Below are positions 1 to 64,000 of a DNA stretch of 64,000 nucleotides, in pieces. Each line of letters starts with the position of its first letter. Positions within the stretch are counted from its first letter, which is position 1. A program made the translations under genes and the position numbers. Under the pieces are notes generated by a model. That model was given only the letters and a program-made list of their open reading frames with translations, did no database searches and was not told the origin of the DNA. The stretch is from Ecytonucleospora hepatopenaei (Eukaryota; Microsporidia; Enterocytozoonidae): positions 744,001 to 808,000 of the forward strand of contig JAPMUG010000001.1 in the NCBI GenBank assembly GCA_026692725.1, read 5' to 3'.

Positions 1-2
1 TA

Positions 3-614
3 AATGCTTTAAAATCAGGGGAAAACACAACGTTTTCATGTGAAAAATGTAAATCTTCTTTATTGTTTAATTACATTCCTGTCTTTAATCCTGACCACTT
101 GGGTCTTCTTCAACTAAAGAACTGTGACTTGATTGTGTTTAATGCATGTAATTTTCAGATAAGCTGTGAAAAATGCGACATGTCATATTTTACTAAAAAG
201 ATGACTGTAAATGAAAGATTCTCCTGTAAATGTTTTAAATGTTTTACACCTCTTCGTTTTTGTGTGGAAAATTTACGTATTATTACAGGCAAAAAAGTTT
301 TAATAAAAGAAGGAAGTGAATTGCCAGAAAAAGGTACATGTAAGCATTATCCAAAATCTCAAAGATGGTTTCGATTTCCATGTTGTAATTCACTTTTTCC
401 CTGTGATGTTTGCCATGATGAAAAAACAAACCATACTTCTGAATATGCAAATAAAATGGTGTGTGGGTTGTGTTCAAAAGAACAAAGTGTAAAAACAAAC
501 TGTGAGTGTGGAATGTCAATGTTCAAAAAACATTCTCAGTTTTGGGAAGGTGGAAAAGGAAATAGAAACAAAAATACACTAAGTAAAAAAGACAGTCGTA
601 AAAATAAAAAATAA
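3..614 (+). CDS. CHY-type zinc-finger protein, 5'-truncated by window edge
   Basis: The frame is open from the first bases of the window, so the true start lies upstream; the first in-frame ATG-like codon near 63 is only a TTG. The C-terminal part is a CHY zinc finger: CKHY, followed by paired cysteines (PCC, CDVCH, CGLC, CECG), a set that binds three zinc ions in this family. Two earlier Cys pairs (CEKC near the window edge and CEKC/CKCF near residues 38-60 of the visible part) suggest further zinc ribbons. The Gly/Lys-rich tail (WEGGKGNRNK, then basic residues) resembles the end of fungal CHY proteins. The family includes yeast Hot13 and RCHY1-like proteins, but this one has no visible RING. 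Cellular role is not clear. Confidence 0.75.
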   Translation, partial: NALKSGENTTFSCEKCKSSLLFNYIPVFNPDHLGLLQLKNCDLIVFNACNFQISCEKCDMSYFTKKMTVNERFSCKCFKCFTPLRFCVENLRIITGKKVLIKEGSELPEKGTCKHYPKSQRWFRFPCCNSLFPCDVCHDEKTNHTSEYANKMVCGLCSKEQSVKTNCECGMSMFKKHSQFWEGGKGNRNKNTLSKKDSRKNKK

Positions 615-671
615 ATATATTTTTTTACATATTCTCTAAATAAAATATAATTTATAGTTTAAAAATATTTA

Positions 672-1739
672 TTAAGTAAAAACTGAAACATTATTATTAG
701 GTATTTTATATTTAAACAACACGTTTTTGGATGTAGCAAAAGGCCATTTTGTATTTTGTGTCACTGTAAATGTCACTTTATAATATGAAAACTTTGTAAA
801 ATCAACTTTTTTAAGATTCTCTACAAATGTTGAAGTCCTAAAAGCATTCATGTATTCCAAAAAGCAATTTAAATTTTTTGAATTGTGCATGCTTTTTAAG
901 TCTATTCTATACAATCTATCTTTTTCTTTTTTGCTAAATTTATTTTTTGTTTTCTTCATTTCTGATTTAAATTCACATGGAAATTCAATATCAAACTTTA
1001 CGTTTTCTATTATCAAGTGCATTTTGTTATTCTTTATCATGCCATTAACAATTGTTTTTAAATCAAAAAAATTAATGGTTTCGTGCTTTGATATGTTAAA
1101 CAACCATGAAATAAAATCCCCACGATATGTTTTTGTGGTTACAGCTGTATGCAACATAATCATTTCATTGCTCATTGCTTTCAGTAGAACCGTCTCTTCA
1201 GTCATTATATATATTGAAATGTCGTTTAAAAAATCAGAAAAATCGTTTTTAATGCTTTTGCTGCTCCAATGCACATATTCCCTGAAAAATTCAGAAAGTC
1301 TAAGTTTTTTTAATTTTGAAAGCGATATCGTTTTAATAGGAAATATTTTTGTCTCTTCTTTATTTTTATCCTTCACAAACAGCAAACTTTTTTGAATATC
1401 GACAAACATTTCTATGTTCATGCTCTTGCACCCATTTAATAAATTTCTAAAAAACACTTTTTTATTTTCATCATCCATTGCCTCAATTTCATCATCAGTT
1501 ATCGTATAACTCTTTAAAGTATCACTGTAAATTGTAATAAATGTTCTTTTTTTATCATGAGATACTTTTTTTATTACATCAAATTTATACTTTGCTTTAG
1601 AATGTTCAATTCCTGAATTTATATACAAGACTTGCTTGTTAAAATATAAAAGCATTACTGATAACAACGCACATATTAAAAATAAACTCAAAAAACTGAA
1701 TATTTTTTTGTAAAACCTTTTTAAGGGTTTTAAATACAT
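672..1739 (-). CDS. Single-pass membrane protein, unrecognised
   Basis: A 355-aa protein with a short basic N-terminus and a hydrophobic segment at about residues 13-34 (IFSFLSLFLICALLSVMLLY). This predicts a type II anchor with a roughly 320-residue hydrophilic lumenal or extracellular part. The rest is rich in Lys, Phe and Ile, and no domain is recognisable. The start is supported by CCC (GACCCTTTT) just before ATG. It points left, convergent with the CHY gene, and follows the GH19-like gene on the same strand. It may be lineage-specific; no function is inferred. Confidence 0.7.
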   Translation of the reverse strand: MYLKPLKRFYKKIFSFLSLFLICALLSVMLLYFNKQVLYINSGIEHSKAKYKFDVIKKVSHDKKRTFITIYSDTLKSYTITDDEIEAMDDENKKVFFRNLLNGCKSMNIEMFVDIQKSLLFVKDKNKEETKIFPIKTISLSKLKKLRLSEFFREYVHWSSKSIKNDFSDFLNDISIYIMTEETVLLKAMSNEMIMLHTAVTTKTYRGDFISWLFNISKHETINFFDLKTIVNGMIKNNKMHLIIENVKFDIEFPCEFKSEMKKTKNKFSKKEKDRLYRIDLKSMHNSKNLNCFLEYMNAFRTSTFVENLKKVDFTKFSYYKVTFTVTQNTKWPFATSKNVLFKYKIPNNNVSVFT

Positions 1740-1808
1740 AAAAGGGTCAAAATAAAAAATGTTTTACATATCATTTATTGAGTTTATATTAAAAATTTGA
1801 CATGCACT

Positions 1809-2708
1809 TTAGTTATCGCTTGATGCAACAATTACAGCTGAAAACCTAGTTGTATACTTTTTGATCAAAATATAGTACATTAACCTTCTTGCTATTTTCT
1901 TTCCATCCTCATTAAGCTTATTAAGGCGTTTTATGGAAATAAAAATTTGACCTTCGCAATCCTCAACAAATGCCTCTGTTTCTTCAGGTGCCATGTTACT
2001 GATTGTATGCAAATAAGGCTGTAAAGTCATTGAGCATGGTGATTCAAATCTTTTTTTACCTTCAAAATAGCACTTTACAAATGCCTTAAATTCACTTCTA
2101 ATGGTTTCATATGAATACAAATTTAAATTTGAAATCCTTTGGTTATAATGACCACATGATCTAAGTTTACTGTATCCTGTCTGTCCTGTCCACTGCATCA
2201 ATCCCCTTGAAATTGAAACATCTTCGTTATTTTCTCCCTTCTTTTCTAACATATTTAATCCATACATATTGTGGCAAGCAGTTGCTGTAAACTGTATGAG
2301 TGCCTCAAGGAAAAGATCTGACCTGCCATGGAAAAGTGCTATGTTGCTCCTTGCTGATTTGTAAATATAATCTAAAACTGTATCTACTTCCTCAGGATTG
2401 TCATATGATTTGTTTTCAATTTCTTCAAAAGCTTTGTATACAGCATTTTTATAAACAGGAAATGTAACGCATACTGCTTCTTGTTTTATTATGACAAAAT
2501 CCTTGATTGTTTGATCTGTCTGCTTGTTATACTTATAGATTGTTGCTTTTCTTAACAAATTGCTCAAAAATCCTTCTGCGTATGCATCAACTTGGGTCAT
2601 GAACTTTCTTTGTGGGTAACATTCGTCCATTCCAGCTGGATTTAATACAAGGTTGTTGCTGCATTCAATTACAGGTATGCCTGAAAATACCAAAGAATTG
2701 ATAAACAT
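1809..2708 (-). CDS. GH19 chitinase/lysozyme-like protein, possibly inactive
   Basis: The 299-aa product has a central stretch typical of the lysozyme-like fold of GH19 chitinases: an alpha-helix with QFTATACHNMYG, then about 25 residues later SRGLMQWTGQTGY, which corresponds to the family's RG(P/L)xQLTxxxNY signature. Cysteines before and after could form disulfides. In true GH19 enzymes a catalytic Glu lies in the preceding helix (HETGG-like); here that place reads CHNMYG, so activity is doubtful. The N-terminus is mildly hydrophobic and ends in Cys, at best a weak signal peptide. ATG is preceded by CATCCCCTAT, the CCC start motif. Such a protein could act on spore-wall chitin or be structural; family assignment rests on the short motif only. 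Confidence 0.5.
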   Translation of the reverse strand: MFINSLVFSGIPVIECSNNLVLNPAGMDECYPQRKFMTQVDAYAEGFLSNLLRKATIYKYNKQTDQTIKDFVIIKQEAVCVTFPVYKNAVYKAFEEIENKSYDNPEEVDTVLDYIYKSARSNIALFHGRSDLFLEALIQFTATACHNMYGLNMLEKKGENNEDVSISRGLMQWTGQTGYSKLRSCGHYNQRISNLNLYSYETIRSEFKAFVKCYFEGKKRFESPCSMTLQPYLHTISNMAPEETEAFVEDCEGQIFISIKRLNKLNEDGKKIARRLMYYILIKKYTTRFSAVIVASSDN

Positions 2709-2858
2709 ATAGGGGATGATTTGTTTTGTTTTTTATATTTTGTTTGTTTGTAAAATCAACAAAACATTGTTTTTGAATATAATCAAATATGTTTGTGTTT
2801 TTATTATAAAAGCAACTATGCTATGATTTTATTTTACTTTTGATCATGTAAACAAACA

Positions 2859-4103
2859 TTATGATTTACAGGTGCAAATATTTATTTGTTTTTGTTTGTT
2901 AAAAACACACGAATTTATACCCAATTTTTCAACGATAATCTCTCTTTCAGTCTTAGGCAAACTCTTAAACTTAAGAAATTCTATACAGCATTCTGTATAA
3001 AATTGGTTGCGGTTCATAGAGTCAAAATAAATTTTATTGTTTTCTTTCTTGACGTGTATTCTGTAAAGATTTAGATACTCATTAAATTCATTTCCATTGC
3101 TTTTATTTTTTTCATTATTGCTTATGCTGCAAATTCTTACAAACACTTTTTTAACTGCTAATTTAAATAAATCATGTTCAGCATGAATTAATTGGCTTTT
3201 AAAATACCCATTCCACGGTGTATTAATTAACTTTGCTTTTTCTGAAATCATGGACTTGACTCTATGCGAAAAATCAGATGCACATTCACCCTTTGCAATT
3301 GATGTCTCAGGCATCCAAAAAACATCTACATCTATTCTCCACCTCGTAATTAAATAAAGTATGTGCTGGATAAAACCATGCTTCTTCCTGTTCCAGTAAG
3401 GATCCATAAGAACTTTTTTGTATTTTAAGGCAACAGGATAAACATCAACACCAAATTCAAATGCTCCTTTTTGAAACAAAACACTGTAATTGTTGTTTAC
3501 GCACGTTCCTTCCGGAAAAATTATCATAGGTGCCTGTCCATTTTTTAAATGTTTCTGGATTCGTATTTTGACCGTATTCTTGTCTTTTTTATCAGATCTT
3601 TTAAAACATATTGATCCATTTTTGCTTATTATATATTTAAACAAAAATCCAAACATCCCCCCGTGATTTTCACTGATGACTGCATGATGAAATTTGTAGC
3701 TACTTAAAACCAAAAAATCCAAAAAAGACGTGTGATTGCATACATAAATGTGTGGCTTTTTTGATTTTATTTTTCTTCCAAAATTTCTAGATCTAATTCC
3801 CAGCACAAATTTAAAAAGCTTCATAAATGCAAAAAACAGTAAATTACTCAACCAAGTAATTTTTAAATAATTTGAAATTGTAAAAACAAAAGCACATAAG
3901 ATAAAACACACAATAAAAATTATCAATTTAAGTGGTAGCAAAATAAAAAATCTTATAAAAATACTTAAAATTGTAATTAGAATGTGGTAGTTATCATATT
4001 GTTTATTGCTTCTAAATCCTGCTGAAAACATGTCGTTTTCAAGCGATTCAACTCCCAGTGCACCAAATTCTATGGCATTGTGTAAAAATGTTTTTTTCTG
4101 CAT
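2859..4103 (-). CDS. Glycerol-3-phosphate/lysophospholipid acyltransferase (GPAT3/4-LPCAT type)
   Basis: A 414-aa acyltransferase that should attach an acyl chain to glycerol-3-phosphate or a lysophospholipid at the ER membrane. Two or three hydrophobic stretches lie at about residues 43-90. The catalytic motif NHTSFLD (NHx4D) is near residue 119, an intermediate block with GSICFKR follows, and FPEGTCVNN (substrate-binding motif III) is near 196. Downstream, VYPVALKY and the Trp/Met pattern DVFWMPE resemble animal GPAT3/GPAT4 more than bacterial PlsC. The C-terminal 100 residues after the catalytic domain are lineage-specific. Phospholipid assembly is retained in microsporidia even where lipid precursors are imported. 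The context upstream of ATG is CAACCTC rather than a perfect CCC. Confidence 0.85.
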   Translation of the reverse strand: MQKKTFLHNAIEFGALGVESLENDMFSAGFRSNKQYDNYHILITILSIFIRFFILLPLKLIIFIVCFILCAFVFTISNYLKITWLSNLLFFAFMKLFKFVLGIRSRNFGRKIKSKKPHIYVCNHTSFLDFLVLSSYKFHHAVISENHGGMFGFLFKYIISKNGSICFKRSDKKDKNTVKIRIQKHLKNGQAPMIIFPEGTCVNNNYSVLFQKGAFEFGVDVYPVALKYKKVLMDPYWNRKKHGFIQHILYLITRWRIDVDVFWMPETSIAKGECASDFSHRVKSMISEKAKLINTPWNGYFKSQLIHAEHDLFKLAVKKVFVRICSISNNEKNKSNGNEFNEYLNLYRIHVKKENNKIYFDSMNRNQFYTECCIEFLKFKSLPKTEREIIVEKLGINSCVFNKQKQINICTCKS

Positions 4104-4131
4104 GAGGTTGAAAATTTTTTAATTTTTTAGT

Positions 4132-4587
4132 TTAAAAAGGTTTTTTATAAACAAAGCACTGTTGGTTTATCTCATTAGAAACATTATACTCTAGTAATTT
4201 CAAACGATCACTAATTTCAAAAAAGTCATATGTATACCATTTGTTTTTATATGCTACTTGTAAATATTTTTTTGTTTTTTTGATTTCTGAATTTTTCATT
4301 AATTTCCTTAAAAAACAAAAATATGCACTTTTATACTTTCTAAAGTCATATTCTTCAATTTTATCCTCTAAATTTTCAATGCTTGTATCTTTTACATAGT
4401 TAAACATCAAATTATTTTTGCCTGTAGTGTAAAAAAACATGTTTTCGTCATATTGAATTTTAAAATCAAAATACGCAAAATATTTCTTTTTTTCAAGCGA
4501 GTCGTTATAAAATTGTTCAATTTTTGTTTTTTCCAGTTCTATTTTGTTGAGAAAATCATCAAGTTCAGTATTAAGAGCTCTGAACAT
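4132..4587 (-). CDS. Hypothetical protein, 151 aa
   Basis: Not recognised. The frame extends upstream to a TTG at 4617, but the first ATG (4587) is preceded at 12 nt by CCC and removes the overlap with SUA5, so 4587 is chosen. The protein begins MFRALNTELDDF, has a charged helical N-terminal 40 residues (possible coiled coil), and is rich in Tyr, Phe and Lys. No signal peptide, membrane span or metal-binding cluster is seen. It follows SUA5 on the same strand with a 22-bp spacer. Confidence 0.6.
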   Translation of the reverse strand: MFRALNTELDDFLNKIELEKTKIEQFYNDSLEKKKYFAYFDFKIQYDENMFFYTTGKNNLMFNYVKDTSIENLEDKIEEYDFRKYKSAYFCFLRKLMKNSEIKKTKKYLQVAYKNKWYTYDFFEISDRLKLLEYNVSNEINQQCFVYKKPF

Positions 4588-4599
4588 AAATAGGATAAA

Positions 4600-4602
4600 G
4601 GG
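4600..4602 (-). promoter_or_regulatory. CCC start-proximal motif
   Basis: The minus strand reads ACCCTTTATCC before the ATG at 4587. It favours this ATG over the longer TTG-initiated frame. Confidence 0.5.
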
Positions 4603-4609
4603 TATAAAT

Positions 4610-5635
4610 TTATTCAAATGTTTTTAAACTTGCCTTTTCTATCCTATCCATTAAGGCTTCTCCTTCTCCACTTCGTTTAAAATCACATGTAAAAATAATA
4701 TCCACTTCGTTTTCTAATGCAAGCAAAGAATAAAATAATTTTGCTGCACATTCTTTTAAATCACCACCCAAACAATACACAATAATGTGACTGTCATTAA
4801 AACTATTGACCGCTTTTTTAAACTTTTTTTCTTCTAATAAAATACCGACCTTCTTGTCATTTAGTTTTTTCATTTCTTCTTTCATCAAATCATACCAATT
4901 TGCACCTTTAAACAAATAAAGAGGTATTTTTGGCGAGTAATGCGTATATTTAGATCCTGGACATATAATTTTTGTATCATCACATTTTGGTTTAACCTCA
5001 ACTTTTTCTCCTAAAACATTTTCAATCTCCTCCTTTGTAATTGAACCAGGTCTTAAAATATAATTTTTACCATTACTTCTCATAAAAACAGTTGATTCAA
5101 GGCCAAAGCTGCATTTTCCACCGTCAATGTATGTTTTTACTCTTTCTTTAAAATCATTTATGGCATGTTTGCATTCCGTAGGTGATGGCCTACCTGAAGT
5201 ATTTGCAGACGGTGCAGCCAGAGGCACTCCTAATGTATCTATAATGTTAAGGACCCCCTTTGTTTGTGGCATTCTAACCGCAACTGTATTTAATGAATTT
5301 CCTTTTACAATATTGCTTACCTCCTCCTTTGCATTATATATCAACGTTAAAGGACCTGGCCAAAATTTGTCCATTAAAATGTGATATTCTTTACAAATAT
5401 CGCCCTTTACGATTTGACCGAGCATTTTTCTATTTGAAACGTGAACAATTAAAGGATTATTGGAAGGTCGATTTTTAATCATGTAAATTTCTTTTAAAAT
5501 ATTATCGTTATCTATTCTCCCGGCTAGACCATATACTGTTTCTGTCGGAATTACCACGGTTGAATTAAAAAAATTTAAAATTTCCTCTTTAGTAAATTTA
5601 TTTTCTTCAAAATCACTTAATTTTAAAATTTTCAT
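4610..5635 (-). CDS. SUA5: Threonylcarbamoyl-AMP synthase (Sua5/YrdC)
   Basis: A 341-aa enzyme that makes threonylcarbamoyl-AMP from threonine, bicarbonate and ATP, the first step of t6A37 modification of ANN-decoding tRNAs. The YrdC domain covers residues 15-205: VVIPTETVYGLAGR near 27-40, the KNRPSNNPLIVHV nucleotide/threonine pocket, FWPGPLTLI, VAVRMPQ, PLAAPSANTSGRPSPT, and GLESTVF with ILRPGSIT. After the linker SKYTHYSPKIPLYLF comes the C-terminal Sua5 domain, so this is the full two-domain type. The start is marked by ATCCCTTTA directly before ATG. It lies between RPN7 and a small orphan gene, all reading leftward. Confidence 0.95.
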   Translation of the reverse strand: MKILKLSDFEENKFTKEEILNFFNSTVVIPTETVYGLAGRIDNDNILKEIYMIKNRPSNNPLIVHVSNRKMLGQIVKGDICKEYHILMDKFWPGPLTLIYNAKEEVSNIVKGNSLNTVAVRMPQTKGVLNIIDTLGVPLAAPSANTSGRPSPTECKHAINDFKERVKTYIDGGKCSFGLESTVFMRSNGKNYILRPGSITKEEIENVLGEKVEVKPKCDDTKIICPGSKYTHYSPKIPLYLFKGANWYDLMKEEMKKLNDKKVGILLEEKKFKKAVNSFNDSHIIVYCLGGDLKECAAKLFYSLLALENEVDIIFTCDFKRSGEGEALMDRIEKASLKTFE

Positions 5636-5661
5636 TAAAGGGATAAAAATTGAAAATTTAC

Positions 5662-6750
5662 TTATTCATGTGCAGTTTTACGAACAGATTTCAAAATACA
5701 ATCTGCTTGTAACATTTCTCTTTCATTGGAATATCCGCTATTAATGTCATTAATAATAATCATATTATCAAGCTTGTCAATCTCACAGTTTATTCTTTTT
5801 AAAAAAATAAAATTTCTTATATCCTCTTCAATAAATTCAGGTCTAACACCAAATATCTGTGCCATTTTAACCAAATCAACCGATTGGTAACTTAAAAGAA
5901 ACTGACTATATGATTTAAATAACATTTCTTTTACAAAAAATTCCTTGTATTCTGATAAAAACACATCTTTCTCGATAAAATTAGAAAATTCCACAATTTG
6001 ATCAAATACAATATTATACTCACAATTGTATAACGTTTCTGCCAATTTTGAAATCTTTTTATATTTAAGGACCTCAAAATTGTTTACAAGCTTGGTTTCT
6101 ATATCGTTTCTTGAAAAACTTAACAAACCACTAAAAACCAAGTAAAGAACAATATTCTCGAAATCACACAGTTCATTAGCTTCAAAAGACGAAATGCACT
6201 CATAAAAATAATTTGCCGCACTTTCAAAATCTGCTTTTTGTAAAGCATAAAATCCCAAATACACTTTAAATCTATTTCTTCTGTCCCAGTCTGCGATTGT
6301 TGAAATGTGCTTCGCCTGTTCAACATTAGAATGTAACATTTTCTTGTCTCCTATAATCAATGCAATTCTTATTTTACACAATTTAATATCAAGTTGAAAA
6401 CTAGTATTCTGATTCAAATCCAATAATTCTTTTGTTTTTTTATCAAAATTTCCCACTTCAAATGTTTTTGCATAAAATTCAGCTAATGATTTGATTTTAT
6501 TTTCTTCATCCAATTCATTTTTATAATTATCAAGAACTTTTTTATAATTTATTTCTTTTTTACCTTCTATTTCTTTAAACAATTTGTCGTTATATTTTAA
6601 AATACCCAAATCAACCATATGCTTGTATAGTTCAACAGCGCCATTATCAATCAAATATTTTTCTACTTCTTCTGTATTTCCTGTATGTGTTAAATCATAA
6701 ACAAAATATAAAATTTTAAGGCTTGGATAAACAAAGTCAATTTCAAGCAT
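5662..6750 (-). CDS. RPN7: 26S proteasome regulatory subunit Rpn7 (PSMD6)
   Basis: A 362-aa PCI-domain subunit of the proteasome lid. The diagnostic block DWDRRNRFKVYLGFYALQ followed by FESAANYFYECISSFE is at about residues 153-190; it matches the conserved DWDRRNR(L/F)KVY...FKxAAxLFLDSISTF of Rpn7. Helical repeats precede it, and the C-terminal half (YSQFLLSYQSVDLVKMAQIFGVRPEFIEEDI) is the PCI winged helix. ACCCTTA precedes ATG. It is slightly shorter than the yeast protein. RPT3 and PRE2, also in this window, encode further proteasome parts. Confidence 0.92.
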   Translation of the reverse strand: MLEIDFVYPSLKILYFVYDLTHTGNTEEVEKYLIDNGAVELYKHMVDLGILKYNDKLFKEIEGKKEINYKKVLDNYKNELDEENKIKSLAEFYAKTFEVGNFDKKTKELLDLNQNTSFQLDIKLCKIRIALIIGDKKMLHSNVEQAKHISTIADWDRRNRFKVYLGFYALQKADFESAANYFYECISSFEANELCDFENIVLYLVFSGLLSFSRNDIETKLVNNFEVLKYKKISKLAETLYNCEYNIVFDQIVEFSNFIEKDVFLSEYKEFFVKEMLFKSYSQFLLSYQSVDLVKMAQIFGVRPEFIEEDIRNFIFLKRINCEIDKLDNMIIINDINSGYSNEREMLQADCILKSVRKTAHE

Positions 6751-6863
6751 TAAGGGTAATTTAAAATATTATTTTGAAAAAATAACAATGTAAATAAAAA
6801 CTGCATTTAATTAATATTTAAGGTTAATTTATAATTTTAAAACAAACAAATGAATGCCCATTA

Positions 6864-8507
6864 ATGATAGAAATCTTTAAAGAGTGTTTGGAAAAAATAA
6901 AAAATTCTTTTTATAAAAAAATATTAGAAAACAATACTGAACGAATTTTGGATGTTTTTACGAATGCTGATTTAGAAAACAAGGTATTTATATCAAAATT
7001 TAATTTTAGTATTAATATTGATGTTCTGTCTCTTCATAAATATCTTGGTCAAAATTTTATCTATTTTTATACATTAGAAAAAGAAATTTTGTTGTTTTTA
7101 AAAAAACTTGCAACTCGTATTCTTTTCTCACATGGTTATAAAAATATAGAAATTCTTTCTTTCACTTTAAATGAGGATAATTTAAATATTCAAAATTGCA
7201 TGCTTTTATATTGCAAGTTTAATTTTATAACATTTCCTGTGTTAGAACAAAATACAAATCTTCAAAGTCTCCGTGAGTTTTTAAACATAAATGAAAAGAT
7301 CATTTTTAATATCAAAGACAAAAAAATAAAGCAGTTATATGTTAATAACAAAACAATTCTTTGTTTAAAAGGTGAATTGTCATTCAAAAATAACAAATCT
7401 ACACAATATAAATACATACACACGGAAACATATATGTGCAATAATGTGAGTGAAATGTTTGATAAAATTTGTCCTAACAAAACAATAAAAATAAGACAAG
7501 GAGAAAAAACAGTTTTTTATTTATCAAATGATAAAATATTTGTAGAGGAGGATGATAATAAATGTTTAGCCGAAAAAACAAATTTAAATTCTTTGACTGT
7601 ACCTAATAAAACAACAAATAAAATGTTTTGTGGAACTTGTGGTAAAAAGTTATATCCTATTTGTGAAGAGATTCTTTTTGAATATGATTATGTTTTAAAC
7701 TACAATAACATGCTTATTCCTGTCAAATCAAATGGAAAGTTTGAAAACAATTTTTATGTTTGTATAGGATATTTTGTAAGAGCTAAAAATGGACAAATTT
7801 TCTTTTTCTTGCTTAATTCGTATAAAGAAAGACATGAAGAAAGGATTGACTCAACCTTTTCTATTAAGAATATAAAAATTGAAACATTTCTTAGCAAAAG
7901 AATCGAGGAAATTGTTGATGCAGATATAACAGTGGAATTAAAATGTCTTTTTATTATAATAAACATGTTTAATATCAGGAAAACAGAAATAAATGCCATA
8001 ATCAGCTGTTCCGATAGTGAAGAAAAAAAGAATCCATTAGTAATGGTGATTTTCTCAAATGACTTGAAGTTCACAGCATATTTTATTAAAAAATTGCTTA
8101 AAAGTAAAGTAAATATTGTATTTTCGGATAAAATTTGCAATAACATGGTAAAAAATACATTGTTTTTATTTGATCTAAAAACATTAAGTGTTAGAGATTA
8201 TTTTAAAACCAAATACATGTGTTTTGTTCTAAAATTTGATCAAATACTTTTTCAAAATTGTGTTAAAAATGTTCTAAAACCTAGTATTTTGCATGACAAT
8301 ACATTAAATGACGATGAAAATGAAATTATAAAAGAAATTTTTTTGATTTTTAAAAAAGCAAATAAAGCAAAAATACCGCTTGAAATTTTGTTTAATAGTG
8401 CAGAAATGCTGTATAAATCAATAACAGATATAACATGTTATCATTACAATGCTAATCAGGTAAAAAATGTACTGGTTAAAATGTTTAAAGATAAATTTGT
8501 AGAATAA
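6864..8507 (+). CDS. Unrecognised 547-aa protein with CxxC pair
   Basis: Not recognised. The protein is hydrophilic and A/T-codon biased (Lys, Asn, Ile, Phe), with no signal peptide or transmembrane span. A CGTCGKKLYPIC segment near residues 254-265 could bind one zinc ion. The C-terminal part alternates hydrophobic strands and helices, like a globular domain, but carries no Walker A or other catalytic motif I can identify. ATG is preceded by TGCCCATTA (CCC motif). It is divergent from RPN7 with a spacer of about 110 bp, so the two promoters are back to back. Confidence 0.75.
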   Translation: MIEIFKECLEKIKNSFYKKILENNTERILDVFTNADLENKVFISKFNFSINIDVLSLHKYLGQNFIYFYTLEKEILLFLKKLATRILFSHGYKNIEILSFTLNEDNLNIQNCMLLYCKFNFITFPVLEQNTNLQSLREFLNINEKIIFNIKDKKIKQLYVNNKTILCLKGELSFKNNKSTQYKYIHTETYMCNNVSEMFDKICPNKTIKIRQGEKTVFYLSNDKIFVEEDDNKCLAEKTNLNSLTVPNKTTNKMFCGTCGKKLYPICEEILFEYDYVLNYNNMLIPVKSNGKFENNFYVCIGYFVRAKNGQIFFFLLNSYKERHEERIDSTFSIKNIKIETFLSKRIEEIVDADITVELKCLFIIINMFNIRKTEINAIISCSDSEEKKNPLVMVIFSNDLKFTAYFIKKLLKSKVNIVFSDKICNNMVKNTLFLFDLKTLSVRDYFKTKYMCFVLKFDQILFQNCVKNVLKPSILHDNTLNDDENEIIKEIFLIFKKANKAKIPLEILFNSAEMLYKSITDITCYHYNANQVKNVLVKMFKDKFVE

Positions 8508-8595
8508 TTTACAAAACTATCTTTTTATAATTTTTTTGTGAAATATACCAACAAAAAACAAAATATAATTAAAATCAATTGATAAGAAAAATATT

Positions 8596-8961
8596 TTAGA
8601 CATATTTTTTACTATAATTAATTGTTTTTGGTTTCAAAAAATCATATACATTAGGTTGTAATAAACATAAAATGACATTTTTAATTTCAGGTATTTGTTG
8701 AGTTTTAAATTTATAAACCAAAACAATTTGATATTCCTCAATGTTCGTTAGTTTTTCCATTTTTTCTCGATCAGAATCCATTAAAAATATCTTGGTGTTC
8801 TTATTAAAAGATTTTGTGTATTTATAAGATATACCACAATAATCTAAAATTAATGTTTTAAAGTTACCTATGATTGATATTTGTCTATTTATAGAATATT
8901 TATTTAATGTTTTTTTAGACTTGTTAAAATAAAAATCAAATAAAGAAACACCATTCTGCAT
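8596..8961 (-). CDS. Hypothetical protein, 121 aa
   Basis: Not recognised. A small basic protein with alternating hydrophobic strands in the middle (ISIIGNFKTLILDYCG, then IFLMDSDREKMEKL, IVLVYKF and NVILCLLQP). This could be a minimal Rossmann-like sheet, but no cofactor motif is visible. It is divergent from RPC34 with only 30 bp between the ATGs, so the two share a promoter region. No CCC motif is seen before this ATG. Confidence 0.55.
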   Translation of the reverse strand: MQNGVSLFDFYFNKSKKTLNKYSINRQISIIGNFKTLILDYCGISYKYTKSFNKNTKIFLMDSDREKMEKLTNIEEYQIVLVYKFKTQQIPEIKNVILCLLQPNVYDFLKPKTINYSKKYV

Positions 8962-8985
8962 AAATATTTTTGGAAGATTGTTTTG

Positions 8986-8988
8986 CCC
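8986..8988 (+). promoter_or_regulatory. CCC motif deciding the RPC34 start
   Basis: TTGCCCTGG lies directly before the ATG at 8992. It supports that ATG over the in-frame TTG at 8983. Confidence 0.5.
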
Positions 8989-8991
8989 TGG

Positions 8992-9705
8992 ATGGGGAAA
9001 ACAAAAATTTTAGAATTTATTGCAGCTCATAAAGATGGTGTGACGGAAAATAAAATTTTTGAAACATTTCCTGGACTTTCAACAGTAGACTTTGTTCTAA
9101 TAACATCCGATTTGTTAACATCAAACTTATTAGAAGTTACTGAAAATCAAGATGGTCAAAAAACTTATAAAGCACAGACATTACAAAATAGTTATGAAAC
9201 ATTAATTTTAAATTTGTTAGAAGACAGTAGTGATAATGGCGTTTGGCTAAAAGATATAAAAAACAAAACTAACATTCCACATGCGTATTTATTAAAGTTA
9301 TTGAGGAAATTAGAACAAGAATGTAAAATAAAAAGCGTAAAATCATTAAATACAAATAAAAAAACGTATGTTTTGTTTGATATTGAGCCTAATAAAATAG
9401 TTACAGGCGGTGTTTGGTTTACAAACAATGATATAGATTTAGATTTAGTAAATAACTTGATGAATGTATTGCACAAATTTATAAAAAATAAAAGAGAAGA
9501 AATTTCAAAGAAGAATACAGACTTGTTTTTACCTTCTATAGAGTTATTACCAACTAATACAGACTGTCATAATTTTTTAATTGAAAAAAGAATATTGCAA
9601 GTTAATATAACAAGAGAAGAAATTGATAATCTATTAAATGTTTTATATTATGATGGAAAAATTAAAAAATTTAAAATAGAAGGAGATGCTCATTATTATG
9701 CCTAG
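8992..9705 (+). CDS. RPC34: RNA polymerase III subunit RPC6/RPC34
   Basis: A 237-aa Pol III subunit that helps open promoters and contacts TFIIIB. Two N-terminal winged-helix domains are visible (about residues 1-65 and 68-130). The family signature follows: KKTYVLFDIEPNKIVTGGVW, equivalent to yeast/human Y(M/I)LYxLEPxxxVTGGxW. The C-terminal portion is shorter than the yeast protein (about 317 aa). The conserved C-terminal Cys cluster of human RPC39 is not visible. Start set at the ATG after CCC. The gene ends just before a convergent tRNA-Leu, itself a Pol III product. Confidence 0.9.
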   Translation: MGKTKILEFIAAHKDGVTENKIFETFPGLSTVDFVLITSDLLTSNLLEVTENQDGQKTYKAQTLQNSYETLILNLLEDSSDNGVWLKDIKNKTNIPHAYLLKLLRKLEQECKIKSVKSLNTNKKTYVLFDIEPNKIVTGGVWFTNNDIDLDLVNNLMNVLHKFIKNKREEISKKNTDLFLPSIELLPTNTDCHNFLIEKRILQVNITREEIDNLLNVLYYDGKIKKFKIEGDAHYYA

Positions 9706-9736
9706 AATCATCAAATACTTTTTAAAATATTTGAGC

Positions 9737-9740
9737 AAAA
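9737..9740 (-). terminator. Pol III TTTT terminator of tRNA-Leu
   Basis: On the minus strand the tRNA 3' end is followed immediately by TTTT, the canonical Pol III termination signal. Confidence 0.7.
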
Positions 9741-9818
9741 TGATTGAAACGGGATTCGAACCCGCGCCCGAAGACTACCGCCTTAAGGTAGCGCCTTAGA
9801 CCACTCGGCCATCCAATC
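9741..9818 (-). tRNA. tRNA-Leu (anticodon AAG)
   Basis: The reverse strand folds as a tRNA. The acceptor stem GATTGGA pairs with TTCAATC, with discriminator A. The D arm contains GGCCGAGTGGTCTAAGGC (box A-like). The anticodon stem CTACC/GGTAG encloses the 7-nt loop TTAAGGC, giving anticodon AAG (Leu, CUU; CUC by A34-to-inosine wobble). A short variable region of about 9 nt is followed by a T arm with GGTTCGAATCC (box B). There is no intron and CCA is not encoded. The variable arm is short for a type II tRNA, but the D-arm form is typical of Leu. Confidence 0.95.
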
Positions 9819-10199
9819 ATTAAAGTGTAAAGATATTAATAAATATTATTTTATTTATTTTTGATCAATATTGTTATTTTAATTTCTATAGTTATACTAC
9901 AAATATTTTTAAAAATGTCAACTATATTATGTGGAAACATACAATTTTTTTTAAATTTTGATTGGTTTTATTTTTTTATTTTCTAAGTATAAATATATTT
10001 ACAAATATAATGTCTATTTTTTATTATGTTATATTCTTAATTTTACAGCATGTAATTGAAATCAATTTAATCTTATTAAACTATTTTTTAAACTAAATAC
10101 ATTTAATATATCCTTTTATCAAACATAATCTATAATAAGCAACCGTCCCTAAACATTATTTTTTCAAAAAATTTAAAAAAATAAAAAATACCCAAATAT
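9819..10199. other. A+T-rich spacer between tRNA-Leu and eIF3i gene
   Basis: About 380 bp with no credible ORF. It holds the tRNA upstream flank and, at its right end, ACCC directly ahead of the TIF34 start. I see no RNA gene in it. Confidence 0.6.
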
Positions 10200-11207
10200 A
10201 TGGAAAGTAAAATTTCAACCAATTTTTTAAAAAATCATTATGACTTTATCACAGAGGGTAAAAGCAATGGTGTAATGGTTGGTTTAAACCAAAAGCCAAT
10301 AAAGGAAGTAAAATACAATTCAGACGGTGATTTTGTTTTTGGTTGTGGACTAGATTCTATTATCACCATGTTAAATTGCGAAGGAAAAGTTAAAGGAACT
10401 TTTCAAAAATCTGGTGGTGCAGTAAATTCCATTCTTCCCTTAGATTTCACGCTCTTTTCTGCTTCTTCTGATACAACGCTTTCTTCTTGGGATATCGAAA
10501 GCGGTAAATTATTAAATACAAAAGAAACAGAGAGTATGGTTAAGGCCATAGATGGAAATGAAAGCGTGATTTATTTTTTAACTGATAATTCTTTAAATCT
10601 CCAGGGATACATAGGTCGTATTGATTTAAGAACTTACAAAATTGAAAAATTGTTAGAACCCAAAGTGGTGTCAACAAAAGGTTTTTTAAAAGAAGACTTT
10701 TTTATTTTTGGTAATGAACAGGGAGAAATATCAAAACTTGATTTTAGAAACAACAATGTAATAACAGCAAAACATCACGATGCAAAAATTACATGTGTTT
10801 CACCAAGTGCCTGTCGTAATTTTTTCGCCACATCTTCTTTGGACGCAACAATGAAATTGATTGATTCTGAAACTTTGCAGTTTAAAAGGCTTTTTAAAGC
10901 CGAAGAACCAGTTAACTGTGCATCAATTTTCCCAAGCAACGATATTTTACTTTCAGGGGGAGGCATAAATGCAAGGGATGTTACTGTAACAAAAGGAAAA
11001 TCAACGTTTGACACAAATTTTTATGACATAGCCATTAGTCAAAAGATAGGATATTTTAACACACATATAGGTCCTGTTAATTGCTCAAGTATTTCACCTA
11101 CTGGGCTTCAAATAGCAACTGGGGGTGAAGATGGAAGGATTGCTTTGGTAAATCTTGGTAATGATTTTTATAAAGCACCTTTTACAGATCTTTCAAAATA
11201 TATTTAA
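10200..11207 (+). CDS. TIF34: Translation initiation factor eIF3 subunit i (WD40 propeller)
   Basis: A 335-aa WD40 protein. Repeats can be followed from PIKEVKYNSDGDFVFGCGLDS through SASSDTTLSSWDIESG, VSPSACRNFFATSSLDATMKLID and finally the family-specific C-terminal blade GYFNTHIGPVNCSSISPTG, then QIATGGEDGRIALV. This last blade (HxGPxNxxxxxPxGxxxxxGGEDG) identifies eIF3i/Tif34, which sits on eIF3b in the cytosol and promotes scanning. Length is close to the yeast protein (347 aa). TACCCAAAT before ATG is the CCC motif. Confidence 0.93.
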   Translation: MESKISTNFLKNHYDFITEGKSNGVMVGLNQKPIKEVKYNSDGDFVFGCGLDSIITMLNCEGKVKGTFQKSGGAVNSILPLDFTLFSASSDTTLSSWDIESGKLLNTKETESMVKAIDGNESVIYFLTDNSLNLQGYIGRIDLRTYKIEKLLEPKVVSTKGFLKEDFFIFGNEQGEISKLDFRNNNVITAKHHDAKITCVSPSACRNFFATSSLDATMKLIDSETLQFKRLFKAEEPVNCASIFPSNDILLSGGGINARDVTVTKGKSTFDTNFYDIAISQKIGYFNTHIGPVNCSSISPTGLQIATGGEDGRIALVNLGNDFYKAPFTDLSKYI

Positions 11208-11306
11208 ATATTTTTTATTAATTAGTTTAGATTTATTTATACTCATCTTTAAACATATAGTTTAATTTTTTTATAAAGTACCTCGCAAAAAAAATATTTT
11301 TTAACC

Positions 11307-11723
11307 TTAATTAGCTATCTGTTCATATCCTTCATCCTTATATTTTATGTAGATTTGACCATTGTTTGTTCTAATTTCTTTTAAACCACATTCAAACGTT
11401 CTTTCGATCTGTCCATTTTCAAATTCATACGTAATTATTTTTGTTTTTGCGTCATATAAGTATTTGTAGTTTTTTGTGGGCTTATTTGTAATTACGTATG
11501 TACTACCATCTTTTAAATAAAATCTTTTTTTATAGAGACTTTCTTCAGCCTTAATTACAGATTTGTTTTGTTGTTCAAAATTAATAGAATCTTGTATCAT
11601 TTTAAGATTTTTTAATTCACTCTTAAGTAAATCAACTACATCTACTTCATTATTTTCTATTTGTGAACATATTTTTTCTATTGTTTGAATTTTACTCAAA
11701 ATAATTTCTTTTATGTCCAGCAT
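11307..11723 (-). CDS. Tcp10/CPAP G-box-like small protein
   Basis: A 138-aa protein: a helical, probably coiled-coil N-terminus (residues 1-60), then beta-strand repeats (YLKDGSTYVITN, YEFENGQIERTFECG, KEIRTNNGQIYIKY). These resemble the single-layer beta-sheet repeats of the Tcp10_C/G-box domain of CPAP/SAS-4, where strands of the form F.NGQKE.....G.KE....DG alternate. That family works at centrioles, which microsporidia lack, so a role at the spindle plaque is only a guess. TTTCCCTGAAA precedes ATG. It is divergent from CCT3 with a 33-bp gap between start codons. Confidence 0.45.
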   Translation of the reverse strand: MLDIKEIILSKIQTIEKICSQIENNEVDVVDLLKSELKNLKMIQDSINFEQQNKSVIKAEESLYKKRFYLKDGSTYVITNKPTKNYKYLYDAKTKIITYEFENGQIERTFECGLKEIRTNNGQIYIKYKDEGYEQIAN

Positions 11724-11751
11724 TTTCAGGGAAAAAAATTAAATTTTTACT

Positions 11752-11754
11752 CCC
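11752..11754 (+). promoter_or_regulatory. CCC motif deciding the CCT3 start
   Basis: ACTCCCTT immediately precedes the ATG at 11757. It selects this start over an upstream in-frame TTG at 11685 that would overlap the divergent gene. Confidence 0.5.
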
Positions 11755-11756
11755 TT

Positions 11757-13328
11757 ATGAATAGACAAAAACCAAAGGCTTACATTCTTACAAAAAACGA
11801 TTCTACTGCAATTCAAAAATCAAGTGTTTATGCAGCCAAAATGCTTTCAGGTATGATAAAAACATGTTTGGGACCAAGGGCAATGCAGAAAATTGTGTTG
11901 ACTAAAATAAACACAGTCGAACACACCAATGATGGGATTAGCATTTTAAGAGAGTTGGACGTGAGTTTTCCAACTGCACGTTGTTTGATTGAGTTAAGCC
12001 AAACACAGGATGATGAGTGCGGGGACGGTACAACATCTGTTTTAATTTTAACAGCAGAATTGTTGGAAAAAGTTGTAAAATTATTGGAAGAGTTTCATCC
12101 TATCAAAGTTTGTAAAAAACTAAAAATTTTTAAGGAAAAAATACTGAATTTTGTTGAAACATTAGCAACCAAAGGTGGATTTGGTGATGTTGATCTACTT
12201 AAAGTTATAGAAGCAGCTGTATCCACTAAATTATGTTCACAAATAAATGTTCCTATAGGCGCAATGGCATTTGAAGCAATTAAGAAACTTTGCGTTGAAG
12301 AAGGCAATAAAATAGACATAAAAAATAATTTGAAAGTTGTGAAAGTTTTGGGCGATTTTAAGGAATGTAAGGTCGTGGATGGTATTGTTATAGACAAAGA
12401 TATTGTACACACGCAGATGAGCAAATCTGTTGAAAATCCTAAAATTTTGCTTTTGGATTGTGGTTTGGAGTATAAAAAAGGCGAGTCTGCAACAAACATA
12501 GAACTTGAAAATGCAGATGATTTTACAAAGATGTTGGTAGAAGAGGAAGATCAAATAAAGAAATTATGCAACACTATAATTGGATTAGAACCAAATATTG
12601 TAGTTTGTGGAAAAGGTGTGTGTGATTTGGCATCAAGTATTTTACAAGAAAAAAATATTACTTGTTTAAGACGCACAAGCAAAATCCATTTGAAAAGGAT
12701 AGCTAAAGCAACAGGAAGTTTTATAGTAAGTTGCATAGATGATGCCAAATCAGAACATTTGGGTGAATGTGGTAAATTTGAATACAAAAAAATAGGAAAA
12801 GAATATTTTTCTGTGTTTAGTAATTGTAAAGATCCTAAAGCAATAAGTTTAATATTATGTGGACCTACTAAAGACATTAACAATGAATTAGAGAGGAATT
12901 TTATGGATGCTATAAAAGTAGCAAAGAATATCGTAGAGGATAAACGAACTTTTCCGGGAGGTGGAGCAACAGAAATGGCTGTAAGTGTTTTTGCAAATTC
13001 TTTAAGTGAAAGTGCCAATTCTTTGTTAGAAAAGAAAATCGGCGATGCCATTACAAGTGCTTTTCAAATCATACCAAACATTCTTTTGACTAATTGCGGA
13101 GAAAGAAATCCATTGGAAAAAATTAACAGTCTTTTCAGTCAGGTTAAAACCACTAAAAATTATTTTATTGGCATAAATGGTATAACTGGAGGAATTGTTG
13201 ACACACGTGAAGTGGTAAACGAGCCTTTTATTGTAAAAATCCAGTGTTTTAAGTCTGTTTTTGATGCAGTTATTCAATTAATACGCATTGATGGCATAGT
13301 AGAATGTGTAAAAATTGGAAATGAATGA
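11757..13328 (+). CDS. CCT3: Chaperonin TRiC/CCT subunit gamma
   Basis: A 523-aa group II chaperonin subunit of the cytosolic ring that folds actin and tubulin. The equatorial ATP-binding motifs are KTCLGPRAMQK (near residue 41), TNDGISILREL and GDGTTSVLIL (about residues 88-97); the late motif is FPGGGATEMAVS, with GINGITGGIVDTREVVNEPF near the C-terminus. KTCLGPRAM(Q)K and the closing EPFIVKIQCFKSVFDAVIQLIRID match the gamma subunit better than the other seven. The apical domain has several non-conserved cysteines. Start chosen at the ATG after CCC. Confidence 0.9.
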   Translation: MNRQKPKAYILTKNDSTAIQKSSVYAAKMLSGMIKTCLGPRAMQKIVLTKINTVEHTNDGISILRELDVSFPTARCLIELSQTQDDECGDGTTSVLILTAELLEKVVKLLEEFHPIKVCKKLKIFKEKILNFVETLATKGGFGDVDLLKVIEAAVSTKLCSQINVPIGAMAFEAIKKLCVEEGNKIDIKNNLKVVKVLGDFKECKVVDGIVIDKDIVHTQMSKSVENPKILLLDCGLEYKKGESATNIELENADDFTKMLVEEEDQIKKLCNTIIGLEPNIVVCGKGVCDLASSILQEKNITCLRRTSKIHLKRIAKATGSFIVSCIDDAKSEHLGECGKFEYKKIGKEYFSVFSNCKDPKAISLILCGPTKDINNELERNFMDAIKVAKNIVEDKRTFPGGGATEMAVSVFANSLSESANSLLEKKIGDAITSAFQIIPNILLTNCGERNPLEKINSLFSQVKTTKNYFIGINGITGGIVDTREVVNEPFIVKIQCFKSVFDAVIQLIRIDGIVECVKIGNE

Positions 13329-13468
13329 TGTTTAAATTTTATTATTTATTAAATTTATTCAAACTTTTTAACACGTTTTATTACAGAAATAGTTTTGCAT
13401 TTTTTAAAACCTATCATTATTAAACATTGTGTTTCAAAAAATAGTTTTTTCTTTCATCTTCTAAAAAC

Positions 13469-14158
13469 ATGCTTAATGAAAATTTAAATAGTGCATTTTT
13501 ACAGAAAAAAACATTAAATAAACAAAATGAAATGATAAAAAAACAAAAAAACACCGATTTTTTTACGTTTGAAGGGGATTTACACAATAAAGAACAATTT
13601 TTGGAGTTTAAATTTGAAAAAGCAAATCACAAAGAGCAACCTGATTGTATTTTTTCTGGTAATATTTTGGAAGAACACAATACATTTAATACCCTTGAAA
13701 ATATTTTAAAAACAAAAGAACTGGAAAAAACTGAGGTAAACACAGAGAGAAACGACAATATAAATTTCTGGAATAGCAATGAGTATAAAGGTTGTTTAGA
13801 CAAAAATAAACCTGAAGATGAAGAATATTTTTTAAAAACAAAAGATAGACTTTTACCACTAGCAAATGTTAGCAAAATAATGAAATCAAGTGTTCCAGAA
13901 ACGGGTAAAATAGCAAAAGATGCAAAATCAACTTTGCAACATTCTGCTTCAGAGTTTATTGCTATAGTTACATGCAGAGCCAAAGATATTGCAGCAATAG
14001 AATCGAGAAAAGTAGTGACTGGCGACGATCTTATTAAAGCAATGAATGATTTGGATCTGAATTATTTTTCAGAAATAGCAAACAAATATTTTACGCAGTA
14101 TAAAAAAACAACAAATTCTTATGCATCTTTGTATTTAGACCAAAATTCAGAATTATAA
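13469..14158 (+). CDS. CCAAT-binding factor HAP3/NF-YB-like histone-fold protein
   Basis: 229 aa. The C-terminal histone fold (about residues 128-215) begins LPLANVSKIMKSSVPETGKIAKDAK and continues EFIAIVTCRAKDIAAIESRKVVTGDDLIKAM. This matches NF-YB/HAP3 (LPIANVxRIMKxxxPxxxKIAKDAKE...EFISFIT...R.TI.GEDIL.AM). It should pair with an NF-YC/HAP5-type partner to bind CCAAT DNA. The N-terminal 125 residues are acidic and Asn/Lys-rich with no motif. Absence of CCC before the ATG leaves the start uncertain; an in-frame ATG lies about 20 codons downstream. Confidence 0.85.
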   Translation: MLNENLNSAFLQKKTLNKQNEMIKKQKNTDFFTFEGDLHNKEQFLEFKFEKANHKEQPDCIFSGNILEEHNTFNTLENILKTKELEKTEVNTERNDNINFWNSNEYKGCLDKNKPEDEEYFLKTKDRLLPLANVSKIMKSSVPETGKIAKDAKSTLQHSASEFIAIVTCRAKDIAAIESRKVVTGDDLIKAMNDLDLNYFSEIANKYFTQYKKTTNSYASLYLDQNSEL

Positions 14159-14241
14159 TATAAATATTAATATTTATGTGATTTACCTATCATTTGTAAA
14201 CAAATTTAATGAAATGTAAATAAAATTGTAAATTTTTACCG

Positions 14242-14712
14242 ATGTTTAAATTTTATTTAAGTCCTAATAAATGGATTGTTTTGGATTTTAAATTATTTGA
14301 AAAAAGAAACGAAGAATACTTTATAGAAGAAAGTCAAGTTATAAAACTAAACATTTTTGATTGTAATCTAAAAAATAACCGAAAACCAAAAGATTCTTTA
14401 GAATTAGAAAGTATCATAAAAACAATCATGAAAGAATGTTTATTATATAAAACAACTGTGTTTAATTGTACCATTGCATTTACAAATGCTTGTTATTATG
14501 AAATTTTACATTATTTTATAATAGGTTTAGTTAAAAAAGGAATTCCATTAAGATTTTTGCCTTTTGTTTGTGAACATGAACAAAATATTTTTATATTAAA
14601 TCAACATAGACAAGTATTATTTGATAATTCAAAAATAGAAGAAAATGAAAAGACAAAGCTTTTTTCTAAAACATATGCACAAATGTTAGAAATTATAAAA
14701 GAAACCGTTTAG
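14242..14712 (+). CDS. Hypothetical protein, 156 aa
   Basis: Not recognised. The sequence alternates short strands and helices: FKFYLSPNKWIVLDFKL at the start, a hydrophobic CTIAFTNACYYEILHYFIIGLV helix near residues 75-97, then a charged C-terminus. No signal peptide, zinc cluster or catalytic motif is visible. It lies between the HAP3-like and SRP receptor genes on the same strand, about 80-90 bp from each. Confidence 0.6.
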   Translation: MFKFYLSPNKWIVLDFKLFEKRNEEYFIEESQVIKLNIFDCNLKNNRKPKDSLELESIIKTIMKECLLYKTTVFNCTIAFTNACYYEILHYFIIGLVKKGIPLRFLPFVCEHEQNIFILNQHRQVLFDNSKIEENEKTKLFSKTYAQMLEIIKETV

Positions 14713-14802
14713 TTTAATAAATTTGTTTTTTACCCTAAGTAAAACAAATTTACAAAAAAATTCTTTATATTCTATTTAAAATTTTACTTTATATTTTATC
14801 AA

Positions 14803-16011
14803 ATGTTAAATCAAACAAGAGACTATTTTTTAGTATTTGATAAACGTGGTTTTGTATTTTATGAAACAGGACCTGCACCTTATTTTTTGGATGAAATAAT
14901 TATAAAATTAGACTTAACAAATATTCATAATGAGAAAAAAATAAGAGACAAGTTTTTAGAAACTAAAACAGAAGGTGACATAGTATATTTGTGTTATTCT
15001 ACAACAAACAAACATTTAGAAGAATTTATTGAAAATTATAAAAAAACAATTTTAAAACAGAAAGATTCTGAACCTGAAAAAACATTTAACAAATGGCATG
15101 AGAGAATAAAAAATAAAACGTTTGGTATATTTAGCAATAAAATTAAGCTTAGTGATTTGGTAATTAGAATTCGTGAAAAGCTAGTAAACAAAAATATTGA
15201 ACCAAAGTATGCGGAAAGCTTAATTCAAGAAATATCAGGTATATGTATATCACAGGATAAAGAATGGATTATTGAGAATGATTTTAAAAATATGTGTAAA
15301 AATCTATTTGAAAATATTTTACCATCAATAAATCACAAAAATTTGTTGCATGAAATTTCAGATAAAAAGGCAAAAGGTGAAATTTTTAGTTTTTGTTTTG
15401 TAGGTGTAAATGGTGTGGGTAAGTCAACATCTCTTGCTAAAATGACTAGATGGTTACTTCAAAATGAAATGAGTGTTTTTATTGCTGCATGTGATACATT
15501 TAGAGCAGGTGCAGTAGAGCAACTGAAGGTTCACGTGGATCGATTTGTTAAGGCAGGACAAAAAGTGGGTTTTTATGAAAGCGGTTACAATAAAGACGAT
15601 GCAACAGTGGCAAAAAATGCAATTGAAAAGGCAAAATTACAAGGTTATGATGTAGTTTTAATTGACACTGCCGGTAGAATGCACGCAAATAAAGTACTGA
15701 TGTCATCTTTATCTAAATTAATAAGAGTCAATAATCCTACGCATATAATTTATGTAGGAGAAGCATTAACAGGAAATGATGGGGTAGATTTTATAAATGA
15801 GTTTAATAATTGCATAAGCGTAGGTAAAGAAGGAAGAAAAATAAATTCAATTATATTGACCAAGGTAGACACCGTGGGTGAAAAAATAGGAAATGTCTTT
15901 AATTTAACATTTAAAACAAAATCACCAATTTTATTTTTAGGATGTGGCCAAACAAATGCAGATTTAGTAGAAATGGACAGTGAACAAATAGCACATTTAT
16001 TATTAAATTGA
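14803..16011 (+). CDS. SRP101: Signal recognition particle receptor subunit alpha (SRalpha)
   Basis: A 402-aa receptor that docks SRP-ribosome complexes at the ER translocon. The N-terminal longin-like SRX domain (residues 1-60, DYFLVFDKRGFVFYETG) would bind SRbeta. The NG domain starts near 120; its GTPase motifs are GVNGVGKSTSLAKM (G1, near 202), ACDTFRAGAVEQL (G2), LIDTAGRMH (G3), ILTKVDTVGEKIG (G4) and the closing FLGCGQTNADL. The linker is much shorter than in yeast (621 aa), typical of microsporidian compaction. Confidence 0.93.
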   Translation: MLNQTRDYFLVFDKRGFVFYETGPAPYFLDEIIIKLDLTNIHNEKKIRDKFLETKTEGDIVYLCYSTTNKHLEEFIENYKKTILKQKDSEPEKTFNKWHERIKNKTFGIFSNKIKLSDLVIRIREKLVNKNIEPKYAESLIQEISGICISQDKEWIIENDFKNMCKNLFENILPSINHKNLLHEISDKKAKGEIFSFCFVGVNGVGKSTSLAKMTRWLLQNEMSVFIAACDTFRAGAVEQLKVHVDRFVKAGQKVGFYESGYNKDDATVAKNAIEKAKLQGYDVVLIDTAGRMHANKVLMSSLSKLIRVNNPTHIIYVGEALTGNDGVDFINEFNNCISVGKEGRKINSIILTKVDTVGEKIGNVFNLTFKTKSPILFLGCGQTNADLVEMDSEQIAHLLLN

Positions 16012-16041
16012 TATTATAAATAAAAAACTAACTATAAGATC

Positions 16042-16323
16042 ATGTCTGGTGTAAACATTTTTGCTTCCCAATTATTAACTTCTATAGGCTTGTACTTTTC
16101 TGCTACTTTTCTATGGATTATAAAAGGTGTAAAGACCAAAATTAACAGAATTATCGTTAAAACAAAAGAATTTACAATTCTAAAATTTTTATCCATAAAA
16201 ACAACACAAATTTATTTAAAAACAAACTGTTTGAAATATGTGTCACGTTATAAATACTCAAGTATCATAAAATACCTACTTGTCCTGCTATTTCAACTGC
16301 TTTTCCTTCTTCTGCAAATCTAA
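16042..16323 (+). CDS. Possible small membrane protein overlapping uL23 antisense
   Basis: A 93-codon ATG-initiated frame with hydrophobic segments at residues 8-28 and near the C-terminus. Its last 60 bp overlap the 3' end of the uL23 gene on the opposite strand, and that C-terminal hydrophobicity could be antisense noise from the uL23 codons. It fills an otherwise empty 250-bp gap. I cannot assign a family. Confidence 0.3.
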   Translation: MSGVNIFASQLLTSIGLYFSATFLWIIKGVKTKINRIIVKTKEFTILKFLSIKTTQIYLKTNCLKYVSRYKYSSIIKYLLVLLFQLLFLLLQI

Positions 16324-16657
16324 CAAATGCCTTTTTCTCATGTTTCTTGAATTTGACAAGTGTGTTGACTTTCTTAACAACAGTGTTGTATTTTTCTGTT
16401 ACTGCTTTTTTAATTTCTGGCTTTGTAGCACTGACATCCACAACAAACACAAGTGTATTATCCTTTTCCATTGCTTTTGCAGTTCTTTCATTTTTTATGG
16501 CATACTTGATTATCATTTTGTCTGAATGATCCTTCTTCAAAACATTTCTCTCATACTTTCCACTCTTTGAAACAATGTCCTCTTTTTGGTCTTTTTTGAT
16601 GCCTCTGTATCTATCTTTAATTGACAAAGACTTGTTGGTTTTTCTTACTCTTACCAT
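16265..16657 (-). CDS. RPL25: 60S ribosomal protein uL23 (L23a; yeast L25)
   Basis: A 130-aa protein of the large subunit near the peptide exit tunnel, where SRP and nascent-chain factors bind. The globular domain shows IKYAIKNERTAKAMEKDNTLVFVVDVSATKPEIKKAV then VVKKVNTLVKFKKHEKKAFVRFAEEGKAVEIAGQVGIL, matching the eukaryotic L23a core. The basic N-terminal extension is short. ATG is preceded by ACACCCAC. Codons 2-5 read GTAAGAGTAAGA, which looks like a 5' splice site placed directly after the start; here it simply encodes VRVR. Confidence 0.93.
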   Translation of the reverse strand: MVRVRKTNKSLSIKDRYRGIKKDQKEDIVSKSGKYERNVLKKDHSDKMIIKYAIKNERTAKAMEKDNTLVFVVDVSATKPEIKKAVTEKYNTVVKKVNTLVKFKKHEKKAFVRFAEEGKAVEIAGQVGIL

Positions 16658-16736
16658 GTGGGTGTAAAATTTTTAGAAAAAAAACCTGACTAAATTTACA
16701 ACCTGTAAAAAACAAAATATTGTTAAATTTCTTTTA

Positions 16737-17621
16737 ATGTTAGGAAAGAAAGGTAATTATAGAAAAATAGAGAAAATTGGAGAAGGGGCGTATGGAACTG
16801 TATACAAAGCAGTAAATAGAGATACAAATGAAGTTGTTGCTTTAAAAAAAGTAAAAATTTCAGAAGAAGATGAGGGAATTCCTGCAACAACCATAAGAGA
16901 AATTATTTTGCTAAAGAATTTAAAGCATCCACAGATAGTTGAACTTTTAGAAATTATACACAAAAATGACAAAATATATCTGGTATTTGAATATTTAAAA
17001 TCTGATTTAAAGAAGGTAATGAATGAAAATAATACAAAAGGCATAAAATTTACATACAAACAAATTTTAAAAATAAGCAAGCAGCTGCTTAAGGCAATAT
17101 TTTACTGTCATTCTAAAAACATTTTTCACAGGGATATAAAGCCACAGAACATTTTAGTAAACAATGATTTTGAAATAAAGTTAGCTGATTTTGGTTTGGC
17201 ACGTGGTGCAGCGGTACCTTTGAGAGTATACACACAGGAAATAATTACGTTATGGTACCGACCACCAGAGCTATTGTTAGGGAAAACATACTATGATTCA
17301 TCGGTTGATATTTGGTCTATTGCATGTATAATGTATGAAATGTACACATCCGAAGTATTGTTTCAGGGCACATCAGAAATTACACAAATACACAAAATAT
17401 ATGATGTATTAGGAGTACCCAACAATAATGTATGGGAAGGAGTTGAAAACAGAGATAACTACAACCCTAATAATTACATTCCAAAGTACAACAATGCACT
17501 TGATAAAATTGAACATATAGAGTTCAGGGATGTTTTGCAGAAAATGTTAAGGTACAATCCAATAGAAAGGTATAGCGCAAGAGAACTTTTAGATCTTGAT
17601 ATTTTTAAAAAATTTCAATAA
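16737..17621 (+). CDS. CDC28: Cyclin-dependent kinase CDK1/Cdc28-like
   Basis: A 294-aa Ser/Thr kinase. It has the Gly loop GEGAYGTVYKA (15-25), catalytic Lys in ALKKVK, cyclin-binding helix PATTIRE (49-55, the PSTAIRE equivalent), HRDIKPQNILV, DFGLARGAAVPLRVYTQEIITLWYRPPE with an activation-loop Thr near 166, and the CMGC insert. LWYRPPE and the VPLR.YT.EI loop point to CDK1/Cdc28 rather than Pho85 or Kin28. Tyr19 (Tyr15 of CDK1) is present, but the preceding inhibitory Thr14 position is Ala. It should drive the cell cycle with a cyclin not seen here; CDC7 is encoded 2.2 kb away. Confidence 0.9.
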   Translation: MLGKKGNYRKIEKIGEGAYGTVYKAVNRDTNEVVALKKVKISEEDEGIPATTIREIILLKNLKHPQIVELLEIIHKNDKIYLVFEYLKSDLKKVMNENNTKGIKFTYKQILKISKQLLKAIFYCHSKNIFHRDIKPQNILVNNDFEIKLADFGLARGAAVPLRVYTQEIITLWYRPPELLLGKTYYDSSVDIWSIACIMYEMYTSEVLFQGTSEITQIHKIYDVLGVPNNNVWEGVENRDNYNPNNYIPKYNNALDKIEHIEFRDVLQKMLRYNPIERYSARELLDLDIFKKFQ

Positions 17622-17774
17622 ATTACAAATACTTTTATTTACTTTTATGAATGTTTTTATACGAAAATATAATACAAAATGCCATTATTTTATTAATTTT
17701 TAAAAAGAAATTATAAATATTTAGTATATTATTTTATTTAATATTTTTAAATATTTTAAAACACATAAACAAAA

Positions 17775-18401
17775 ATGACGGATACTTCTAAGCTTCCTTT
17801 ATTTGCTACACGCATGAATTTGCAAATAGTTAACCAAAAAATCACAGCTATGTTAAGAGGACATAGACTTTTAAAGCTAAAAGCAGATGCTCTTACACAA
17901 CAATTCCTTAAAATAGAAGAAAAATACAAAACTTTAGACAAAAACACAATGAATCTTTTTAAACAAGCTTATTTAGCACTAAATAAAGCCCAATTTTTAG
18001 GTGCTAACATAGACTTATTTATAAAAAATTCTGAAAAATATCCTGCATGCTTAAAAACACAAAAAACAATTGTTTCAGGAGTAACTCTGGTACATTTCTC
18101 AATTGAAACAAATTGCAATTCAGAAGAAATCCATGGTAGAGGCGGATTTACCTTTTATGATGCCAGGGTAAAGTTTAAAAAACTTTTAGAATTATTAGTT
18201 GAAATTTGTAGCATAAGAAACACTTATTTTTCACTTAAAAAGACATTAGATGCTACAAATAGAAGGGTAAATTCACTAGAAGTTCTTGTAATACCAAGAT
18301 TGTTAACAACAAGAAAGTTTATAAGTACAGAGTTAGATGAACAAGAAAGAGAAGAGTTTTATAGACTTAAAAAAATTCAAAAATTAAATAACAATTCTTA
18401 G
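17775..18401 (+). CDS. VMA8: V-type ATPase subunit D
   Basis: A 208-aa rotor subunit that couples ATP hydrolysis in V1 to proton transport in V0. The N-terminal helix (PLFATRMNLQIVNQKITAMLRGHRLLKLKADALTQQF) matches the conserved P(T/L)R..L...K.RL..A..G..LLK.K.DAL. The C-terminal helix TNRRVNSLEVLVIPRLLTTRKFISTELDEQEREEFYRLKKIQ is also conserved (NRRVNALE.V..P....T..YI..EL.E.ERE.F.RLK..Q). It is nearly full length compared with yeast (256 aa), lacking part of the tail. Confidence 0.95.
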   Translation: MTDTSKLPLFATRMNLQIVNQKITAMLRGHRLLKLKADALTQQFLKIEEKYKTLDKNTMNLFKQAYLALNKAQFLGANIDLFIKNSEKYPACLKTQKTIVSGVTLVHFSIETNCNSEEIHGRGGFTFYDARVKFKKLLELLVEICSIRNTYFSLKKTLDATNRRVNSLEVLVIPRLLTTRKFISTELDEQEREEFYRLKKIQKLNNNS

Positions 18402-18477
18402 TAAAAATTATAACTATAAATCTTGATATTTTATATTAAAAAATTATTTAACAATAACAAACAAATTTATATAAAAT

Positions 18478-19629
18478 TTAACCATATAATGGCAATTTAC
18501 TTTCTCTTCTGTTTACAACCTTTGAATATGCATCTTCGAAATCACTTTGATTAATCATGTACCTGCTGGCCCTTACTGCCAACATTCCTGCTTCCTGGCA
18601 TATAGAATTTAAATCTGCACAACTCAAATTTTCTGGTCGATTCACAAAATCCTCTAAAACAACATCTTCCCCTAAAGTCATTTTGTTGGTAATGGCCGTA
18701 AGCACCAGTCTTTTTTGCCTCTTGTCAGGATATGGAAATTCAATTTTTCTGTCAAGTCTTCCTGGCCTAAGCAACGCAGGGTCTATTGAGTCTGGTCTGT
18801 TTGTTGCCATTATCACCTTTACGTTGTTGCTCTGGTCAAATCCGTCCATTTGGTTCAGCAACTCAATCAACACTCTTTGCACTTCTCTGTCTGCGGATGT
18901 TGCAGAATCAAATCGCTTAGTTGCAATTGCATCGATTTCATCTATAAAAACAATAGAAGGAGCCTTTTCCTTTGCCAGTCTAAAAACATCCCTTACCATC
19001 CTTGGCCCCTCTCCAATGTATTTTTGTACAAACTCTGACCCATTCACCTTTATAAACGTTGCACTTGCATGGTTGGCCACTGCCTTTACCAGCATTGTCT
19101 TTCCTGTTCCTGGTGGGCCATAGAGAAGCACTCCGCGTGGTGGTTCAATTCCTATTGCTTTGTACTTTTCAAACTGTTTAAGAGGTAGTTCCACACACTC
19201 CCTAATTTCTTGCTTTTGTATGTCCATCCCTCCTATGTCATCGTATGTTACATCTGGTTTTTCTTCTTCCCCTACGACTGGAATTGTAGAATCTGCTTCA
19301 GGTGGTAACACATCTACAATTGCAGAAGAGTGACGATGCAGTGCAACGGTTGTATTTGGCACAAGCAGCTCCCTGTCTACTGTAGAGAGTATTTTGACAA
19401 CTGTGTTTGTTCCGGCACTAGAAGAAACTATTGCAGTTGTTCGATCTATAGCTTCAACAAACTGCCCCATTAACAGAGGAACACTTTTTACCCTGTTTAT
19501 TTCCTCTCTGCACCTTGCCAGTTCCAATCTTAAAATTTCTATTTCATTTGCTAAGTATTCTTCCTGTACTTTTAAAACATTCAGTTCCTGTTCTTTGTCA
19601 GTGTGTTCAATAAAAAATTGTTTAGTCAT
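18478..19629 (-). CDS. RPT3: 26S proteasome AAA-ATPase subunit Rpt3 (PSMC4)
   Basis: 383 aa. The N-terminal coiled coil (residues 10-48) is followed by the OB domain ([19 protein letters not shown]...[32 protein letters not shown]), the Rpt3-specific wording. The AAA core has [16 protein letters not shown], Walker A GPPGTGKT near 170, Walker [15 protein letters not shown], and the Arg-finger region [19 protein letters not shown]. The C-terminus ends Leu-Tyr-Gly, fitting the HbYX motif that opens the 20S gate. It is an unfoldase in the proteasome base. Confidence 0.96.
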
Positions 19630-19790
19630 AAAATTTATAAATGTTTGTATAGCAAGGGTAGAAATATTTTATTTTTATCTATTTTATTAATTTTTAATTT
19701 ATTATTTATTGGTTTATTATTTATTTTAATCATATGATTTTAAACATATATTTATTTAAAACTAAGTTGTTAGATAAATACATAAAAATT

Positions 19791-20849
19791 TTATTTTTTT
19801 AAAAAATTATGCTTTAATGCCTCTTCTGCTGTTATTCTTTTTTTAGGATCAAGTTCAAGCAAACGTGACAGCAAATCTATTGCATCATCCTCTACAAATG
19901 AATCTCCATTGAACTTGTCTACCAATTCCCTAAAACCTACTTTTTCTTCAGGAATGCTTTCTATGTTACACCTCCACTTTCTTCCGTGCTTTTTTGCTAT
20001 TTCTCTCATTTCTGCATGACCAAATATTTGTGCTATTTCTACAAGACCGTCTATATCTTCTGTTGAAAGAAAAAAAGGATAGTTTAATGTTAAAATACAC
20101 AAAAATATAACACCAACTGACCACATGTCTATTGCAGTTGTCTGGTAAGGAGATTTAAATAAAATTTCGGGTGCTCTAAATCCACGGGTTCCAGCCCTGG
20201 ATGCTCTCATTTTTGGTCTGCTGTCATTTTCAAAATAACCCGGGGGTTTGCTTTGTTTAACAATGGAATTTATAAAAAGAACAGGATCTTTTTTGGCAGC
20301 ATCTGGAGAGTGCTTTCCTGCCTTTTGAGCAAGACCAAAATCTACCAAAAAACCTTGTTGTTCCTTAATGTTGTATAAAAAATTGCCAGGTTTTATGTCC
20401 CTGTGCATGTATCCATGAAAATGCACGTGTGAGACTGCATTTATCAAACATCTCATGTAACTTTTTACGTCTATAATGGTGCTTTTGATCAAAAAATCCT
20501 TAAAATCACATGCATCTATTAATGGAAACACTGCTTTTACATTATCCTTTTGCTTATGCACATTTAAAAGTAAAATACAATTGTTTTTTCCATCTAATTT
20601 CTGTAAAACTTTTAATTCGTCAAGTATCCGAAGCTGTGAGGTGGTTCTTACGAATCCCTTGATTGCCACGTTCATTCCGGTTTCCCTACATATTCCCTTA
20701 TATACACTACTAAAAGTTCCATATCCTATTTTGCTTTGAATTATATATTTATCACGTATAAAGTCAAATTCCCTCTCTATAAAAACATCTTCATCTTCTT
20801 CAATTTGTTTATGTTCTTTTTGTGAAATATTTTCTTTTTCACCTATCAT
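19791..20849 (-). CDS. CDC7: Cdc7-type (DDK) protein kinase
   Basis: A 352-aa kinase that should phosphorylate MCM helicase with a Dbf4-like partner to fire origins. Kinase motifs are GYGTFSSVYKG, MHRDIKPGNFLYN, VDFGLAQ, and the Cdc7-typical RASRAGTRGFRAPEILFKSPYQTTAIDMWSVGVI. Kinase insert 2 is short (PGYFENDSRPKM region), whereas yeast Cdc7 carries longer inserts; the protein is reduced from about 507 aa. HRDIKPGN with RAGTRGFRAPE distinguishes Cdc7 from CK1 and CK2. Confidence 0.9.
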   Translation of the reverse strand: MIGEKENISQKEHKQIEEDEDVFIEREFDFIRDKYIIQSKIGYGTFSSVYKGICRETGMNVAIKGFVRTTSQLRILDELKVLQKLDGKNNCILLLNVHKQKDNVKAVFPLIDACDFKDFLIKSTIIDVKSYMRCLINAVSHVHFHGYMHRDIKPGNFLYNIKEQQGFLVDFGLAQKAGKHSPDAAKKDPVLFINSIVKQSKPPGYFENDSRPKMRASRAGTRGFRAPEILFKSPYQTTAIDMWSVGVIFLCILTLNYPFFLSTEDIDGLVEIAQIFGHAEMREIAKKHGRKWRCNIESIPEEKVGFRELVDKFNGDSFVEDDAIDLLSRLLELDPKKRITAEEALKHNFLKK

Positions 20850-21057
20850 TTTAGGTCCTTAAAAATATTTTTTTATTTTATGCCTTAAAATATTATTTTA
20901 TACTTATAAAGTAATTATATATACAATATATATTATATAAAATTTATTATAATAATATATTAATTTATATCATAAACATAAATATTGAAATCATTAGTAT
21001 ATACACACATATATAAAACAAAACTTACAAAAACATTTATAATTTTTAAATATTTTA

Positions 21058-22776
21058 CTAATTTTCTTCTTTATTTAAAATATCACTCAATAGAAGTACT
21101 TTGTTACCTGCCTTTTCATTATATGCTTCTCCTATATCTGTTTCGAGTAGTTTTGACTTATCTTCCTTCTTTTTCAACAAACTTTTCAGTTTTGAAAGTA
21201 ACCCTATGCTTCCAACATTGCTTTTTGAAGAAATTGTTGGATTTTCATCTGATTCCTTTAACAATGATCTGTTCTTTCCATTCATATTTTTATAAAAATT
21301 AGAGACTGCATTGCTTATTTTTGATGAAGGTGTCTTATTCAGTGAGACCTCACACAATTTTACATTTCCCTTTTCACATGCAATGTTTTTTACATTTTTG
21401 GAAATTGGAACTGGCTGATTATAAGAGCTTTTCAGCATATTACCATAGCAAATGTTTATTTTACTTGGAACGCACCCACTGTTATTAACTGTCATACACA
21501 ATTTATTTTTGGAATTATCCCTGCAAAAACCTTCCAATTCTTTTACATCAAGCATAAAAGGCTCATTTATATTTTTGCCTGAAACACTAAAGACAGGAAC
21601 AACCCCATTTGAAGTGTTAACATATGTCATGTTAGGAAGTGAAACTTGTGATGTTCCAGGTGTGATTGGGACATATGCTTGTACGCTTGGTGAAACAGTA
21701 CTATCCGCCAAATGGATGTTCATTTCAGTAGGAACAGCCCGTGTCTTAACAACAAAGACGGTAGTAGCAGGCAATGTAACAGTTGAAAGAATTGTTTTAG
21801 TACACGGTGGTAGCTGAACAACAGAAGTGACTCTTTTTTCTTCAGTTTTTGTGACAACCGGCGCATAAGACGTGAGAGTTTCACGTGGTAATTCAACAGG
21901 CTGTACAAATGTTTTGACCTGTGTAATGGTGTCGTGCTTATAAGACGTGACTGTTCTTGCTGGTAGTGTCTGTACATAAGTCTGAGGAGGAATTCTAACA
22001 TAAACAGGTGGTTGGGTAGAAGTCACGGATTTAACGAGAGTTTCAGTCTTTGGAGGTTTTTCAATAACGACAGGTGGAGAAGTGTGGGTAACTGTAGTAA
22101 CCTGAGGAACGTAAGAAACAACCGTCTGGACTGCAGTTCTAACAATGACAGGCTGTGTTGCAATTGGAATTTGCGTTCTGCTTACGGGAGGTGCTGGATT
22201 TGAAGGAACGTTTCCTGTAGGTGCAGTGTCAAGGATGTTATGTGGATCATTGTGTGTAGGTGTCTTAGGCCCATTAGGCATCCAGTTGTTCAAATCATTT
22301 GGGTTTGTAGAAGGTGGAAGCAAGTTATCTCCAATTCCCCCCGGATTATATGATTCATTTCCATTGCTGCTATTTTGAGATGGATTGCTGTTATTTGGGT
22401 CAATTGGATTAAACGCAGATGGAATTAGTGCGTTGTTGGAAGGGCTGTAATTGCTTTTTGTGTTAGGTGTGTTATCCAGAGGATCTTTTTTTAGATTTCC
22501 ATTTTCATCAAGCACAGGGCTAGGAATCCCTGTGTAGTTTGCCTTGTTGTTTTCTGCATTTTCGTATGTTTTTCTTATTACGTCGGCAATATCCATGGGA
22601 CTGTAATCATCCTTACTGTTTTTATTAGTCAATATGTCATTGAGTGTTGTGCAATTTTCAGGACACCCTGCCGTGTATTCGATCCTGCACTCCACAGGAC
22701 ACTCGTTTGCAACAGGAGCGGATGCTCTGATATTTACCATAAAAATGGTTAAAGGTAACATTACTAACTTATCCAT
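21058..22776 (-). CDS. Secreted Pro/Thr/Cys-rich protein, candidate polar-tube or spore-wall protein
   Basis: 572 aa. An N-terminal signal peptide (about residues 1-20, LVMLPLTIFMVNIRASA) is followed by a Cys cluster (ECPVEC, GCPENC) and an Asn/Pro-rich stretch (about 100-200). A long Thr/Val/Pro-rich region (about 205-350) has loosely repeated VTSY, PPQTYVQT and PPVVI-type units, good targets for O-mannosylation. A C-terminal Cys set (FCRD, LCMT, GCVPS, ICYGN, ACEKG, LCEV) precedes a Lys-rich tail. Microsporidian PTP1 is likewise a secreted Pro-rich protein with Cys clusters at both ends, but I see no sequence match that proves it. Codon G+C is higher than in the neighbouring spacers. Confidence 0.65.
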   Translation of the reverse strand: MDKLVMLPLTIFMVNIRASAPVANECPVECRIEYTAGCPENCTTLNDILTNKNSKDDYSPMDIADVIRKTYENAENNKANYTGIPSPVLDENGNLKKDPLDNTPNTKSNYSPSNNALIPSAFNPIDPNNSNPSQNSSNGNESYNPGGIGDNLLPPSTNPNDLNNWMPNGPKTPTHNDPHNILDTAPTGNVPSNPAPPVSRTQIPIATQPVIVRTAVQTVVSYVPQVTTVTHTSPPVVIEKPPKTETLVKSVTSTQPPVYVRIPPQTYVQTLPARTVTSYKHDTITQVKTFVQPVELPRETLTSYAPVVTKTEEKRVTSVVQLPPCTKTILSTVTLPATTVFVVKTRAVPTEMNIHLADSTVSPSVQAYVPITPGTSQVSLPNMTYVNTSNGVVPVFSVSGKNINEPFMLDVKELEGFCRDNSKNKLCMTVNNSGCVPSKINICYGNMLKSSYNQPVPISKNVKNIACEKGNVKLCEVSLNKTPSSKISNAVSNFYKNMNGKNRSLLKESDENPTISSKSNVGSIGLLSKLKSLLKKKEDKSKLLETDIGEAYNEKAGNKVLLLSDILNKEEN

Positions 22777-23081
22777 ACTAATAAAGTTTCAGTGAAATGT
22801 TTTTTATTTACTTTTGTATCATACTGTTTCATCTATATTATATCATACATTAAATTTCAAAATTTATCTTTAAAACATCACATTAAAAATATTTGAAACA
22901 TTTTTTTAATGTTGATGCAATTTTTATATAAAAAACTCTTTTTAAAAAATTTAATGCTATTTTTAATCATTGTTATTATGTATGTTTAAATATTAAATTA
23001 TCCTTATTTATTTTTAGAAAGTTCTTATTTTTAGAAAAAGAAACATTATTGCTTTTTTGTTTGTTTACCCTTCTAAATAAA
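22777..23081. other. Divergent intergenic region
   Basis: About 305 bp between the divergent secreted-protein and ARL genes. It is A+T rich with no credible ORF. It should hold both promoters; the only recognisable signal is the CCC at 23068-23070. Confidence 0.5.
23068..23070 (+). promoter_or_regulatory. CCC motif before ARL start
   Basis: TTACCCTTCTAAATAAA precedes the ATG at 23082. It favours that start, with Gly2, over the in-frame TTG at 23049. Confidence 0.45.
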
Positions 23082-23723
23082 ATGGGAAACAAACTTTCTT
23101 TGGTATACGATAAGCTTAGCTCCCTGCTTTCTGTATTTAAATCAGACAAACAGGTTTCACTTACCATTCTTGGACTAGATGCTGCTGGAAAAACAACTCT
23201 CGTAAATTTGCTTAGGGGAGAAACTTTACATACAGTTCCTACCATCGGATTTAATGCAGAAGAAATTACAATCGACAAGACAACAATCAGACTGTGGGAC
23301 GTAGGTGGTCAAACATCAATAATTGTTTTTTGGAGGGAATATGTGAAAACAACAGATGGACTGATTTTTGTCATAGATTTGGCAGATAAAGACAGATTTG
23401 AATTGGCGTACAATGCATTTAAGCAGCTAACAGATGATTTAAGAGAAAACATACCTGTCTTTCTGTTACTTAACAAAACAGATTTGTTGTCCAGCGAGGA
23501 AAAACATGAGAACGTTTCAAAAATTAAGAAGCTGTTTAATTTTGACGAGCAAGGGGGTATGGTTGCAAATGGTAAGAAATACAGGTGTAAAATAATGGAA
23601 TGCTCGGTACAAAATGAGCAAAAAAATCTACTTCAAAACCAATCATATTCAGTTGAGTCAAGCAACATTTACAGTGGATTTAGGTGGGTAATGCGTGTAG
23701 CAGATGGTAAAGAGGGATTTTAA
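23082..23723 (+). CDS. ARF-like small GTPase
   Basis: 213 aa. Starting at 23082 gives MGNKLS, with Gly2 positioned for N-myristoylation as in ARF/ARL proteins. GTPase motifs are GLDAAGKTT (31-39), the switch I PTIGFN, WDVGGQ (G3), and NKTDLL (G4); CSVQN stands in for the G5 SA motif. ARF family members regulate membrane traffic by recruiting coats or tethers. Compared with typical ARFs (about 180 aa) it has insertions after G4 and a longer C-terminus, so assignment to ARF1, ARL1 or ARL2/3 is not safe. Confidence 0.88.
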   Translation: MGNKLSLVYDKLSSLLSVFKSDKQVSLTILGLDAAGKTTLVNLLRGETLHTVPTIGFNAEEITIDKTTIRLWDVGGQTSIIVFWREYVKTTDGLIFVIDLADKDRFELAYNAFKQLTDDLRENIPVFLLLNKTDLLSSEEKHENVSKIKKLFNFDEQGGMVANGKKYRCKIMECSVQNEQKNLLQNQSYSVESSNIYSGFRWVMRVADGKEGF

Positions 23724-23840
23724 TCTTAAATAAATGGTTTTTTATATAAAATATATTCTATAAACAATTATTTAATTGTGCATATTTTTATAACAATGTA
23801 TCTATTTTTACATTGTATTTAACCTTTAATTGTTAATAGT

Positions 23841-26800
23841 TTACTTATTTATTACAAAAAACATCTTAATAATTTCTATTATTTCCTTATCTAATTCATC
23901 ACAATGTTCTAATACCCTATATCTCATACCAAATGTACTTAAATAATTTTCTTGAATTATTTCTGAACCTATTACACTTACCTTTTTCATGTTCTTAATG
24001 TTTTTCTTATCAATAATCAACGCAATAAAATTGTCTATTTTACCACAGTTAAATATACCGTCTGTTAGTATCAAATTGAAACTACTGGTAGAGTCTATTA
24101 CAAAATCTACGTTGGTGCTTTCTTCATCAAAAGTAAATTCTTTTTCAATTTCCCCATACTTTATTTCCTTAGTTAAAGTACCAAACTTATATATTTTAAA
24201 TGAAATGCCAAGATTATTAAACACAATATTTAAAGTGTAAATTACATTGCTCAAAATGCTAACTACACCATAATCTGCCATACTTTTGCTATTGTCAACA
24301 TACAAATTAAATGAATAATCATATTTGTTCTTTTCTCTTTTCATCCATATTCTATCCTTGGTATAATTACTTGCTATATATTTTACAAGTGCCTTTATAC
24401 TAATTTTCTTACCATTTTTATAGTATCCCTTGTATTTTGAATGCTTATTGGCATCCATCACTCTTTTTATACTGTTAATAAGACCCATACAATTTTTTGT
24501 TATAGATGTGTCTATTTTTAGACGTTTCATTCCTGTTGTTATTTTTTCAGCCTCGTTTTTTTCATCATCTATTCTATTTTTTGTTTCTTCTGTCTGAACA
24601 AAAAATTCACCTTCCTCATTTTCTTCCAATTTATTATTTACTCCACTTTCATTTTTTAGTTTTAAAAAATCATCAACTTCATCTTTGGTGTTGCACGTTT
24701 GATTTACTGACATTTTTTCAAATTTATTTGTATCAAACAAATATTCCATTGCACTTTTTTGTTCTTTACCACTATTTGATTTTTCTGTTAAATTATCACT
24801 TACGTTGCTTTCAATGGTGTTTACATCGGAATTATTAGAAAACTCATCATTTATTACTTCTTCTTCTTCTTCTTCAGAATGATCATTTGATTGTTCTTCA
24901 CCCAGAACACTATTTTCACCATAATTTAAATCTTCGTTATATTTATCATCATGCATATCATCTTGTTCTTCTTTTGATTCTTCTCCATCAATCATGCCAT
25001 CAACACATTCACTTTCATATTTTTCAGGATCTAATTCTGCTTCTCCATTGTTTGCAACACTTTCAGCATCACTTTTTTCTTCTATTTTATCATTTTTATC
25101 ATATTCATCATTAATCTGTTCCTCTTTGATGTCTTCAAAATCACTTTCTTTGCTTGCTTCTTCTATTTCTTCATCGATATTTTTTATACCCTGGCCTATT
25201 TCATCATCTATTATTTCATAATTATTTTTTTCACTAGCTATTAAATCATAAACAAAACATACATAATACTCACATGTTTTATCATCAGTAAAATCAATAA
25301 TTTCTTTAATTAAACACTTGATTTGATCTGAATGTTCAATAATTTTAGCATTTTTATTAAAAAAGTGTATTAATTTACACAAACGATCATTTTCGAGGTT
25401 GTTATTGTTAATATAATATTCACTCACATTGTCAGTAAACTTTTTAACTTTATTTAAACCATCTTTACTTTGTAAAACAATTTTAAAATTGTGCATTTCA
25501 TTTTTTATATTTTTTATGCAAAATTCTTTGGTGTTTTTATGCACAAATGCAGAAATATCTAAATCTAAGACATTAACAACAGGTTGAATACCCCACCTTT
25601 CTCTATACTCGGAAATAATTTCAAAGTATCTGCTAAATGTTTTAATCATAGCTCTATTTATTTTGCAAATGACTTTATTTCTGATACTATAATCTTTCTT
25701 CGTAATATCAAAAGCTTTTAAAAGTCGCATCCAGTTAACATAAACTATATAATATTCCTTTTGGATCTGATTGTTAAAAAGCATGCAAAAATCATCAAAG
25801 TTTTTTATGAAAATCTCTAACATTTTGAGTTGCTGTAAAAACTCAAACACAGAAACACTATAAAAGAGCTTTTCACATGGTAAATTGTTTGCAAAATAAA
25901 ATAACCAACAATAATTTTCATTGTATAAAATTATTCTTTTATCAATAAATTTGTTAATGTGAATGACATTAGAAAAGATTTCATCTATTTTTTCATCATC
26001 TATATTTTTAATATTGTTTTTTAACTCTACCACCCATAAATTATACAATTCTTCAGGTTTTATAAAAACACTGGCATTTTCTAGTGCCATTTTTAAAATT
26101 TCTAGCTCATATTCATATATATCTTTCTTTTCATAATTAAAAACATTAGAATAATCAAAAATAACATTCCTTCTGCAATCAACAATATGCAAATATGGTT
26201 CTATCATTTCCATTTGTAAATTAATAGCATCGTTTAAATCACATTCATCATACTCTACAAAATTTAAAAGCATTGGACTCAGATCCCATTCCTTTTGGTT
26301 TTCTATAAAACTTACAGTGACTAATTTTAATTCTGATTGTTTTAAGTTTAAATCTTCTTCTGAATTTGCTCTGGCTAAAACTTTTTTGTATACAACTTCA
26401 CAGTATTCATTTTCAGTAACATTTCTAACTTGATTATTTTTTAACAACTGTAATGTAGCACTACTTAAATTATTTATTATGTTATTTTCCATCTCAAAAG
26501 ATATTTCTGTATTGCAAATCATTTCATAGAAATATTCTTTAAAGATATTTATGGTATGCCTATGCATAATAATCTGATTACTGTCAATTATTTTATATCC
26601 ATCTTTAGTATTTACAAAATTCTTTTTAACCTGTAAAAAATCACTGTAGTTCCTTTGAACATTTAAGCTGTCTAATTCTTTTTTATACTTAGAGTTGATA
26701 AGTTCAATTTCACCATTTTTATTTACAACTTGTTCTTTACAGTCTCTGTATTTGTAAAAATCATAATAAATTTTATCAATTTCATACAACTTTTCATTTA

Positions 26801-29800
26801 TTTCCTTGTTTTTCAAATTATTAATATCATTATAATAATCAATGATAGGATCTACTTTAAATTCATTAAAATCTTCATTTTTAATTTTTTTATTTTGTAA
26901 ATTTGAAATTTTTACAGGTACAGTAAAAGATTTTAAACGATTTGCAATATCAAAAACACTTGGAATCTCGCAATATTTTTTAAATGACAATTCCTTAAAA
27001 AACGCCTTTTTTAAACCTGTAGAACTTAACAATTCCTCATTAAAATTTGTAAAAAACCCACTCATTGACACTTCAATTAACTTAAAATGTTCTGATTTTG
27101 AAAATTCAATACATTTTTTATAAAAAACCACAGAATTGTTGTTTGCTTTTATTTCCTGTAGTTTATTTGTAGTTGTTTGTCTTTTACAATCTTTTTCAAA
27201 AATAAAATTATAGTTATGGATTCCTTCTACTTTATAAAATTTTAAAAATTTTTCAATATTTACATCTTCATATTCACTTTTAACTTTGTTTTTGCTAAAA
27301 AGTTCAAGACAGTTTATAACAGAGAGTTTTTTCATGCTTTCATTTTTATTGTTTTCAAAAAATGGATCTAAATTATTTGTTAGTTTTAGCAAGTCAACAG
27401 AATCATATGATTTGTCTAATAAAATCACATGACACCTGTCTAGCAATGGCTCACTAAACAATTCTATATTTTCAGAAAAACAAATAATTCTAAAATCTTT
27501 ATGCACTGGTATATTTGTTTGTTCTAAGTTGCTTTCAAAAACCACCATTTCTTTTTCAAATTCAAAAAGAGCTGTAAGCCTATCAAAAATGCTTTTGTCA
27601 ACGTATTCCGCATTATGAAGGACTACAATGCAATCAGACTGCGAATATGTAATCAAATCACTATATTTCCAATCAAAACAACTCGTTTCACTCACTTCTG
27701 TCTCATTTTTGACATATCTACCTATTATATCACCAATCTCTGTTTCTTTTGACAAATATATATGATATACTGCTTTTTTCATTAACCCTCCCACAAATTC
27801 TACCAGTGGTTTTCTTCCTATTCCGCCTTTCAAAATAACAGGAACATTATTTAATAAACACTTTGCAAGTTGATTTAAAGAAGGAATGTGTCTGTGTAAA
27901 AGCACAAAATCAGTGTTAATAAAATGATGCTTAAATACAATGTCTTTGGTACAGAAAAATTCTTCATCACAAAAATAAAAATCTTCTTCTTTTTGATCAT
28001 TTAGTTGACTTAAATACTCTGGGATTTTCCCCTCAAAATTCTTTTTCTTTTTTTCCATCAAGATCTGCTTAATGCAACTTCTTAATGAAATTTTTGTTTG
28101 ATTTTCGTTGTTAAATTTCACTTTCAGTGTATTAAAAAACATACAATTCTTATGATCATTTTTATCAACGTATTCTTCCAATATTTTTAGTTTTTGATGG
28201 TTATTGTATTCTTGTGCTTTTACCACAATAAACCTATCTAAAAAAGATTTAGGCAGTTCTTTACGACCTTTGGTTGCTGAAGGATTCATTGCTCCAAAAA
28301 TTTTAGCTTTTATTTTAATTGCTTTGCCCGTCATTAATACAATTTCTTTTCTGTAATCTAACATACTGTTTAGACCTTCTAAGACACTTTGGCTACACAA
28401 ATTAATTTCGTCAAACAATACAAAATAGTTTTCATCTTGTAAAGCACTTACTAAAAAAGAGTGTTTAAAAATAAAATCACCATTTTTACATGGTACAATG
28501 CTTCCTAACAAATCTTCAATTTCTGTATTTTCACTTAAATTTATTCTAAGCATTCTCTTTTGCATTTTTACCGCAAGATCTTTAACGACTGATGTTTTTC
28601 CTGTTCCAGGTTTACCTACCATCAAAACACCCATATCAACTGTAAAAGTCCTGAGTAAAATTTGCATAAAATCAAAATAAACAAAATTAAAATTGCTTTT
28701 TTCTTTTTTATCGCATACTTTTAAGTTATATCTCACATCATTTGTAATAGTACCATTTATAAAATTAATGCCTTCACAAATTAAATTTTCAAAGTTCATA
28801 TCAAAATCAATATTTATAAATTTATCACAAGTGTTTTCTATATCTTTTTTTGTTTTAACAACCCAAAAACTTTCTATAAAATCTATGAATAAGGTAAGTT
28901 TTCTTATACTTGAATTTTTTATAAAATTCAAAAAATATAAAGAATCTTCAATATTTTCTAACTTTTTATCAATAAATCTCTTAAAAGAATCATCTAATTT
29001 TTTGCTCTTTAAAATGGTTGCCTTTAAAATGGATATTTTATCATCAAAATCTATGTTAAAACAAAATTCTGTAAATCTATTTTTAAACGCAGGGGACAAA
29101 TCTTTTTTTCCATAAGAATATGCAGGATTCATTGTTGCAACTATTCTTACATTTTGAAAAGTATGTTGAGTATCTATTTCGGGAATATATATTGTTCTTT
29201 CACTTTCAAAAAGACTATTAAGTCTTTCAAGGATAGCAGAATCTGCCAAATTAATCTCATCAAATAAAAAACAAGATTGTTTTTTTAATGCTTTAACCAA
29301 AAAAGACTCTTTCCATATCATTTGCTTGTTTTCTATTGCATTTGTCCCTAAAAGCTCACAAACATCTGTATTTTCAGACAAATTCAATATTTTAAGTTCT
29401 TTTTGAAAAATAATTTCACTAACAATTTTACATAAAAAAGTTTTTCCTATACCCGTTTCACCCACAAGTAAAATATTTTCACAGTTTTCCCATGCATTGT
29501 AAATATGATAGATTAATGTTTTACAAGAATCAGTTAAGACAATATGAGTTTCCAACTTATATTTACTTAAAAAGTTAGCTATAAACTCTTTTCTATCTTT
29601 GTAAAGTTGTTCTAAAGAGCAAAAAATACGCTTATTTTTATAAAAAACATCGTAAACAATTTCAATAGAATTTTTTCTATATTTTTCTTCAAATTTAAAA
29701 GACATCAATTCAACAATATTCCAAAACAATTGCAAATAATCCTCGTTTTTTCTATGTATAAGCTTTAAAATTTCACGTATTGTTAAAAGATTTTCTGAAT

Positions 29801-32207
29801 TTTTATAAATACTTAAATTTAACCTTGAAACCACAGCTAAAATGATCTTAACAAAACCATTGGGCAAATTTTTACCAGCCAAAATTTTCTGAATATCAAT
29901 CTCAGATTTTTCCAAAAATGTAATTTCTACGAATCTATTTCGAAATGATTTTGCTAATCCTTTTCTCCCTTGATAATTGATGTTTTGGGTAGCAAAAAGT
30001 CTAAAGTTTTTGTGTGGCCTAATAACTTCTCCCGTTTCCTCTATGTATATTTCCCTGTTGTCATCCAACAGCCTATTTAAAGCTTCTAAGACATCTGATG
30101 CAGCTAAATTTAATTCATCTAAAATAATCCAATCTCCATTTATCATTGCTTTTACTAAGGGACCATGCATAAAAACAAAACCTCCATTAACAGTTTTATA
30201 ACAACCAAGATAATCATTGATGTCAGTTCCATCAAAATTATTTATTCTAAAAACACGTTTGCCTAAAACCGCACCCAAAGCAGTCAACAAACTTGTTTTG
30301 CCAGAAGCAGTAGAACCTTGTAAAAGAAGCGGAATATTCTCTTTAATAGCTAATAAAATATCTAAAATTACTATTTTTACTTGTTGTGTTAAAACATACG
30401 TTCCAATTTTTTCTGTATTAAAAACATTTTCTGAAAGACAATTTGAAAATGCAAAATCCTTAACCTTATTCTCTAAAATAATGATGTTTTTATCATCTAT
30501 TTTAAAATAAAATTTAAACAAATCAATGGCAACAGAAATAGAGGATAAATTAAATTGGGTAAAAATAAATAAATGGCAAGCTGTGTATATGGCATCTACC
30601 AACGTAACATTACTGCCTTTTTGTGCATTTATAAAATTGCATATTCTTTTGAATGTTCTTCCCGTAAGAAGAGGCTCAAGCAAATTGCAAACTTTTTTAT
30701 AATAAATTTGTTGCTTCAGTTCATAAAAATACTGTGCAAATGCTTCTTTGTAACCAAATTCATCTTCAAAATCAATCAACATATTTGCCATTATCTTAAT
30801 TTCAATTTCATTGCTGATAAAATCATCATAATTTAACCTTAAAAAATTTTTGAGATCTATTTCTTTTTTACCAAAATCACCAGAAGGATTCATACAGGCG
30901 AACATTCTAAAATTTTCGTGAATTTTTATTTTTGAATTGCTTTCAAAATTATAAAAATATTTTTGCTTCTTGGCTATGTTATCAATTAAACGTATTCCTT
31001 CTAAATCGAGCAAATTTATCTCATCTAATAAAAGCCAATGTCCATTTGCCATTGCATTTGTTATTAAACCTTCTTTAAATTCAAATGAAATTTTGTGTTT
31101 TTTATACATTTTTATTTCGTTAAACATTTCATAGTGTTCTTTCTTATTTAAAAAGGGTTTGATACTATCCAGATCCTTGCTAGTCGAACCTACTAATTTA
31201 GCCAATTCCATGATCTTTTTCTCTATATTAACAGGTTTAAAACCACCTATTAGGTCGAAACAATCTACGTCACTGGATATGTTAATTATTTTAAGTTCAA
31301 CTTTATGCTTTTTAGAAAGACCTTGTAAAAATGAAGTCTTTCCTCCTCCAGTTTCTCCTACCAATAAAGTACAGACCCTATTTTTTATGTTAAGTTCAAT
31401 TGACACCATTATTTCATTTAAAAACTTTGTACATACCATCCCATCAATTTCCCCCATTACATTCCAATCCTCTTCATTGATATAGTATTTTTCAAACAAT
31501 TTTGTACTGTTGTGTTCTAAAAAGACGTTTTTAAAAGCAAAAGCCTTTAAAATTCTGTCCTGTTTATTAATTCCCAGGCCATAAGTTAGTTTTGAATAAA
31601 ACATGTCTTTATAAAAGCATCCGTCACACACAAAATTTTCTCCAAGTTTATCACAGAAACAATTAGAAGATTTCTTTTCACATATTTCATTACACATCTT
31701 ATTGAAATGGTATTTACAAGGATTACTGTTAAATTCAAAGTATTTTTGACTTTTATTTTTTATATTTAAAAATGGTCCTATAAAATTAACATTTCGGTAA
31801 CTGAAAGAATCTGTTGCTGTAAAGAAAATTCTAAACTTTTTGTGTGCTTCTACTTTTTCTCCTTTGTAATTATACAGTGAATTATTTGATAAAACAGGTG
31901 CTAAATACTGCTGTAAAGTTACATGTGAATCAAAGTTAGTGAAACAAATTTTAAGTCCTTGTTCCATTGCATCAATAAGTAAACCTTTAGTAAAAACTAC
32001 ATCTCCATTAACAAACGAATAGAATCCTTTGAGCATTGTAATATCCTTTATTTCTGAAGAATCTATAAAAATAATATCTTTTATAAAACTTTCTAAGAAA
32101 CTGCGTTTACCTGCACATCCCCATAAAACAAAAGGATAATTAATTTCTAAACTATTTTTTATTTCATCAATACAACTATCTTTTTTAAAAATAGTAATGT
32201 CCATCAT
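23841..32207 (-). CDS. MDN1: Midasin (Rea1/Mdn1), giant AAA ATPase of 60S ribosome assembly
   Basis: 2788 aa, against about 4900 in yeast. It is a dynein-like hexa-AAA ATPase that strips assembly factors (Ytm1, Rsa4) from pre-60S particles. AAA1 at the N-terminus has an altered P-loop (GCAGKRS). Intact Walker A sites follow near residues 289 (GETGGGKT), 635 (GSTASGKT), 915 (GETGIGKT) and 1202 (GKPGTGKT), each with a Walker B such as LLLDEINL, IILDELNL or LFDEINL. AAA6 near 1460 is degenerate (GGIGRKP; VVLHNAEY). The linker is greatly shortened; an Asp/Glu-rich region spans about 2330-2490, and the MIDAS domain begins near 2630 with DNSKS (DxSxS metal site). One intact ORF of 8.4 kb, with no CCC before ATG. 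Confidence 0.95.
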   Translation of the reverse strand: MMDITIFKKDSCIDEIKNSLEINYPFVLWGCAGKRSFLESFIKDIIFIDSSEIKDITMLKGFYSFVNGDVVFTKGLLIDAMEQGLKICFTNFDSHVTLQQYLAPVLSNNSLYNYKGEKVEAHKKFRIFFTATDSFSYRNVNFIGPFLNIKNKSQKYFEFNSNPCKYHFNKMCNEICEKKSSNCFCDKLGENFVCDGCFYKDMFYSKLTYGLGINKQDRILKAFAFKNVFLEHNSTKLFEKYYINEEDWNVMGEIDGMVCTKFLNEIMVSIELNIKNRVCTLLVGETGGGKTSFLQGLSKKHKVELKIINISSDVDCFDLIGGFKPVNIEKKIMELAKLVGSTSKDLDSIKPFLNKKEHYEMFNEIKMYKKHKISFEFKEGLITNAMANGHWLLLDEINLLDLEGIRLIDNIAKKQKYFYNFESNSKIKIHENFRMFACMNPSGDFGKKEIDLKNFLRLNYDDFISNEIEIKIMANMLIDFEDEFGYKEAFAQYFYELKQQIYYKKVCNLLEPLLTGRTFKRICNFINAQKGSNVTLVDAIYTACHLFIFTQFNLSSISVAIDLFKFYFKIDDKNIIILENKVKDFAFSNCLSENVFNTEKIGTYVLTQQVKIVILDILLAIKENIPLLLQGSTASGKTSLLTALGAVLGKRVFRINNFDGTDINDYLGCYKTVNGGFVFMHGPLVKAMINGDWIILDELNLAASDVLEALNRLLDDNREIYIEETGEVIRPHKNFRLFATQNINYQGRKGLAKSFRNRFVEITFLEKSEIDIQKILAGKNLPNGFVKIILAVVSRLNLSIYKNSENLLTIREILKLIHRKNEDYLQLFWNIVELMSFKFEEKYRKNSIEIVYDVFYKNKRIFCSLEQLYKDRKEFIANFLSKYKLETHIVLTDSCKTLIYHIYNAWENCENILLVGETGIGKTFLCKIVSEIIFQKELKILNLSENTDVCELLGTNAIENKQMIWKESFLVKALKKQSCFLFDEINLADSAILERLNSLFESERTIYIPEIDTQHTFQNVRIVATMNPAYSYGKKDLSPAFKNRFTEFCFNIDFDDKISILKATILKSKKLDDSFKRFIDKKLENIEDSLYFLNFIKNSSIRKLTLFIDFIESFWVVKTKKDIENTCDKFINIDFDMNFENLICEGINFINGTITNDVRYNLKVCDKKEKSNFNFVYFDFMQILLRTFTVDMGVLMVGKPGTGKTSVVKDLAVKMQKRMLRINLSENTEIEDLLGSIVPCKNGDFIFKHSFLVSALQDENYFVLFDEINLCSQSVLEGLNSMLDYRKEIVLMTGKAIKIKAKIFGAMNPSATKGRKELPKSFLDRFIVVKAQEYNNHQKLKILEEYVDKNDHKNCMFFNTLKVKFNNENQTKISLRSCIKQILMEKKKKNFEGKIPEYLSQLNDQKEEDFYFCDEEFFCTKDIVFKHHFINTDFVLLHRHIPSLNQLAKCLLNNVPVILKGGIGRKPLVEFVGGLMKKAVYHIYLSKETEIGDIIGRYVKNETEVSETSCFDWKYSDLITYSQSDCIVVLHNAEYVDKSIFDRLTALFEFEKEMVVFESNLEQTNIPVHKDFRIICFSENIELFSEPLLDRCHVILLDKSYDSVDLLKLTNNLDPFFENNKNESMKKLSVINCLELFSKNKVKSEYEDVNIEKFLKFYKVEGIHNYNFIFEKDCKRQTTTNKLQEIKANNNSVVFYKKCIEFSKSEHFKLIEVSMSGFFTNFNEELLSSTGLKKAFFKELSFKKYCEIPSVFDIANRLKSFTVPVKISNLQNKKIKNEDFNEFKVDPIIDYYNDINNLKNKEINEKLYEIDKIYYDFYKYRDCKEQVVNKNGEIELINSKYKKELDSLNVQRNYSDFLQVKKNFVNTKDGYKIIDSNQIIMHRHTINIFKEYFYEMICNTEISFEMENNIINNLSSATLQLLKNNQVRNVTENEYCEVVYKKVLARANSEEDLNLKQSELKLVTVSFIENQKEWDLSPMLLNFVEYDECDLNDAINLQMEMIEPYLHIVDCRRNVIFDYSNVFNYEKKDIYEYELEILKMALENASVFIKPEELYNLWVVELKNNIKNIDDEKIDEIFSNVIHINKFIDKRIILYNENYCWLFYFANNLPCEKLFYSVSVFEFLQQLKMLEIFIKNFDDFCMLFNNQIQKEYYIVYVNWMRLLKAFDITKKDYSIRNKVICKINRAMIKTFSRYFEIISEYRERWGIQPVVNVLDLDISAFVHKNTKEFCIKNIKNEMHNFKIVLQSKDGLNKVKKFTDNVSEYYINNNNLENDRLCKLIHFFNKNAKIIEHSDQIKCLIKEIIDFTDDKTCEYYVCFVYDLIASEKNNYEIIDDEIGQGIKNIDEEIEEASKESDFEDIKEEQINDEYDKNDKIEEKSDAESVANNGEAELDPEKYESECVDGMIDGEESKEEQDDMHDDKYNEDLNYGENSVLGEEQSNDHSEEEEEEVINDEFSNNSDVNTIESNVSDNLTEKSNSGKEQKSAMEYLFDTNKFEKMSVNQTCNTKDEVDDFLKLKNESGVNNKLEENEEGEFFVQTEETKNRIDDEKNEAEKITTGMKRLKIDTSITKNCMGLINSIKRVMDANKHSKYKGYYKNGKKISIKALVKYIASNYTKDRIWMKREKNKYDYSFNLYVDNSKSMADYGVVSILSNVIYTLNIVFNNLGISFKIYKFGTLTKEIKYGEIEKEFTFDEESTNVDFVIDSTSSFNLILTDGIFNCGKIDNFIALIIDKKNIKNMKKVSVIGSEIIQENYLSTFGMRYRVLEHCDELDKEIIEIIKMFFVINK

Positions 32208-32402
32208 AGTTATATAAATAAATTTTAACTAATTAAAATATAAACAACTAAATTAATGTATAATATCAATACTTAAAATTTGTTATAAAATACACTGATA
32301 ATTATTTATAAAAATAAAATTGGGTTAAAAAATTATAAATTTTTAAAAAATTCTAACTATACGTTTTAAATGATATAATCTTATTAAATTTTTAAAATCA
32401 TT

Positions 32403-34799
32403 TTAGTTATTAATATTTGAATAAATAGAAACACCTCCAAAAGTTTTTTCAGAAAAGTTGTCTTTAAATTCCTTAAACATTTTCAACAGCTCCCATTTTT
32501 CCACAAACCTTAACTTATCCAAAATATTTGAAATATCGCTACTTTCTGTTCCTAAGATTTCTACTGTATGCTTTTTTATAAGCTTTATCCATTCATAAAC
32601 AACGTTTTCCTTATTAACTTCTTTAATTTCTAAATCTTTTGTAAATTTTGTATATTTTTGAGACAGCTTGTATTTTTTTAAAGTTGAGCTTTTATTATTC
32701 TGAAATATTTTTCTCTTCATCAAAATTTCAAATGCATCTTCGATCTGATCAACAGCAATCTGTTTTTCGGATAACTCATTTATGTCTTTTATTTTACAAT
32801 TCTGTTTGAGGAGTGCAATTTTGCATACAATCAAAATATAATGCATTTCATCGCCTAACTCGGTTTCTTCAGATTCTGTCCAATCAGATGATGAAAAATT
32901 TTCACTTTCCATGTCTTTTTTAGATAAAAGCTGGTTCAAAAATCGGTTGATCCAATCTGTCATGTTTTCCCAGTTATCAGGATAATACACTTTTATTTCC
33001 TCCAAAAAAGACTTTGTTTTTTCTGGTATTTCACTAATTTTACAGTTGTTTAAATACTTGTAAAACGTATATCTTTCCTCATAAAATGCTTTGTAAGGAG
33101 GTATGCGACGCCTATACCATCCCCTAAAATAGCTACCTGCTCTTTTATACTCTATATAACCATCTTTTACTTCAAATTCAAAATAATCTATCCTTTTCAA
33201 CTCTTCAAATAAATTTTTATAATAAAGAGGATTTAACCCTCTACAAAATGATCTGTTTTTAGATGCAGTTTTTGTACAACAAATGTCTTTAATTTTACAA
33301 TAGCATAAATCTTCTAAATAAAATAAAGTATCCCAGCTATATTCATTGCATTTTGCATTTTGGAATGAATTAAAATTAGCTGGAAGCGATTCTTTAAGCA
33401 TCTTAAATTTTGAAGGCACATCCTTCTTTTTCTTTTTAACTTCTGGTTCTGGAATTAGTCTTTCATCATAATTGTTGTTTGCAATGTCATTTAAAATATT
33501 GGGCAAAAAATGAGGTTCGTCTATTTTTACCATTCTTAAAAATATAAACAAAGGAATTTCAAGAATTCTTTTTCCATCAAAAATTGTATGTTTTTTATTT
33601 TTTCTAAGCTCAATATATAATTCTATCGCCCTTTCAAATAAACCTTCCTCATATTGATTGTCGTACAATACATATTCTGGTTTATATAAAATTAATTTTT
33701 CTAGCGCACTATAACGATTTTTATGAGCTTCGTTTCTATCGTCAAACATCTGGACTATGTCTTCCTCATTGTATTTTTCTGTGAATAAAATTCTTTTGGT
33801 TTTTTGACCCAATACCTTAATATCTTTAAATCCTGCCTCTCTTGCTATTGTCAGTAGAGACTTTTTATCAAATCTATCTTTCATGTTTAGCTGTGTCTTT
33901 ATTTGGTCCAAAAAAACCTCATTAAATAAAATGGGCGTATCACATTTTTCATAAAGTTTCTTAAATAAATTTAACTTATCTTCCCTAGAAACGTATTCCA
34001 ATTTAAAATCATTCTTTTTTCCCTCCACTTTTTCTATTTTTATTTGATCAAATGCTTTTTTATTTTCCTTTGAAAATGCTACTTTAATATTTGAACTTCC
34101 CTGATACATATCCATTATCAAAAAATCTTCCTTATTTAGTTTTACCACATGTTCTAATACAGAAAGAGCATGTCTTTTTGGAAAACCGTATTTTCTATAA
34201 ATATAATCTGTGGTAACTCCTGATTTACTTTCATAAATATCTTCTTTTAACAAATCTACAATCCCATAATTAATAATCATTTGAGGCAGTGGTTTGTTTT
34301 TACTTTCATAATCAAAAACTATATCGTTTTTTTCAACTTCACATTTTTTAAATGCATAAAAAAGAAGACCATCATTATCTGTCTCTAAGACATCATGTTT
34401 TTTAAACAATCCAACCGCATAGCTAGTATCTTTAGTGCTAATATCAAGTTTTTTACTTAAATCGTACATTTTTATTTTTTCTTTTTGATTAGTAACAAAA
34501 TAATTTATTACTTTGTAACATTCTTGTTTTTGAAATGAAATACCCCCACATGCTTTTTCTATCCAAAATGGACTGTTGAGCCTTGCAAAACATTTCCCTT
34601 GTAAGTTTTCTGTGTTTTTGTGGACAATTTTGTCCATGTTTTTTGTTAATTCTTCATATGTTGTTTCGTCTATAACTTCAAAATGATTGTTGGTTAATAC
34701 AAAATCTTGTTCTTTTAAATTTAGTTTAGAAAATTCCATTCCAAAATAACCCGCCTTAAAGAGTTTTTCTTCCAAGTTTTCTTCAAAAGTTTCTGTCAT
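32403..34799 (-). CDS. Large winged-helix protein, possible TFIIIC B-block-binding subunit
   Basis: 798 aa. Several predicted winged-helix segments occur in the N-terminal half (about residues 100-170, 185-240 and 275-330), for example KIKMYDLSKKLDISTKDTSYAVGLFKKHDVLE. The centre has a Lys/Glu-rich linker (about 435-455) and the C-terminal half is helical with a Cys-containing patch (CYCKIKDICCTK). A long protein with multiple winged helices fits Tfc3/tau138 of TFIIIC, and TFC1 is also present in the window, but no diagnostic motif settles it. CCCTGATAAA precedes ATG. It lies upstream of midasin on the same strand. Confidence 0.35.
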   Translation of the reverse strand: MTETFEENLEEKLFKAGYFGMEFSKLNLKEQDFVLTNNHFEVIDETTYEELTKNMDKIVHKNTENLQGKCFARLNSPFWIEKACGGISFQKQECYKVINYFVTNQKEKIKMYDLSKKLDISTKDTSYAVGLFKKHDVLETDNDGLLFYAFKKCEVEKNDIVFDYESKNKPLPQMIINYGIVDLLKEDIYESKSGVTTDYIYRKYGFPKRHALSVLEHVVKLNKEDFLIMDMYQGSSNIKVAFSKENKKAFDQIKIEKVEGKKNDFKLEYVSREDKLNLFKKLYEKCDTPILFNEVFLDQIKTQLNMKDRFDKKSLLTIAREAGFKDIKVLGQKTKRILFTEKYNEEDIVQMFDDRNEAHKNRYSALEKLILYKPEYVLYDNQYEEGLFERAIELYIELRKNKKHTIFDGKRILEIPLFIFLRMVKIDEPHFLPNILNDIANNNYDERLIPEPEVKKKKKDVPSKFKMLKESLPANFNSFQNAKCNEYSWDTLFYLEDLCYCKIKDICCTKTASKNRSFCRGLNPLYYKNLFEELKRIDYFEFEVKDGYIEYKRAGSYFRGWYRRRIPPYKAFYEERYTFYKYLNNCKISEIPEKTKSFLEEIKVYYPDNWENMTDWINRFLNQLLSKKDMESENFSSSDWTESEETELGDEMHYILIVCKIALLKQNCKIKDINELSEKQIAVDQIEDAFEILMKRKIFQNNKSSTLKKYKLSQKYTKFTKDLEIKEVNKENVVYEWIKLIKKHTVEILGTESSDISNILDKLRFVEKWELLKMFKEFKDNFSEKTFGGVSIYSNINN

Positions 34800-34927
34800 T
34801 TTATCAGGGAAAAATATTAAAATTTTTTGTTGACCTTAGAATAAAATTCCATACAATATGTTCAACACACACATTATATTTTAAAAGTTTAATAAGTATA
34901 AAATATTTTTAAAAATTAAAAAACAAT

Positions 34928-35644
34928 TTATTTCTGATTCATTGCTTCTTTTTCTTTTCTAACTTCATTAAAATCCCATCTACCTATCTTTACCCAACCT
35001 TCCTTGTTCATAAAATACACATTAACAGTTCCTCCTGAATAAGCATCCCTGTGTCCTGCACAATATATTGCATCCTTGCCAAGCTGAATTGCTTCTTCTT
35101 TTGACATGTTAAAATCGTATTTAGCACTTAAAACACCATGAGCTATAGTTGAACCTGATCCTACCGAAAATAAATTCCCCTCTATTCTACTTGCATCATT
35201 GTCCACCATGTATATTTTTGGCTCATCCCCATCATAACCGCATATCATTGTTCCCATACTCAATCCATATCCTTTATAAGGTTTTATCGATAATGCCAAA
35301 AATTGCGAAGCCCTTCCGACGGAAATTCTTTTTCCGTGCTTAATTTCATATGAATCTGCATAAACCCCCATTTTTGTTTCCCAATAATAACAATCTGCTG
35401 CTCCTCCTGCCATTGTTCCTAACAGATATTTGTTGATTTCAATGACTTTGTTCACACTTTGTGAAGCAATGTATGAGCCTGCTGTTGCACGGCTGTCTAC
35501 AGCAATAATCATTCCCTCTTTAAATACAAATGCCAATGTAGTGGTTCCGTGTGTAGGTTTTATTGTGTTTTCAATGAAATCTTTGCTAATATTTCCATCT
35601 GCAAAGTTTTCAATTTTCTCTTGTATCCAATTATTTTCAAACAT
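34928..35644 (-). CDS. PRE2: 20S proteasome subunit beta5 (chymotrypsin-like)
   Basis: 238 aa. A short 33-residue propeptide ends His-Gly, and autocatalytic cleavage would expose Thr34 (THG/TTTLAF) as the N-terminal nucleophile. Supporting catalytic residues are in IIAVDSRATAG (Asp17 of the mature form) and SVNKVIEI (Lys33). MAGGAADCYYWE and GSGSTIAHGVLSAKYDFNMS are beta5-specific. It cleaves after hydrophobic residues. The propeptide is less than half the length of yeast Pre2's. ATACCCTTCTT precedes ATG. Partner proteasome genes RPN7 and RPT3 lie elsewhere in the window. Confidence 0.95.
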   Translation of the reverse strand: MFENNWIQEKIENFADGNISKDFIENTIKPTHGTTTLAFVFKEGMIIAVDSRATAGSYIASQSVNKVIEINKYLLGTMAGGAADCYYWETKMGVYADSYEIKHGKRISVGRASQFLALSIKPYKGYGLSMGTMICGYDGDEPKIYMVDNDASRIEGNLFSVGSGSTIAHGVLSAKYDFNMSKEEAIQLGKDAIYCAGHRDAYSGGTVNVYFMNKEGWVKIGRWDFNEVRKEKEAMNQK

Positions 35645-35690
35645 AAGAAGGGTATATTTATAATATTTTCAAACATAAAAGAAAAGGTAC

Positions 35691-36203
35691 ATGGAAAAAC
35701 AAAAATTATTTAACAAACTTTATAAAATTAAACAGGAAAACACTATTATTGAAATAGTTAATGTTGTAACTATTTTCGAGCATATTTTGCCTTACCTAAA
35801 TTCAAGTATGTTGTGTGTGATTTTTAATTGCAATTCTGAAATGTTTTTAAAGTGTTTTGAAAGCTATAGTGTGTTAGGTTTAATTTGTGTTAGCGATAAA
35901 AACAATGATCATATAGACATTTTAACAAATAAAAGTTTATTATTTAAAGAAAAATGTGATTTTGGATTTATTGAAATTCCTTATGAAAAAAATCATTCAA
36001 AAGAAACCAAATGGATTGATTTAGCATTAAAAACAACAAAAAATGTTGCTTTGGTTGTAAAATCAAATGAAATAAAAAATTTATCTTTAAAATATACCTT
36101 TAAAATTTTAGGTAAATTAGAAATGAAAATTGATAAAAGTCTAAAATATCAAAAATCACAAGTTAAGGACGAATATAATATAATATTAATAAAAGGTGAA
36201 TAA
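35691..36203 (+). CDS. Possible degenerate methyltransferase (METTL5-like), tentative
   Basis: 170 aa, mostly unrecognised. The C-terminal half resembles the METTL5/N6-methyltransferase layout: a strand with FGFIEIPYE where NPPF is expected, then WIDLALKTTKNVALVVKSN (compare FLxxALxxAxxVxSLHK), and a closing strand FKILGKLEMKIDKSLKYQKSQ with INxILI. The SAM-binding GxGxG signature is absent at the start (EHILPYLNSSMLCVIFNC). If the relation is real, the catalytic and cofactor motifs have been lost. It is divergent from PRE2 with a 46-bp gap. Confidence 0.35.
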   Translation: MEKQKLFNKLYKIKQENTIIEIVNVVTIFEHILPYLNSSMLCVIFNCNSEMFLKCFESYSVLGLICVSDKNNDHIDILTNKSLLFKEKCDFGFIEIPYEKNHSKETKWIDLALKTTKNVALVVKSNEIKNLSLKYTFKILGKLEMKIDKSLKYQKSQVKDEYNIILIKGE

Positions 36204-36246
36204 TTGATTAATAAATTAGATTAAATAAAAATAAATAACCAATATG

Positions 36247-36720
36247 TTAATTTAAAATGTTTATTTTTTGAGACATTAAAGAATCTATAAATTTGCTGTC
36301 AAAAAGAATCTCAACGTTTTCCTTTTCCCACTTGTATGGGTTAAATACCAAAATACTTTTTACATTATTATCAACTTTTATTTCATCATTATAAAACACA
36401 AACTCATCCAAGTAGGTACTATAAACATATCCTTTTGACAAAATTTCATTGAAAGCTTCTACCTGTATTTCTGTTTCGGACATTGCATAAAAAATATAAA
36501 ACAAAGTTTCTTCGTTAAAAGAGCTCAAAGGAACTTTGGGCGTATTAATTTCAGAGTAGCATTTTGGCATCATTCTGCTCATGATGGATTCCTTCTTGAT
36601 ATCTATAAAATAATTTGGTTTCATTATGCGTTCAATAATTTTTTTATATTCAATGTCCTCTTCTTTTTTATCCAATAAACCGTTGCTTTGGAGCTGTTCA
36701 CGTTGATTTTTAGTGGACAT
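36247..36720 (-). CDS. CCR4-NOT subunit, NOT2/NOT3/NOT5 domain
   Basis: 157 aa from the ATG at 36720, which is preceded by GACCCACAAA; an upstream TTG adds four residues and is not favoured. The C-terminal part is a NOT box: LSSFNEETLFYIFYAMSETEIQVEAFNEILSKGYVYSTYLDEFVFY, which fits the F..(D/E)TLF(Y/F)IFY......Q..AA.EL..RGW.Y......W pattern. It should act in the deadenylase scaffold as NOT2 or NOT5. The protein is almost reduced to this one domain, while yeast NOT2 has 191 residues and NOT5 has 560. Confidence 0.75.
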   Translation of the reverse strand: MSTKNQREQLQSNGLLDKKEEDIEYKKIIERIMKPNYFIDIKKESIMSRMMPKCYSEINTPKVPLSSFNEETLFYIFYAMSETEIQVEAFNEILSKGYVYSTYLDEFVFYNDEIKVDNNVKSILVFNPYKWEKENVEILFDSKFIDSLMSQKINILN

Positions 36721-36725
36721 TTTGT

Positions 36726-36728
36726 GGG
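36726..36728 (-). promoter_or_regulatory. CCC motif deciding the NOT2/5 start
   Basis: TTGACCCACAAA on the minus strand lies directly before the ATG at 36720, which makes the four-codon TTG extension unlikely. Confidence 0.45.
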
Positions 36729-36761
36729 TCAATTTTTTAAATATTTTTAGAAAAATATAAT

Positions 36762-38012
36762 TTATTTAGTGCTGTCTAAAATATCAGAAGGTTTAGAATT
36801 TTGTTCATAAAAAAATAACTCTTTGTCTAAATTTAAAATTGGCTCAAATAATTCCCATGCTGCTTTAACATCGTATTCCATTGCAAGTGCTGGATTGTCA
36901 TTATAGACGAGATTATTAAAGACATATCCATAATCTGAATAACCATTAAAAAATCTTTCTAACATATTTTCTATATGTGAACAAGATACAATCTCTCTTT
37001 TAGTTGTTCCTCCGACTGCTTCAATGTCAATTGAAATGCCTTCATCTTTCAAAAAACTGTAAGAAACTGATATCTTTTTTGGTAAAATATCAACCTCAAG
37101 ATTTATAATCTGCATAAATTCAACCGCAAATGCTTGATTAATATTTAAAACAACTTTTGACTCTTTTTTGTGCAAGCCCTTTCCTGCAATAAAATTGCAA
37201 GGAATGTCTTTAAACTCACCGTCTTTGAATTTTAAGGTAAAATAAGCAAAAGTTTCTGTTTTTGAATCAGAAATTGCATAATTTTTATATTGTCCTTTTA
37301 CTAAACTTAACGGAACAATACTCAAATTTTTAATTACATTTGACCTTGCTTTAGAAAGGGATTCACCATTTGTTTCATCACCTTTGGATAAAACTATTGC
37401 CAACATTTCAATCATGTGGTTTTGCATAACATCTTTTACTGTTCCATTTTTATCAAAATTTGAAATACCATCAGCTAATAAAGTTTCAGTAAACACGACA
37501 TCAATGCTTTCAATAAAAACATTTCTTATCATTTTGTCAAAAACATCATTTTGTTTTCTTAAGTATGGAAAAACAAGCGACAAAGGTTTTGTAAGATAAT
37601 GGTCTATAAAAACACATTTATCAGTGATTTTCAGTTTTTGAAAATCTTTCAAATTTGAGCCAAAAGGCTTTTCAAGTGCAATTTTTTTGTGTTTAATAAG
37701 CTTGGTAGATGCGAGTAATGTATTGTATACATGTGTTGGAGTAGCAAAATATAATATAGTATCAGCATTACAAACATTATCCAATTGAGAAACATCTTGG
37801 TAACTGCCTCTGACATAGCTAACCTGGTTTAAAAAGTCTTCTGTATAATCTGAATGAAATTCAAGAAGTTTTTGTTTGTAAGTTTTAGATAAATCACTGC
37901 GACCATATAAAATTATATTTAAATCCTTGTTTCTAAGCTTAAATAATTCATAAACTAGTTTAAGCATAGCTAGGTTGCCACTTCCTCCAAATATTACAAT
38001 GTTTTTAGTCAT
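36762..38012 (-). CDS. ZWF1: Glucose-6-phosphate 1-dehydrogenase
   Basis: A 416-aa first enzyme of the oxidative pentose phosphate pathway, making NADPH. The Rossmann motif is FGGSGNLAMLKL near residues 8-19 (GASGDLA in most species). ALEKPFG near 113-119 and IDHYLTKP (active-site RIDHYLGK variant) near 137-144 follow. FDKNGTVKDVMQNHMIEMLAIV holds the conserved D-x-x-QNH. It is about 90 residues shorter than yeast Zwf1 (505 aa), and the Arg of the catalytic motif is replaced (FIDHYL). Microsporidia need this pathway since they lack other NADPH sources. Confidence 0.9.
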   Translation of the reverse strand: MTKNIVIFGGSGNLAMLKLVYELFKLRNKDLNIILYGRSDLSKTYKQKLLEFHSDYTEDFLNQVSYVRGSYQDVSQLDNVCNADTILYFATPTHVYNTLLASTKLIKHKKIALEKPFGSNLKDFQKLKITDKCVFIDHYLTKPLSLVFPYLRKQNDVFDKMIRNVFIESIDVVFTETLLADGISNFDKNGTVKDVMQNHMIEMLAIVLSKGDETNGESLSKARSNVIKNLSIVPLSLVKGQYKNYAISDSKTETFAYFTLKFKDGEFKDIPCNFIAGKGLHKKESKVVLNINQAFAVEFMQIINLEVDILPKKISVSYSFLKDEGISIDIEAVGGTTKREIVSCSHIENMLERFFNGYSDYGYVFNNLVYNDNPALAMEYDVKAAWELFEPILNLDKELFFYEQNSKPSDILDSTK

Positions 38013-38095
38013 ATAAAAAAATTAATGGTTAATTTAAAAAGTTTTTGAAACAAAATGAAATATTAATTGTTTTTTTTTTCAAAAAACTTTTAAAA

Positions 38096-38098
38096 CCC
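38096..38098 (+). promoter_or_regulatory. CCC motif abutting start
   Basis: AAAACCC is followed directly by the ATG at 38099. It marks this as the likely start of the TFIIB-like gene instead of 38045. Confidence 0.5.
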
Positions 38099-38785
38099 AT
38101 GGAAAAAGAAAATTTTACATCAGAAATTTGCAGTCATGAAGAAACAGACGGATTTTTTTGTATAAATTGTGGAATAGAGGTTAAATCAGACAATTTTTAT
38201 TATGAAAAATATACAAAATACAATAAAACAGAACTTAAAGGCAAATTTATTATAAAAAATTCCAAAAATCTTATAAAAAAGTCAATAAAACAATTATTAG
38301 TCAATTTTAAATTGGAAAAATATACAGAGGATATATTTACAATGTGCAATTTAACCAAATTCAAAAATAGAATTAATTTTGAAAATAAAGTATTGTTGCT
38401 TTTGTATAACATTTGTATTAGAAATGGAGAAGCCATTAATATTACCGATATTATTGAATATAGCTCATTAAAAAAACATAAATTTTTATTAATTTATAGA
38501 AACACGTTTGATTATATACCCACTGACGAACAATCATTACACAATACATTTTTAAGGGCTACACTATACATTAAAAAAACCTACAATTTATCATCAACAA
38601 TAGATTTTGATAATTTTAAGATTTTATCTAAAGAGTTTCCAAATATCAACAAATTAAAATTAGCCATTTGTTCATGTCTTTTAAATTCTAAAGAGAAATT
38701 GTCATTAGAAGCAAAAAAATATTTAAGAGAATGTAAGAGCATTAAATATAAAATACAAAATAAAACACAACAATTTAATAGATAA
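38099..38785 (+). CDS. TFIIB-family-like factor (zinc ribbon plus cyclin-like repeats)
   Basis: 228 aa from the ATG directly after CCC. The N-terminus has CSHEETDGFFCINCGIEV, a Cys/His pattern like the zinc ribbon of TFIIB, BRF or Rrn7. Residues 55-215 are helical and can be divided into two cyclin-like halves (VLLLLYNICIRNGEAINITDIIEYS..., and LRATLYIKKTYNLSS...). The spacing of Cys in the ribbon is not the classical CxxC...CxxC. No B-reader is visible. A Pol I or Pol III factor is possible; family assignment is tentative. Confidence 0.45.
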   Translation: MEKENFTSEICSHEETDGFFCINCGIEVKSDNFYYEKYTKYNKTELKGKFIIKNSKNLIKKSIKQLLVNFKLEKYTEDIFTMCNLTKFKNRINFENKVLLLLYNICIRNGEAINITDIIEYSSLKKHKFLLIYRNTFDYIPTDEQSLHNTFLRATLYIKKTYNLSSTIDFDNFKILSKEFPNINKLKLAICSCLLNSKEKLSLEAKKYLRECKSIKYKIQNKTQQFNR

Positions 38786-38855
38786 ATATCACAAATACGA
38801 CGGTAAAACGTTATAATAAAAAACAATCAAATTTTTATAATATTTGAATAATAAA

Positions 38856-39608
38856 TCATTTTTTAGTTGAGTCTAAAAAAATATCAGTAAAACAACAAAA
38901 CATTACTTGTTCAGTTTTATTTTTATAAATATCTTCAGGATGTACTACTTTTTTAATATCTTTAAAACATATTTTGTTGTTAAAATGTTTACAATTAACC
39001 ACAATTGTCTCATATTCGCCACCCTCTCCGCAAAAATTCAAATCCCACTTTGTTTTTACTGTTATCAAATATGCATAAAGTTCTGAAATATCCTTGCCTA
39101 ATAAATAATCAGGTAATAAAGGAGAAGCTATTTTAACAATAACCGCATTGATTCCATAATCAATCATTTCTTTAAGCAATTCTTTTTGTTCATGCTTCCA
39201 TAGAGGAGATAAACTCAATAGATTTAGTCTTTTTGCAATATTTCCTACTCTGTTTTTTTGATAAGTTGATTCTATTGCACCAGAACATATTGCTTCACCA
39301 CCATATTCTTCAAATGCGGATTTAACGGCGGTAAATAAATCTTCAACTTCATCATACTCACATGCTTCATATTCTAAATTTTGATTTTTTGCGTAGCATT
39401 TGGTTTCTCTGATGACAAACGGAATGTCTAACACCTTTTGAATAAAATCAATAAATTCACGTCCAACTGTCTGGAACATATATGAATCAACATAATTTGA
39501 TTTGTTATGCATGTAAACACAAGCAACAATATGATGTCCTTCATCCTTTAATTTACAAAGAGTGTATATCGAATCTTTTCCACCACTTATTAGTGCTATT
39601 ACTTTCAT
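38856..39608 (-). CDS. DPH6: Diphthine-ammonia ligase (Dph6)
   Basis: A 250-aa ATP pyrophosphatase (adenine nucleotide alpha hydrolase fold) that performs the last amidation step of diphthamide on eEF2. It has the PP-loop SGGKDSIYT at residues 8-16, the family block AICSGAIESTYQKNRV (GAI.S.YQ..RV.....RL.L....PLW), PLWKHEQKELLKEMI, and the terminal EGGEYET near 195. Length is that of the bare catalytic domain; yeast Dph6 carries two additional RidA-like domains which are missing here. Confidence 0.92.
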   Translation of the reverse strand: MKVIALISGGKDSIYTLCKLKDEGHHIVACVYMHNKSNYVDSYMFQTVGREFIDFIQKVLDIPFVIRETKCYAKNQNLEYEACEYDEVEDLFTAVKSAFEEYGGEAICSGAIESTYQKNRVGNIAKRLNLLSLSPLWKHEQKELLKEMIDYGINAVIVKIASPLLPDYLLGKDISELYAYLITVKTKWDLNFCGEGGEYETIVVNCKHFNNKICFKDIKKVVHPEDIYKNKTEQVMFCCFTDIFLDSTKK

Positions 39609-39629
39609 AAAATTTTTGGCCTTGTTTTT

Positions 39630-40382
39630 ATGGAAAAAGATTTAGAAATTAAAGAATTTATTGAAAACATTCCGTTCGATTATTCAAAAATTTCTATGTG
39701 GCTTTCTGAAAACAAAAAGCTTTTTATAAACAAGCCACGATTATTTTCAGCTGTTTTAAGCCGTCTGGATCAAATGCTAAAGAATTCACAAACAATTTTT
39801 GATTTAAAAAAAGACATGGGAGTATTGATACAAACAATTCAGTTAGAAAAAGAAGCACTGCTAAAAGAATTTAATTCTAATTTTACTGAAGAAAAATTTA
39901 TAGAATTTATTAATGAAGGTAAGGCAGAAGATTTTTTTATTTTATGCCATAAGAATGAAAAGACATGTTTTTTTACTGATGTTTTATATATTGATTTTGA
40001 GATCAAAACAAATCAAAAAACTATTAGAAAAACAGAAATAAATACCAAAAAGCAAAAAACAGCAGATACCCAGATTATTTCAAAAGAAGACAATTCAGAA
40101 ACAAATAAAGCAATAGAGGATCTAAAAAAATACATAGAAAAAAACAATTTTATTACATTTGAAGAGTATATTTTAGATAGAAAAAGTTTTTCAAAAACAA
40201 TTTTTAATACTTTTAATGTTTCTGTGGCATTAAAAATGAAATATGTAAGTATAAAAAAAGAAAACAATATTTTGTATTTAACAAAATATAAAGAAGATGA
40301 TAAAAAAGGAAATGTTCATGGAGTTTTTAGTATAACAAAGAATAAATGGTTAGAAATGTGCAAAACAAAAGATACAAAGTAG
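39630..40382 (+). CDS. NSE4: SMC5-SMC6 complex kleisin Nse4
   Basis: 250 aa. The C-terminal winged helix reads FITFEEYILDRKSFSKTIFNTFNVSVALKMKYVSIKKENN, matching the Nse4_C pattern (F..F..DP.SF..TVEN.F..SFL...G.V.I). The N-terminal helices would bind SMC6 and Nse3. The middle is a low-complexity Lys/Thr linker (about 130-160). As the kleisin it bridges SMC5 and SMC6 heads in DNA repair and replication-fork support. It is 21 bp from DPH6, with divergent starts. Compact relative to yeast Nse4 (402 aa). Confidence 0.65.
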   Translation: MEKDLEIKEFIENIPFDYSKISMWLSENKKLFINKPRLFSAVLSRLDQMLKNSQTIFDLKKDMGVLIQTIQLEKEALLKEFNSNFTEEKFIEFINEGKAEDFFILCHKNEKTCFFTDVLYIDFEIKTNQKTIRKTEINTKKQKTADTQIISKEDNSETNKAIEDLKKYIEKNNFITFEEYILDRKSFSKTIFNTFNVSVALKMKYVSIKKENNILYLTKYKEDDKKGNVHGVFSITKNKWLEMCKTKDTK

Positions 40383-40466
40383 ACAGCAATGTCAATTTAA
40401 TGGCAACAACAATTATGAAACAAAGTTTCAGAAAATATTTATAATTTTCTTACATGGAAACAATAT

Positions 40467-41282
40467 ATGTATATTTCATTAGCAATTACATTACTAGGTT
40501 TTTACAAATCAGTCAATGCATTGACTACTGGAGATGTAGAGGCACTGGACATGTATGATAGCGGACTTCTTGAAAAAAGTATGTTAAAACCATCAAAAAG
40601 CATGAAGCTTAATAGAGAAATTAACGCAAAAAAGTCAGATGCAAAAAAGACTGATAAAACAGAGGATGAAGAAACCACCGAAAAGAAAGGAAAGAAGGGG
40701 ACTAAATTAAAGAAGAGTTCATCTAAGAAATCAAATGCTAAAAAACCAAAGAAATCTAATTTGATGTCATTTGCAAAACCTGCTGAGACTAAAATTAAGA
40801 AAAGTCAAGCTAAGGATGAAGAAAAGACTAAAGAAGAAACAGAAAACCCAGAAACATCTAAACAAGACAGTAAGAATAGCAAAGATAAAAAAGATAAAAA
40901 AGACAGTAAAGATTCAAAAGGAGAATCTTCTAAAAAAAGAAAGTCACCTGAACCAACAGGAGCTTCTGAGTCTAAAAAGGCAAAGAAAAGCTCAGATGAT
41001 GTAAAATCAAGTGCAGAAAAAGCAAAAGAAGAGACAGAAGATACAAAAAAATCAGATAAAAGTAAGAAAGAGAAAAAATCAAATATAAAACCATCAAAAG
41101 GAAAGAAAACAAGTTTAAAACCTAAAAAAGCTAATCTTAACAAACCTAAAAAATCAAATTTAAACAAACCTGAGAAGAAAAGCAGTGCTAAACCTAAGAA
41201 ATCAAATGTTGCTAAACCTAAGACAAAGAAATCAAATCTAAGCAAACCTAAAGCAAAGAAATCAAACTTAGCAAAATTATAA
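40467..41282 (+). CDS. Secreted lysine-rich repeat protein
   Basis: 271 aa. A signal peptide (about 1-19, MYISLAITLLGFYKSVNA) is followed by an almost entirely Lys/Ser/Asp/Glu sequence of low complexity. Residues 215-271 repeat KPKKSNL-like units. There are no cysteines, which argues against PTP2, whose Cys are conserved, although the very basic secreted composition recalls it. It could be a spore-wall or polar-tube matrix protein, or a host-directed basic effector. No CCC motif is near the start. Confidence 0.65.
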   Translation: MYISLAITLLGFYKSVNALTTGDVEALDMYDSGLLEKSMLKPSKSMKLNREINAKKSDAKKTDKTEDEETTEKKGKKGTKLKKSSSKKSNAKKPKKSNLMSFAKPAETKIKKSQAKDEEKTKEETENPETSKQDSKNSKDKKDKKDSKDSKGESSKKRKSPEPTGASESKKAKKSSDDVKSSAEKAKEETEDTKKSDKSKKEKKSNIKPSKGKKTSLKPKKANLNKPKKSNLNKPEKKSSAKPKKSNVAKPKTKKSNLSKPKAKKSNLAKL

Positions 41283-41442
41283 ATAAGTTTGGTTAAAAGC
41301 AATTGAAGTAATTTATTTATATAAATAGTTTATAAACTATAATAAATTGATTTAATTTATATTTTGTCTAGCATTTATACTTATTTTTTATACTTTAAAA
41401 ATATGGTTGAATTTTTTAAAAAAACATTTTGTAAAAATTTTA

Positions 41443-41445
41443 CCC
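41443..41445 (+). promoter_or_regulatory. CCC motif deciding the eL6 start
   Basis: TTTTACCCTAAGG directly precedes the ATG at 41451. The upstream 29-codon extension does not resemble eL6. Confidence 0.5.
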
Positions 41446-41450
41446 TAAGG

Positions 41451-41957
41451 ATGTCACGAAGAGCTAATATTGAAATTACGAATTTTTTAAATGAAAACAA
41501 ATTTAAAATATCAGAACTATCAGAAGCAGAAAAGCTTTACATTAGCAAGCACACGCCAAAAACCAGAAAAATGAGGACCGATCTTACCAGAGGTGATTTG
41601 GTTGTAGCATGTGAAGGTAAACACATGGGACAAAAATTGGTGTTTATTAAGCAATTGGAGGGCAATAAAGCAGTTGTATCAGGAATAAAAGAAATAAATA
41701 ATATTGGTATGTTTATCATAGATGAGCAATATCTTTTTAAGTTAAGCATAAACGTTTCTATTCCAGAAATTACTGTCAATGGTGAGTTAAATGAGAGTAA
41801 AATTGATGATTGCTGTGGAGAATTTACAACAACTTTTGACAATTCCACAGATAAAGTTTTGTATGACGCAGTCAAAAAAGTTGAATTTTTAAAGGGATAT
41901 ATTAGTGAACCATTTGTGGTTGATAATTCAATTGATTTTTATTCACAGAAATATTAA
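41451..41957 (+). CDS. RPL6: 60S ribosomal protein eL6
   Basis: 168 aa from the ATG following ACCCTAAGG. The core RGDLVVACEGKHMGQKLVFIKQLEGNKAVVSGI corresponds to the eL6 KOW region (G.VLI...G...GKRVV(F/V)LK.L.....LV.GP). The closing YISEPFVVDNSIDFYSQKY aligns to its C-terminal segment. The N-terminal basic extension of animal L6 is missing. The upstream frame adds 29 residues without homology and is rejected. Confidence 0.88.
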   Translation: MSRRANIEITNFLNENKFKISELSEAEKLYISKHTPKTRKMRTDLTRGDLVVACEGKHMGQKLVFIKQLEGNKAVVSGIKEINNIGMFIIDEQYLFKLSINVSIPEITVNGELNESKIDDCCGEFTTTFDNSTDKVLYDAVKKVEFLKGYISEPFVVDNSIDFYSQKY

Positions 41958-42097
41958 AATCTAGTTGTTTTTAAATTTATTTGCTTCTAAATAAATATTT
42001 TAAGTTTATTTCATTTGTTTATTAATTATTTAGGTTATAAATATGTGTATTTAGAGTAAATGCATTTATATCAATTTTAATTTAATTACTTTTTATT

Positions 42098-43201
42098 TTA
42101 ATCAAAGATTTCAAATTCTTCGTCTTCTTTTGATTTCTTGAGGAATGTTTCTTGTTTATTAGATATAAAATAATCTATAAGCTTGAGACAGGCATTTGAT
42201 AAAAACCCATTTTTAGGTTCAAATGTTTTTAAAATGTACCACTCTCTCTTTTTTTCAATTTCCTTTAAAAGTTCTTTATTGTCCTTTATTTGAAAAGACA
42301 TGCTATGGTTAATAAATGTTATTTTTTGAAAAATATAATTGTCCCAACAGGTTTTGGGATCATAACCAAATTTGATCCAACATTTACGCCATGGGCCATC
42401 TGCAAAAATGTAATAATGCTCTATAATTGCGTACTTCAGTGCATAAAGTGTAAAATTTAAATCTGTGGCGTTTTTATAAATTTCTTCTATTTCTTTAACA
42501 GTTAAAATATTTTCTAGAAAATATTTTTTAATAAAATCTTGGATGTCATCATATTGTTTCTGCCCTATATTTTTAATAAAATTATCTTTAATATTTTCTG
42601 GATGTTCTTTCGGTGTATCTTCATGTGTTTTTATAATAAATGCTTTTATTCGAACAAAAGACACATCCTGTCCGCCTTTTTCATCCATATCCCATGGTTT
42701 TATGTTTATGTATTTTTCCATAAAAAAATCAGGAAAATTTTTTGTTTTAAGATAATCATTTAAAGTGTCACTGTGTTTTACAAAATTATGAAGATTGTCA
42801 TCTAAAAGAATCTGATGAAAATTTTTATAAAAAGCCTGAGATTCTAGTGGTTGTGGAAAATAAAAATCAACAGGTTCTTTAAATTCGTAAATTTTGCTAA
42901 AAGTGTCCAAAATAACTAAAAAACCATTTTCATCAGACGTGCATTCTAAATATACAAGATTGCTTTCTATTTCCTGTGCATCAATAGTTTTGCTAAATAT
43001 AGTCCCATCAAAATGATATTCTAAAAAATCCTCGTTTCTAAAAAGCAATACATCTTCTTTATCTGTTATAAAGAAAGGGTGTTTTACAAGCTTTATTTCA
43101 TTAGATTCTTTGTTTTTATATTCATTTTTATCCTCAGATAATAAAGAAGCCGTAGTTTCCTGTTCATTACTGTCATTTATTGTGTTTTTAGAAGTATTCA
43201 T
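42098..43201 (-). CDS. TFC1: TFIIIC subunit Tfc1/GTF3C5
   Basis: 367 aa. The DNA-binding C-terminal segment ADGPWRKCWIKFGYDPKTCWDNYIFQKITF near residues 265-295 is nearly diagnostic for tau95/Tfc1 (DGPWRxxWVxxGYDPR...YQ.IDFR). The N-terminal half corresponds to the dimerisation triple-barrel region; residues 1-40 are polar and disordered. It binds the A box of tRNA genes. An acidic tail (KKSKEDEEFEIFD) closes the protein, as in yeast, although the protein is shorter than the yeast one (649 aa). TFIIIC works with RPC34 and the Pol III apparatus also encoded in this window. Confidence 0.82.
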   Translation of the reverse strand: MNTSKNTINDSNEQETTASLLSEDKNEYKNKESNEIKLVKHPFFITDKEDVLLFRNEDFLEYHFDGTIFSKTIDAQEIESNLVYLECTSDENGFLVILDTFSKIYEFKEPVDFYFPQPLESQAFYKNFHQILLDDNLHNFVKHSDTLNDYLKTKNFPDFFMEKYINIKPWDMDEKGGQDVSFVRIKAFIIKTHEDTPKEHPENIKDNFIKNIGQKQYDDIQDFIKKYFLENILTVKEIEEIYKNATDLNFTLYALKYAIIEHYYIFADGPWRKCWIKFGYDPKTCWDNYIFQKITFINHSMSFQIKDNKELLKEIEKKREWYILKTFEPKNGFLSNACLKLIDYFISNKQETFLKKSKEDEEFEIFD

Positions 43202-43567
43202 ATGTTGTTAATAGTTTTTTATTAAATATTATGAATTGTGTCTATTTTTATATAAAATTATTTTATCTTATTATACTAAAAATTACAATTTAAAGGTATA
43301 GAAGAGTATATAGATACACTTAATACTATGGACTTTAAATATATTAACAATACGATGCACACAGATATTATATATTTATAACAAGTTTTTAATTAGTTAT
43401 ATTCTAACAAAATAGTTTAAATATTATTTTAGAAGGGTTCATTAAACATTTACAATAATATACTTTACAACAATGTATTTTAAATTGATATACTTTACAA
43501 TAATACATTTTCAATAATATATTTTACAATAAACATTTACAATAATGCATTTTAAAATAATATTTAT
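43202..43567. other. Spacer with imperfect A+T repeats
   Basis: About 366 bp. Bases 43446-43560 contain imperfect repeats of TTTACAATAATACATTTT type (several units of 15-20 bp). No ORF is credible. Confidence 0.5.
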
Positions 43568-43798
43568 TTAATCATCCTTTTCAGTCTTTTCTTTCTTTGG
43601 TTTAAGCATATTTTTATTGTTCTCACCTGCTCTTTTAATGACGAATGATTTGGAAAAGTTAAACATTGACTTTGATAAATTATCTGTTAGATTTTCAGTA
43701 AGTGCTATTTTTTGGGCATCGCTCATTTTATTTAGTTCTTCTCCAGAATATGTAATTGAATACACATTGTTAATAAAAATACTCCATGAGTGTAACAT
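43568..43798 (-). CDS. Small hypothetical protein, 76 aa
   Basis: Not recognised. The longer frame starts at a TTG; the first ATG (43798) gives a protein beginning MLHSWSIFINN, with a hydrophobic start and a basic tail (KPKKEKTEKDD). No CCC motif. Could be an actual small gene or a remnant; it is isolated between two large spacers. Confidence 0.35.
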   Translation of the reverse strand: MLHSWSIFINNVYSITYSGEELNKMSDAQKIALTENLTDNLSKSMFNFSKSFVIKRAGENNKNMLKPKKEKTEKDD

Positions 43799-44018
43799 AT
43801 TGTTGTTGATATGTCGCAAAAAATAATAATGTTTCAAACAACGTTTTAAGATAAAAAAACATAAATAAAATTATTAAAGGTTTAAATCCATACGATGTTT
43901 TTATTTTTTAAAATTTATTTTTAAAAAACATTATACATACTTTAATATGTTATCAATAACAATATTTTAATTTTAAAAATAATTCATAAAAAACAAAAAG
44001 CACAAAATCTGTTATATT

Positions 44019-45383
44019 TTAATTTTGAGAAAATGCACACACTTCTTTTCCTTGTCTAAGTAAAATGGAAACAACCCAACTCATAAATAATTTGTGGTCA
44101 TCACATTTACAACTGTACAAAACGTTTCCATATTCAACTATAAATTCAAGATTTTGTATTTTTAATTGCTTCCTACTACCACCTATTCTATATTGTACGA
44201 TATATACACCTTTATTACATGGCAAAACATCATCTAAAACAATATCATTGATAAGCAAAAGGTAAGCCTTATCAACGCTTGAAACAGAGCAACATTTTTT
44301 GAAAAATCCTTTAAATTCTGTGTTAAAATAAATATTAGCATTTGGTAGGTCAATTTCAGCTAACTTTTTGTATTTTACTGTGTTTTTTTTATGTTCAGGG
44401 TCTGTAAAATAATTGTCGCTGGAAAATTCAATATTTTTGTTGTTTTTTTCAGAATGAGAATCATAAAAGAACATTTTACATCCTTTGACCTTTGTAAAGC
44501 TAGGAGCGCCTTTTTTACTATCAATACTTAATTTCAACTTATCATACAATTCACCATATTTGAACTCATAAGTATCTGTAACATCTTTTATATGTTTTAA
44601 GGCAGAAACCTTACCAAAAACAAACTTTTTATTTGGTTTGCTTTCCTCATGATGTTTATAGATTTCATTGTTTCGAACATTAAGAAAAGAGTCAATGATG
44701 TCTTCCCTAACAATTTCTGACTCTTCATCTCTAACAAATTTTTCTGAAGGATAGGATTTTTTCAATACCTTCCTGTTTGTAACAGGATCATTTTTAAACT
44801 TGATATTCATTTGCACTATATTAACATTTTTCTTAAATCCCATATCACATGTTGAAACTCGAACATCCGAAGACTGAGAAAACTCTTCCGACTGTGAATT
44901 TTTTATGTTACCGAACAGTTTGTCTGAGTCATAAATTAAATCGATTTCAGGCTTTGCATTAACATCGATTACTTCGGAATCGGTTGTTGCCACTTGTTTT
45001 GTGTTTTCTTCAATCTTATCTTTGCAATGATTGTTTAACATGTCAATATCCGATCTTGTTAGCTCACATTTTTTTATTGTTTGCAATTCTTTTCTTAAAA
45101 ACGCAGTGTCTTCGCTTATTTCATCTACATTTGAGCAAGCATTTCTAATGTATTCACATTCGAATGAATTTTGTTGTGAAATATCAATTTCTACACGTTT
45201 TCTTTCTTCATATGCTTTTTGACTCTCTATGTAAATTACAGAACTAGAAGAATTTTCTTTATTTTTTTCAATGACATCTTCATAATTGTTTTCAGAAGTC
45301 TCGCTATTTGAATCGTAATAAGAAGCTACAATATCGTAATCATCCCATTCTTCACTTAATTTTTCTTTTATTTGTCTAACCAT
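44019..45383 (-). CDS. Hypothetical protein, 454 aa, possible C-terminal PH-like domain
   Basis: Not firmly recognised. The N-terminal 250 residues are polar, Glu/Ser/Asn-rich and probably disordered (SSYYDSNSETSENNYEDVIEKNKENSSSS-like composition). The last 130 residues are globular; the segment VYIVQYRIGGSRKQLKIQNLEFIVEYGNVLYSCKCDDHKLFMSWVVSIL ends with a strand-strand-Trp-helix arrangement like a PH domain. A membrane or cortex adaptor is possible. No CCC motif. Spacers of about 180 and 210 bp separate it from its neighbours. Confidence 0.6.
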   Translation of the reverse strand: MVRQIKEKLSEEWDDYDIVASYYDSNSETSENNYEDVIEKNKENSSSSVIYIESQKAYEERKRVEIDISQQNSFECEYIRNACSNVDEISEDTAFLRKELQTIKKCELTRSDIDMLNNHCKDKIEENTKQVATTDSEVIDVNAKPEIDLIYDSDKLFGNIKNSQSEEFSQSSDVRVSTCDMGFKKNVNIVQMNIKFKNDPVTNRKVLKKSYPSEKFVRDEESEIVREDIIDSFLNVRNNEIYKHHEESKPNKKFVFGKVSALKHIKDVTDTYEFKYGELYDKLKLSIDSKKGAPSFTKVKGCKMFFYDSHSEKNNKNIEFSSDNYFTDPEHKKNTVKYKKLAEIDLPNANIYFNTEFKGFFKKCCSVSSVDKAYLLLINDIVLDDVLPCNKGVYIVQYRIGGSRKQLKIQNLEFIVEYGNVLYSCKCDDHKLFMSWVVSILLRQGKEVCAFSQN

Positions 45384-45596
45384 TATTCTCCTTATTTTTT
45401 AAAAAATAAAATACGTAAAAGGAGATATAATATTTACTTAGAGGACATTATTTCTAAGTTTCATTAACAAAATGTTATTTATAATTAGTTTTATGTAAAT
45501 AAAATAAATTATTAAGTCTCGGTTTTTTCAAATTTAAAAAAAAACAATACAGTTTTTGTAAATAAACACAAAAATTTATATAAAAATATAAAATCT

Positions 45597-46229
45597 TCAC
45601 AATAAACCCGTAATCTTTTTATCAACAAGACCACAGTCTGTTATGACAACAGTATACAAAGGTTCTGCAGTTTGTTTTAAGTAAATACCCCTATCAAAGC
45701 TTTTTAAAAAATCAGAAACATATTCTTTTCTTATTTTTCCAAAAACAACGTGTTTTCCATCTAACCACGTTGTTTTCTTGAATGTAATGAAGAACTGTGA
45801 ACCGTTTGTATTTGGACCACTATTTGCCATGCTTAAAAGCCCTGCTTCAGAATGCTTATGCTTAAAATTTTCATCATCAAACTTTTCTCCATATATACTT
45901 ATACCACCTGTTCCATTTCCTTTAGTAAAATCACCACCTTGCATCATAAAATCATCAATTATGCGATGAAATGTGCTGTTTTTATAAGTAACATTCTTGT
46001 TTTCAGACAATCCTTCACATAACATTGCAAAATTTAAACAAGTTTTTGGAGTTTCATTCCAAAACAATTCAAAGACAAAGTTCTTTTTAATCCTCACGTC
46101 CTTTTTATCTGTATATTCAATTGTCATAAAAGCATCCTTATTGAAATATTTTTCTTTTATTTCCTTTTTCGCAAATAAATTTAAATCAAAAGGTTGAAAT
46201 AAAAAAGAAGCATTGTTAATAGATACCAT
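45597..46229 (-). CDS. Cyclophilin-type peptidyl-prolyl isomerase
   Basis: 210 aa. The cyclophilin fold follows a 30-residue N-terminal extension: [23 protein letters not shown] contains the catalytic Arg, [14 protein letters not shown] follows, and [14 protein letters not shown] carries the Trp that confers cyclosporin sensitivity. It accelerates proline isomerisation in folding. The extension ([23 protein letters not shown]) is not a signal peptide, so a cytosolic or nuclear site is likely. Confidence 0.9.
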
Positions 46230-46250
46230 TTAAATAAAAAAATATCTCAA

Positions 46251-46330
46251 TTATATATTAAATAACTTAATTATATATTAAATAACTTAATTATATATTA
46301 AACAACTTAATTATATATTAAACAAAATTG
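46251..46330 (+). repeat. 20-bp tandem repeat, four copies
   Basis: Unit TTATATATTAAATAACTTAA is repeated four times with two substitutions (AAC for AAT in later copies). It lies in the spacer upstream of the cyclophilin gene on its 5' side. Confidence 0.8.
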
Positions 46331-46404
46331 TAAGAATAACCTAATTACAAACAATAATATGGGTTAAAAATTCAAGTAACAAACAAATTTATTAACTAAA
46401 ATTA

Positions 46405-46815
46405 TTATAACCCTTTATCATTACTTGTTGAATTTTTTTCTTTATTCTTATTTTGTTGTAAATGTTCAGCTTCTTCTTCCAAAACCTTATTTTCATCAAA
46501 GGCCACATTTTCATCATCAGCAATTTTTTTAGAAATTTCTTGAATTGTTTCGTCCAATTTTTCTAAAAATTCTTCAGCATCTTTGCTTTCAAGATTTTCT
46601 TCTTGTAAAACAATTTTTTTCTTTTCGTTCTTAAAATATTTCTGATACTCTTCTTCAGCCATTTTTTTTAATTTGTACGCTTTTAGTATTACGTAACCAG
46701 TTGCATTACCTAATTTATTTATGCACATACCTACAACCCGATTAATTCTTTCTCTTGGAGTTTCTTCTTGAACGCTTGCAGCAAATAGAAATGAAACGTA
46801 AGGTAAAAAATTCAT
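46405..46815 (-). CDS. Small secreted acidic coiled-coil protein
   Basis: 136 aa. The start is supported by AAACCCTT before ATG. A signal peptide (NFLPYVSFLFAASVQ) precedes a helical charged body: an amphipathic segment to about residue 60, then a Glu-rich coiled coil (LESKDAEEFLEKLDETIQEISKK) and an Asn/Lys tail. No Cys other than one. A spore or ER-lumen role is possible; the family is not recognised. Confidence 0.6.
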   Translation of the reverse strand: MNFLPYVSFLFAASVQEETPRERINRVVGMCINKLGNATGYVILKAYKLKKMAEEEYQKYFKNEKKKIVLQEENLESKDAEEFLEKLDETIQEISKKIADDENVAFDENKVLEEEAEHLQQNKNKEKNSTSNDKGL

Positions 46816-46921
46816 AAGGGTTTTATAAACACAACTTTAAAAATAAATAAAAATTTAAAATTTCAAAGTAAAATAAAAAATTACTTTTTTTAAAAAATTT
46901 TAACCCTGTTTAAATTATAGT

Positions 46922-47638
46922 ATGTCAAAGGTAATAAGAAAGTTTAGACAACAGAAAAAGAAAGAACGTTCAAACGTTAAGAAACTTGATCTTAGCTATC
47001 CCAAAGTAAAAGAAACAACTGAAATGACATTGTTAGAGTTAAAGCATCAAAGAGGAAAAGGTGCACCAGTTGCCATTGTTGAAATAGAAGGAAAGGCTTA
47101 TAACATATGTGCAACAGAAGGAACTTCCGTAGGTCAAAAGTTCACAATTGGAAATGAAGGTATCGTCAAGGAGGGCAATATTATGCAACTTAAAAATATT
47201 CCGGAAGGATATGCAGTACATTCTGTTGAATATGAGCAGAATGATGGTGGAAATGTTGCTATGACAGCAGGATGTTATTGTTCAATTGAAAACCATAGGA
47301 AAGAAAATGGGCAAACTGTACTTAAAATGCCTTCAGGTAAAAAGATTGTTTTTCCAAACACAGTTAGAGCTATTGTTGGAGTTGTTTCAGGGGCAGGTAT
47401 TTGCGAAAAGCCTTTGCTTAAGGCAGGAACAACGCATTATTTGAAGAGAAGCAGAGGTCAGTTGTTCCCAAGAGTAAGAGGTGTTGCAATGAATCCAGTG
47501 GATCACGGACACGGAGGAGGAAACCACCAGCACATTGGTTTTTCATCAACTGTTTCTAAGAGAGCCCCATTAGCACAGCAGGTTGGATTGGTTGGTGCAA
47601 GATCAACAGGTAGAAAAACAGGTAATAAGGCAAAGTAA
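46922..47638 (+). CDS. RPL2: 60S ribosomal protein uL2 (L8)
   Basis: A 238-aa protein at the peptidyl-transferase region. The uL2 signature is GRKTGNKAK at the C-terminus with GVAMNPVDHGHGGGNHQHIG near residues 188-208; the His of that loop is the modified or tRNA-proximal residue in fungi. APVAIVEI and VGxxLPLKNIPEG-like IMQLKNIPEGYAVHSVE are conserved. The N-terminus is shorter than in yeast (254 aa). AACCCTG lies 17-20 nt before the ATG. Confidence 0.95.
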   Translation: MSKVIRKFRQQKKKERSNVKKLDLSYPKVKETTEMTLLELKHQRGKGAPVAIVEIEGKAYNICATEGTSVGQKFTIGNEGIVKEGNIMQLKNIPEGYAVHSVEYEQNDGGNVAMTAGCYCSIENHRKENGQTVLKMPSGKKIVFPNTVRAIVGVVSGAGICEKPLLKAGTTHYLKRSRGQLFPRVRGVAMNPVDHGHGGGNHQHIGFSSTVSKRAPLAQQVGLVGARSTGRKTGNKAK

Positions 47639-47700
47639 ATGTTTTGTTTTTTATTTATATTATGTTTTATTTTAAAGTTTATTTTTTTTGGAAGTTTTGT

Positions 47701-48087
47701 ATGATTTTATCTTTTGTCATTTTTAGTAAGAAGCGAATTCTTTTTGAAAAGAAATATGGAGATTTTAAATTTTTACAAGAACATGCATTTGATATAATTG
47801 GGTCTAAGGGAGTAAACTTTTTATTTTTGGAAAAGCATACAATTGTTTTTAAGAACATAAATGACGTGTATTTATCCTTTGTTATTGATGATGAGAATGA
47901 ATTTTTTTATCTCAACATTTTAAACATTATTACAAATTTCATTACCACGAATTTATTTGAAATTTCAGAGAAAAACTATTATCTAAATTTTTATCAAGTT
48001 AATGAAGTAATTGATGCATTTATACTTGATGGAATTGTTGTGACTGTTGAAGAAAGCAAAATATTTTCTGAAATAAATTATGCTTAA
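47701..48087 (+). CDS. Longin-type small coat subunit (zeta-COP or AP sigma)
   Basis: 128 aa from the ATG at 47701, chosen because longin-family coat subunits begin MI..ilI.n..GK.rl.K.Y, here MILSFVIFSKKRILFEKKYGD. The frame extends 19 codons upstream but those are hydrophobic and without homology. The C-terminal YYLNFYQVNEVIDAFILDGIVVTVE parallels (V/L)Y.VLDE.(V/L)..G.(I/V).ET of zeta-COP and sigma-adaptin. The DG(I/V)VVTVE ending favours zeta-COP (RET3); sigma is the alternative. It would act in COPI or AP vesicle coats. Confidence 0.6.
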   Translation: MILSFVIFSKKRILFEKKYGDFKFLQEHAFDIIGSKGVNFLFLEKHTIVFKNINDVYLSFVIDDENEFFYLNILNIITNFITTNLFEISEKNYYLNFYQVNEVIDAFILDGIVVTVEESKIFSEINYA

Positions 48088-48127
48088 TATTTGTTTGATT
48101 TATTTTTATTTGTTTATGCATAACATA

Positions 48128-48130
48128 CCC
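48128..48130 (+). promoter_or_regulatory. CCC motif before double B-box gene
   Basis: TACCCTT immediately precedes the ATG at 48133. Confidence 0.45.
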
Positions 48131-48132
48131 TT

Positions 48133-49428
48133 ATGGAGTTGGATAATAACATTGAATATAGGTTGAAATTTTTGCTTGATTCAATGACATTAAAGCACAT
48201 TGAAACAAAAGATATTCTTGATCAGGCAAAAATGAAGGAATTCAATGATACGTTTAAAGATGAACAAAAAGTACAGGTTTTTTGTTCTAAACTTGAAGCT
48301 TCTACTTACTTTCCAGTTTTATCAGTGCCGTTTAAAAATGGTGAAACTATACATACAGTATATTTATGTGAAGTAGCATTAGGAAACACCATATATGTAG
48401 ATAGTGAATATGTAAAAAATAACTTGCCTATCCCACAAGGGTTTGATGCATTTGTAACAAATATTAATTCAAACAAATCATATTTACATGAAACTCAAAT
48501 TGATTTAAAGGAATATGTATATGTTATAAATGACAGTACTAGAATTTTACCTATTTATGAAATAACATTTGAATATGATCCTGAATTTGAGAAAAGTGCA
48601 AGAAACAAAAATGTTTGTCACAAATGTTTAAATGAAGAAGCCATTATGTATTGTCCTTCCGAAAGAGCAATTTTTTGTTCACAATGTGATGAGTTAGTAC
48701 ACAGTGATGCCTTTTTAAAGAGACACGAAAGAAAATATTTTGATAAATGCGGGCAAAAAAAGTTTATAAATTGTAAAGAACACATAACAAAAACTATTGA
48801 ATTTTATTGTACAGATTGTTCTATGCCAATTTGTTCATACTGTAAGGTAAATGGTAGTCATTCAAAAGGTGATTTTGCTTCTCACAATATTATTACTTTT
48901 TTAGAAGCGTGCAATACTTTAAGTACATATATACAGGAAGCAGGCATTGATTTAGTTAATCTTTCATCAAATATTGAAAATGAAGTACAAAAATACATAG
49001 ACTTAGCAGAAAAATCAAGGAAAAATATTGCAGATTTATATGAAAAATTAGAAGAAGAACGTAAAAATTTGCGTTTACAACTAGAAAATATTGAAGAAAC
49101 TAAAAAACAAAGATTTAATGCAGGTTATATTGAAATCTGCAAACAAGGAGAACTTTTTAAAAGAATGCGTGAATTTCCTGCCGAATTAGACCCAACAGAT
49201 AGACTACAATATTACAGTGGAATTATAAACTATTCTTTATACAGTGGCATAGATACTGATAAAAATAGCGTTGGAATATATTTGGACCAAAACAATGAAG
49301 TGGTAAAATTTGAAGGCAATGTTTCAATCAAGGTAGTTGAAAATCAAAAAGATTTTAGAAATTTAAACAACAAAGAAAAAATAAGTGAAGAAACGTTGTT
49401 AAGAAGAAGTGAAGGTTCTCATAAATAA
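48133..49428 (+). CDS. Double B-box zinc-finger protein (TRIM-like, no RING)
   Basis: 431 aa. The N-terminal 155 residues are not recognised. B-box 1 begins near 160 (CHKCLNEEAIMYCPSERAIFCSQCDELVH) and B-box 2 near 213 (CKEHITKTIEFYCTDCSMPICSYCKVNGSHSKGDFASHNI). A coiled coil follows at about 270-335 (ENIEETKKQRF...). This is the B1-B2-CC part of a tripartite-motif protein without a RING, so it cannot be a classical E3. It could be a scaffold or microtubule-associated adaptor. A 32-bp tandem repeat begins right at its stop codon. Confidence 0.85.
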   Translation: MELDNNIEYRLKFLLDSMTLKHIETKDILDQAKMKEFNDTFKDEQKVQVFCSKLEASTYFPVLSVPFKNGETIHTVYLCEVALGNTIYVDSEYVKNNLPIPQGFDAFVTNINSNKSYLHETQIDLKEYVYVINDSTRILPIYEITFEYDPEFEKSARNKNVCHKCLNEEAIMYCPSERAIFCSQCDELVHSDAFLKRHERKYFDKCGQKKFINCKEHITKTIEFYCTDCSMPICSYCKVNGSHSKGDFASHNIITFLEACNTLSTYIQEAGIDLVNLSSNIENEVQKYIDLAEKSRKNIADLYEKLEEERKNLRLQLENIEETKKQRFNAGYIEICKQGELFKRMREFPAELDPTDRLQYYSGIINYSLYSGIDTDKNSVGIYLDQNNEVVKFEGNVSIKVVENQKDFRNLNNKEKISEETLLRRSEGSHK

Positions 49429-49600
49429 AGAAATTTATTTTACTAATAATATTCAAATGAAGAAATTTATTTCATTAATAATATTCAAATGAAGAAATTT
49501 ATTTCATTAATAATATTCAAATGAAGAAATTTATTTCATTAATAATATTCAAATGAAGAAATTTATTTTACTAATAATATTCAAATAAAGAAATTTATAA
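49428..49600 (+). repeat. 32-bp tandem repeat, about 5.4 copies
   Basis: Unit AAGAAATTTATTTCATTAAT-AATATTCAAATG (32 bp) repeats five times plus a partial copy, from the last base of the B-box gene's TAA. Copies differ at a few positions (CAT versus TAC). Confidence 0.85.
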
Positions 49601-49773
49601 ATATTGTTTTTTTTTATTAACTGAATTATGTTTTTAATGAATATAAATAAAATGTAATTAGTTAAAACTTATTGTCGATTCAGTAAAAACAATTGGTCAT
49701 TTTCCACCCTTTTTCTATTTAAATATTTTTTTGCCTTGGATACGGTTTTTTTATTTTTTAGAAAGATTGTAAA

Positions 49774-51918
49774 ATGATTATTACTATTTTATCATTATTA
49801 ACAAATTTTATTTGCACCGAAGGCACTTTTTTAGAATATCAAGAAAAGTTAGCTAAAAATTATAAAGGAAACTTTAACGATATTTTAAATTTTACATATA
49901 CAGCTTCTATAACAGGAGAATCAAAGGAACATAAAATCATGATGGATGAAATATACAAAGAAGAAACATCACCAATATCATTATCTTTTAATGACGCGCA
50001 TAACAATATTGTGGATAAAAAAATTATGCTAAAAGAAAAATTATTAGAAAAAGTTTATATTGACTTTATGAGCAATGCATTAACAGGTTCGATGTATGAG
50101 AAAAAAATTTTTTTAAGAAAAAATAAAAAGTGCACCTATTCCTTGCATATAGGAAAATATTTAAATGTTTTTAACCACAACAAAACATTAGCATCTTGTT
50201 TTTTCATAACTTATACATCAGCATTGACAAATTTTTATGTTACAAATATATATGAAAATGGTATAATGGGGTATATGATTATAAATACAATTGAAAATAG
50301 CAATATAGAAGATACCGATATAAAAGTTACAAATAAGAAGTCAATAAGAGTTGAACAAATATGTGAGGAATGTTATGAAAAATTAGTTAAAAATTCGCAA
50401 ATTTTTAAGGCAAATAAAATGGAACTTGTAGATCTTGTTAAACATAAAAATAAATTCAAAAATTATTTAAATAGAGTTCTTGTTAAAAATATTTTTCCAA
50501 AAGAATATTTGAGTTGTGAAAATATAATAAGATCAAAAAACAACACTATTTATGATTATGTATGTGATTCGATGTTTAATTCAATGAATTTAACCAATAT
50601 AAATAGGAAAAAGTTTAAAGAAATATTTTATCAATTGATTCTTCAAGAAAATAAAAAAGGTAAACAAAAATTTAATGTTTTTGGAATAGATTTAAGAAAG
50701 GAACAATATTTAAATAGTGTCGTAAGAAGAACTTATAAGATAAACATTATGAATCCTAATGGTTGTCACATAATGCTTTTAAATGATGAAAACAATAGGT
50801 ATTTTAACAATCAATTTTTTTGGGTCGCTGCATTAAATAACACTTCTCTGGTCTTTCAAGAATCAGAAGTTAACACCAAAGAAGATCAGATTGAAGATAA
50901 GAACAAAAACATTGATAATGTTTTTGGTGATTTAAAGATGGCTTATGTCAATGTAGTTCAAAACATTAACGATGGAATGGTATTTCCTCAAGTTTTTTCT
51001 CAGGGTAATCAAAATGGGCAAATCAAAGATAAATGGTCTAAAAATGTATATTTATTTGATTTTTATGGAAGAAAAGTAGAATTTAAAGAAATTATTGAAA
51101 GGTTTGAAGAGGTATTTACCATTAACAAAAAATATACTATAAATGAAATTTTACAGGTTTTAAAAATAATTTACGGTATTTATGACAATTATTTATACTT
51201 AACTAATATAGTTAAGAAAACAACATTTTTTAATACTTTAGTTTCAGAACTATATAATATTGATTATGAAATAATGGCGGTTAAAACTACCTCTGATGAA
51301 TTATTTACAATAAATGACAATACTGAAGAATATATTTTATGCAAAATAGTATACAAAAATGTAGAAAGGGAAAATTTTTTGAGTGAAAATACAGAAACAT
51401 TTGATTATAAACATAAGTTCATTAATAAGAAGAAGTTAGTTGAATATCTAAACATTATTAAAGGGAATATTTTAGATTATACAAATATTGACTCTATTGA
51501 AGAAAAAGTTGACAATATTTTTAGAAAAAACGCTGATAGTATTTGTTATACATTCAATAATTGCTTTGTTATAAACGAAGAAATTAAATTGCAAAAACAC
51601 CCTGACGTACTTAAACTTTTATCAAATGAGATAGTTGATTCTTCTAAAAAAGAATACAACAGTTCTGAGTTTAAAATAGACATAGAAAAAAACAAAGAGT
51701 ATAAAAATTATAAAAAAGAAACAACAGACAAGGTTTTGGATTTTTATCAAAGGAACAATCTTTTGAGTATTTTTATTTTTATAGTTATTATCATATCGTC
51801 TCTTTTAGGTATAATATGTTTAATATATATCACGAACTTTTTATTTACAAAAGTTAATTATTTTAGTGAATCAATTTCATTTACTTCTTATCAAAACAGT
51901 TACCTTAAAAAACAATAA
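49774..51918 (+). CDS. Large type I membrane protein, unrecognised
   Basis: 714 aa. A signal peptide (about 1-16) and a single C-terminal transmembrane span (about 665-690, SIFIFIVIIISSLLGIICLIYI) leave a roughly 645-residue ectodomain and a short cytoplasmic tail. The ectodomain is Asn/Lys/Ile-rich with a few Cys (CEECYEK, CENII, CHIM, CYTFNNCF). No domain is recognised. Such large lineage-specific surface proteins occur in several microsporidia. First gene of the accessory block at the right of the window. Confidence 0.7.
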   Translation: MIITILSLLTNFICTEGTFLEYQEKLAKNYKGNFNDILNFTYTASITGESKEHKIMMDEIYKEETSPISLSFNDAHNNIVDKKIMLKEKLLEKVYIDFMSNALTGSMYEKKIFLRKNKKCTYSLHIGKYLNVFNHNKTLASCFFITYTSALTNFYVTNIYENGIMGYMIINTIENSNIEDTDIKVTNKKSIRVEQICEECYEKLVKNSQIFKANKMELVDLVKHKNKFKNYLNRVLVKNIFPKEYLSCENIIRSKNNTIYDYVCDSMFNSMNLTNINRKKFKEIFYQLILQENKKGKQKFNVFGIDLRKEQYLNSVVRRTYKINIMNPNGCHIMLLNDENNRYFNNQFFWVAALNNTSLVFQESEVNTKEDQIEDKNKNIDNVFGDLKMAYVNVVQNINDGMVFPQVFSQGNQNGQIKDKWSKNVYLFDFYGRKVEFKEIIERFEEVFTINKKYTINEILQVLKIIYGIYDNYLYLTNIVKKTTFFNTLVSELYNIDYEIMAVKTTSDELFTINDNTEEYILCKIVYKNVERENFLSENTETFDYKHKFINKKKLVEYLNIIKGNILDYTNIDSIEEKVDNIFRKNADSICYTFNNCFVINEEIKLQKHPDVLKLLSNEIVDSSKKEYNSSEFKIDIEKNKEYKNYKKETTDKVLDFYQRNNLLSIFIFIVIIISSLLGIICLIYITNFLFTKVNYFSESISFTSYQNSYLKKQ

Positions 51919-52138
51919 ACCTTTACTTATTATTTTCTTTAAATATTTTTTATTGTACTAAAACATTTTTTAGACATTCTTAATGTTCTAAATTATATTT
52001 AAAAGGTGTTTTAAAATTTATTTTTCAACATATTTTTTGCCCTAAAAGTTAGTGAAGTTTAGTTGAGTTTTATTTTTAGTTTAGTTTTTGTCATTAATAT
52101 TTAGTTTATTAGTTAAATATTTTACTGCTATAATTCAA

Positions 52139-52535
52139 ATGGATTCTTTTGTAATTCAGTGCAATAGTTGTAACAATATAGTTGGTGATTCAAATGCACT
52201 TGTAAATGAATTTGAAGATTTTTTTTATACTTAAAACTATAAATGACACTATAAAAATAAAAATAGACAAGGATAACATAAAAACCAAAAAAGCAATTGA
52301 AATAGATGATGCAGTTACTAATAATTTATCATGTGAGTGTCTTCTGAATGTTGGTGTATATTTAAAAACAGCACCATCAGAATTAAATGGTTGTTCAGGT
52401 TGTTTTATAATTATAAAAAAGTTTACACATACATATTCTCTTAATAAAATGCATGAAAATAAAAAAATAAAAACAATAAGTGATTTACAAAAAGATGTAG
52501 AAAATATAAAAAATGTATTGTCAAAAATATTGTAG
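52139..52535 (+). pseudogene. Mis18-like (Yippee/Mis18 zinc domain) gene, one frameshift at T8
   Basis: The first frame (52139-52234, 31 codons) begins MDSFVIQCNSCNNIVGDS, the first zinc-ribbon half of the Mis18 domain (FQCRxCxxIVGDS). After a T8 run at 52219-52226 the next frame carries the second half: CECLLNVGVYLKT (compare C..C...LG..Y), then a helix ending VENIKNVLSKIL, like the Mis18 C-terminal coil. Taking out one T would unite them. Mis18 recruits CENP-A loading factors to centromeres. The break may be a homopolymer error in the assembly, a true pseudogene, or a frameshift site; the good match on both sides suggests recent or no decay. Confidence 0.6.
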
Positions 52536-52702
52536 ATTAATAAAATATATTCTTTTTACTAATTTTTTAATCCTAATATTTTACAATACTATTTTTATAA
52601 TAAGTGTTTGAATTAAAACTATAAAAAACAAACATCTAATACATATTCAAGTATTGAAGTATTTAATATTCAACCATATATTTTTATATTAATATAGAGA
52701 TA

Positions 52703-53530
52703 ATGGAAAATAATTTTTTAAATTTAAATAATTTTATTGCACCTGAGTGGGTTTTAAAATTACTTGAAAAAGGAAAAACAGCAAATAATATTCCACATTT
52801 ACTTTTATATGGCCCACCTGGTACGGGAAAAACAACATTTGCAAAATTATTAACAAAGGAAAAGGAGTGTTTAATGCTTAATGCAAGCGACGAAAGAGGA
52901 ATTTCAACAATAAGGAATAAAGTAAAAGTGTTTGCACAGTTTAATAAGCAAAAGTTTATAGTTCTCGATGAGTGTGAAAATTTAACCAAAGACAGTCAAA
53001 CATGTTTAAGGAGAATTTTAGAAGATTACAATTCTACAACATTTATTTTTATAACAAATTATTTTAGTAAGATAATTGATCCTATAAAGTCAAGAACACT
53101 TAAAATACGTTTTAAAAGCAATTTAAGTGACATTGTAAATAATTTAGAAAGAGAGAATGGTGTTACTGGAGATGAGCTAAAGAAAATATTAATAGAAACA
53201 GAAGGTGACATAAGAAAAACAAAATATATTATGCATGGATTGAGTGTGGTAAAAATGAATAAAAATGTTAAATTAGAAAGCAGCAAAATAATTGAATATT
53301 TTACTGGTGCATTTATTTATGATAAAAACAAAACATATGTAGAAAATGTAGAAGAAAATCAATTTAATTCTGTACCAGCTGTTAACTGTATAAAATATTT
53401 GGTAAAAAGAAATGAATCATATGAAAATGCAATTATTTTAGGGGAGTTAGAGAGAATGGCATTAAATGGCGTACCTGAAGAAATAATATATGAAAGAATA
53501 AAAAACATTACAAATATTAGTTTAGATTAA
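52703..53530 (+). CDS. RFC2: Replication factor C small subunit (RFC2-type)
   Basis: 275 aa. Walker A is GPPGTGKTT near 38-46, LNASDERGIS follows (RFC box), Walker B is LDECENL (DExE instead of DEAD), and the sensor/Arg-finger region is ITNYFSKIIDPIKSRT (SRC motif altered to SRT). LNASDERGISTIRNKVK and IIDP(I/L)xSR are close to yeast Rfc2 (human RFC4). It loads PCNA at primer junctions. It is reduced at the C-terminus (yeast 353 aa), retaining part of the collar domain. Confidence 0.85.
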   Translation: MENNFLNLNNFIAPEWVLKLLEKGKTANNIPHLLLYGPPGTGKTTFAKLLTKEKECLMLNASDERGISTIRNKVKVFAQFNKQKFIVLDECENLTKDSQTCLRRILEDYNSTTFIFITNYFSKIIDPIKSRTLKIRFKSNLSDIVNNLERENGVTGDELKKILIETEGDIRKTKYIMHGLSVVKMNKNVKLESSKIIEYFTGAFIYDKNKTYVENVEENQFNSVPAVNCIKYLVKRNESYENAIILGELERMALNGVPEEIIYERIKNITNISLD

Positions 53531-53627
53531 TCATTATAAAATATATAACTAATTTATTATACAATACTTTATAATAATATACTTAATATTATATTTATTA
53601 CTGTATATTAATAAACTATATTTATTA

Positions 53628-54590
53628 CTATATATTAATTAATAATGTTATACATAAAATAATAAAAAATAAATTATTTGATTTGTTACTATTATCCTTT
53701 ACATTACTTTCTGTACTTTCATCACTACTATTTTTATGCAATTTAAGGTGCAAATTATTAAAAGATTCATCTGTATCATCACTTATACTGATATCATTAT
53801 TACTATTATTGCTATCATTTGTAGTATTATTTAATTTAAATGTTGTATTTTCTTTTACTTTTAGTAATGCATCTTCATTAGTAATATAAAATTCAAAAGA
53901 AAATGTTTTCCCTATTTTGTTTAATTGTTCAATGTACAAACATAAGACATTAAAACTGACTGATTGATCATTTTTACTATTGTATAATTTTAAAGAATCC
54001 ACTGTAATATCATCAACTATTATATCACTAACTTTTTTAATTTCATTTTTACTATTTGTAACTATCTTATACAATTCCTGTCCTTTTAAATTAATAGAAG
54101 TGTAGAATAAATCATTTTTACATGTAAGTGGTATTTTATTAATTTCTTTATATTCTAATAATTCTTTATTTTTTATGTTATATTTATATTTATCAGAAGA
54201 TACATGAAAAGAATTATTAGAAATTAAATATATAACATTATTTGTATTTGTAAATTTACTTGTATTATTATTTGTATTTGTATTTCTGTCTTGATAAGGA
54301 ATAGAAATATTAGCTTCCTTTATATTTATTTTAGTATTTGTTATAGTATTTACTTTTTGATTATCTATCAATACTTCTGTATTTTTATTCAGGTAAAACT
54401 CATAACTATAAAAATATTTTTTATATTTAGATAATTCCTTACTGTATAAAATAAAAACATTTCTATTATAATAAAATGGTATATTTATAGTAACATATGC
54501 TTTTATTAGAGTATTTGGTTTTACTGTTATAGAAGTACCTTTTTTAATTAACATTTCACATAATACTATTATTTTATGAATAAATAACAT
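53628..54590 (-). CDS. Hypothetical membrane or GPI-type protein, 320 aa
   Basis: Not recognised. A hydrophobic N-terminus (LFIHKIIVLCEMLI, a possible signal) and a hydrophobic C-terminal tail (LFFIILCITLLINI) with no following basic residues suggest a GPI or tail anchor. The region in front of the tail is Asn/Ser/Asp-rich and disordered (about 245-300). The body is Lys/Asn/Ile-rich with beta-strand character. Several NT and NTNN runs occur (about residue 100), in step with the Asn-Thr tract of the gene at 56261. Confidence 0.55.
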   Translation of the reverse strand: MLFIHKIIVLCEMLIKKGTSITVKPNTLIKAYVTINIPFYYNRNVFILYSKELSKYKKYFYSYEFYLNKNTEVLIDNQKVNTITNTKINIKEANISIPYQDRNTNTNNNTSKFTNTNNVIYLISNNSFHVSSDKYKYNIKNKELLEYKEINKIPLTCKNDLFYTSINLKGQELYKIVTNSKNEIKKVSDIIVDDITVDSLKLYNSKNDQSVSFNVLCLYIEQLNKIGKTFSFEFYITNEDALLKVKENTTFKLNNTTNDSNNSNNDISISDDTDESFNNLHLKLHKNSSDESTESNVKDNSNKSNNLFFIILCITLLINI

Positions 54591-54905
54591 ATTACAATAT
54601 TAAATACAATTAATTTAATAAACTTTTATTTATTTTTTGTAATATAAAACATATAAACAACACAAATAGTATATAATGTATTTTATATAAATATATATTG
54701 ATTTTAAATTAAAAAATATTCTAATCTTTTTAAAAAAATAATTTATCCCCTATAAAAAGATATTGATAAAATTATTTAGATATAGATAAAAGAATATTGA
54801 TAAAATTATTTAGATATAGATAAAAAATATAGATATAATTATTTAGACATATATATTTATTCAAATATAATTATTTAGATAAAAAGATATTTAAAATATT
54901 TTCAA
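54591..54905. other. A+T spacer with imperfect tandem units
   Basis: About 315 bp between two divergent accessory genes. Bases 54765-54880 hold imperfect copies of a unit containing GATAAAATTATTTAGATATAG (about 30-36 bp). Confidence 0.5.
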
Positions 54906-55994
54906 ATGTCATCTAAAATTGATCTTAAAAATAACAATAAAAAATTTAACAATATTAATGAAAATAAAAAAAAGTGGAAATTATTAATATTCTTTTTAGC
55001 AGTTCTAGTAATTGGTGGTATCACATTTTTATGTATCTTTTTTATAAAAAAGCATAAGAAGAAAGAAGAAACAGGTAAAGTTGATGAAAAAGTAAAAGAA
55101 AAATACAAAGGAGATAAAATAGATAAATATAATAAAGATAAGCTTAAAGACAATTTTTTAGCAGATGCATTAGATTATGATAAAACACATAATACAGGTA
55201 CAGTTAAATCTATAATCATCGATGTTATTACAAATAAAAGAAATATTTTGTATAAAAAAAGACCATTTAATAGGGTAACACAGTCACATGATTCAATATT
55301 TTCACTTTTTGATTTATTACACAATACAGGTGAAGAAGTAGCAATAGTAGCAGCAGCCAATGCCATTTATGTAGGTGGTGGATATACTGTTTTTAGGTCA
55401 TGTAGAGATGGAAAAGGAACACAAGAAGAAGCATTAATGGGTGTAGTACATAAATTATCAGAGGCAAATTTAACATTAGCAATAAAAGACAGAAATGGTG
55501 AATATTACAAAGATAATAAAGGTAGAATAAAATACAATAATGAAAAATTAAAAGATAAAATATGGCTATCAGAAAAGTTAGGATTGAAAGTACCATTGGA
55601 TACTGTAATGGGGTATAGGTACAATAGTAGAAATTGTAAATTTCTAAGTGATTATATTTTATTATGTTATTATGATAAAAAGTTTAAAATCAAGGAATAT
55701 AAAGAAACATCTAAAAAAGTAAGTGTATACTCAATGGCAGCATTTGATGCAAGAAATGCTAAACATGTAGATTATGATAGATTATACACTGATGTAAACA
55801 ATAAGCTTATAACATGTTTGTTAGATGCAGAAAAGAAGAGAATAAAACATGTAGTTTTGACAGTACCAGGAGCAGGTGTGTTTGCAAATGGAGATAAAAA
55901 ATATTTAGAAACAGTAAAAAGAGCAGCTAAAAATGCAGTTGAGAATTATGGAGGATCATTTAGTAATTTAGTGGTATCACCCAAAATTGACTGA
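54906..55994 (+). CDS. Membrane-anchored PARG/MavL-like macrodomain protein
   Basis: 362 aa. A cytosolic basic N-terminus (1-24) is followed by one transmembrane segment (about 25-47) and a Lys-rich stalk (48-80); residues 98-360 resemble a macrodomain of the poly(ADP-ribose) glycohydrolase type. Key features are VAIVAAANAIYVGGG (AAN near 150-152, GGG 157-159), then QEE at 173-175 (PARG catalytic signature GGG-x(n)-QEE, here n=13, longer than the usual 6-8), VYSMAAFDARN near 274-284, and VLTVPGAGVFANGD near 317-330 (the G-x-G-x-F phosphate-binding loop). A resemblance to DUF4804, which includes the Legionella ADP-ribosyl hydrolase MavL, is possible. Enzymatic activity is inferred from motifs only. 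The topology would place the domain outside the cytosol or in the host interface. Confidence 0.6.
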   Translation: MSSKIDLKNNNKKFNNINENKKKWKLLIFFLAVLVIGGITFLCIFFIKKHKKKEETGKVDEKVKEKYKGDKIDKYNKDKLKDNFLADALDYDKTHNTGTVKSIIIDVITNKRNILYKKRPFNRVTQSHDSIFSLFDLLHNTGEEVAIVAAANAIYVGGGYTVFRSCRDGKGTQEEALMGVVHKLSEANLTLAIKDRNGEYYKDNKGRIKYNNEKLKDKIWLSEKLGLKVPLDTVMGYRYNSRNCKFLSDYILLCYYDKKFKIKEYKETSKKVSVYSMAAFDARNAKHVDYDRLYTDVNNKLITCLLDAEKKRIKHVVLTVPGAGVFANGDKKYLETVKRAAKNAVENYGGSFSNLVVSPKID

Positions 55995-56260
55995 ATAAAT
56001 AATACATAACATTAAATACATATTAAATAATAAAATATTACATTTAATAAATATTGTTTTATATATTTAATATATTTTATCATTAAATATAGTTTTTATA
56101 TATTTAATTATTTAATATATTTTATTATTTATTAACCCTTAACATAGTTATATAAATTTAATAACATTATTCTAATTTTATTATATATAACTCTTTAATA
56201 GAATTATTAATAATTAATATATAATTATAAATATATTATAACAATATTAATATTTTTATA

Positions 56261-57859
56261 ATGAATACCAATAATAAATATAATAATATTACATGTAATA
56301 CTGAATCAATTTCTATATCAAAATATGAACAAAAACTAATTGATGAATGTACATGTCTTACTGAGAATATAATAATGTCATATATAAAAGTATTACTAAA
56401 AGATAGAAATATAAATATATTAACAATGGATGAGTTTATTAAGGTAGTAGAATATAAAATAAATAAAAAGAAAAATAACAATATATATAACAATAATATA
56501 AATATCAATATCAATATAAATTATCCTATTATAATAGTTTATAAATCATGTTTAGATTATTCATTAGTTTATTATGATTTAAAAACAATATACACGTATA
56601 GCAAACCAGAAATATATGCAAAGAATGATTATAGAGAAGATTCAGATTTAGATACAGATTATTATGACACATATTTTGATGATATAAATACATATACATA
56701 TAATACTAATACTAATACTAATACTAATACTAATACTAATACTAATACTAATACTAATACTAATACTAATACTAATACTAATACTAATACTAATACTAAT
56801 ACTAATACTAATACTAATACTAATACTAATACTAATACTAATACTAATACTAATACTAATACTAATACTAATACTAATACTAATACTAATACTAATACTA
56901 ATACTAATACTAATACTAATACTAATACTAATACTAATACTAATACTAATACTAATACTAATACTAATACTAATACTAATACTAATACTAATACTAATAC
57001 TAATACTAATACTAATACTAATACTAATACTAATACTAATACTAATACTAATACTAATACTAATACTAATACTAATACTAATACTAATACTAATACTAAT
57101 ACTAATACTAATACTAATACTAATACTAATACTAATACTAATACTAATACTAATACTAATACTAATACTAATACTAATACTAATACTAATACTAATACTA
57201 ATACTAATACTAATACTAATACTAATACTAATACTAATACTAATACTAATACTAATACTAATACTAATACTAATACTAATACTAATACTAATACTAATAC
57301 TAATACTAATCAATTTACTGTTAATAATGTTATTGATTTAACTAATGAAAGTATAACTTCAATTAGACAATTAGTTATGAGTGGAATAGATGTAACTGTT
57401 AGAATATTAGAAATAGGTGATTTTTTAGTTCATAGCATAGGTGGGAGTAGATTTCAAATAAGATGTATATCAAGAACAAGTGGTAATGTTATTATAGAAC
57501 AAATGAATTTATATATGATATTAACAAATAATACTAATAATACTAATAGTAATACTAATAGTAATAATACTAATTTAAATGTACATGATGTTAAAAGGAA
57601 TTTATTAAAAGGTGATAATCTTTTTAATCATATTGATTATTATATAAAGAAAATATATTATGATAAAAGTAATATGAACATATTGCAAAATAAAACAAAA
57701 ATATGTAGCAATGAAGATTTAAACAAAGAAAGCTTTTGTATTTGTATGCTTTTAGAATCAATATTTTTTAAGGAAAAGACAAAAGAAATATTCATAAACC
57801 TTGATATAGAAAGTTATTCAAAGAAAATAAAGAAAATGTTATATGAATTTTATGAATAA
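56261..57859 (+). CDS. Protein with a 203-residue (Asn-Thr) repeat tract
   Basis: 532 aa. Residues 1-147 are ordinary Asn/Tyr/Lys-rich sequence. Residues 148-350 are a perfect Asn-Thr dipeptide repeat encoded by AATACT hexamers (see the repeat entry). Residues 351-532 resume a globular-looking sequence with VIDLTNESITSIRQLVMSGIDVTVRILEIGDFLVHSIGG, then shorter NTNS runs near 425-440. No signal peptide. The frame stays open through the entire repeat, and C-terminal codons are clean, so the gene is likely expressed. Family not recognised. Confidence 0.6.
   Translation: MNTNNKYNNITCNTESISISKYEQKLIDECTCLTENIIMSYIKVLLKDRNINILTMDEFIKVVEYKINKKKNNNIYNNNININININYPIIIVYKSCLDYSLVYYDLKTIYTYSKPEIYAKNDYREDSDLDTDYYDTYFDDINTYTYNTNTNTNTNTNTNTNTNTNTNTNTNTNTNTNTNTNTNTNTNTNTNTNTNTNTNTNTNTNTNTNTNTNTNTNTNTNTNTNTNTNTNTNTNTNTNTNTNTNTNTNTNTNTNTNTNTNTNTNTNTNTNTNTNTNTNTNTNTNTNTNTNTNTNTNTNTNTNTNTNTNTNTNTNTNTNTNTNTNTNTNTNTNTNTNTNTNTNTNTNTNQFTVNNVIDLTNESITSIRQLVMSGIDVTVRILEIGDFLVHSIGGSRFQIRCISRTSGNVIIEQMNLYMILTNNTNNTNSNTNSNNTNLNVHDVKRNLLKGDNLFNHIDYYIKKIYYDKSNMNILQNKTKICSNEDLNKESFCICMLLESIFFKEKTKEIFINLDIESYSKKIKKMLYEFYE
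56702..57310 (+). repeat. Perfect AATACT hexanucleotide array, about 101.5 copies
   Basis: Uninterrupted for 609 bp with no base change visible. In-frame on the + strand it encodes (Asn-Thr)n; read on the minus strand it gives an equally long open frame of alternating Ile-Ser. Perfect homogeneity points to recent expansion or to a collapsed or over-extended assembly. Confidence 0.95.
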
Positions 57860-58024
57860 ACTGATACATGCAATTTAAACATTCTATAAATATTATAAAT
57901 TTTATTAGATTATATAAATGTTATTTACTTTTATATGTTAACAATTTTATAAACTTTATTAGATTATATTAAACTTTATTAGATTATATATGTGAATAAT
58001 TTATATTTTAATATTTTGTTAAAC

Positions 58025-58465
58025 ATGAATATATTCAAATTTTATTTAGGTAAAACATGATTATGATGGGTTAAAAAGTACAAGATTATTTATAAGGGCT
58101 ATATTATACTACACATTAAATTTAAAGATAAAAAGGGAAGACTTTGTCGTAATTACAGTAGAAGGTAAAAAAGTAATAAATGAAAAGGAAAAGTTCATAT
58201 TGGAATTAAAATATAAATCCAAAGAATATGGTGGTATAGATGGATTTTACAAGAGAAAAGACAAATATGGAAATTGGCTATTTCAACTCAAATTGCACAA
58301 AGTGATCCAAGAAAGGTATTTCCTTTTTTTAGTTTAGTTAGTTTTAGAGCCATTTTTATTTTTAAAATAAGTTGTGAAACCAAATACAATGCGATAAACA
58401 ATAATGGACTAAAAAATATTGGAAAGAAAATAATAAAAAAACAATTATTTTTAATAGAACACTAA
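58025..58465 (+). pseudogene. Broken ORF, probably one decayed gene
   Basis: Three frame segments read in order. ATG at 58025 begins MNIFKFYLG; from 58050 an open frame continues for 95 codons (KREDFVVITVEGKKVINEKE in the middle), ending at TAG 58335. Beyond a T7 run (58324-58330) the other frame stays open to 58465. One missing T there would continue the reading frame. Another lesion lies near 58045. The protein is not recognised. Separated from the Asn-Thr gene by 165 bp of A+T repeats (AAACTTTATTAGATTATAT units). Confidence 0.5.
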
Positions 58466-58679
58466 AAATGTCTAGTTATATTTTAGAATGGGTTGTTTTG
58501 ATTCAAATTCACCTAAACAACTGATTTAGACAAAAAAATTTTATAATAGTGTCATTTGGTTTAAATTGAAAATATTTTAATAAAAACTTAAAATTCATGT
58601 AATATTATGTTTAAGATAAAAATAGATATTAGTTATAAAGCGCCTAATTTAAAATAAACTTTAACAATATCAATATCAA

Positions 58680-58800
58680 CTTCTTGTTTTATTTTATTTT
58701 AATTTAATTTATTTTATTTTATTTTATTTTAATTTTAATTTATTTTAATTTATTTTAATTTATTTTAATTAATTTTAATTTATTTTATTTTAATTTATAT
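58680..58800. repeat. T/A low-complexity tract (TTTTAATTTA units)
   Basis: Degenerate tandem of TTTTATTTTA and TTTTAATTTA units running to the end of the neighbouring broken gene. Probably simple-sequence spacer. Confidence 0.7.
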
Positions 58801-59959
58801 TAGTAATATATTTGTCATTTTCTTCCATTAAAAATAATTTGTTAGTATTGTTATCATCATTGTTTTTTGTTATATTTTTAAGGTTATTTTTATACACATC
58901 ATTTACATCTTTCATAAACTTTTTTATTTCATTATCAGTATATGCAATATGTTTTAAGTTATATTTAGCACAAAAAAGTTTACGTTTTACTCGCAAAGTA
59001 TTTTTGTTTTTAAATATATTATTTTCATCCCAATCTTTATATATAATAGCTAGTTCATTCTTTGTGACAATATTTGTAACATTATTTGTTACATTATTTT
59101 GCGAAAAATCCATGTCTTCCAATATACAAAAATTTTCTAATTGTATAAAATGTTTTTTAAACCTTATCATTTTGTTATATAAAGTATAATCAATAGAAAA
59201 TATTGCTTTTACATTATCTGTATACATATTTAATAGATTTTGAAATTCATCAATTATAGTAAAAGCTTGAATAATATGTGCAACACTAACATGCATATAC
59301 ATGTCAGTCAACATCATTTTAAACTTTAACTTTTCATTAAAATCTTTATAGTTTGCTATCATAAATTTATTGTATTTATGTGCAGCTAAAATTAGATTAG
59401 TAATAGAATTTAGAAAAAAACATTAAAATATAATTTTCTATATTCTAAAAAAGTCATTCTAAGTTTTGTAGTTTTACAAAATTTATATATTGTACCTTCA
59501 TGGAAAAAATCATCAATTTTTAAATTAGTATTCATTTTAAGATTATAAAAAGGTATAAGATATTTTTTCAAAAAAAAATAAATGGTTGAGCTTAAAGCTT
59601 TTGTTCCTAATGTAAATTTGGTAAAATCAGGCTTTTCCAAATTTATAAGCATGTTTTTGATAAATATATCATATTCATTGTGTTTTGGGCCAGACCAAAC
59701 TTTAGAGAATAAATTATATATAAATAAATCTTCTAAAATTTTTTCATTAAATGTTTTAAATAATTCTTCCATATCCTTAAAATATTCATTATCATTAATA
59801 TTATCTAAAAGTGTTTCTGTTGTGTTGTTTATTTCTTTTTCTACACTATTGTGTAAATGTAAAGTTGTAAGATTGTATTCATTTTCTTTTTTTATAATAA
59901 TAGCATTATAAAGAACATTAGCAAAAACAAATAAAATTTAAAAATTTAAAATAAATCAT
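58790..59959 (-). pseudogene. Secreted-type protein gene with two frameshifts
   Basis: On the minus strand AACCCT directly precedes ATG at 59959, followed by a signal-like MIYFKFLNFI. Within 59921-59937 (A5 at 59923-59927) the open frame shifts by one; it then continues to 59410 (120 codons after a Met at 59772, with upstream open frame carrying an Asn/Thr-rich stretch). At A7 59414-59420 (plus strand) a second shift leads into the frame ending at 58790 (190 codons from 59362). Both junctions are 1-base changes in homopolymers. The combined protein would have about 390 residues and is not recognised. CCC and signal peptide argue it was a real gene. Confidence 0.6.
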
Positions 59960-62245
59960 AGGGTTTTTTATTATAAAGTTTAAAAAGCATAGACTAACAT
60001 CTAATTAGAAAATTAATATTTCTTTAACAATACAATTAATATGTACAAAAGACATAGTAAAGATGTGTATATATTTATAACAATTTATTCATTAGATTAT
60101 TTAACCTTAAAAGTTTAAAAAAATATAATTATTTATATTTTTACATAAAAACAAAATAATAGCATTATTTAGTAAACTTTTAAACATGTTTTTATTATAT
60201 ATCAATTTATTAGTAATAGAAAAACAATAAAAACTTATTTATTTATTCATAAAAATAGAAATCAATAGATAAAAAAGTAAGTTTATTTTATAACATAGGA
60301 AAAGGATAAGGTAAGTATAAAAAGTAACTAATAAACATAAAATAACAAATACAAGCAAATATGTAAAAATAATTTTTATCACTATATGGTTAAGAAACAA
60401 AGATATAAACTAAATATAAAAATACGTTTTTATTACTAATACACATGATACTATTAAAATTTTGAATCATTATAAAATGAACCATATAACTTAATGTATA
60501 GTAAAATAGTATCATTTAAATCAATATTATGTAATACACAAAACAATAGTAATATTTAAACAATTATATAATAACTATACTTAATATGATTAATATACAT
60601 ATTACAATAAATAAAATAAATATTAAAGATATTATTTAAACATGTTACTAATTAATAAATTATAAAAACTAAAACATTAGAGATAATATCAGGTAATAAA
60701 TATTATAGCATTATAAAAATATAAACATAAATATAGAAGTAATAATAAAGTAAAAAAGATAAAAAAATACATTAGACACATTTATATTATATTATATTAT
60801 AGTATATTATATAATATTATTTGATTAAAATATATATTATATAATACATCAATATATAACATTATTATAAGATAATATAAAGATGTATTAGTAAAATCAA
60901 AAGAATATAATTTAAAATGATATTTAAAATAAATTTAACTTCAATAACACATAATACAATATAAAAGTGTTAATATAAAATTTAGTAGTTTATTGTATAA
61001 TTATTATATAGGTATTGTTGTATATTGATAAAATATTAGATATAAAAAATACTAACATAAACAGTAATAATAGTAATAATACTTAACAATATAGAATATA
61101 ATATTAAAAACATTAAAAATAAAATATAAGGTAAAATGCATTAAACTAACAATATAAAGAAATATTAAATAAAAAATAGAAAATGTTTAAAAGCATATGT
61201 AATATATAAAGAAAATAATAAATATAAAAAATATAAAGAAATATTAGCATGTAATAATAAATGACAATAATAACAATAATAACAAGTATTTGTGTTTTAT
61301 ATAAAAAAGATAAATGATACTACTAGTAAATTATTAAAGATAGAAATATATTAATTATACTCTTGTTTTAGTATTTTATTACTTAATTGTTTTATTACTT
61401 AATTATTTTATTACTTAATTATTTAGTTACTTTATTATTTTATTATTTTAGTATTTTAGTATTTTATTAATTGTTAATTTTATAAGTTTTAAACATACTA
61501 ATAAATGAATCAAATTTTACATATAAGATAAATATTTATTAAAAACAATATATGTAAGGTTATAAATAAATCTTGTGCTATACCTTATAAAAATATTTTA
61601 TTAGTAAAATTATAAACATAAAAAACAGTAGTAAAATTATAAGTATATTTAATAGTATAGGTAAAATTTCAAGGGCAAAAAGTAATGTAAACTTTTTAAA
61701 AGTCAAATTTTATTAGTAAAAAGTTACAAAAATAATTTCAATTTTTTAGGCAAAAATATTTTATAAAGCACAATTAAAACAAGAAAAAGTTAAAAAACTA
61801 AATTAAACATAATTTTATCAAATTATTTAACACCTCTTTTATTAGATAACATGTTTTTTAAATAAAATTGTTTTTTTATTGTTGTATGCCACATCCTGAC
61901 AAAATTTACAAATAATAGGTGTTTAAAATAAACTTGTGTATTTCTAAGTTTTAGCATATTTATGTAAGTACAAGCATTATAACATTCTTTTACATTTAAT
62001 TAGTTTGAAAAGTTTATTTAAACTTTACAGCTTAAAAAACAAGTATTAGATAAAGTCATCCGTAATTATTTATTCAGTGATAAGTTTTTAATCAAAATAG
62101 AGTTTATTAATAAGTAGTGTTAAATAAATAAGAACCTTAATTTTGATAGGTTAAAAAATGTTATTTAGTAAATTAAAAAAGGTTTAATAAATAAATCTCT
62201 AATTTTCAAACTAATATTTATTTTGTCTCCTTTAACATGAAAGTC
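59960..62245. other. Gene-poor A+T region
   Basis: About 2.3 kb without any ORF longer than noise, extremely A+T rich. Local simple repeats occur, for example TATTACTTAATTATTTT units near 61370-61470 and ATTATATTATATTATAG near 60785-60815. No RNA gene, transposase or telomere repeat was seen. Confidence 0.6.
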
Positions 62246-62531
62246 AATAATGTAATAATGTAATAATGTAATAATGTAATAATGTAATAATGTAATAATG
62301 TAATAATGTAATAATGTAATAATGTAATAATGTAATAATGTAATAATGTAATAATGTAATAATGTAATAATGTAATAATGTAATAATGTAATAATGTAAT
62401 AATGTAATAATGTAATAATGTAATAATGTAATAATGTAATAATGTAATAATGTAATAATGTAATAATGTAATAATGTAATAATGTAATAATGTAATAATG
62501 TAATAATGTAATAATGTAATAATGTAATAAT
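62246..62531 (+). repeat. 8-bp minisatellite (AATGTAAT)n, about 36 copies
   Basis: 286 bp of uninterrupted AATGTAAT units. Because 8 is not a multiple of 3, all frames cycle; the minus strand shows an artefactual open frame repeating LLHYYIIT, which is not a gene. Confidence 0.95.
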
Positions 62532-62606
62532 TTCTGCGTTGGAAAATCCAACAAATTTTTAATTATCATTAAATATATTTTTAAGTTATCATTGATTATT
62601 TATTGA

Positions 62607-63314
62607 AGGAAAATCTTTTGTTTGTTTTTAAATGTGGTTTTTTGTACTCTAAATTTTATTTTTAAAATAAAATATGAGCATAATAATGCAGAAACAGAAG
62701 ATTTATGGGAAGAACTTGATAAATCAAGGGATAATAATGAAATAAAGATAAAAGACCTTATTGACAGTTAATTTTCAACTAACAATAAAATGGTAACTAA
62801 CAATAAAATGGTATAACACAAAAAACAATTCTAATAATAGTTTAAGTAATAGTGGAAAAGTAGAAAAAATATTATTTGATAAAACAGAAAGAACAATTCA
62901 TAAATTACTAAACAACTTTATAAGTTTATTTTAAAATATAATTTATTATTTTAAATTAAAAGAATATTTTATAAAATTACTTAGTGATAAATACAGTTCT
63001 TTAAATTTAAACAATGTTGATGCTTTAAATTTAGTAGCAGATTTTTTTGAATTTTCAACAACATTATATAGATAAATCAAATAGAATTGTATATAGAAAA
63101 ACAATAATAAATAATAAATGTAGTAGAAAAAGAGACAAATTATGAAGTAATTGAAAATGTATTAATGAATTTGAATTTTTTGAAAAATGCATTTTAAGAT
63201 AATAATGTTAAACATTTCAAATTACACTTTAAAGATATGCAAAACAAAATAGTTGAGAATAGATTAAAAAACATAAATTTAATTACTAGTATACAAGATA
63301 AAGACATTAAGTGA
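62607..63314 (+). pseudogene. Multi-lesion decayed gene
   Basis: Coding-like segments in one direction. 62607-62769 begins with a hydrophobic segment (IFCLFLNVVFCTLNFIF), then acidic residues (ETEDLWEELDKSRDNNEIK). 62797-63075 in another frame is interrupted by TAA at 62932 and holds KVEKILFDKTERTIHKLL and NVDALNLVADFFEF. 63111-63314 has one internal TAA at 63195 and holds KETNYEVIENVL and NKIVENRL. Amino acid composition is far from random A+T translation, so a former secreted or membrane protein is likely. Family unknown. Confidence 0.5.
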
Positions 63315-64000
63315 TTTATGTATTGATAAAATAGCAGTAACCATATGAGTACAGAATAGTATTTTTAAGATAGAGAGTAAATATGTATTGTATTATAGTA
63401 TATAGGAAGAACTATTTAATGTCACTGGTATAAATAATGATTTTTACAAAACAAATATATGAATATATATAATGCAGTAGTAGCTAACAATACTAACAAA
63501 TTTATTATAGTATTACTACTATTATAAAATATTTTGTAATACACAACTATATATTAACTACTAAAAACTTTTTATATGTTTTATAAATAAATAGTATAAT
63601 AACTAAAATTATTAGTGTATATTATATATTAGTAGTTTTAAGATATTTTATGTTAAAATAATTTGAAAAATAAAATATAATAGAAATAAAAAACACGTAG
63701 GTAAAAAGGAAAAGAAAAAAGATGAAATAAAAGTATATATAGAATGCAATGATATTGAAAATTGAATAGTTTTAGGTAGATGTATTTTTCAATTTTTTGT
63801 ATTTGTGAGTATACCCTTTAGTAAAAAATATGGTTAATAAAATTAGTACTAGTAAATATTTTTTAACCCTAATAGTAAAATAGAATAAAAAAGAATATAA
63901 AAGAATAATAGTAGAAATATAATTTAAATGTATTAATATAAGTGTAAAACATAATATAAATGATAGTAAATAAATTATAAGTATATAAAATGCATTAGTT
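63315..64000. other. A+T region with a small coding-like fragment
   Basis: No gene. A short open segment near 63690-63766 reads KKEKKKDEIKVYIECNDIEN and ends in TGA, similar in style to the decayed gene just upstream. The remaining sequence is simple A+T spacer to the window end. Confidence 0.4.

What the first reader, a model, noticed from the sequence alone, without database searches (positions are those of the whole stretch)
54906..55994. Membrane-anchored PARG/MavL-like macrodomain in a microsporidian accessory region
The ORF carries AAN, GGG, QEE and a PGAGVFANG loop in the right order for a poly(ADP-ribose)glycohydrolase-type macrodomain, behind a single transmembrane segment and a basic stalk. 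The GGG-to-QEE distance (13) is longer than in canonical bacterial PARG. It lies among orphan secreted or membrane proteins, away from core genes. Obligate intracellular parasites could use such an enzyme to remove ADP-ribose marks placed by the host. A DUF4804/MavL kinship is possible.
Basis: partly seen in the sequence, partly recalled or inferred. Interest (0 to 1): 0.85.

Follow-up and report, generated by a model that had tools for sequence, protein, structure and literature searches.

The report
Membrane-anchored PARG-like macrodomain in shrimp microsporidian
A shrimp parasite with a very small genome carries, near a chromosome end, a membrane-anchored protein whose body looks like a distant relative of the enzymes that strip ADP-ribose marks, which would be an unexpected tool for a microsporidian if it proves active.

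Summary
The ORF is real (54906-55994, +, 362 aa). The genome is that of the shrimp microsporidian Ecytonucleospora (Enterocytozoon) hepatopenaei: the only named relative found, EHP00_257, is this genome's own paralogue. One transmembrane segment and a basic stalk precede a domain that is best read as a divergent PARG-like macrodomain. A 126-protein PARG profile scores it above all 2000 shuffles. Profile-profile comparison beats 300 column shuffles. A poor AlphaFold2 model from parasite sequences alone still matches macrodomains, bacterial PARGs first by VIA-align. It is not a PF10021 member as defined: under the cut-off, and GGG-to-QEE is 13 residues, against 7 in 120 of 120 PARGs. MavL/DUF4804 signatures are absent. 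The gene lies 11.5 kb from a telomere-bearing contig end; four broken relatives lie near other telomeres. A second intact paralogue has QEQ and GNG, so it may bind without cutting. 'Away from core genes' is wrong: an RFC subunit lies 1.4 kb upstream. Best reading: a type II membrane protein presenting a PARG-like domain to host cytosol. Fold well supported but only predicted; activity, orientation and substrate are inferred.

The parts
54906..55994 (+). ORF of 362 aa, membrane-anchored PARG-like macrodomain protein
   Evidence: intact paralogue
54984..55046 (+). single transmembrane segment, residues 27-47; net charge +5 in the 15 residues before it, +3 in the 15 after it
55047..55172 (+). lysine-rich stalk, residues 48-89
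   Evidence: sequence
55173..55991 (+). PARG-like macrodomain, residues 90-362
55353..55361 (+). AAN, residues 150-152, aligned to FAS of bacterial PARGs
55374..55382 (+). GGG, residues 157-159, start of the catalytic loop
55383..55421 (+). 13-residue GGG-to-QEE loop (7 in 120 of 120 PARGs)
55422..55430 (+). QEE, residues 173-175; E175 aligns to the second Glu of PARGs, the one whose removal kills DrPARG
   Evidence: E112A of DrPARG read
55866..55892 (+). PGAGVFANG, residues 321-329, aligned to GAFGCGVFGN of PARGs (diphosphate-binding loop by analogy)
53628..54590 (-). neighbouring 320-aa orphan ORF, duplicated together with the gene on contig C11 (97% identical)
52703..53530 (+). RFC small-subunit-like AAA+ clamp loader, a core gene

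Best explanation
A single-pass type II membrane protein of E. hepatopenaei. The short basic N-terminus stays in the parasite cytosol and the C-terminal PARG-like macrodomain is exposed outside the parasite plasma membrane. Enterocytozoon species grow in direct contact with host cytoplasm, so the domain would meet host ADP-ribosylated proteins or poly(ADP-ribose) there. The GGG and PGAGVF loops would hold the diphosphate, and E175 would act in hydrolysis of an O-glycosidic ADP-ribose bond, as in PARGs. The EHP00_257 paralogue (QEQ, GNG) would have lost or reduced cutting and may act as a binder. Shown by computation: ORF, hydrophobic anchor, PARG-like profile match, predicted fold, retained Glu pair, subtelomeric copies. 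Inferred: orientation, exposure to host, catalysis, poly- versus mono-ADP-ribose, and benefit to the parasite (most likely blunting of host ADP-ribose signalling).
Against: Pfam PF10021 matches at only 13.4 bits, cut-off 23.5, E 0.11. The loop is 13 residues, not 6-8. Both models leave the catalytic loop at pLDDT under 50. For the unaided model no Foldseek match reaches E 0.001 (0 of 764), the best PARG is only rank 15 there, and PARGs at VIA-align ranks 3-8 are tied (under 1 Z) with other macrodomains. The PARG-aided model is partly circular. The paralogue EHP00_257 scores 8.2 bits, below the two best shuffles, and lacks the last Glu. The orientation rests on a charge difference of only 2. 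No expression or localisation data were available. No relative outside E. hepatopenaei was identified, so conservation over species cannot be used.
Confidence: 0.5

Rival explanations
1. A non-catalytic macrodomain adaptor: the family keeps the PARG fold to bind ADP-ribose or a host protein at the parasite surface, in the manner of Toxoplasma MAF1b, a membrane-anchored multi-copy protein at the host interface.
For: EHP00_257 has QEQ and GNG and is intact. DrPARG E112A loses activity but binds ADP-ribose with nearly unchanged Kd, 2.02 against 1.78 uM (PMC6445106, passages). MAF1B structures are in the Foldseek list at ranks 9 and 38 of 50. MAF1b has a signal peptide, a predicted transmembrane segment and up to 10 paralogues (PMC5444011, passages).
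Against: The window copy keeps both Glu and all three Gly, and so do the fragments P0001 and P0002. MAF1B is not in the listed VIA-align top 50 of either model, which excludes nothing. No host partner known.
Confidence: 0.28
2. A scavenging enzyme: host poly(ADP-ribose) is cut to ADP-ribose, which is then a source of adenine nucleotide for a parasite that imports nucleotides and NAD+.
For: E. bieneusi nucleotide transporters carry NAD+, and genome analysis suggests that species cannot make NAD+ de novo (PMC5923384, passages). This is a related species, not E. hepatopenaei.
Against: No ADP-ribose importer or outward-facing ADP-ribose pyrophosphatase was looked for here. Shares all the uncertainty of the catalytic reading.
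Confidence: 0.1
3. A housekeeping PARG acting on the parasite's own ADP-ribosylation.
For: Classical PARGs are cellular enzymes (established knowledge). A PARP could not be excluded: the PF00644 search rang in no control genome either.
Against: Membrane anchor, subtelomeric position, several decayed copies, and no relative identified in other microsporidia at this sensitivity.
Confidence: 0.07
4. Not a macrodomain; the motifs are a chance resemblance in a fast-evolving orphan.
For: Library matches of the single protein are weak or absent, and the unaided model has pLDDT 46.
Against: Two separate halves align collinearly with PARG, 0 of 2000 and 0 of 300 shuffles do as well, and the unaided model resembles macrodomains and PARGs.
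Confidence: 0.05

Closest known systems
Bacterial/microbial-type PARG (PF10021, TIGR02452; T. curvata 3SIH, D. radiodurans 5ZDB)
   Same: Order of AAN/FAS, GGG, QEE, C-terminal GxGxF loop and helices; top VIA-align rows for both models
   Different: 13 instead of 7 residues between GGG and QEE; about 42 extra residues between QEE and the SDY strand (76 against 34 in phage G gp114, counted from Q to D); N-terminal membrane anchor; NFAS and the NP before GGG not kept; under Pfam cut-off
MavL-like / DUF4804 Arg-specific macrodomains (PF16062)
   Same: Macrodomain fold class (PMC10951314, passages)
   Different: Neither signature motif present; has a GGG...QEE, whose PARG form MavL is reported to lack
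Toxoplasma MAF1b
   Same: Membrane-anchored, multi-copy, at the host interface of an intracellular parasite; MAF1B structures listed by Foldseek
   Different: No sequence relation shown; the window copy keeps the PARG Glu pair; MAF1b is at the vacuole membrane, whereas Enterocytozoon has direct cytoplasmic contact
EHP00_257, hypothetical protein of E. hepatopenaei
   Same: Paralogue in the same genome, 45% identical, same domain plan
   Different: GNG and QEQ instead of GGG and QEE; located inside contig C5 (234922-236028) beside an ORF of RNase HII type (named from its sequence, not searched)

Membership tests
Microbial-type PARG (PF10021) | Pfam gathering score of 23.5 bits | tested here: not met
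   13.4 bits, E 0.11; P0001 13.5 bits; P0002 and P0003 no PF10021 row at E<=10
Microbial-type PARG (PF10021) | GGGx(6-8)QEE | tested here: not met
   GGGx(13)QEE in the window protein; 120 of 120 PARGs have x7
Microbial-type PARG (PF10021) | Catalytic Glu pair present | tested here: met
   E174, E175 aligned with the EE of 48 of 48 PARG rows; paralogue EHP00_257 has EQ instead
Microbial-type PARG (PF10021) | PARG macrodomain fold (predicted only) | tested here: met
Microbial-type PARG (PF10021) | QEE placed in the ADP-ribose cleft | tested here: inconclusive
   catalytic-loop region at pLDDT under 50 in both models; coordinates not seen
Microbial-type PARG (PF10021) | PAR hydrolase activity | not testable with these tools
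   needs purified protein
MavL-like (PF16062, DUF4804) | [VIL]xGxGxGx[FWY] and WDxx[SA]xPGN[DE][FY][FWY] | tested here: not met
   absent in all 4 family proteins; motifs from PMC10951314
MavL-like (PF16062, DUF4804) | fold match to MavL structures | tested here: inconclusive
   no row titled MavL in the listed top 50 of either VIA-align table, which excludes nothing
MacroD-type macrodomain | Nx(6)GG[VLI] and G[VIA][YF]G | tested here: not met
   absent in all 4; motifs from PMC10951314
Canonical eukaryotic PARG (PF05028) | Pfam match | tested here: inconclusive
   not among 6 families listed at E<=10, but HMMER filters drop weak matches
Toxoplasma MAF1 | sequence or close structural relation | tested here: inconclusive
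   Foldseek ranks 9 and 38 of 50, E 0.062 and 0.16, unaided model

The most novel reading that the evidence does not exclude
E. hepatopenaei displays on its surface an eraser/reader pair of PARG-like macrodomains, one catalytic subtelomeric copy and one QEQ paralogue, that acts on ADP-ribose marks in the shrimp cell. It would be the first ADP-ribosyl hydrolase effector of a microsporidian known to me, amplified and decaying at several chromosome ends.
Probability: 0.25. Interest if true: 0.85.

Novelty: new variant of a known kind. Interest (0 to 1): 0.62.

Why it matters
Searches of the held open-access library showed no report of a microsporidian macrodomain or PARG: 'microsporidia' with 'macrodomain' gave 1 paper, on bee medicines by title and not opened; with 'ADP-ribose' and 'glycohydrolase' 2 papers and with 'ADP-ribosyl' and 'PARP' 2 papers, of which only PMC3482391 was opened, passages. 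Subscription papers were not searched. Host ADP-ribosylation is an immune and stress signal that viruses and bacteria counter with macrodomains (established knowledge). An enzyme of this kind in a parasite with a strongly reduced genome, growing in direct contact with host cytoplasm and of economic weight in shrimp farming, would make host ADP-ribosylation a testable part of microsporidian infection.

Tried and rejected
Homologues elsewhere: 5.77 billion proteins with the single protein (2 hits among 5844 candidates) and with a 4-row alignment (3 hits; only the 7996 candidates sharing most words were scored) gave three proteins in all, one of them named and from E. hepatopenaei. IMG/VR: 44 pattern stretches, none a relative.

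P0001 (248 aa) and P0002 (274 aa) are not evidence of further full-length genes. They begin with M where the window protein has L115 (codon TTG) and L89 (codon TTA), so at least P0001 looks like a truncated ORF from an alternative start. They show only that the QEE domain occurs in other data.

The family searches of the own genome with PF10021, PF16062 and PF00644 rang nowhere, controls included, and say nothing about absence; PF10021 missed even the window gene. PF01661 rang in 8 of 14 controls and not in this genome.

In one search the 12 rows collapse to six loci plus one weak row (C13:85792-85989, 29% over residues 3-69, E 8.8e-4), which I left out as a likely anchor-region coincidence.

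NCBIfam, PHROGs and PADLOC scans gave nothing relevant. PDB by sequence gave 2 chance matches. Rfam on five contig ends gave 0 matches. A paper search on MAF1 with 'macro domain' gave 0 papers, and the three papers were not opened.

MavL structures do not appear by title in the VIA-align top 50. The idea that the gene is away from core genes was rejected.

Full report
WHAT IS THERE. The ORF at 54906-55994 (+) encodes 362 residues from ATG. Motif positions are AAN 150-152, GGG 157-159, QEE 173-175 and PGAGVFANG 321-329. Between GGG and QEE lie 13 residues. GGGx(6-14)QEE appears in 0 of 200,000 shuffles of residues 98-362. One hydrophobic segment (residues 27-47, mean hydropathy 3.0) is flanked by net charges of +5 before and +3 after, a weak sign that the N-terminus is inside and the domain outside.

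ORGANISM AND PLACE. The window is part of a 3.09-Mb, 13-contig genome. The named relative, EHP00_257 of Ecytonucleospora hepatopenaei, is 100% identical to an ORF of this same genome (C5:234922-236016), so this is that shrimp parasite or something extremely close. The gene ends 11,462 bases before the end of contig C5. That end, like the other four fetched, finishes in TTAG/TTTAG arrays. Four broken relatives lie roughly 10-13 kb from other contig ends: C10 left, C10 right, C11 and C13. They are 98-99% identical in DNA over the matched parts. C11 matches the whole gene; the C10 and C13 copies match only from base 193 on, and C10 right only to base 923. The match table counts 8 to 14 stops inside each. 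A 73-aa ORF that ends shortly after QEE is the same in L002, L004 and L005; L003 was not listed but has the same match table as L002. C11 holds a 96% identical copy of about window 52030-56020, including the neighbouring 320-aa orphan. Two of the six loci are thus intact: the window gene and EHP00_257.

NEIGHBOURS. In fact window 52703-53530 is an RFC small subunit (best PDB match RFC subunit 2, E 3.7e-30), 52206-52535 matches Yippee, 46922-47638 is ribosomal protein L2 and 45597-46229 a cyclophilin. From about 56 kb GC falls to 14-19%.

SEQUENCE EVIDENCE FOR A PARG-LIKE DOMAIN. Pfam alone is below threshold: PF10021 at 13.4 bits (cut-off 23.5), E 0.11, residues 128-178, the AAN-GGG-QEE stretch. 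I collected PARG proteins by a DNA pattern of the PARG loop in IMG/VR (6 loci; all 6 match PF10021) and from a profile search (5768 hits among 7997 scored candidates, best 120 listed, each with PF10021 in the table). A profile of these 126 gave P0001 18.9 bits, the window protein 17.4, P0002 15.2 and P0003 (EHP00_257) 8.2. The best of 2000 shuffles of residues 98-362 reached 11.4, the second 10.9; both exceed P0003. The best other window ORF reached 2.2 (85 stop-to-stop ORFs of 100 aa or more, one of them the gene itself). The two matched stretches are collinear: profile 49-141 to residues 99-205 with GGG and QEE aligned (only 4.3 bits by itself), and profile 147-250 to residues 246-344 with GAFGCGVFGN on PGAGVFANG (13.6 bits). 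hhalign of 4 parasite rows against 6 PARGs: probability 49.5, E 1.7e-4, residues 268-356. Against the 126: local score 40.3, E 6.9e-5, probability 63; global probability 73, with all motifs in register; best of 300 column shuffles (local) 28.9. The local match covers the C-terminal half, which the Pfam match does not, so the two lines are partly independent.

HOW IT DIFFERS FROM KNOWN PARGS. All 120 listed PARGs have exactly 7 residues between GGG and QEE; here there are 13. From Q of QEE to D of SDY there are 76 residues against 34 in phage G gp114 (numbering, pairing as in the global alignment; the MAFFT alignment pairs this stretch otherwise). NFAS is AAAN here, and the NP before GGG is YV. 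Of 51 columns at least 90% conserved among 48 PARGs, the window protein keeps 20 residues and EHP00_257 keeps 18; the two agree with each other at 32 of 51, against 124 of 272 overall (495 of 100,000 random column sets as high). NG86 between the two intact genes: dN 0.50, dS 1.50 over 349 codons, consistent with purifying selection, though the method is crude at this AT bias.

FUNCTION. E175 aligns to the second Glu of QEE. In DrPARG, E112A abolishes PAR hydrolysis but leaves ADP-ribose Kd at 2.02 against 1.78 uM (PMC6445106, passages). EHP00_257 has Q there and GNG for GGG, so that paralogue is more likely a binder than a cutter, and catalysis need not be the ancestral role of the family.

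MAVL. The DUF4804 signatures (PMC10951314, passages) are absent in all four family proteins. Kinship with MavL is not supported.

NOVELTY. The window protein has no named record among the hits, and EHP00_257 is a hypothetical protein. Paper searches showed no microsporidian macrodomain. I call it a new variant of a known kind: PARG-like domain, long catalytic loop, membrane anchor, subtelomeric multi-copy, with a presumed pseudo-enzyme paralogue.

Noticed in passing
L015-L019 (ends of contigs C5, C10 both ends, C11, C13): Telomere arrays of mixed TTAG and TTTAG units (roughly 2:1) with rare TTAGG/TTTAGG, about 0.5-2.3 kb long. TTAG alone is reported for Microsporidia sp. MB (PMC13174016, passages); whether the TTTAG admixture is unusual was not checked further.
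   Followed up: partly
window 52030-56020 and G000:C11:157249-161317: Segmental duplication (96%) between two chromosome ends that carries Yippee, RFC subunit, a 320-aa orphan and the PARG-like gene; the 320-aa ORF stays open in both copies (97%) while the PARG-like copy on C11 is broken.
   Followed up: partly
window 56261-57859: 532-aa ORF with 101 perfect Asn-Thr dipeptides in a row, all coded AATACT, in the AT-rich subtelomere.
   Followed up: no
window 38856-39608: Diphthamide synthase (PF01902, E 7.7e-33); diphthamide of EF2 is a known target of ADP-ribosylating toxins (recalled); no link to the finding shown.
   Followed up: no
window 36762-38012: Glucose-6-phosphate dehydrogenase (PF00479 and PF02781) kept in a lineage recalled to have lost glycolysis.
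   Followed up: no
window 57981-58499: About 500 bases repeated at 95% near four other contig ends (C10 both, C11, C13), a subtelomeric element.
   Followed up: no
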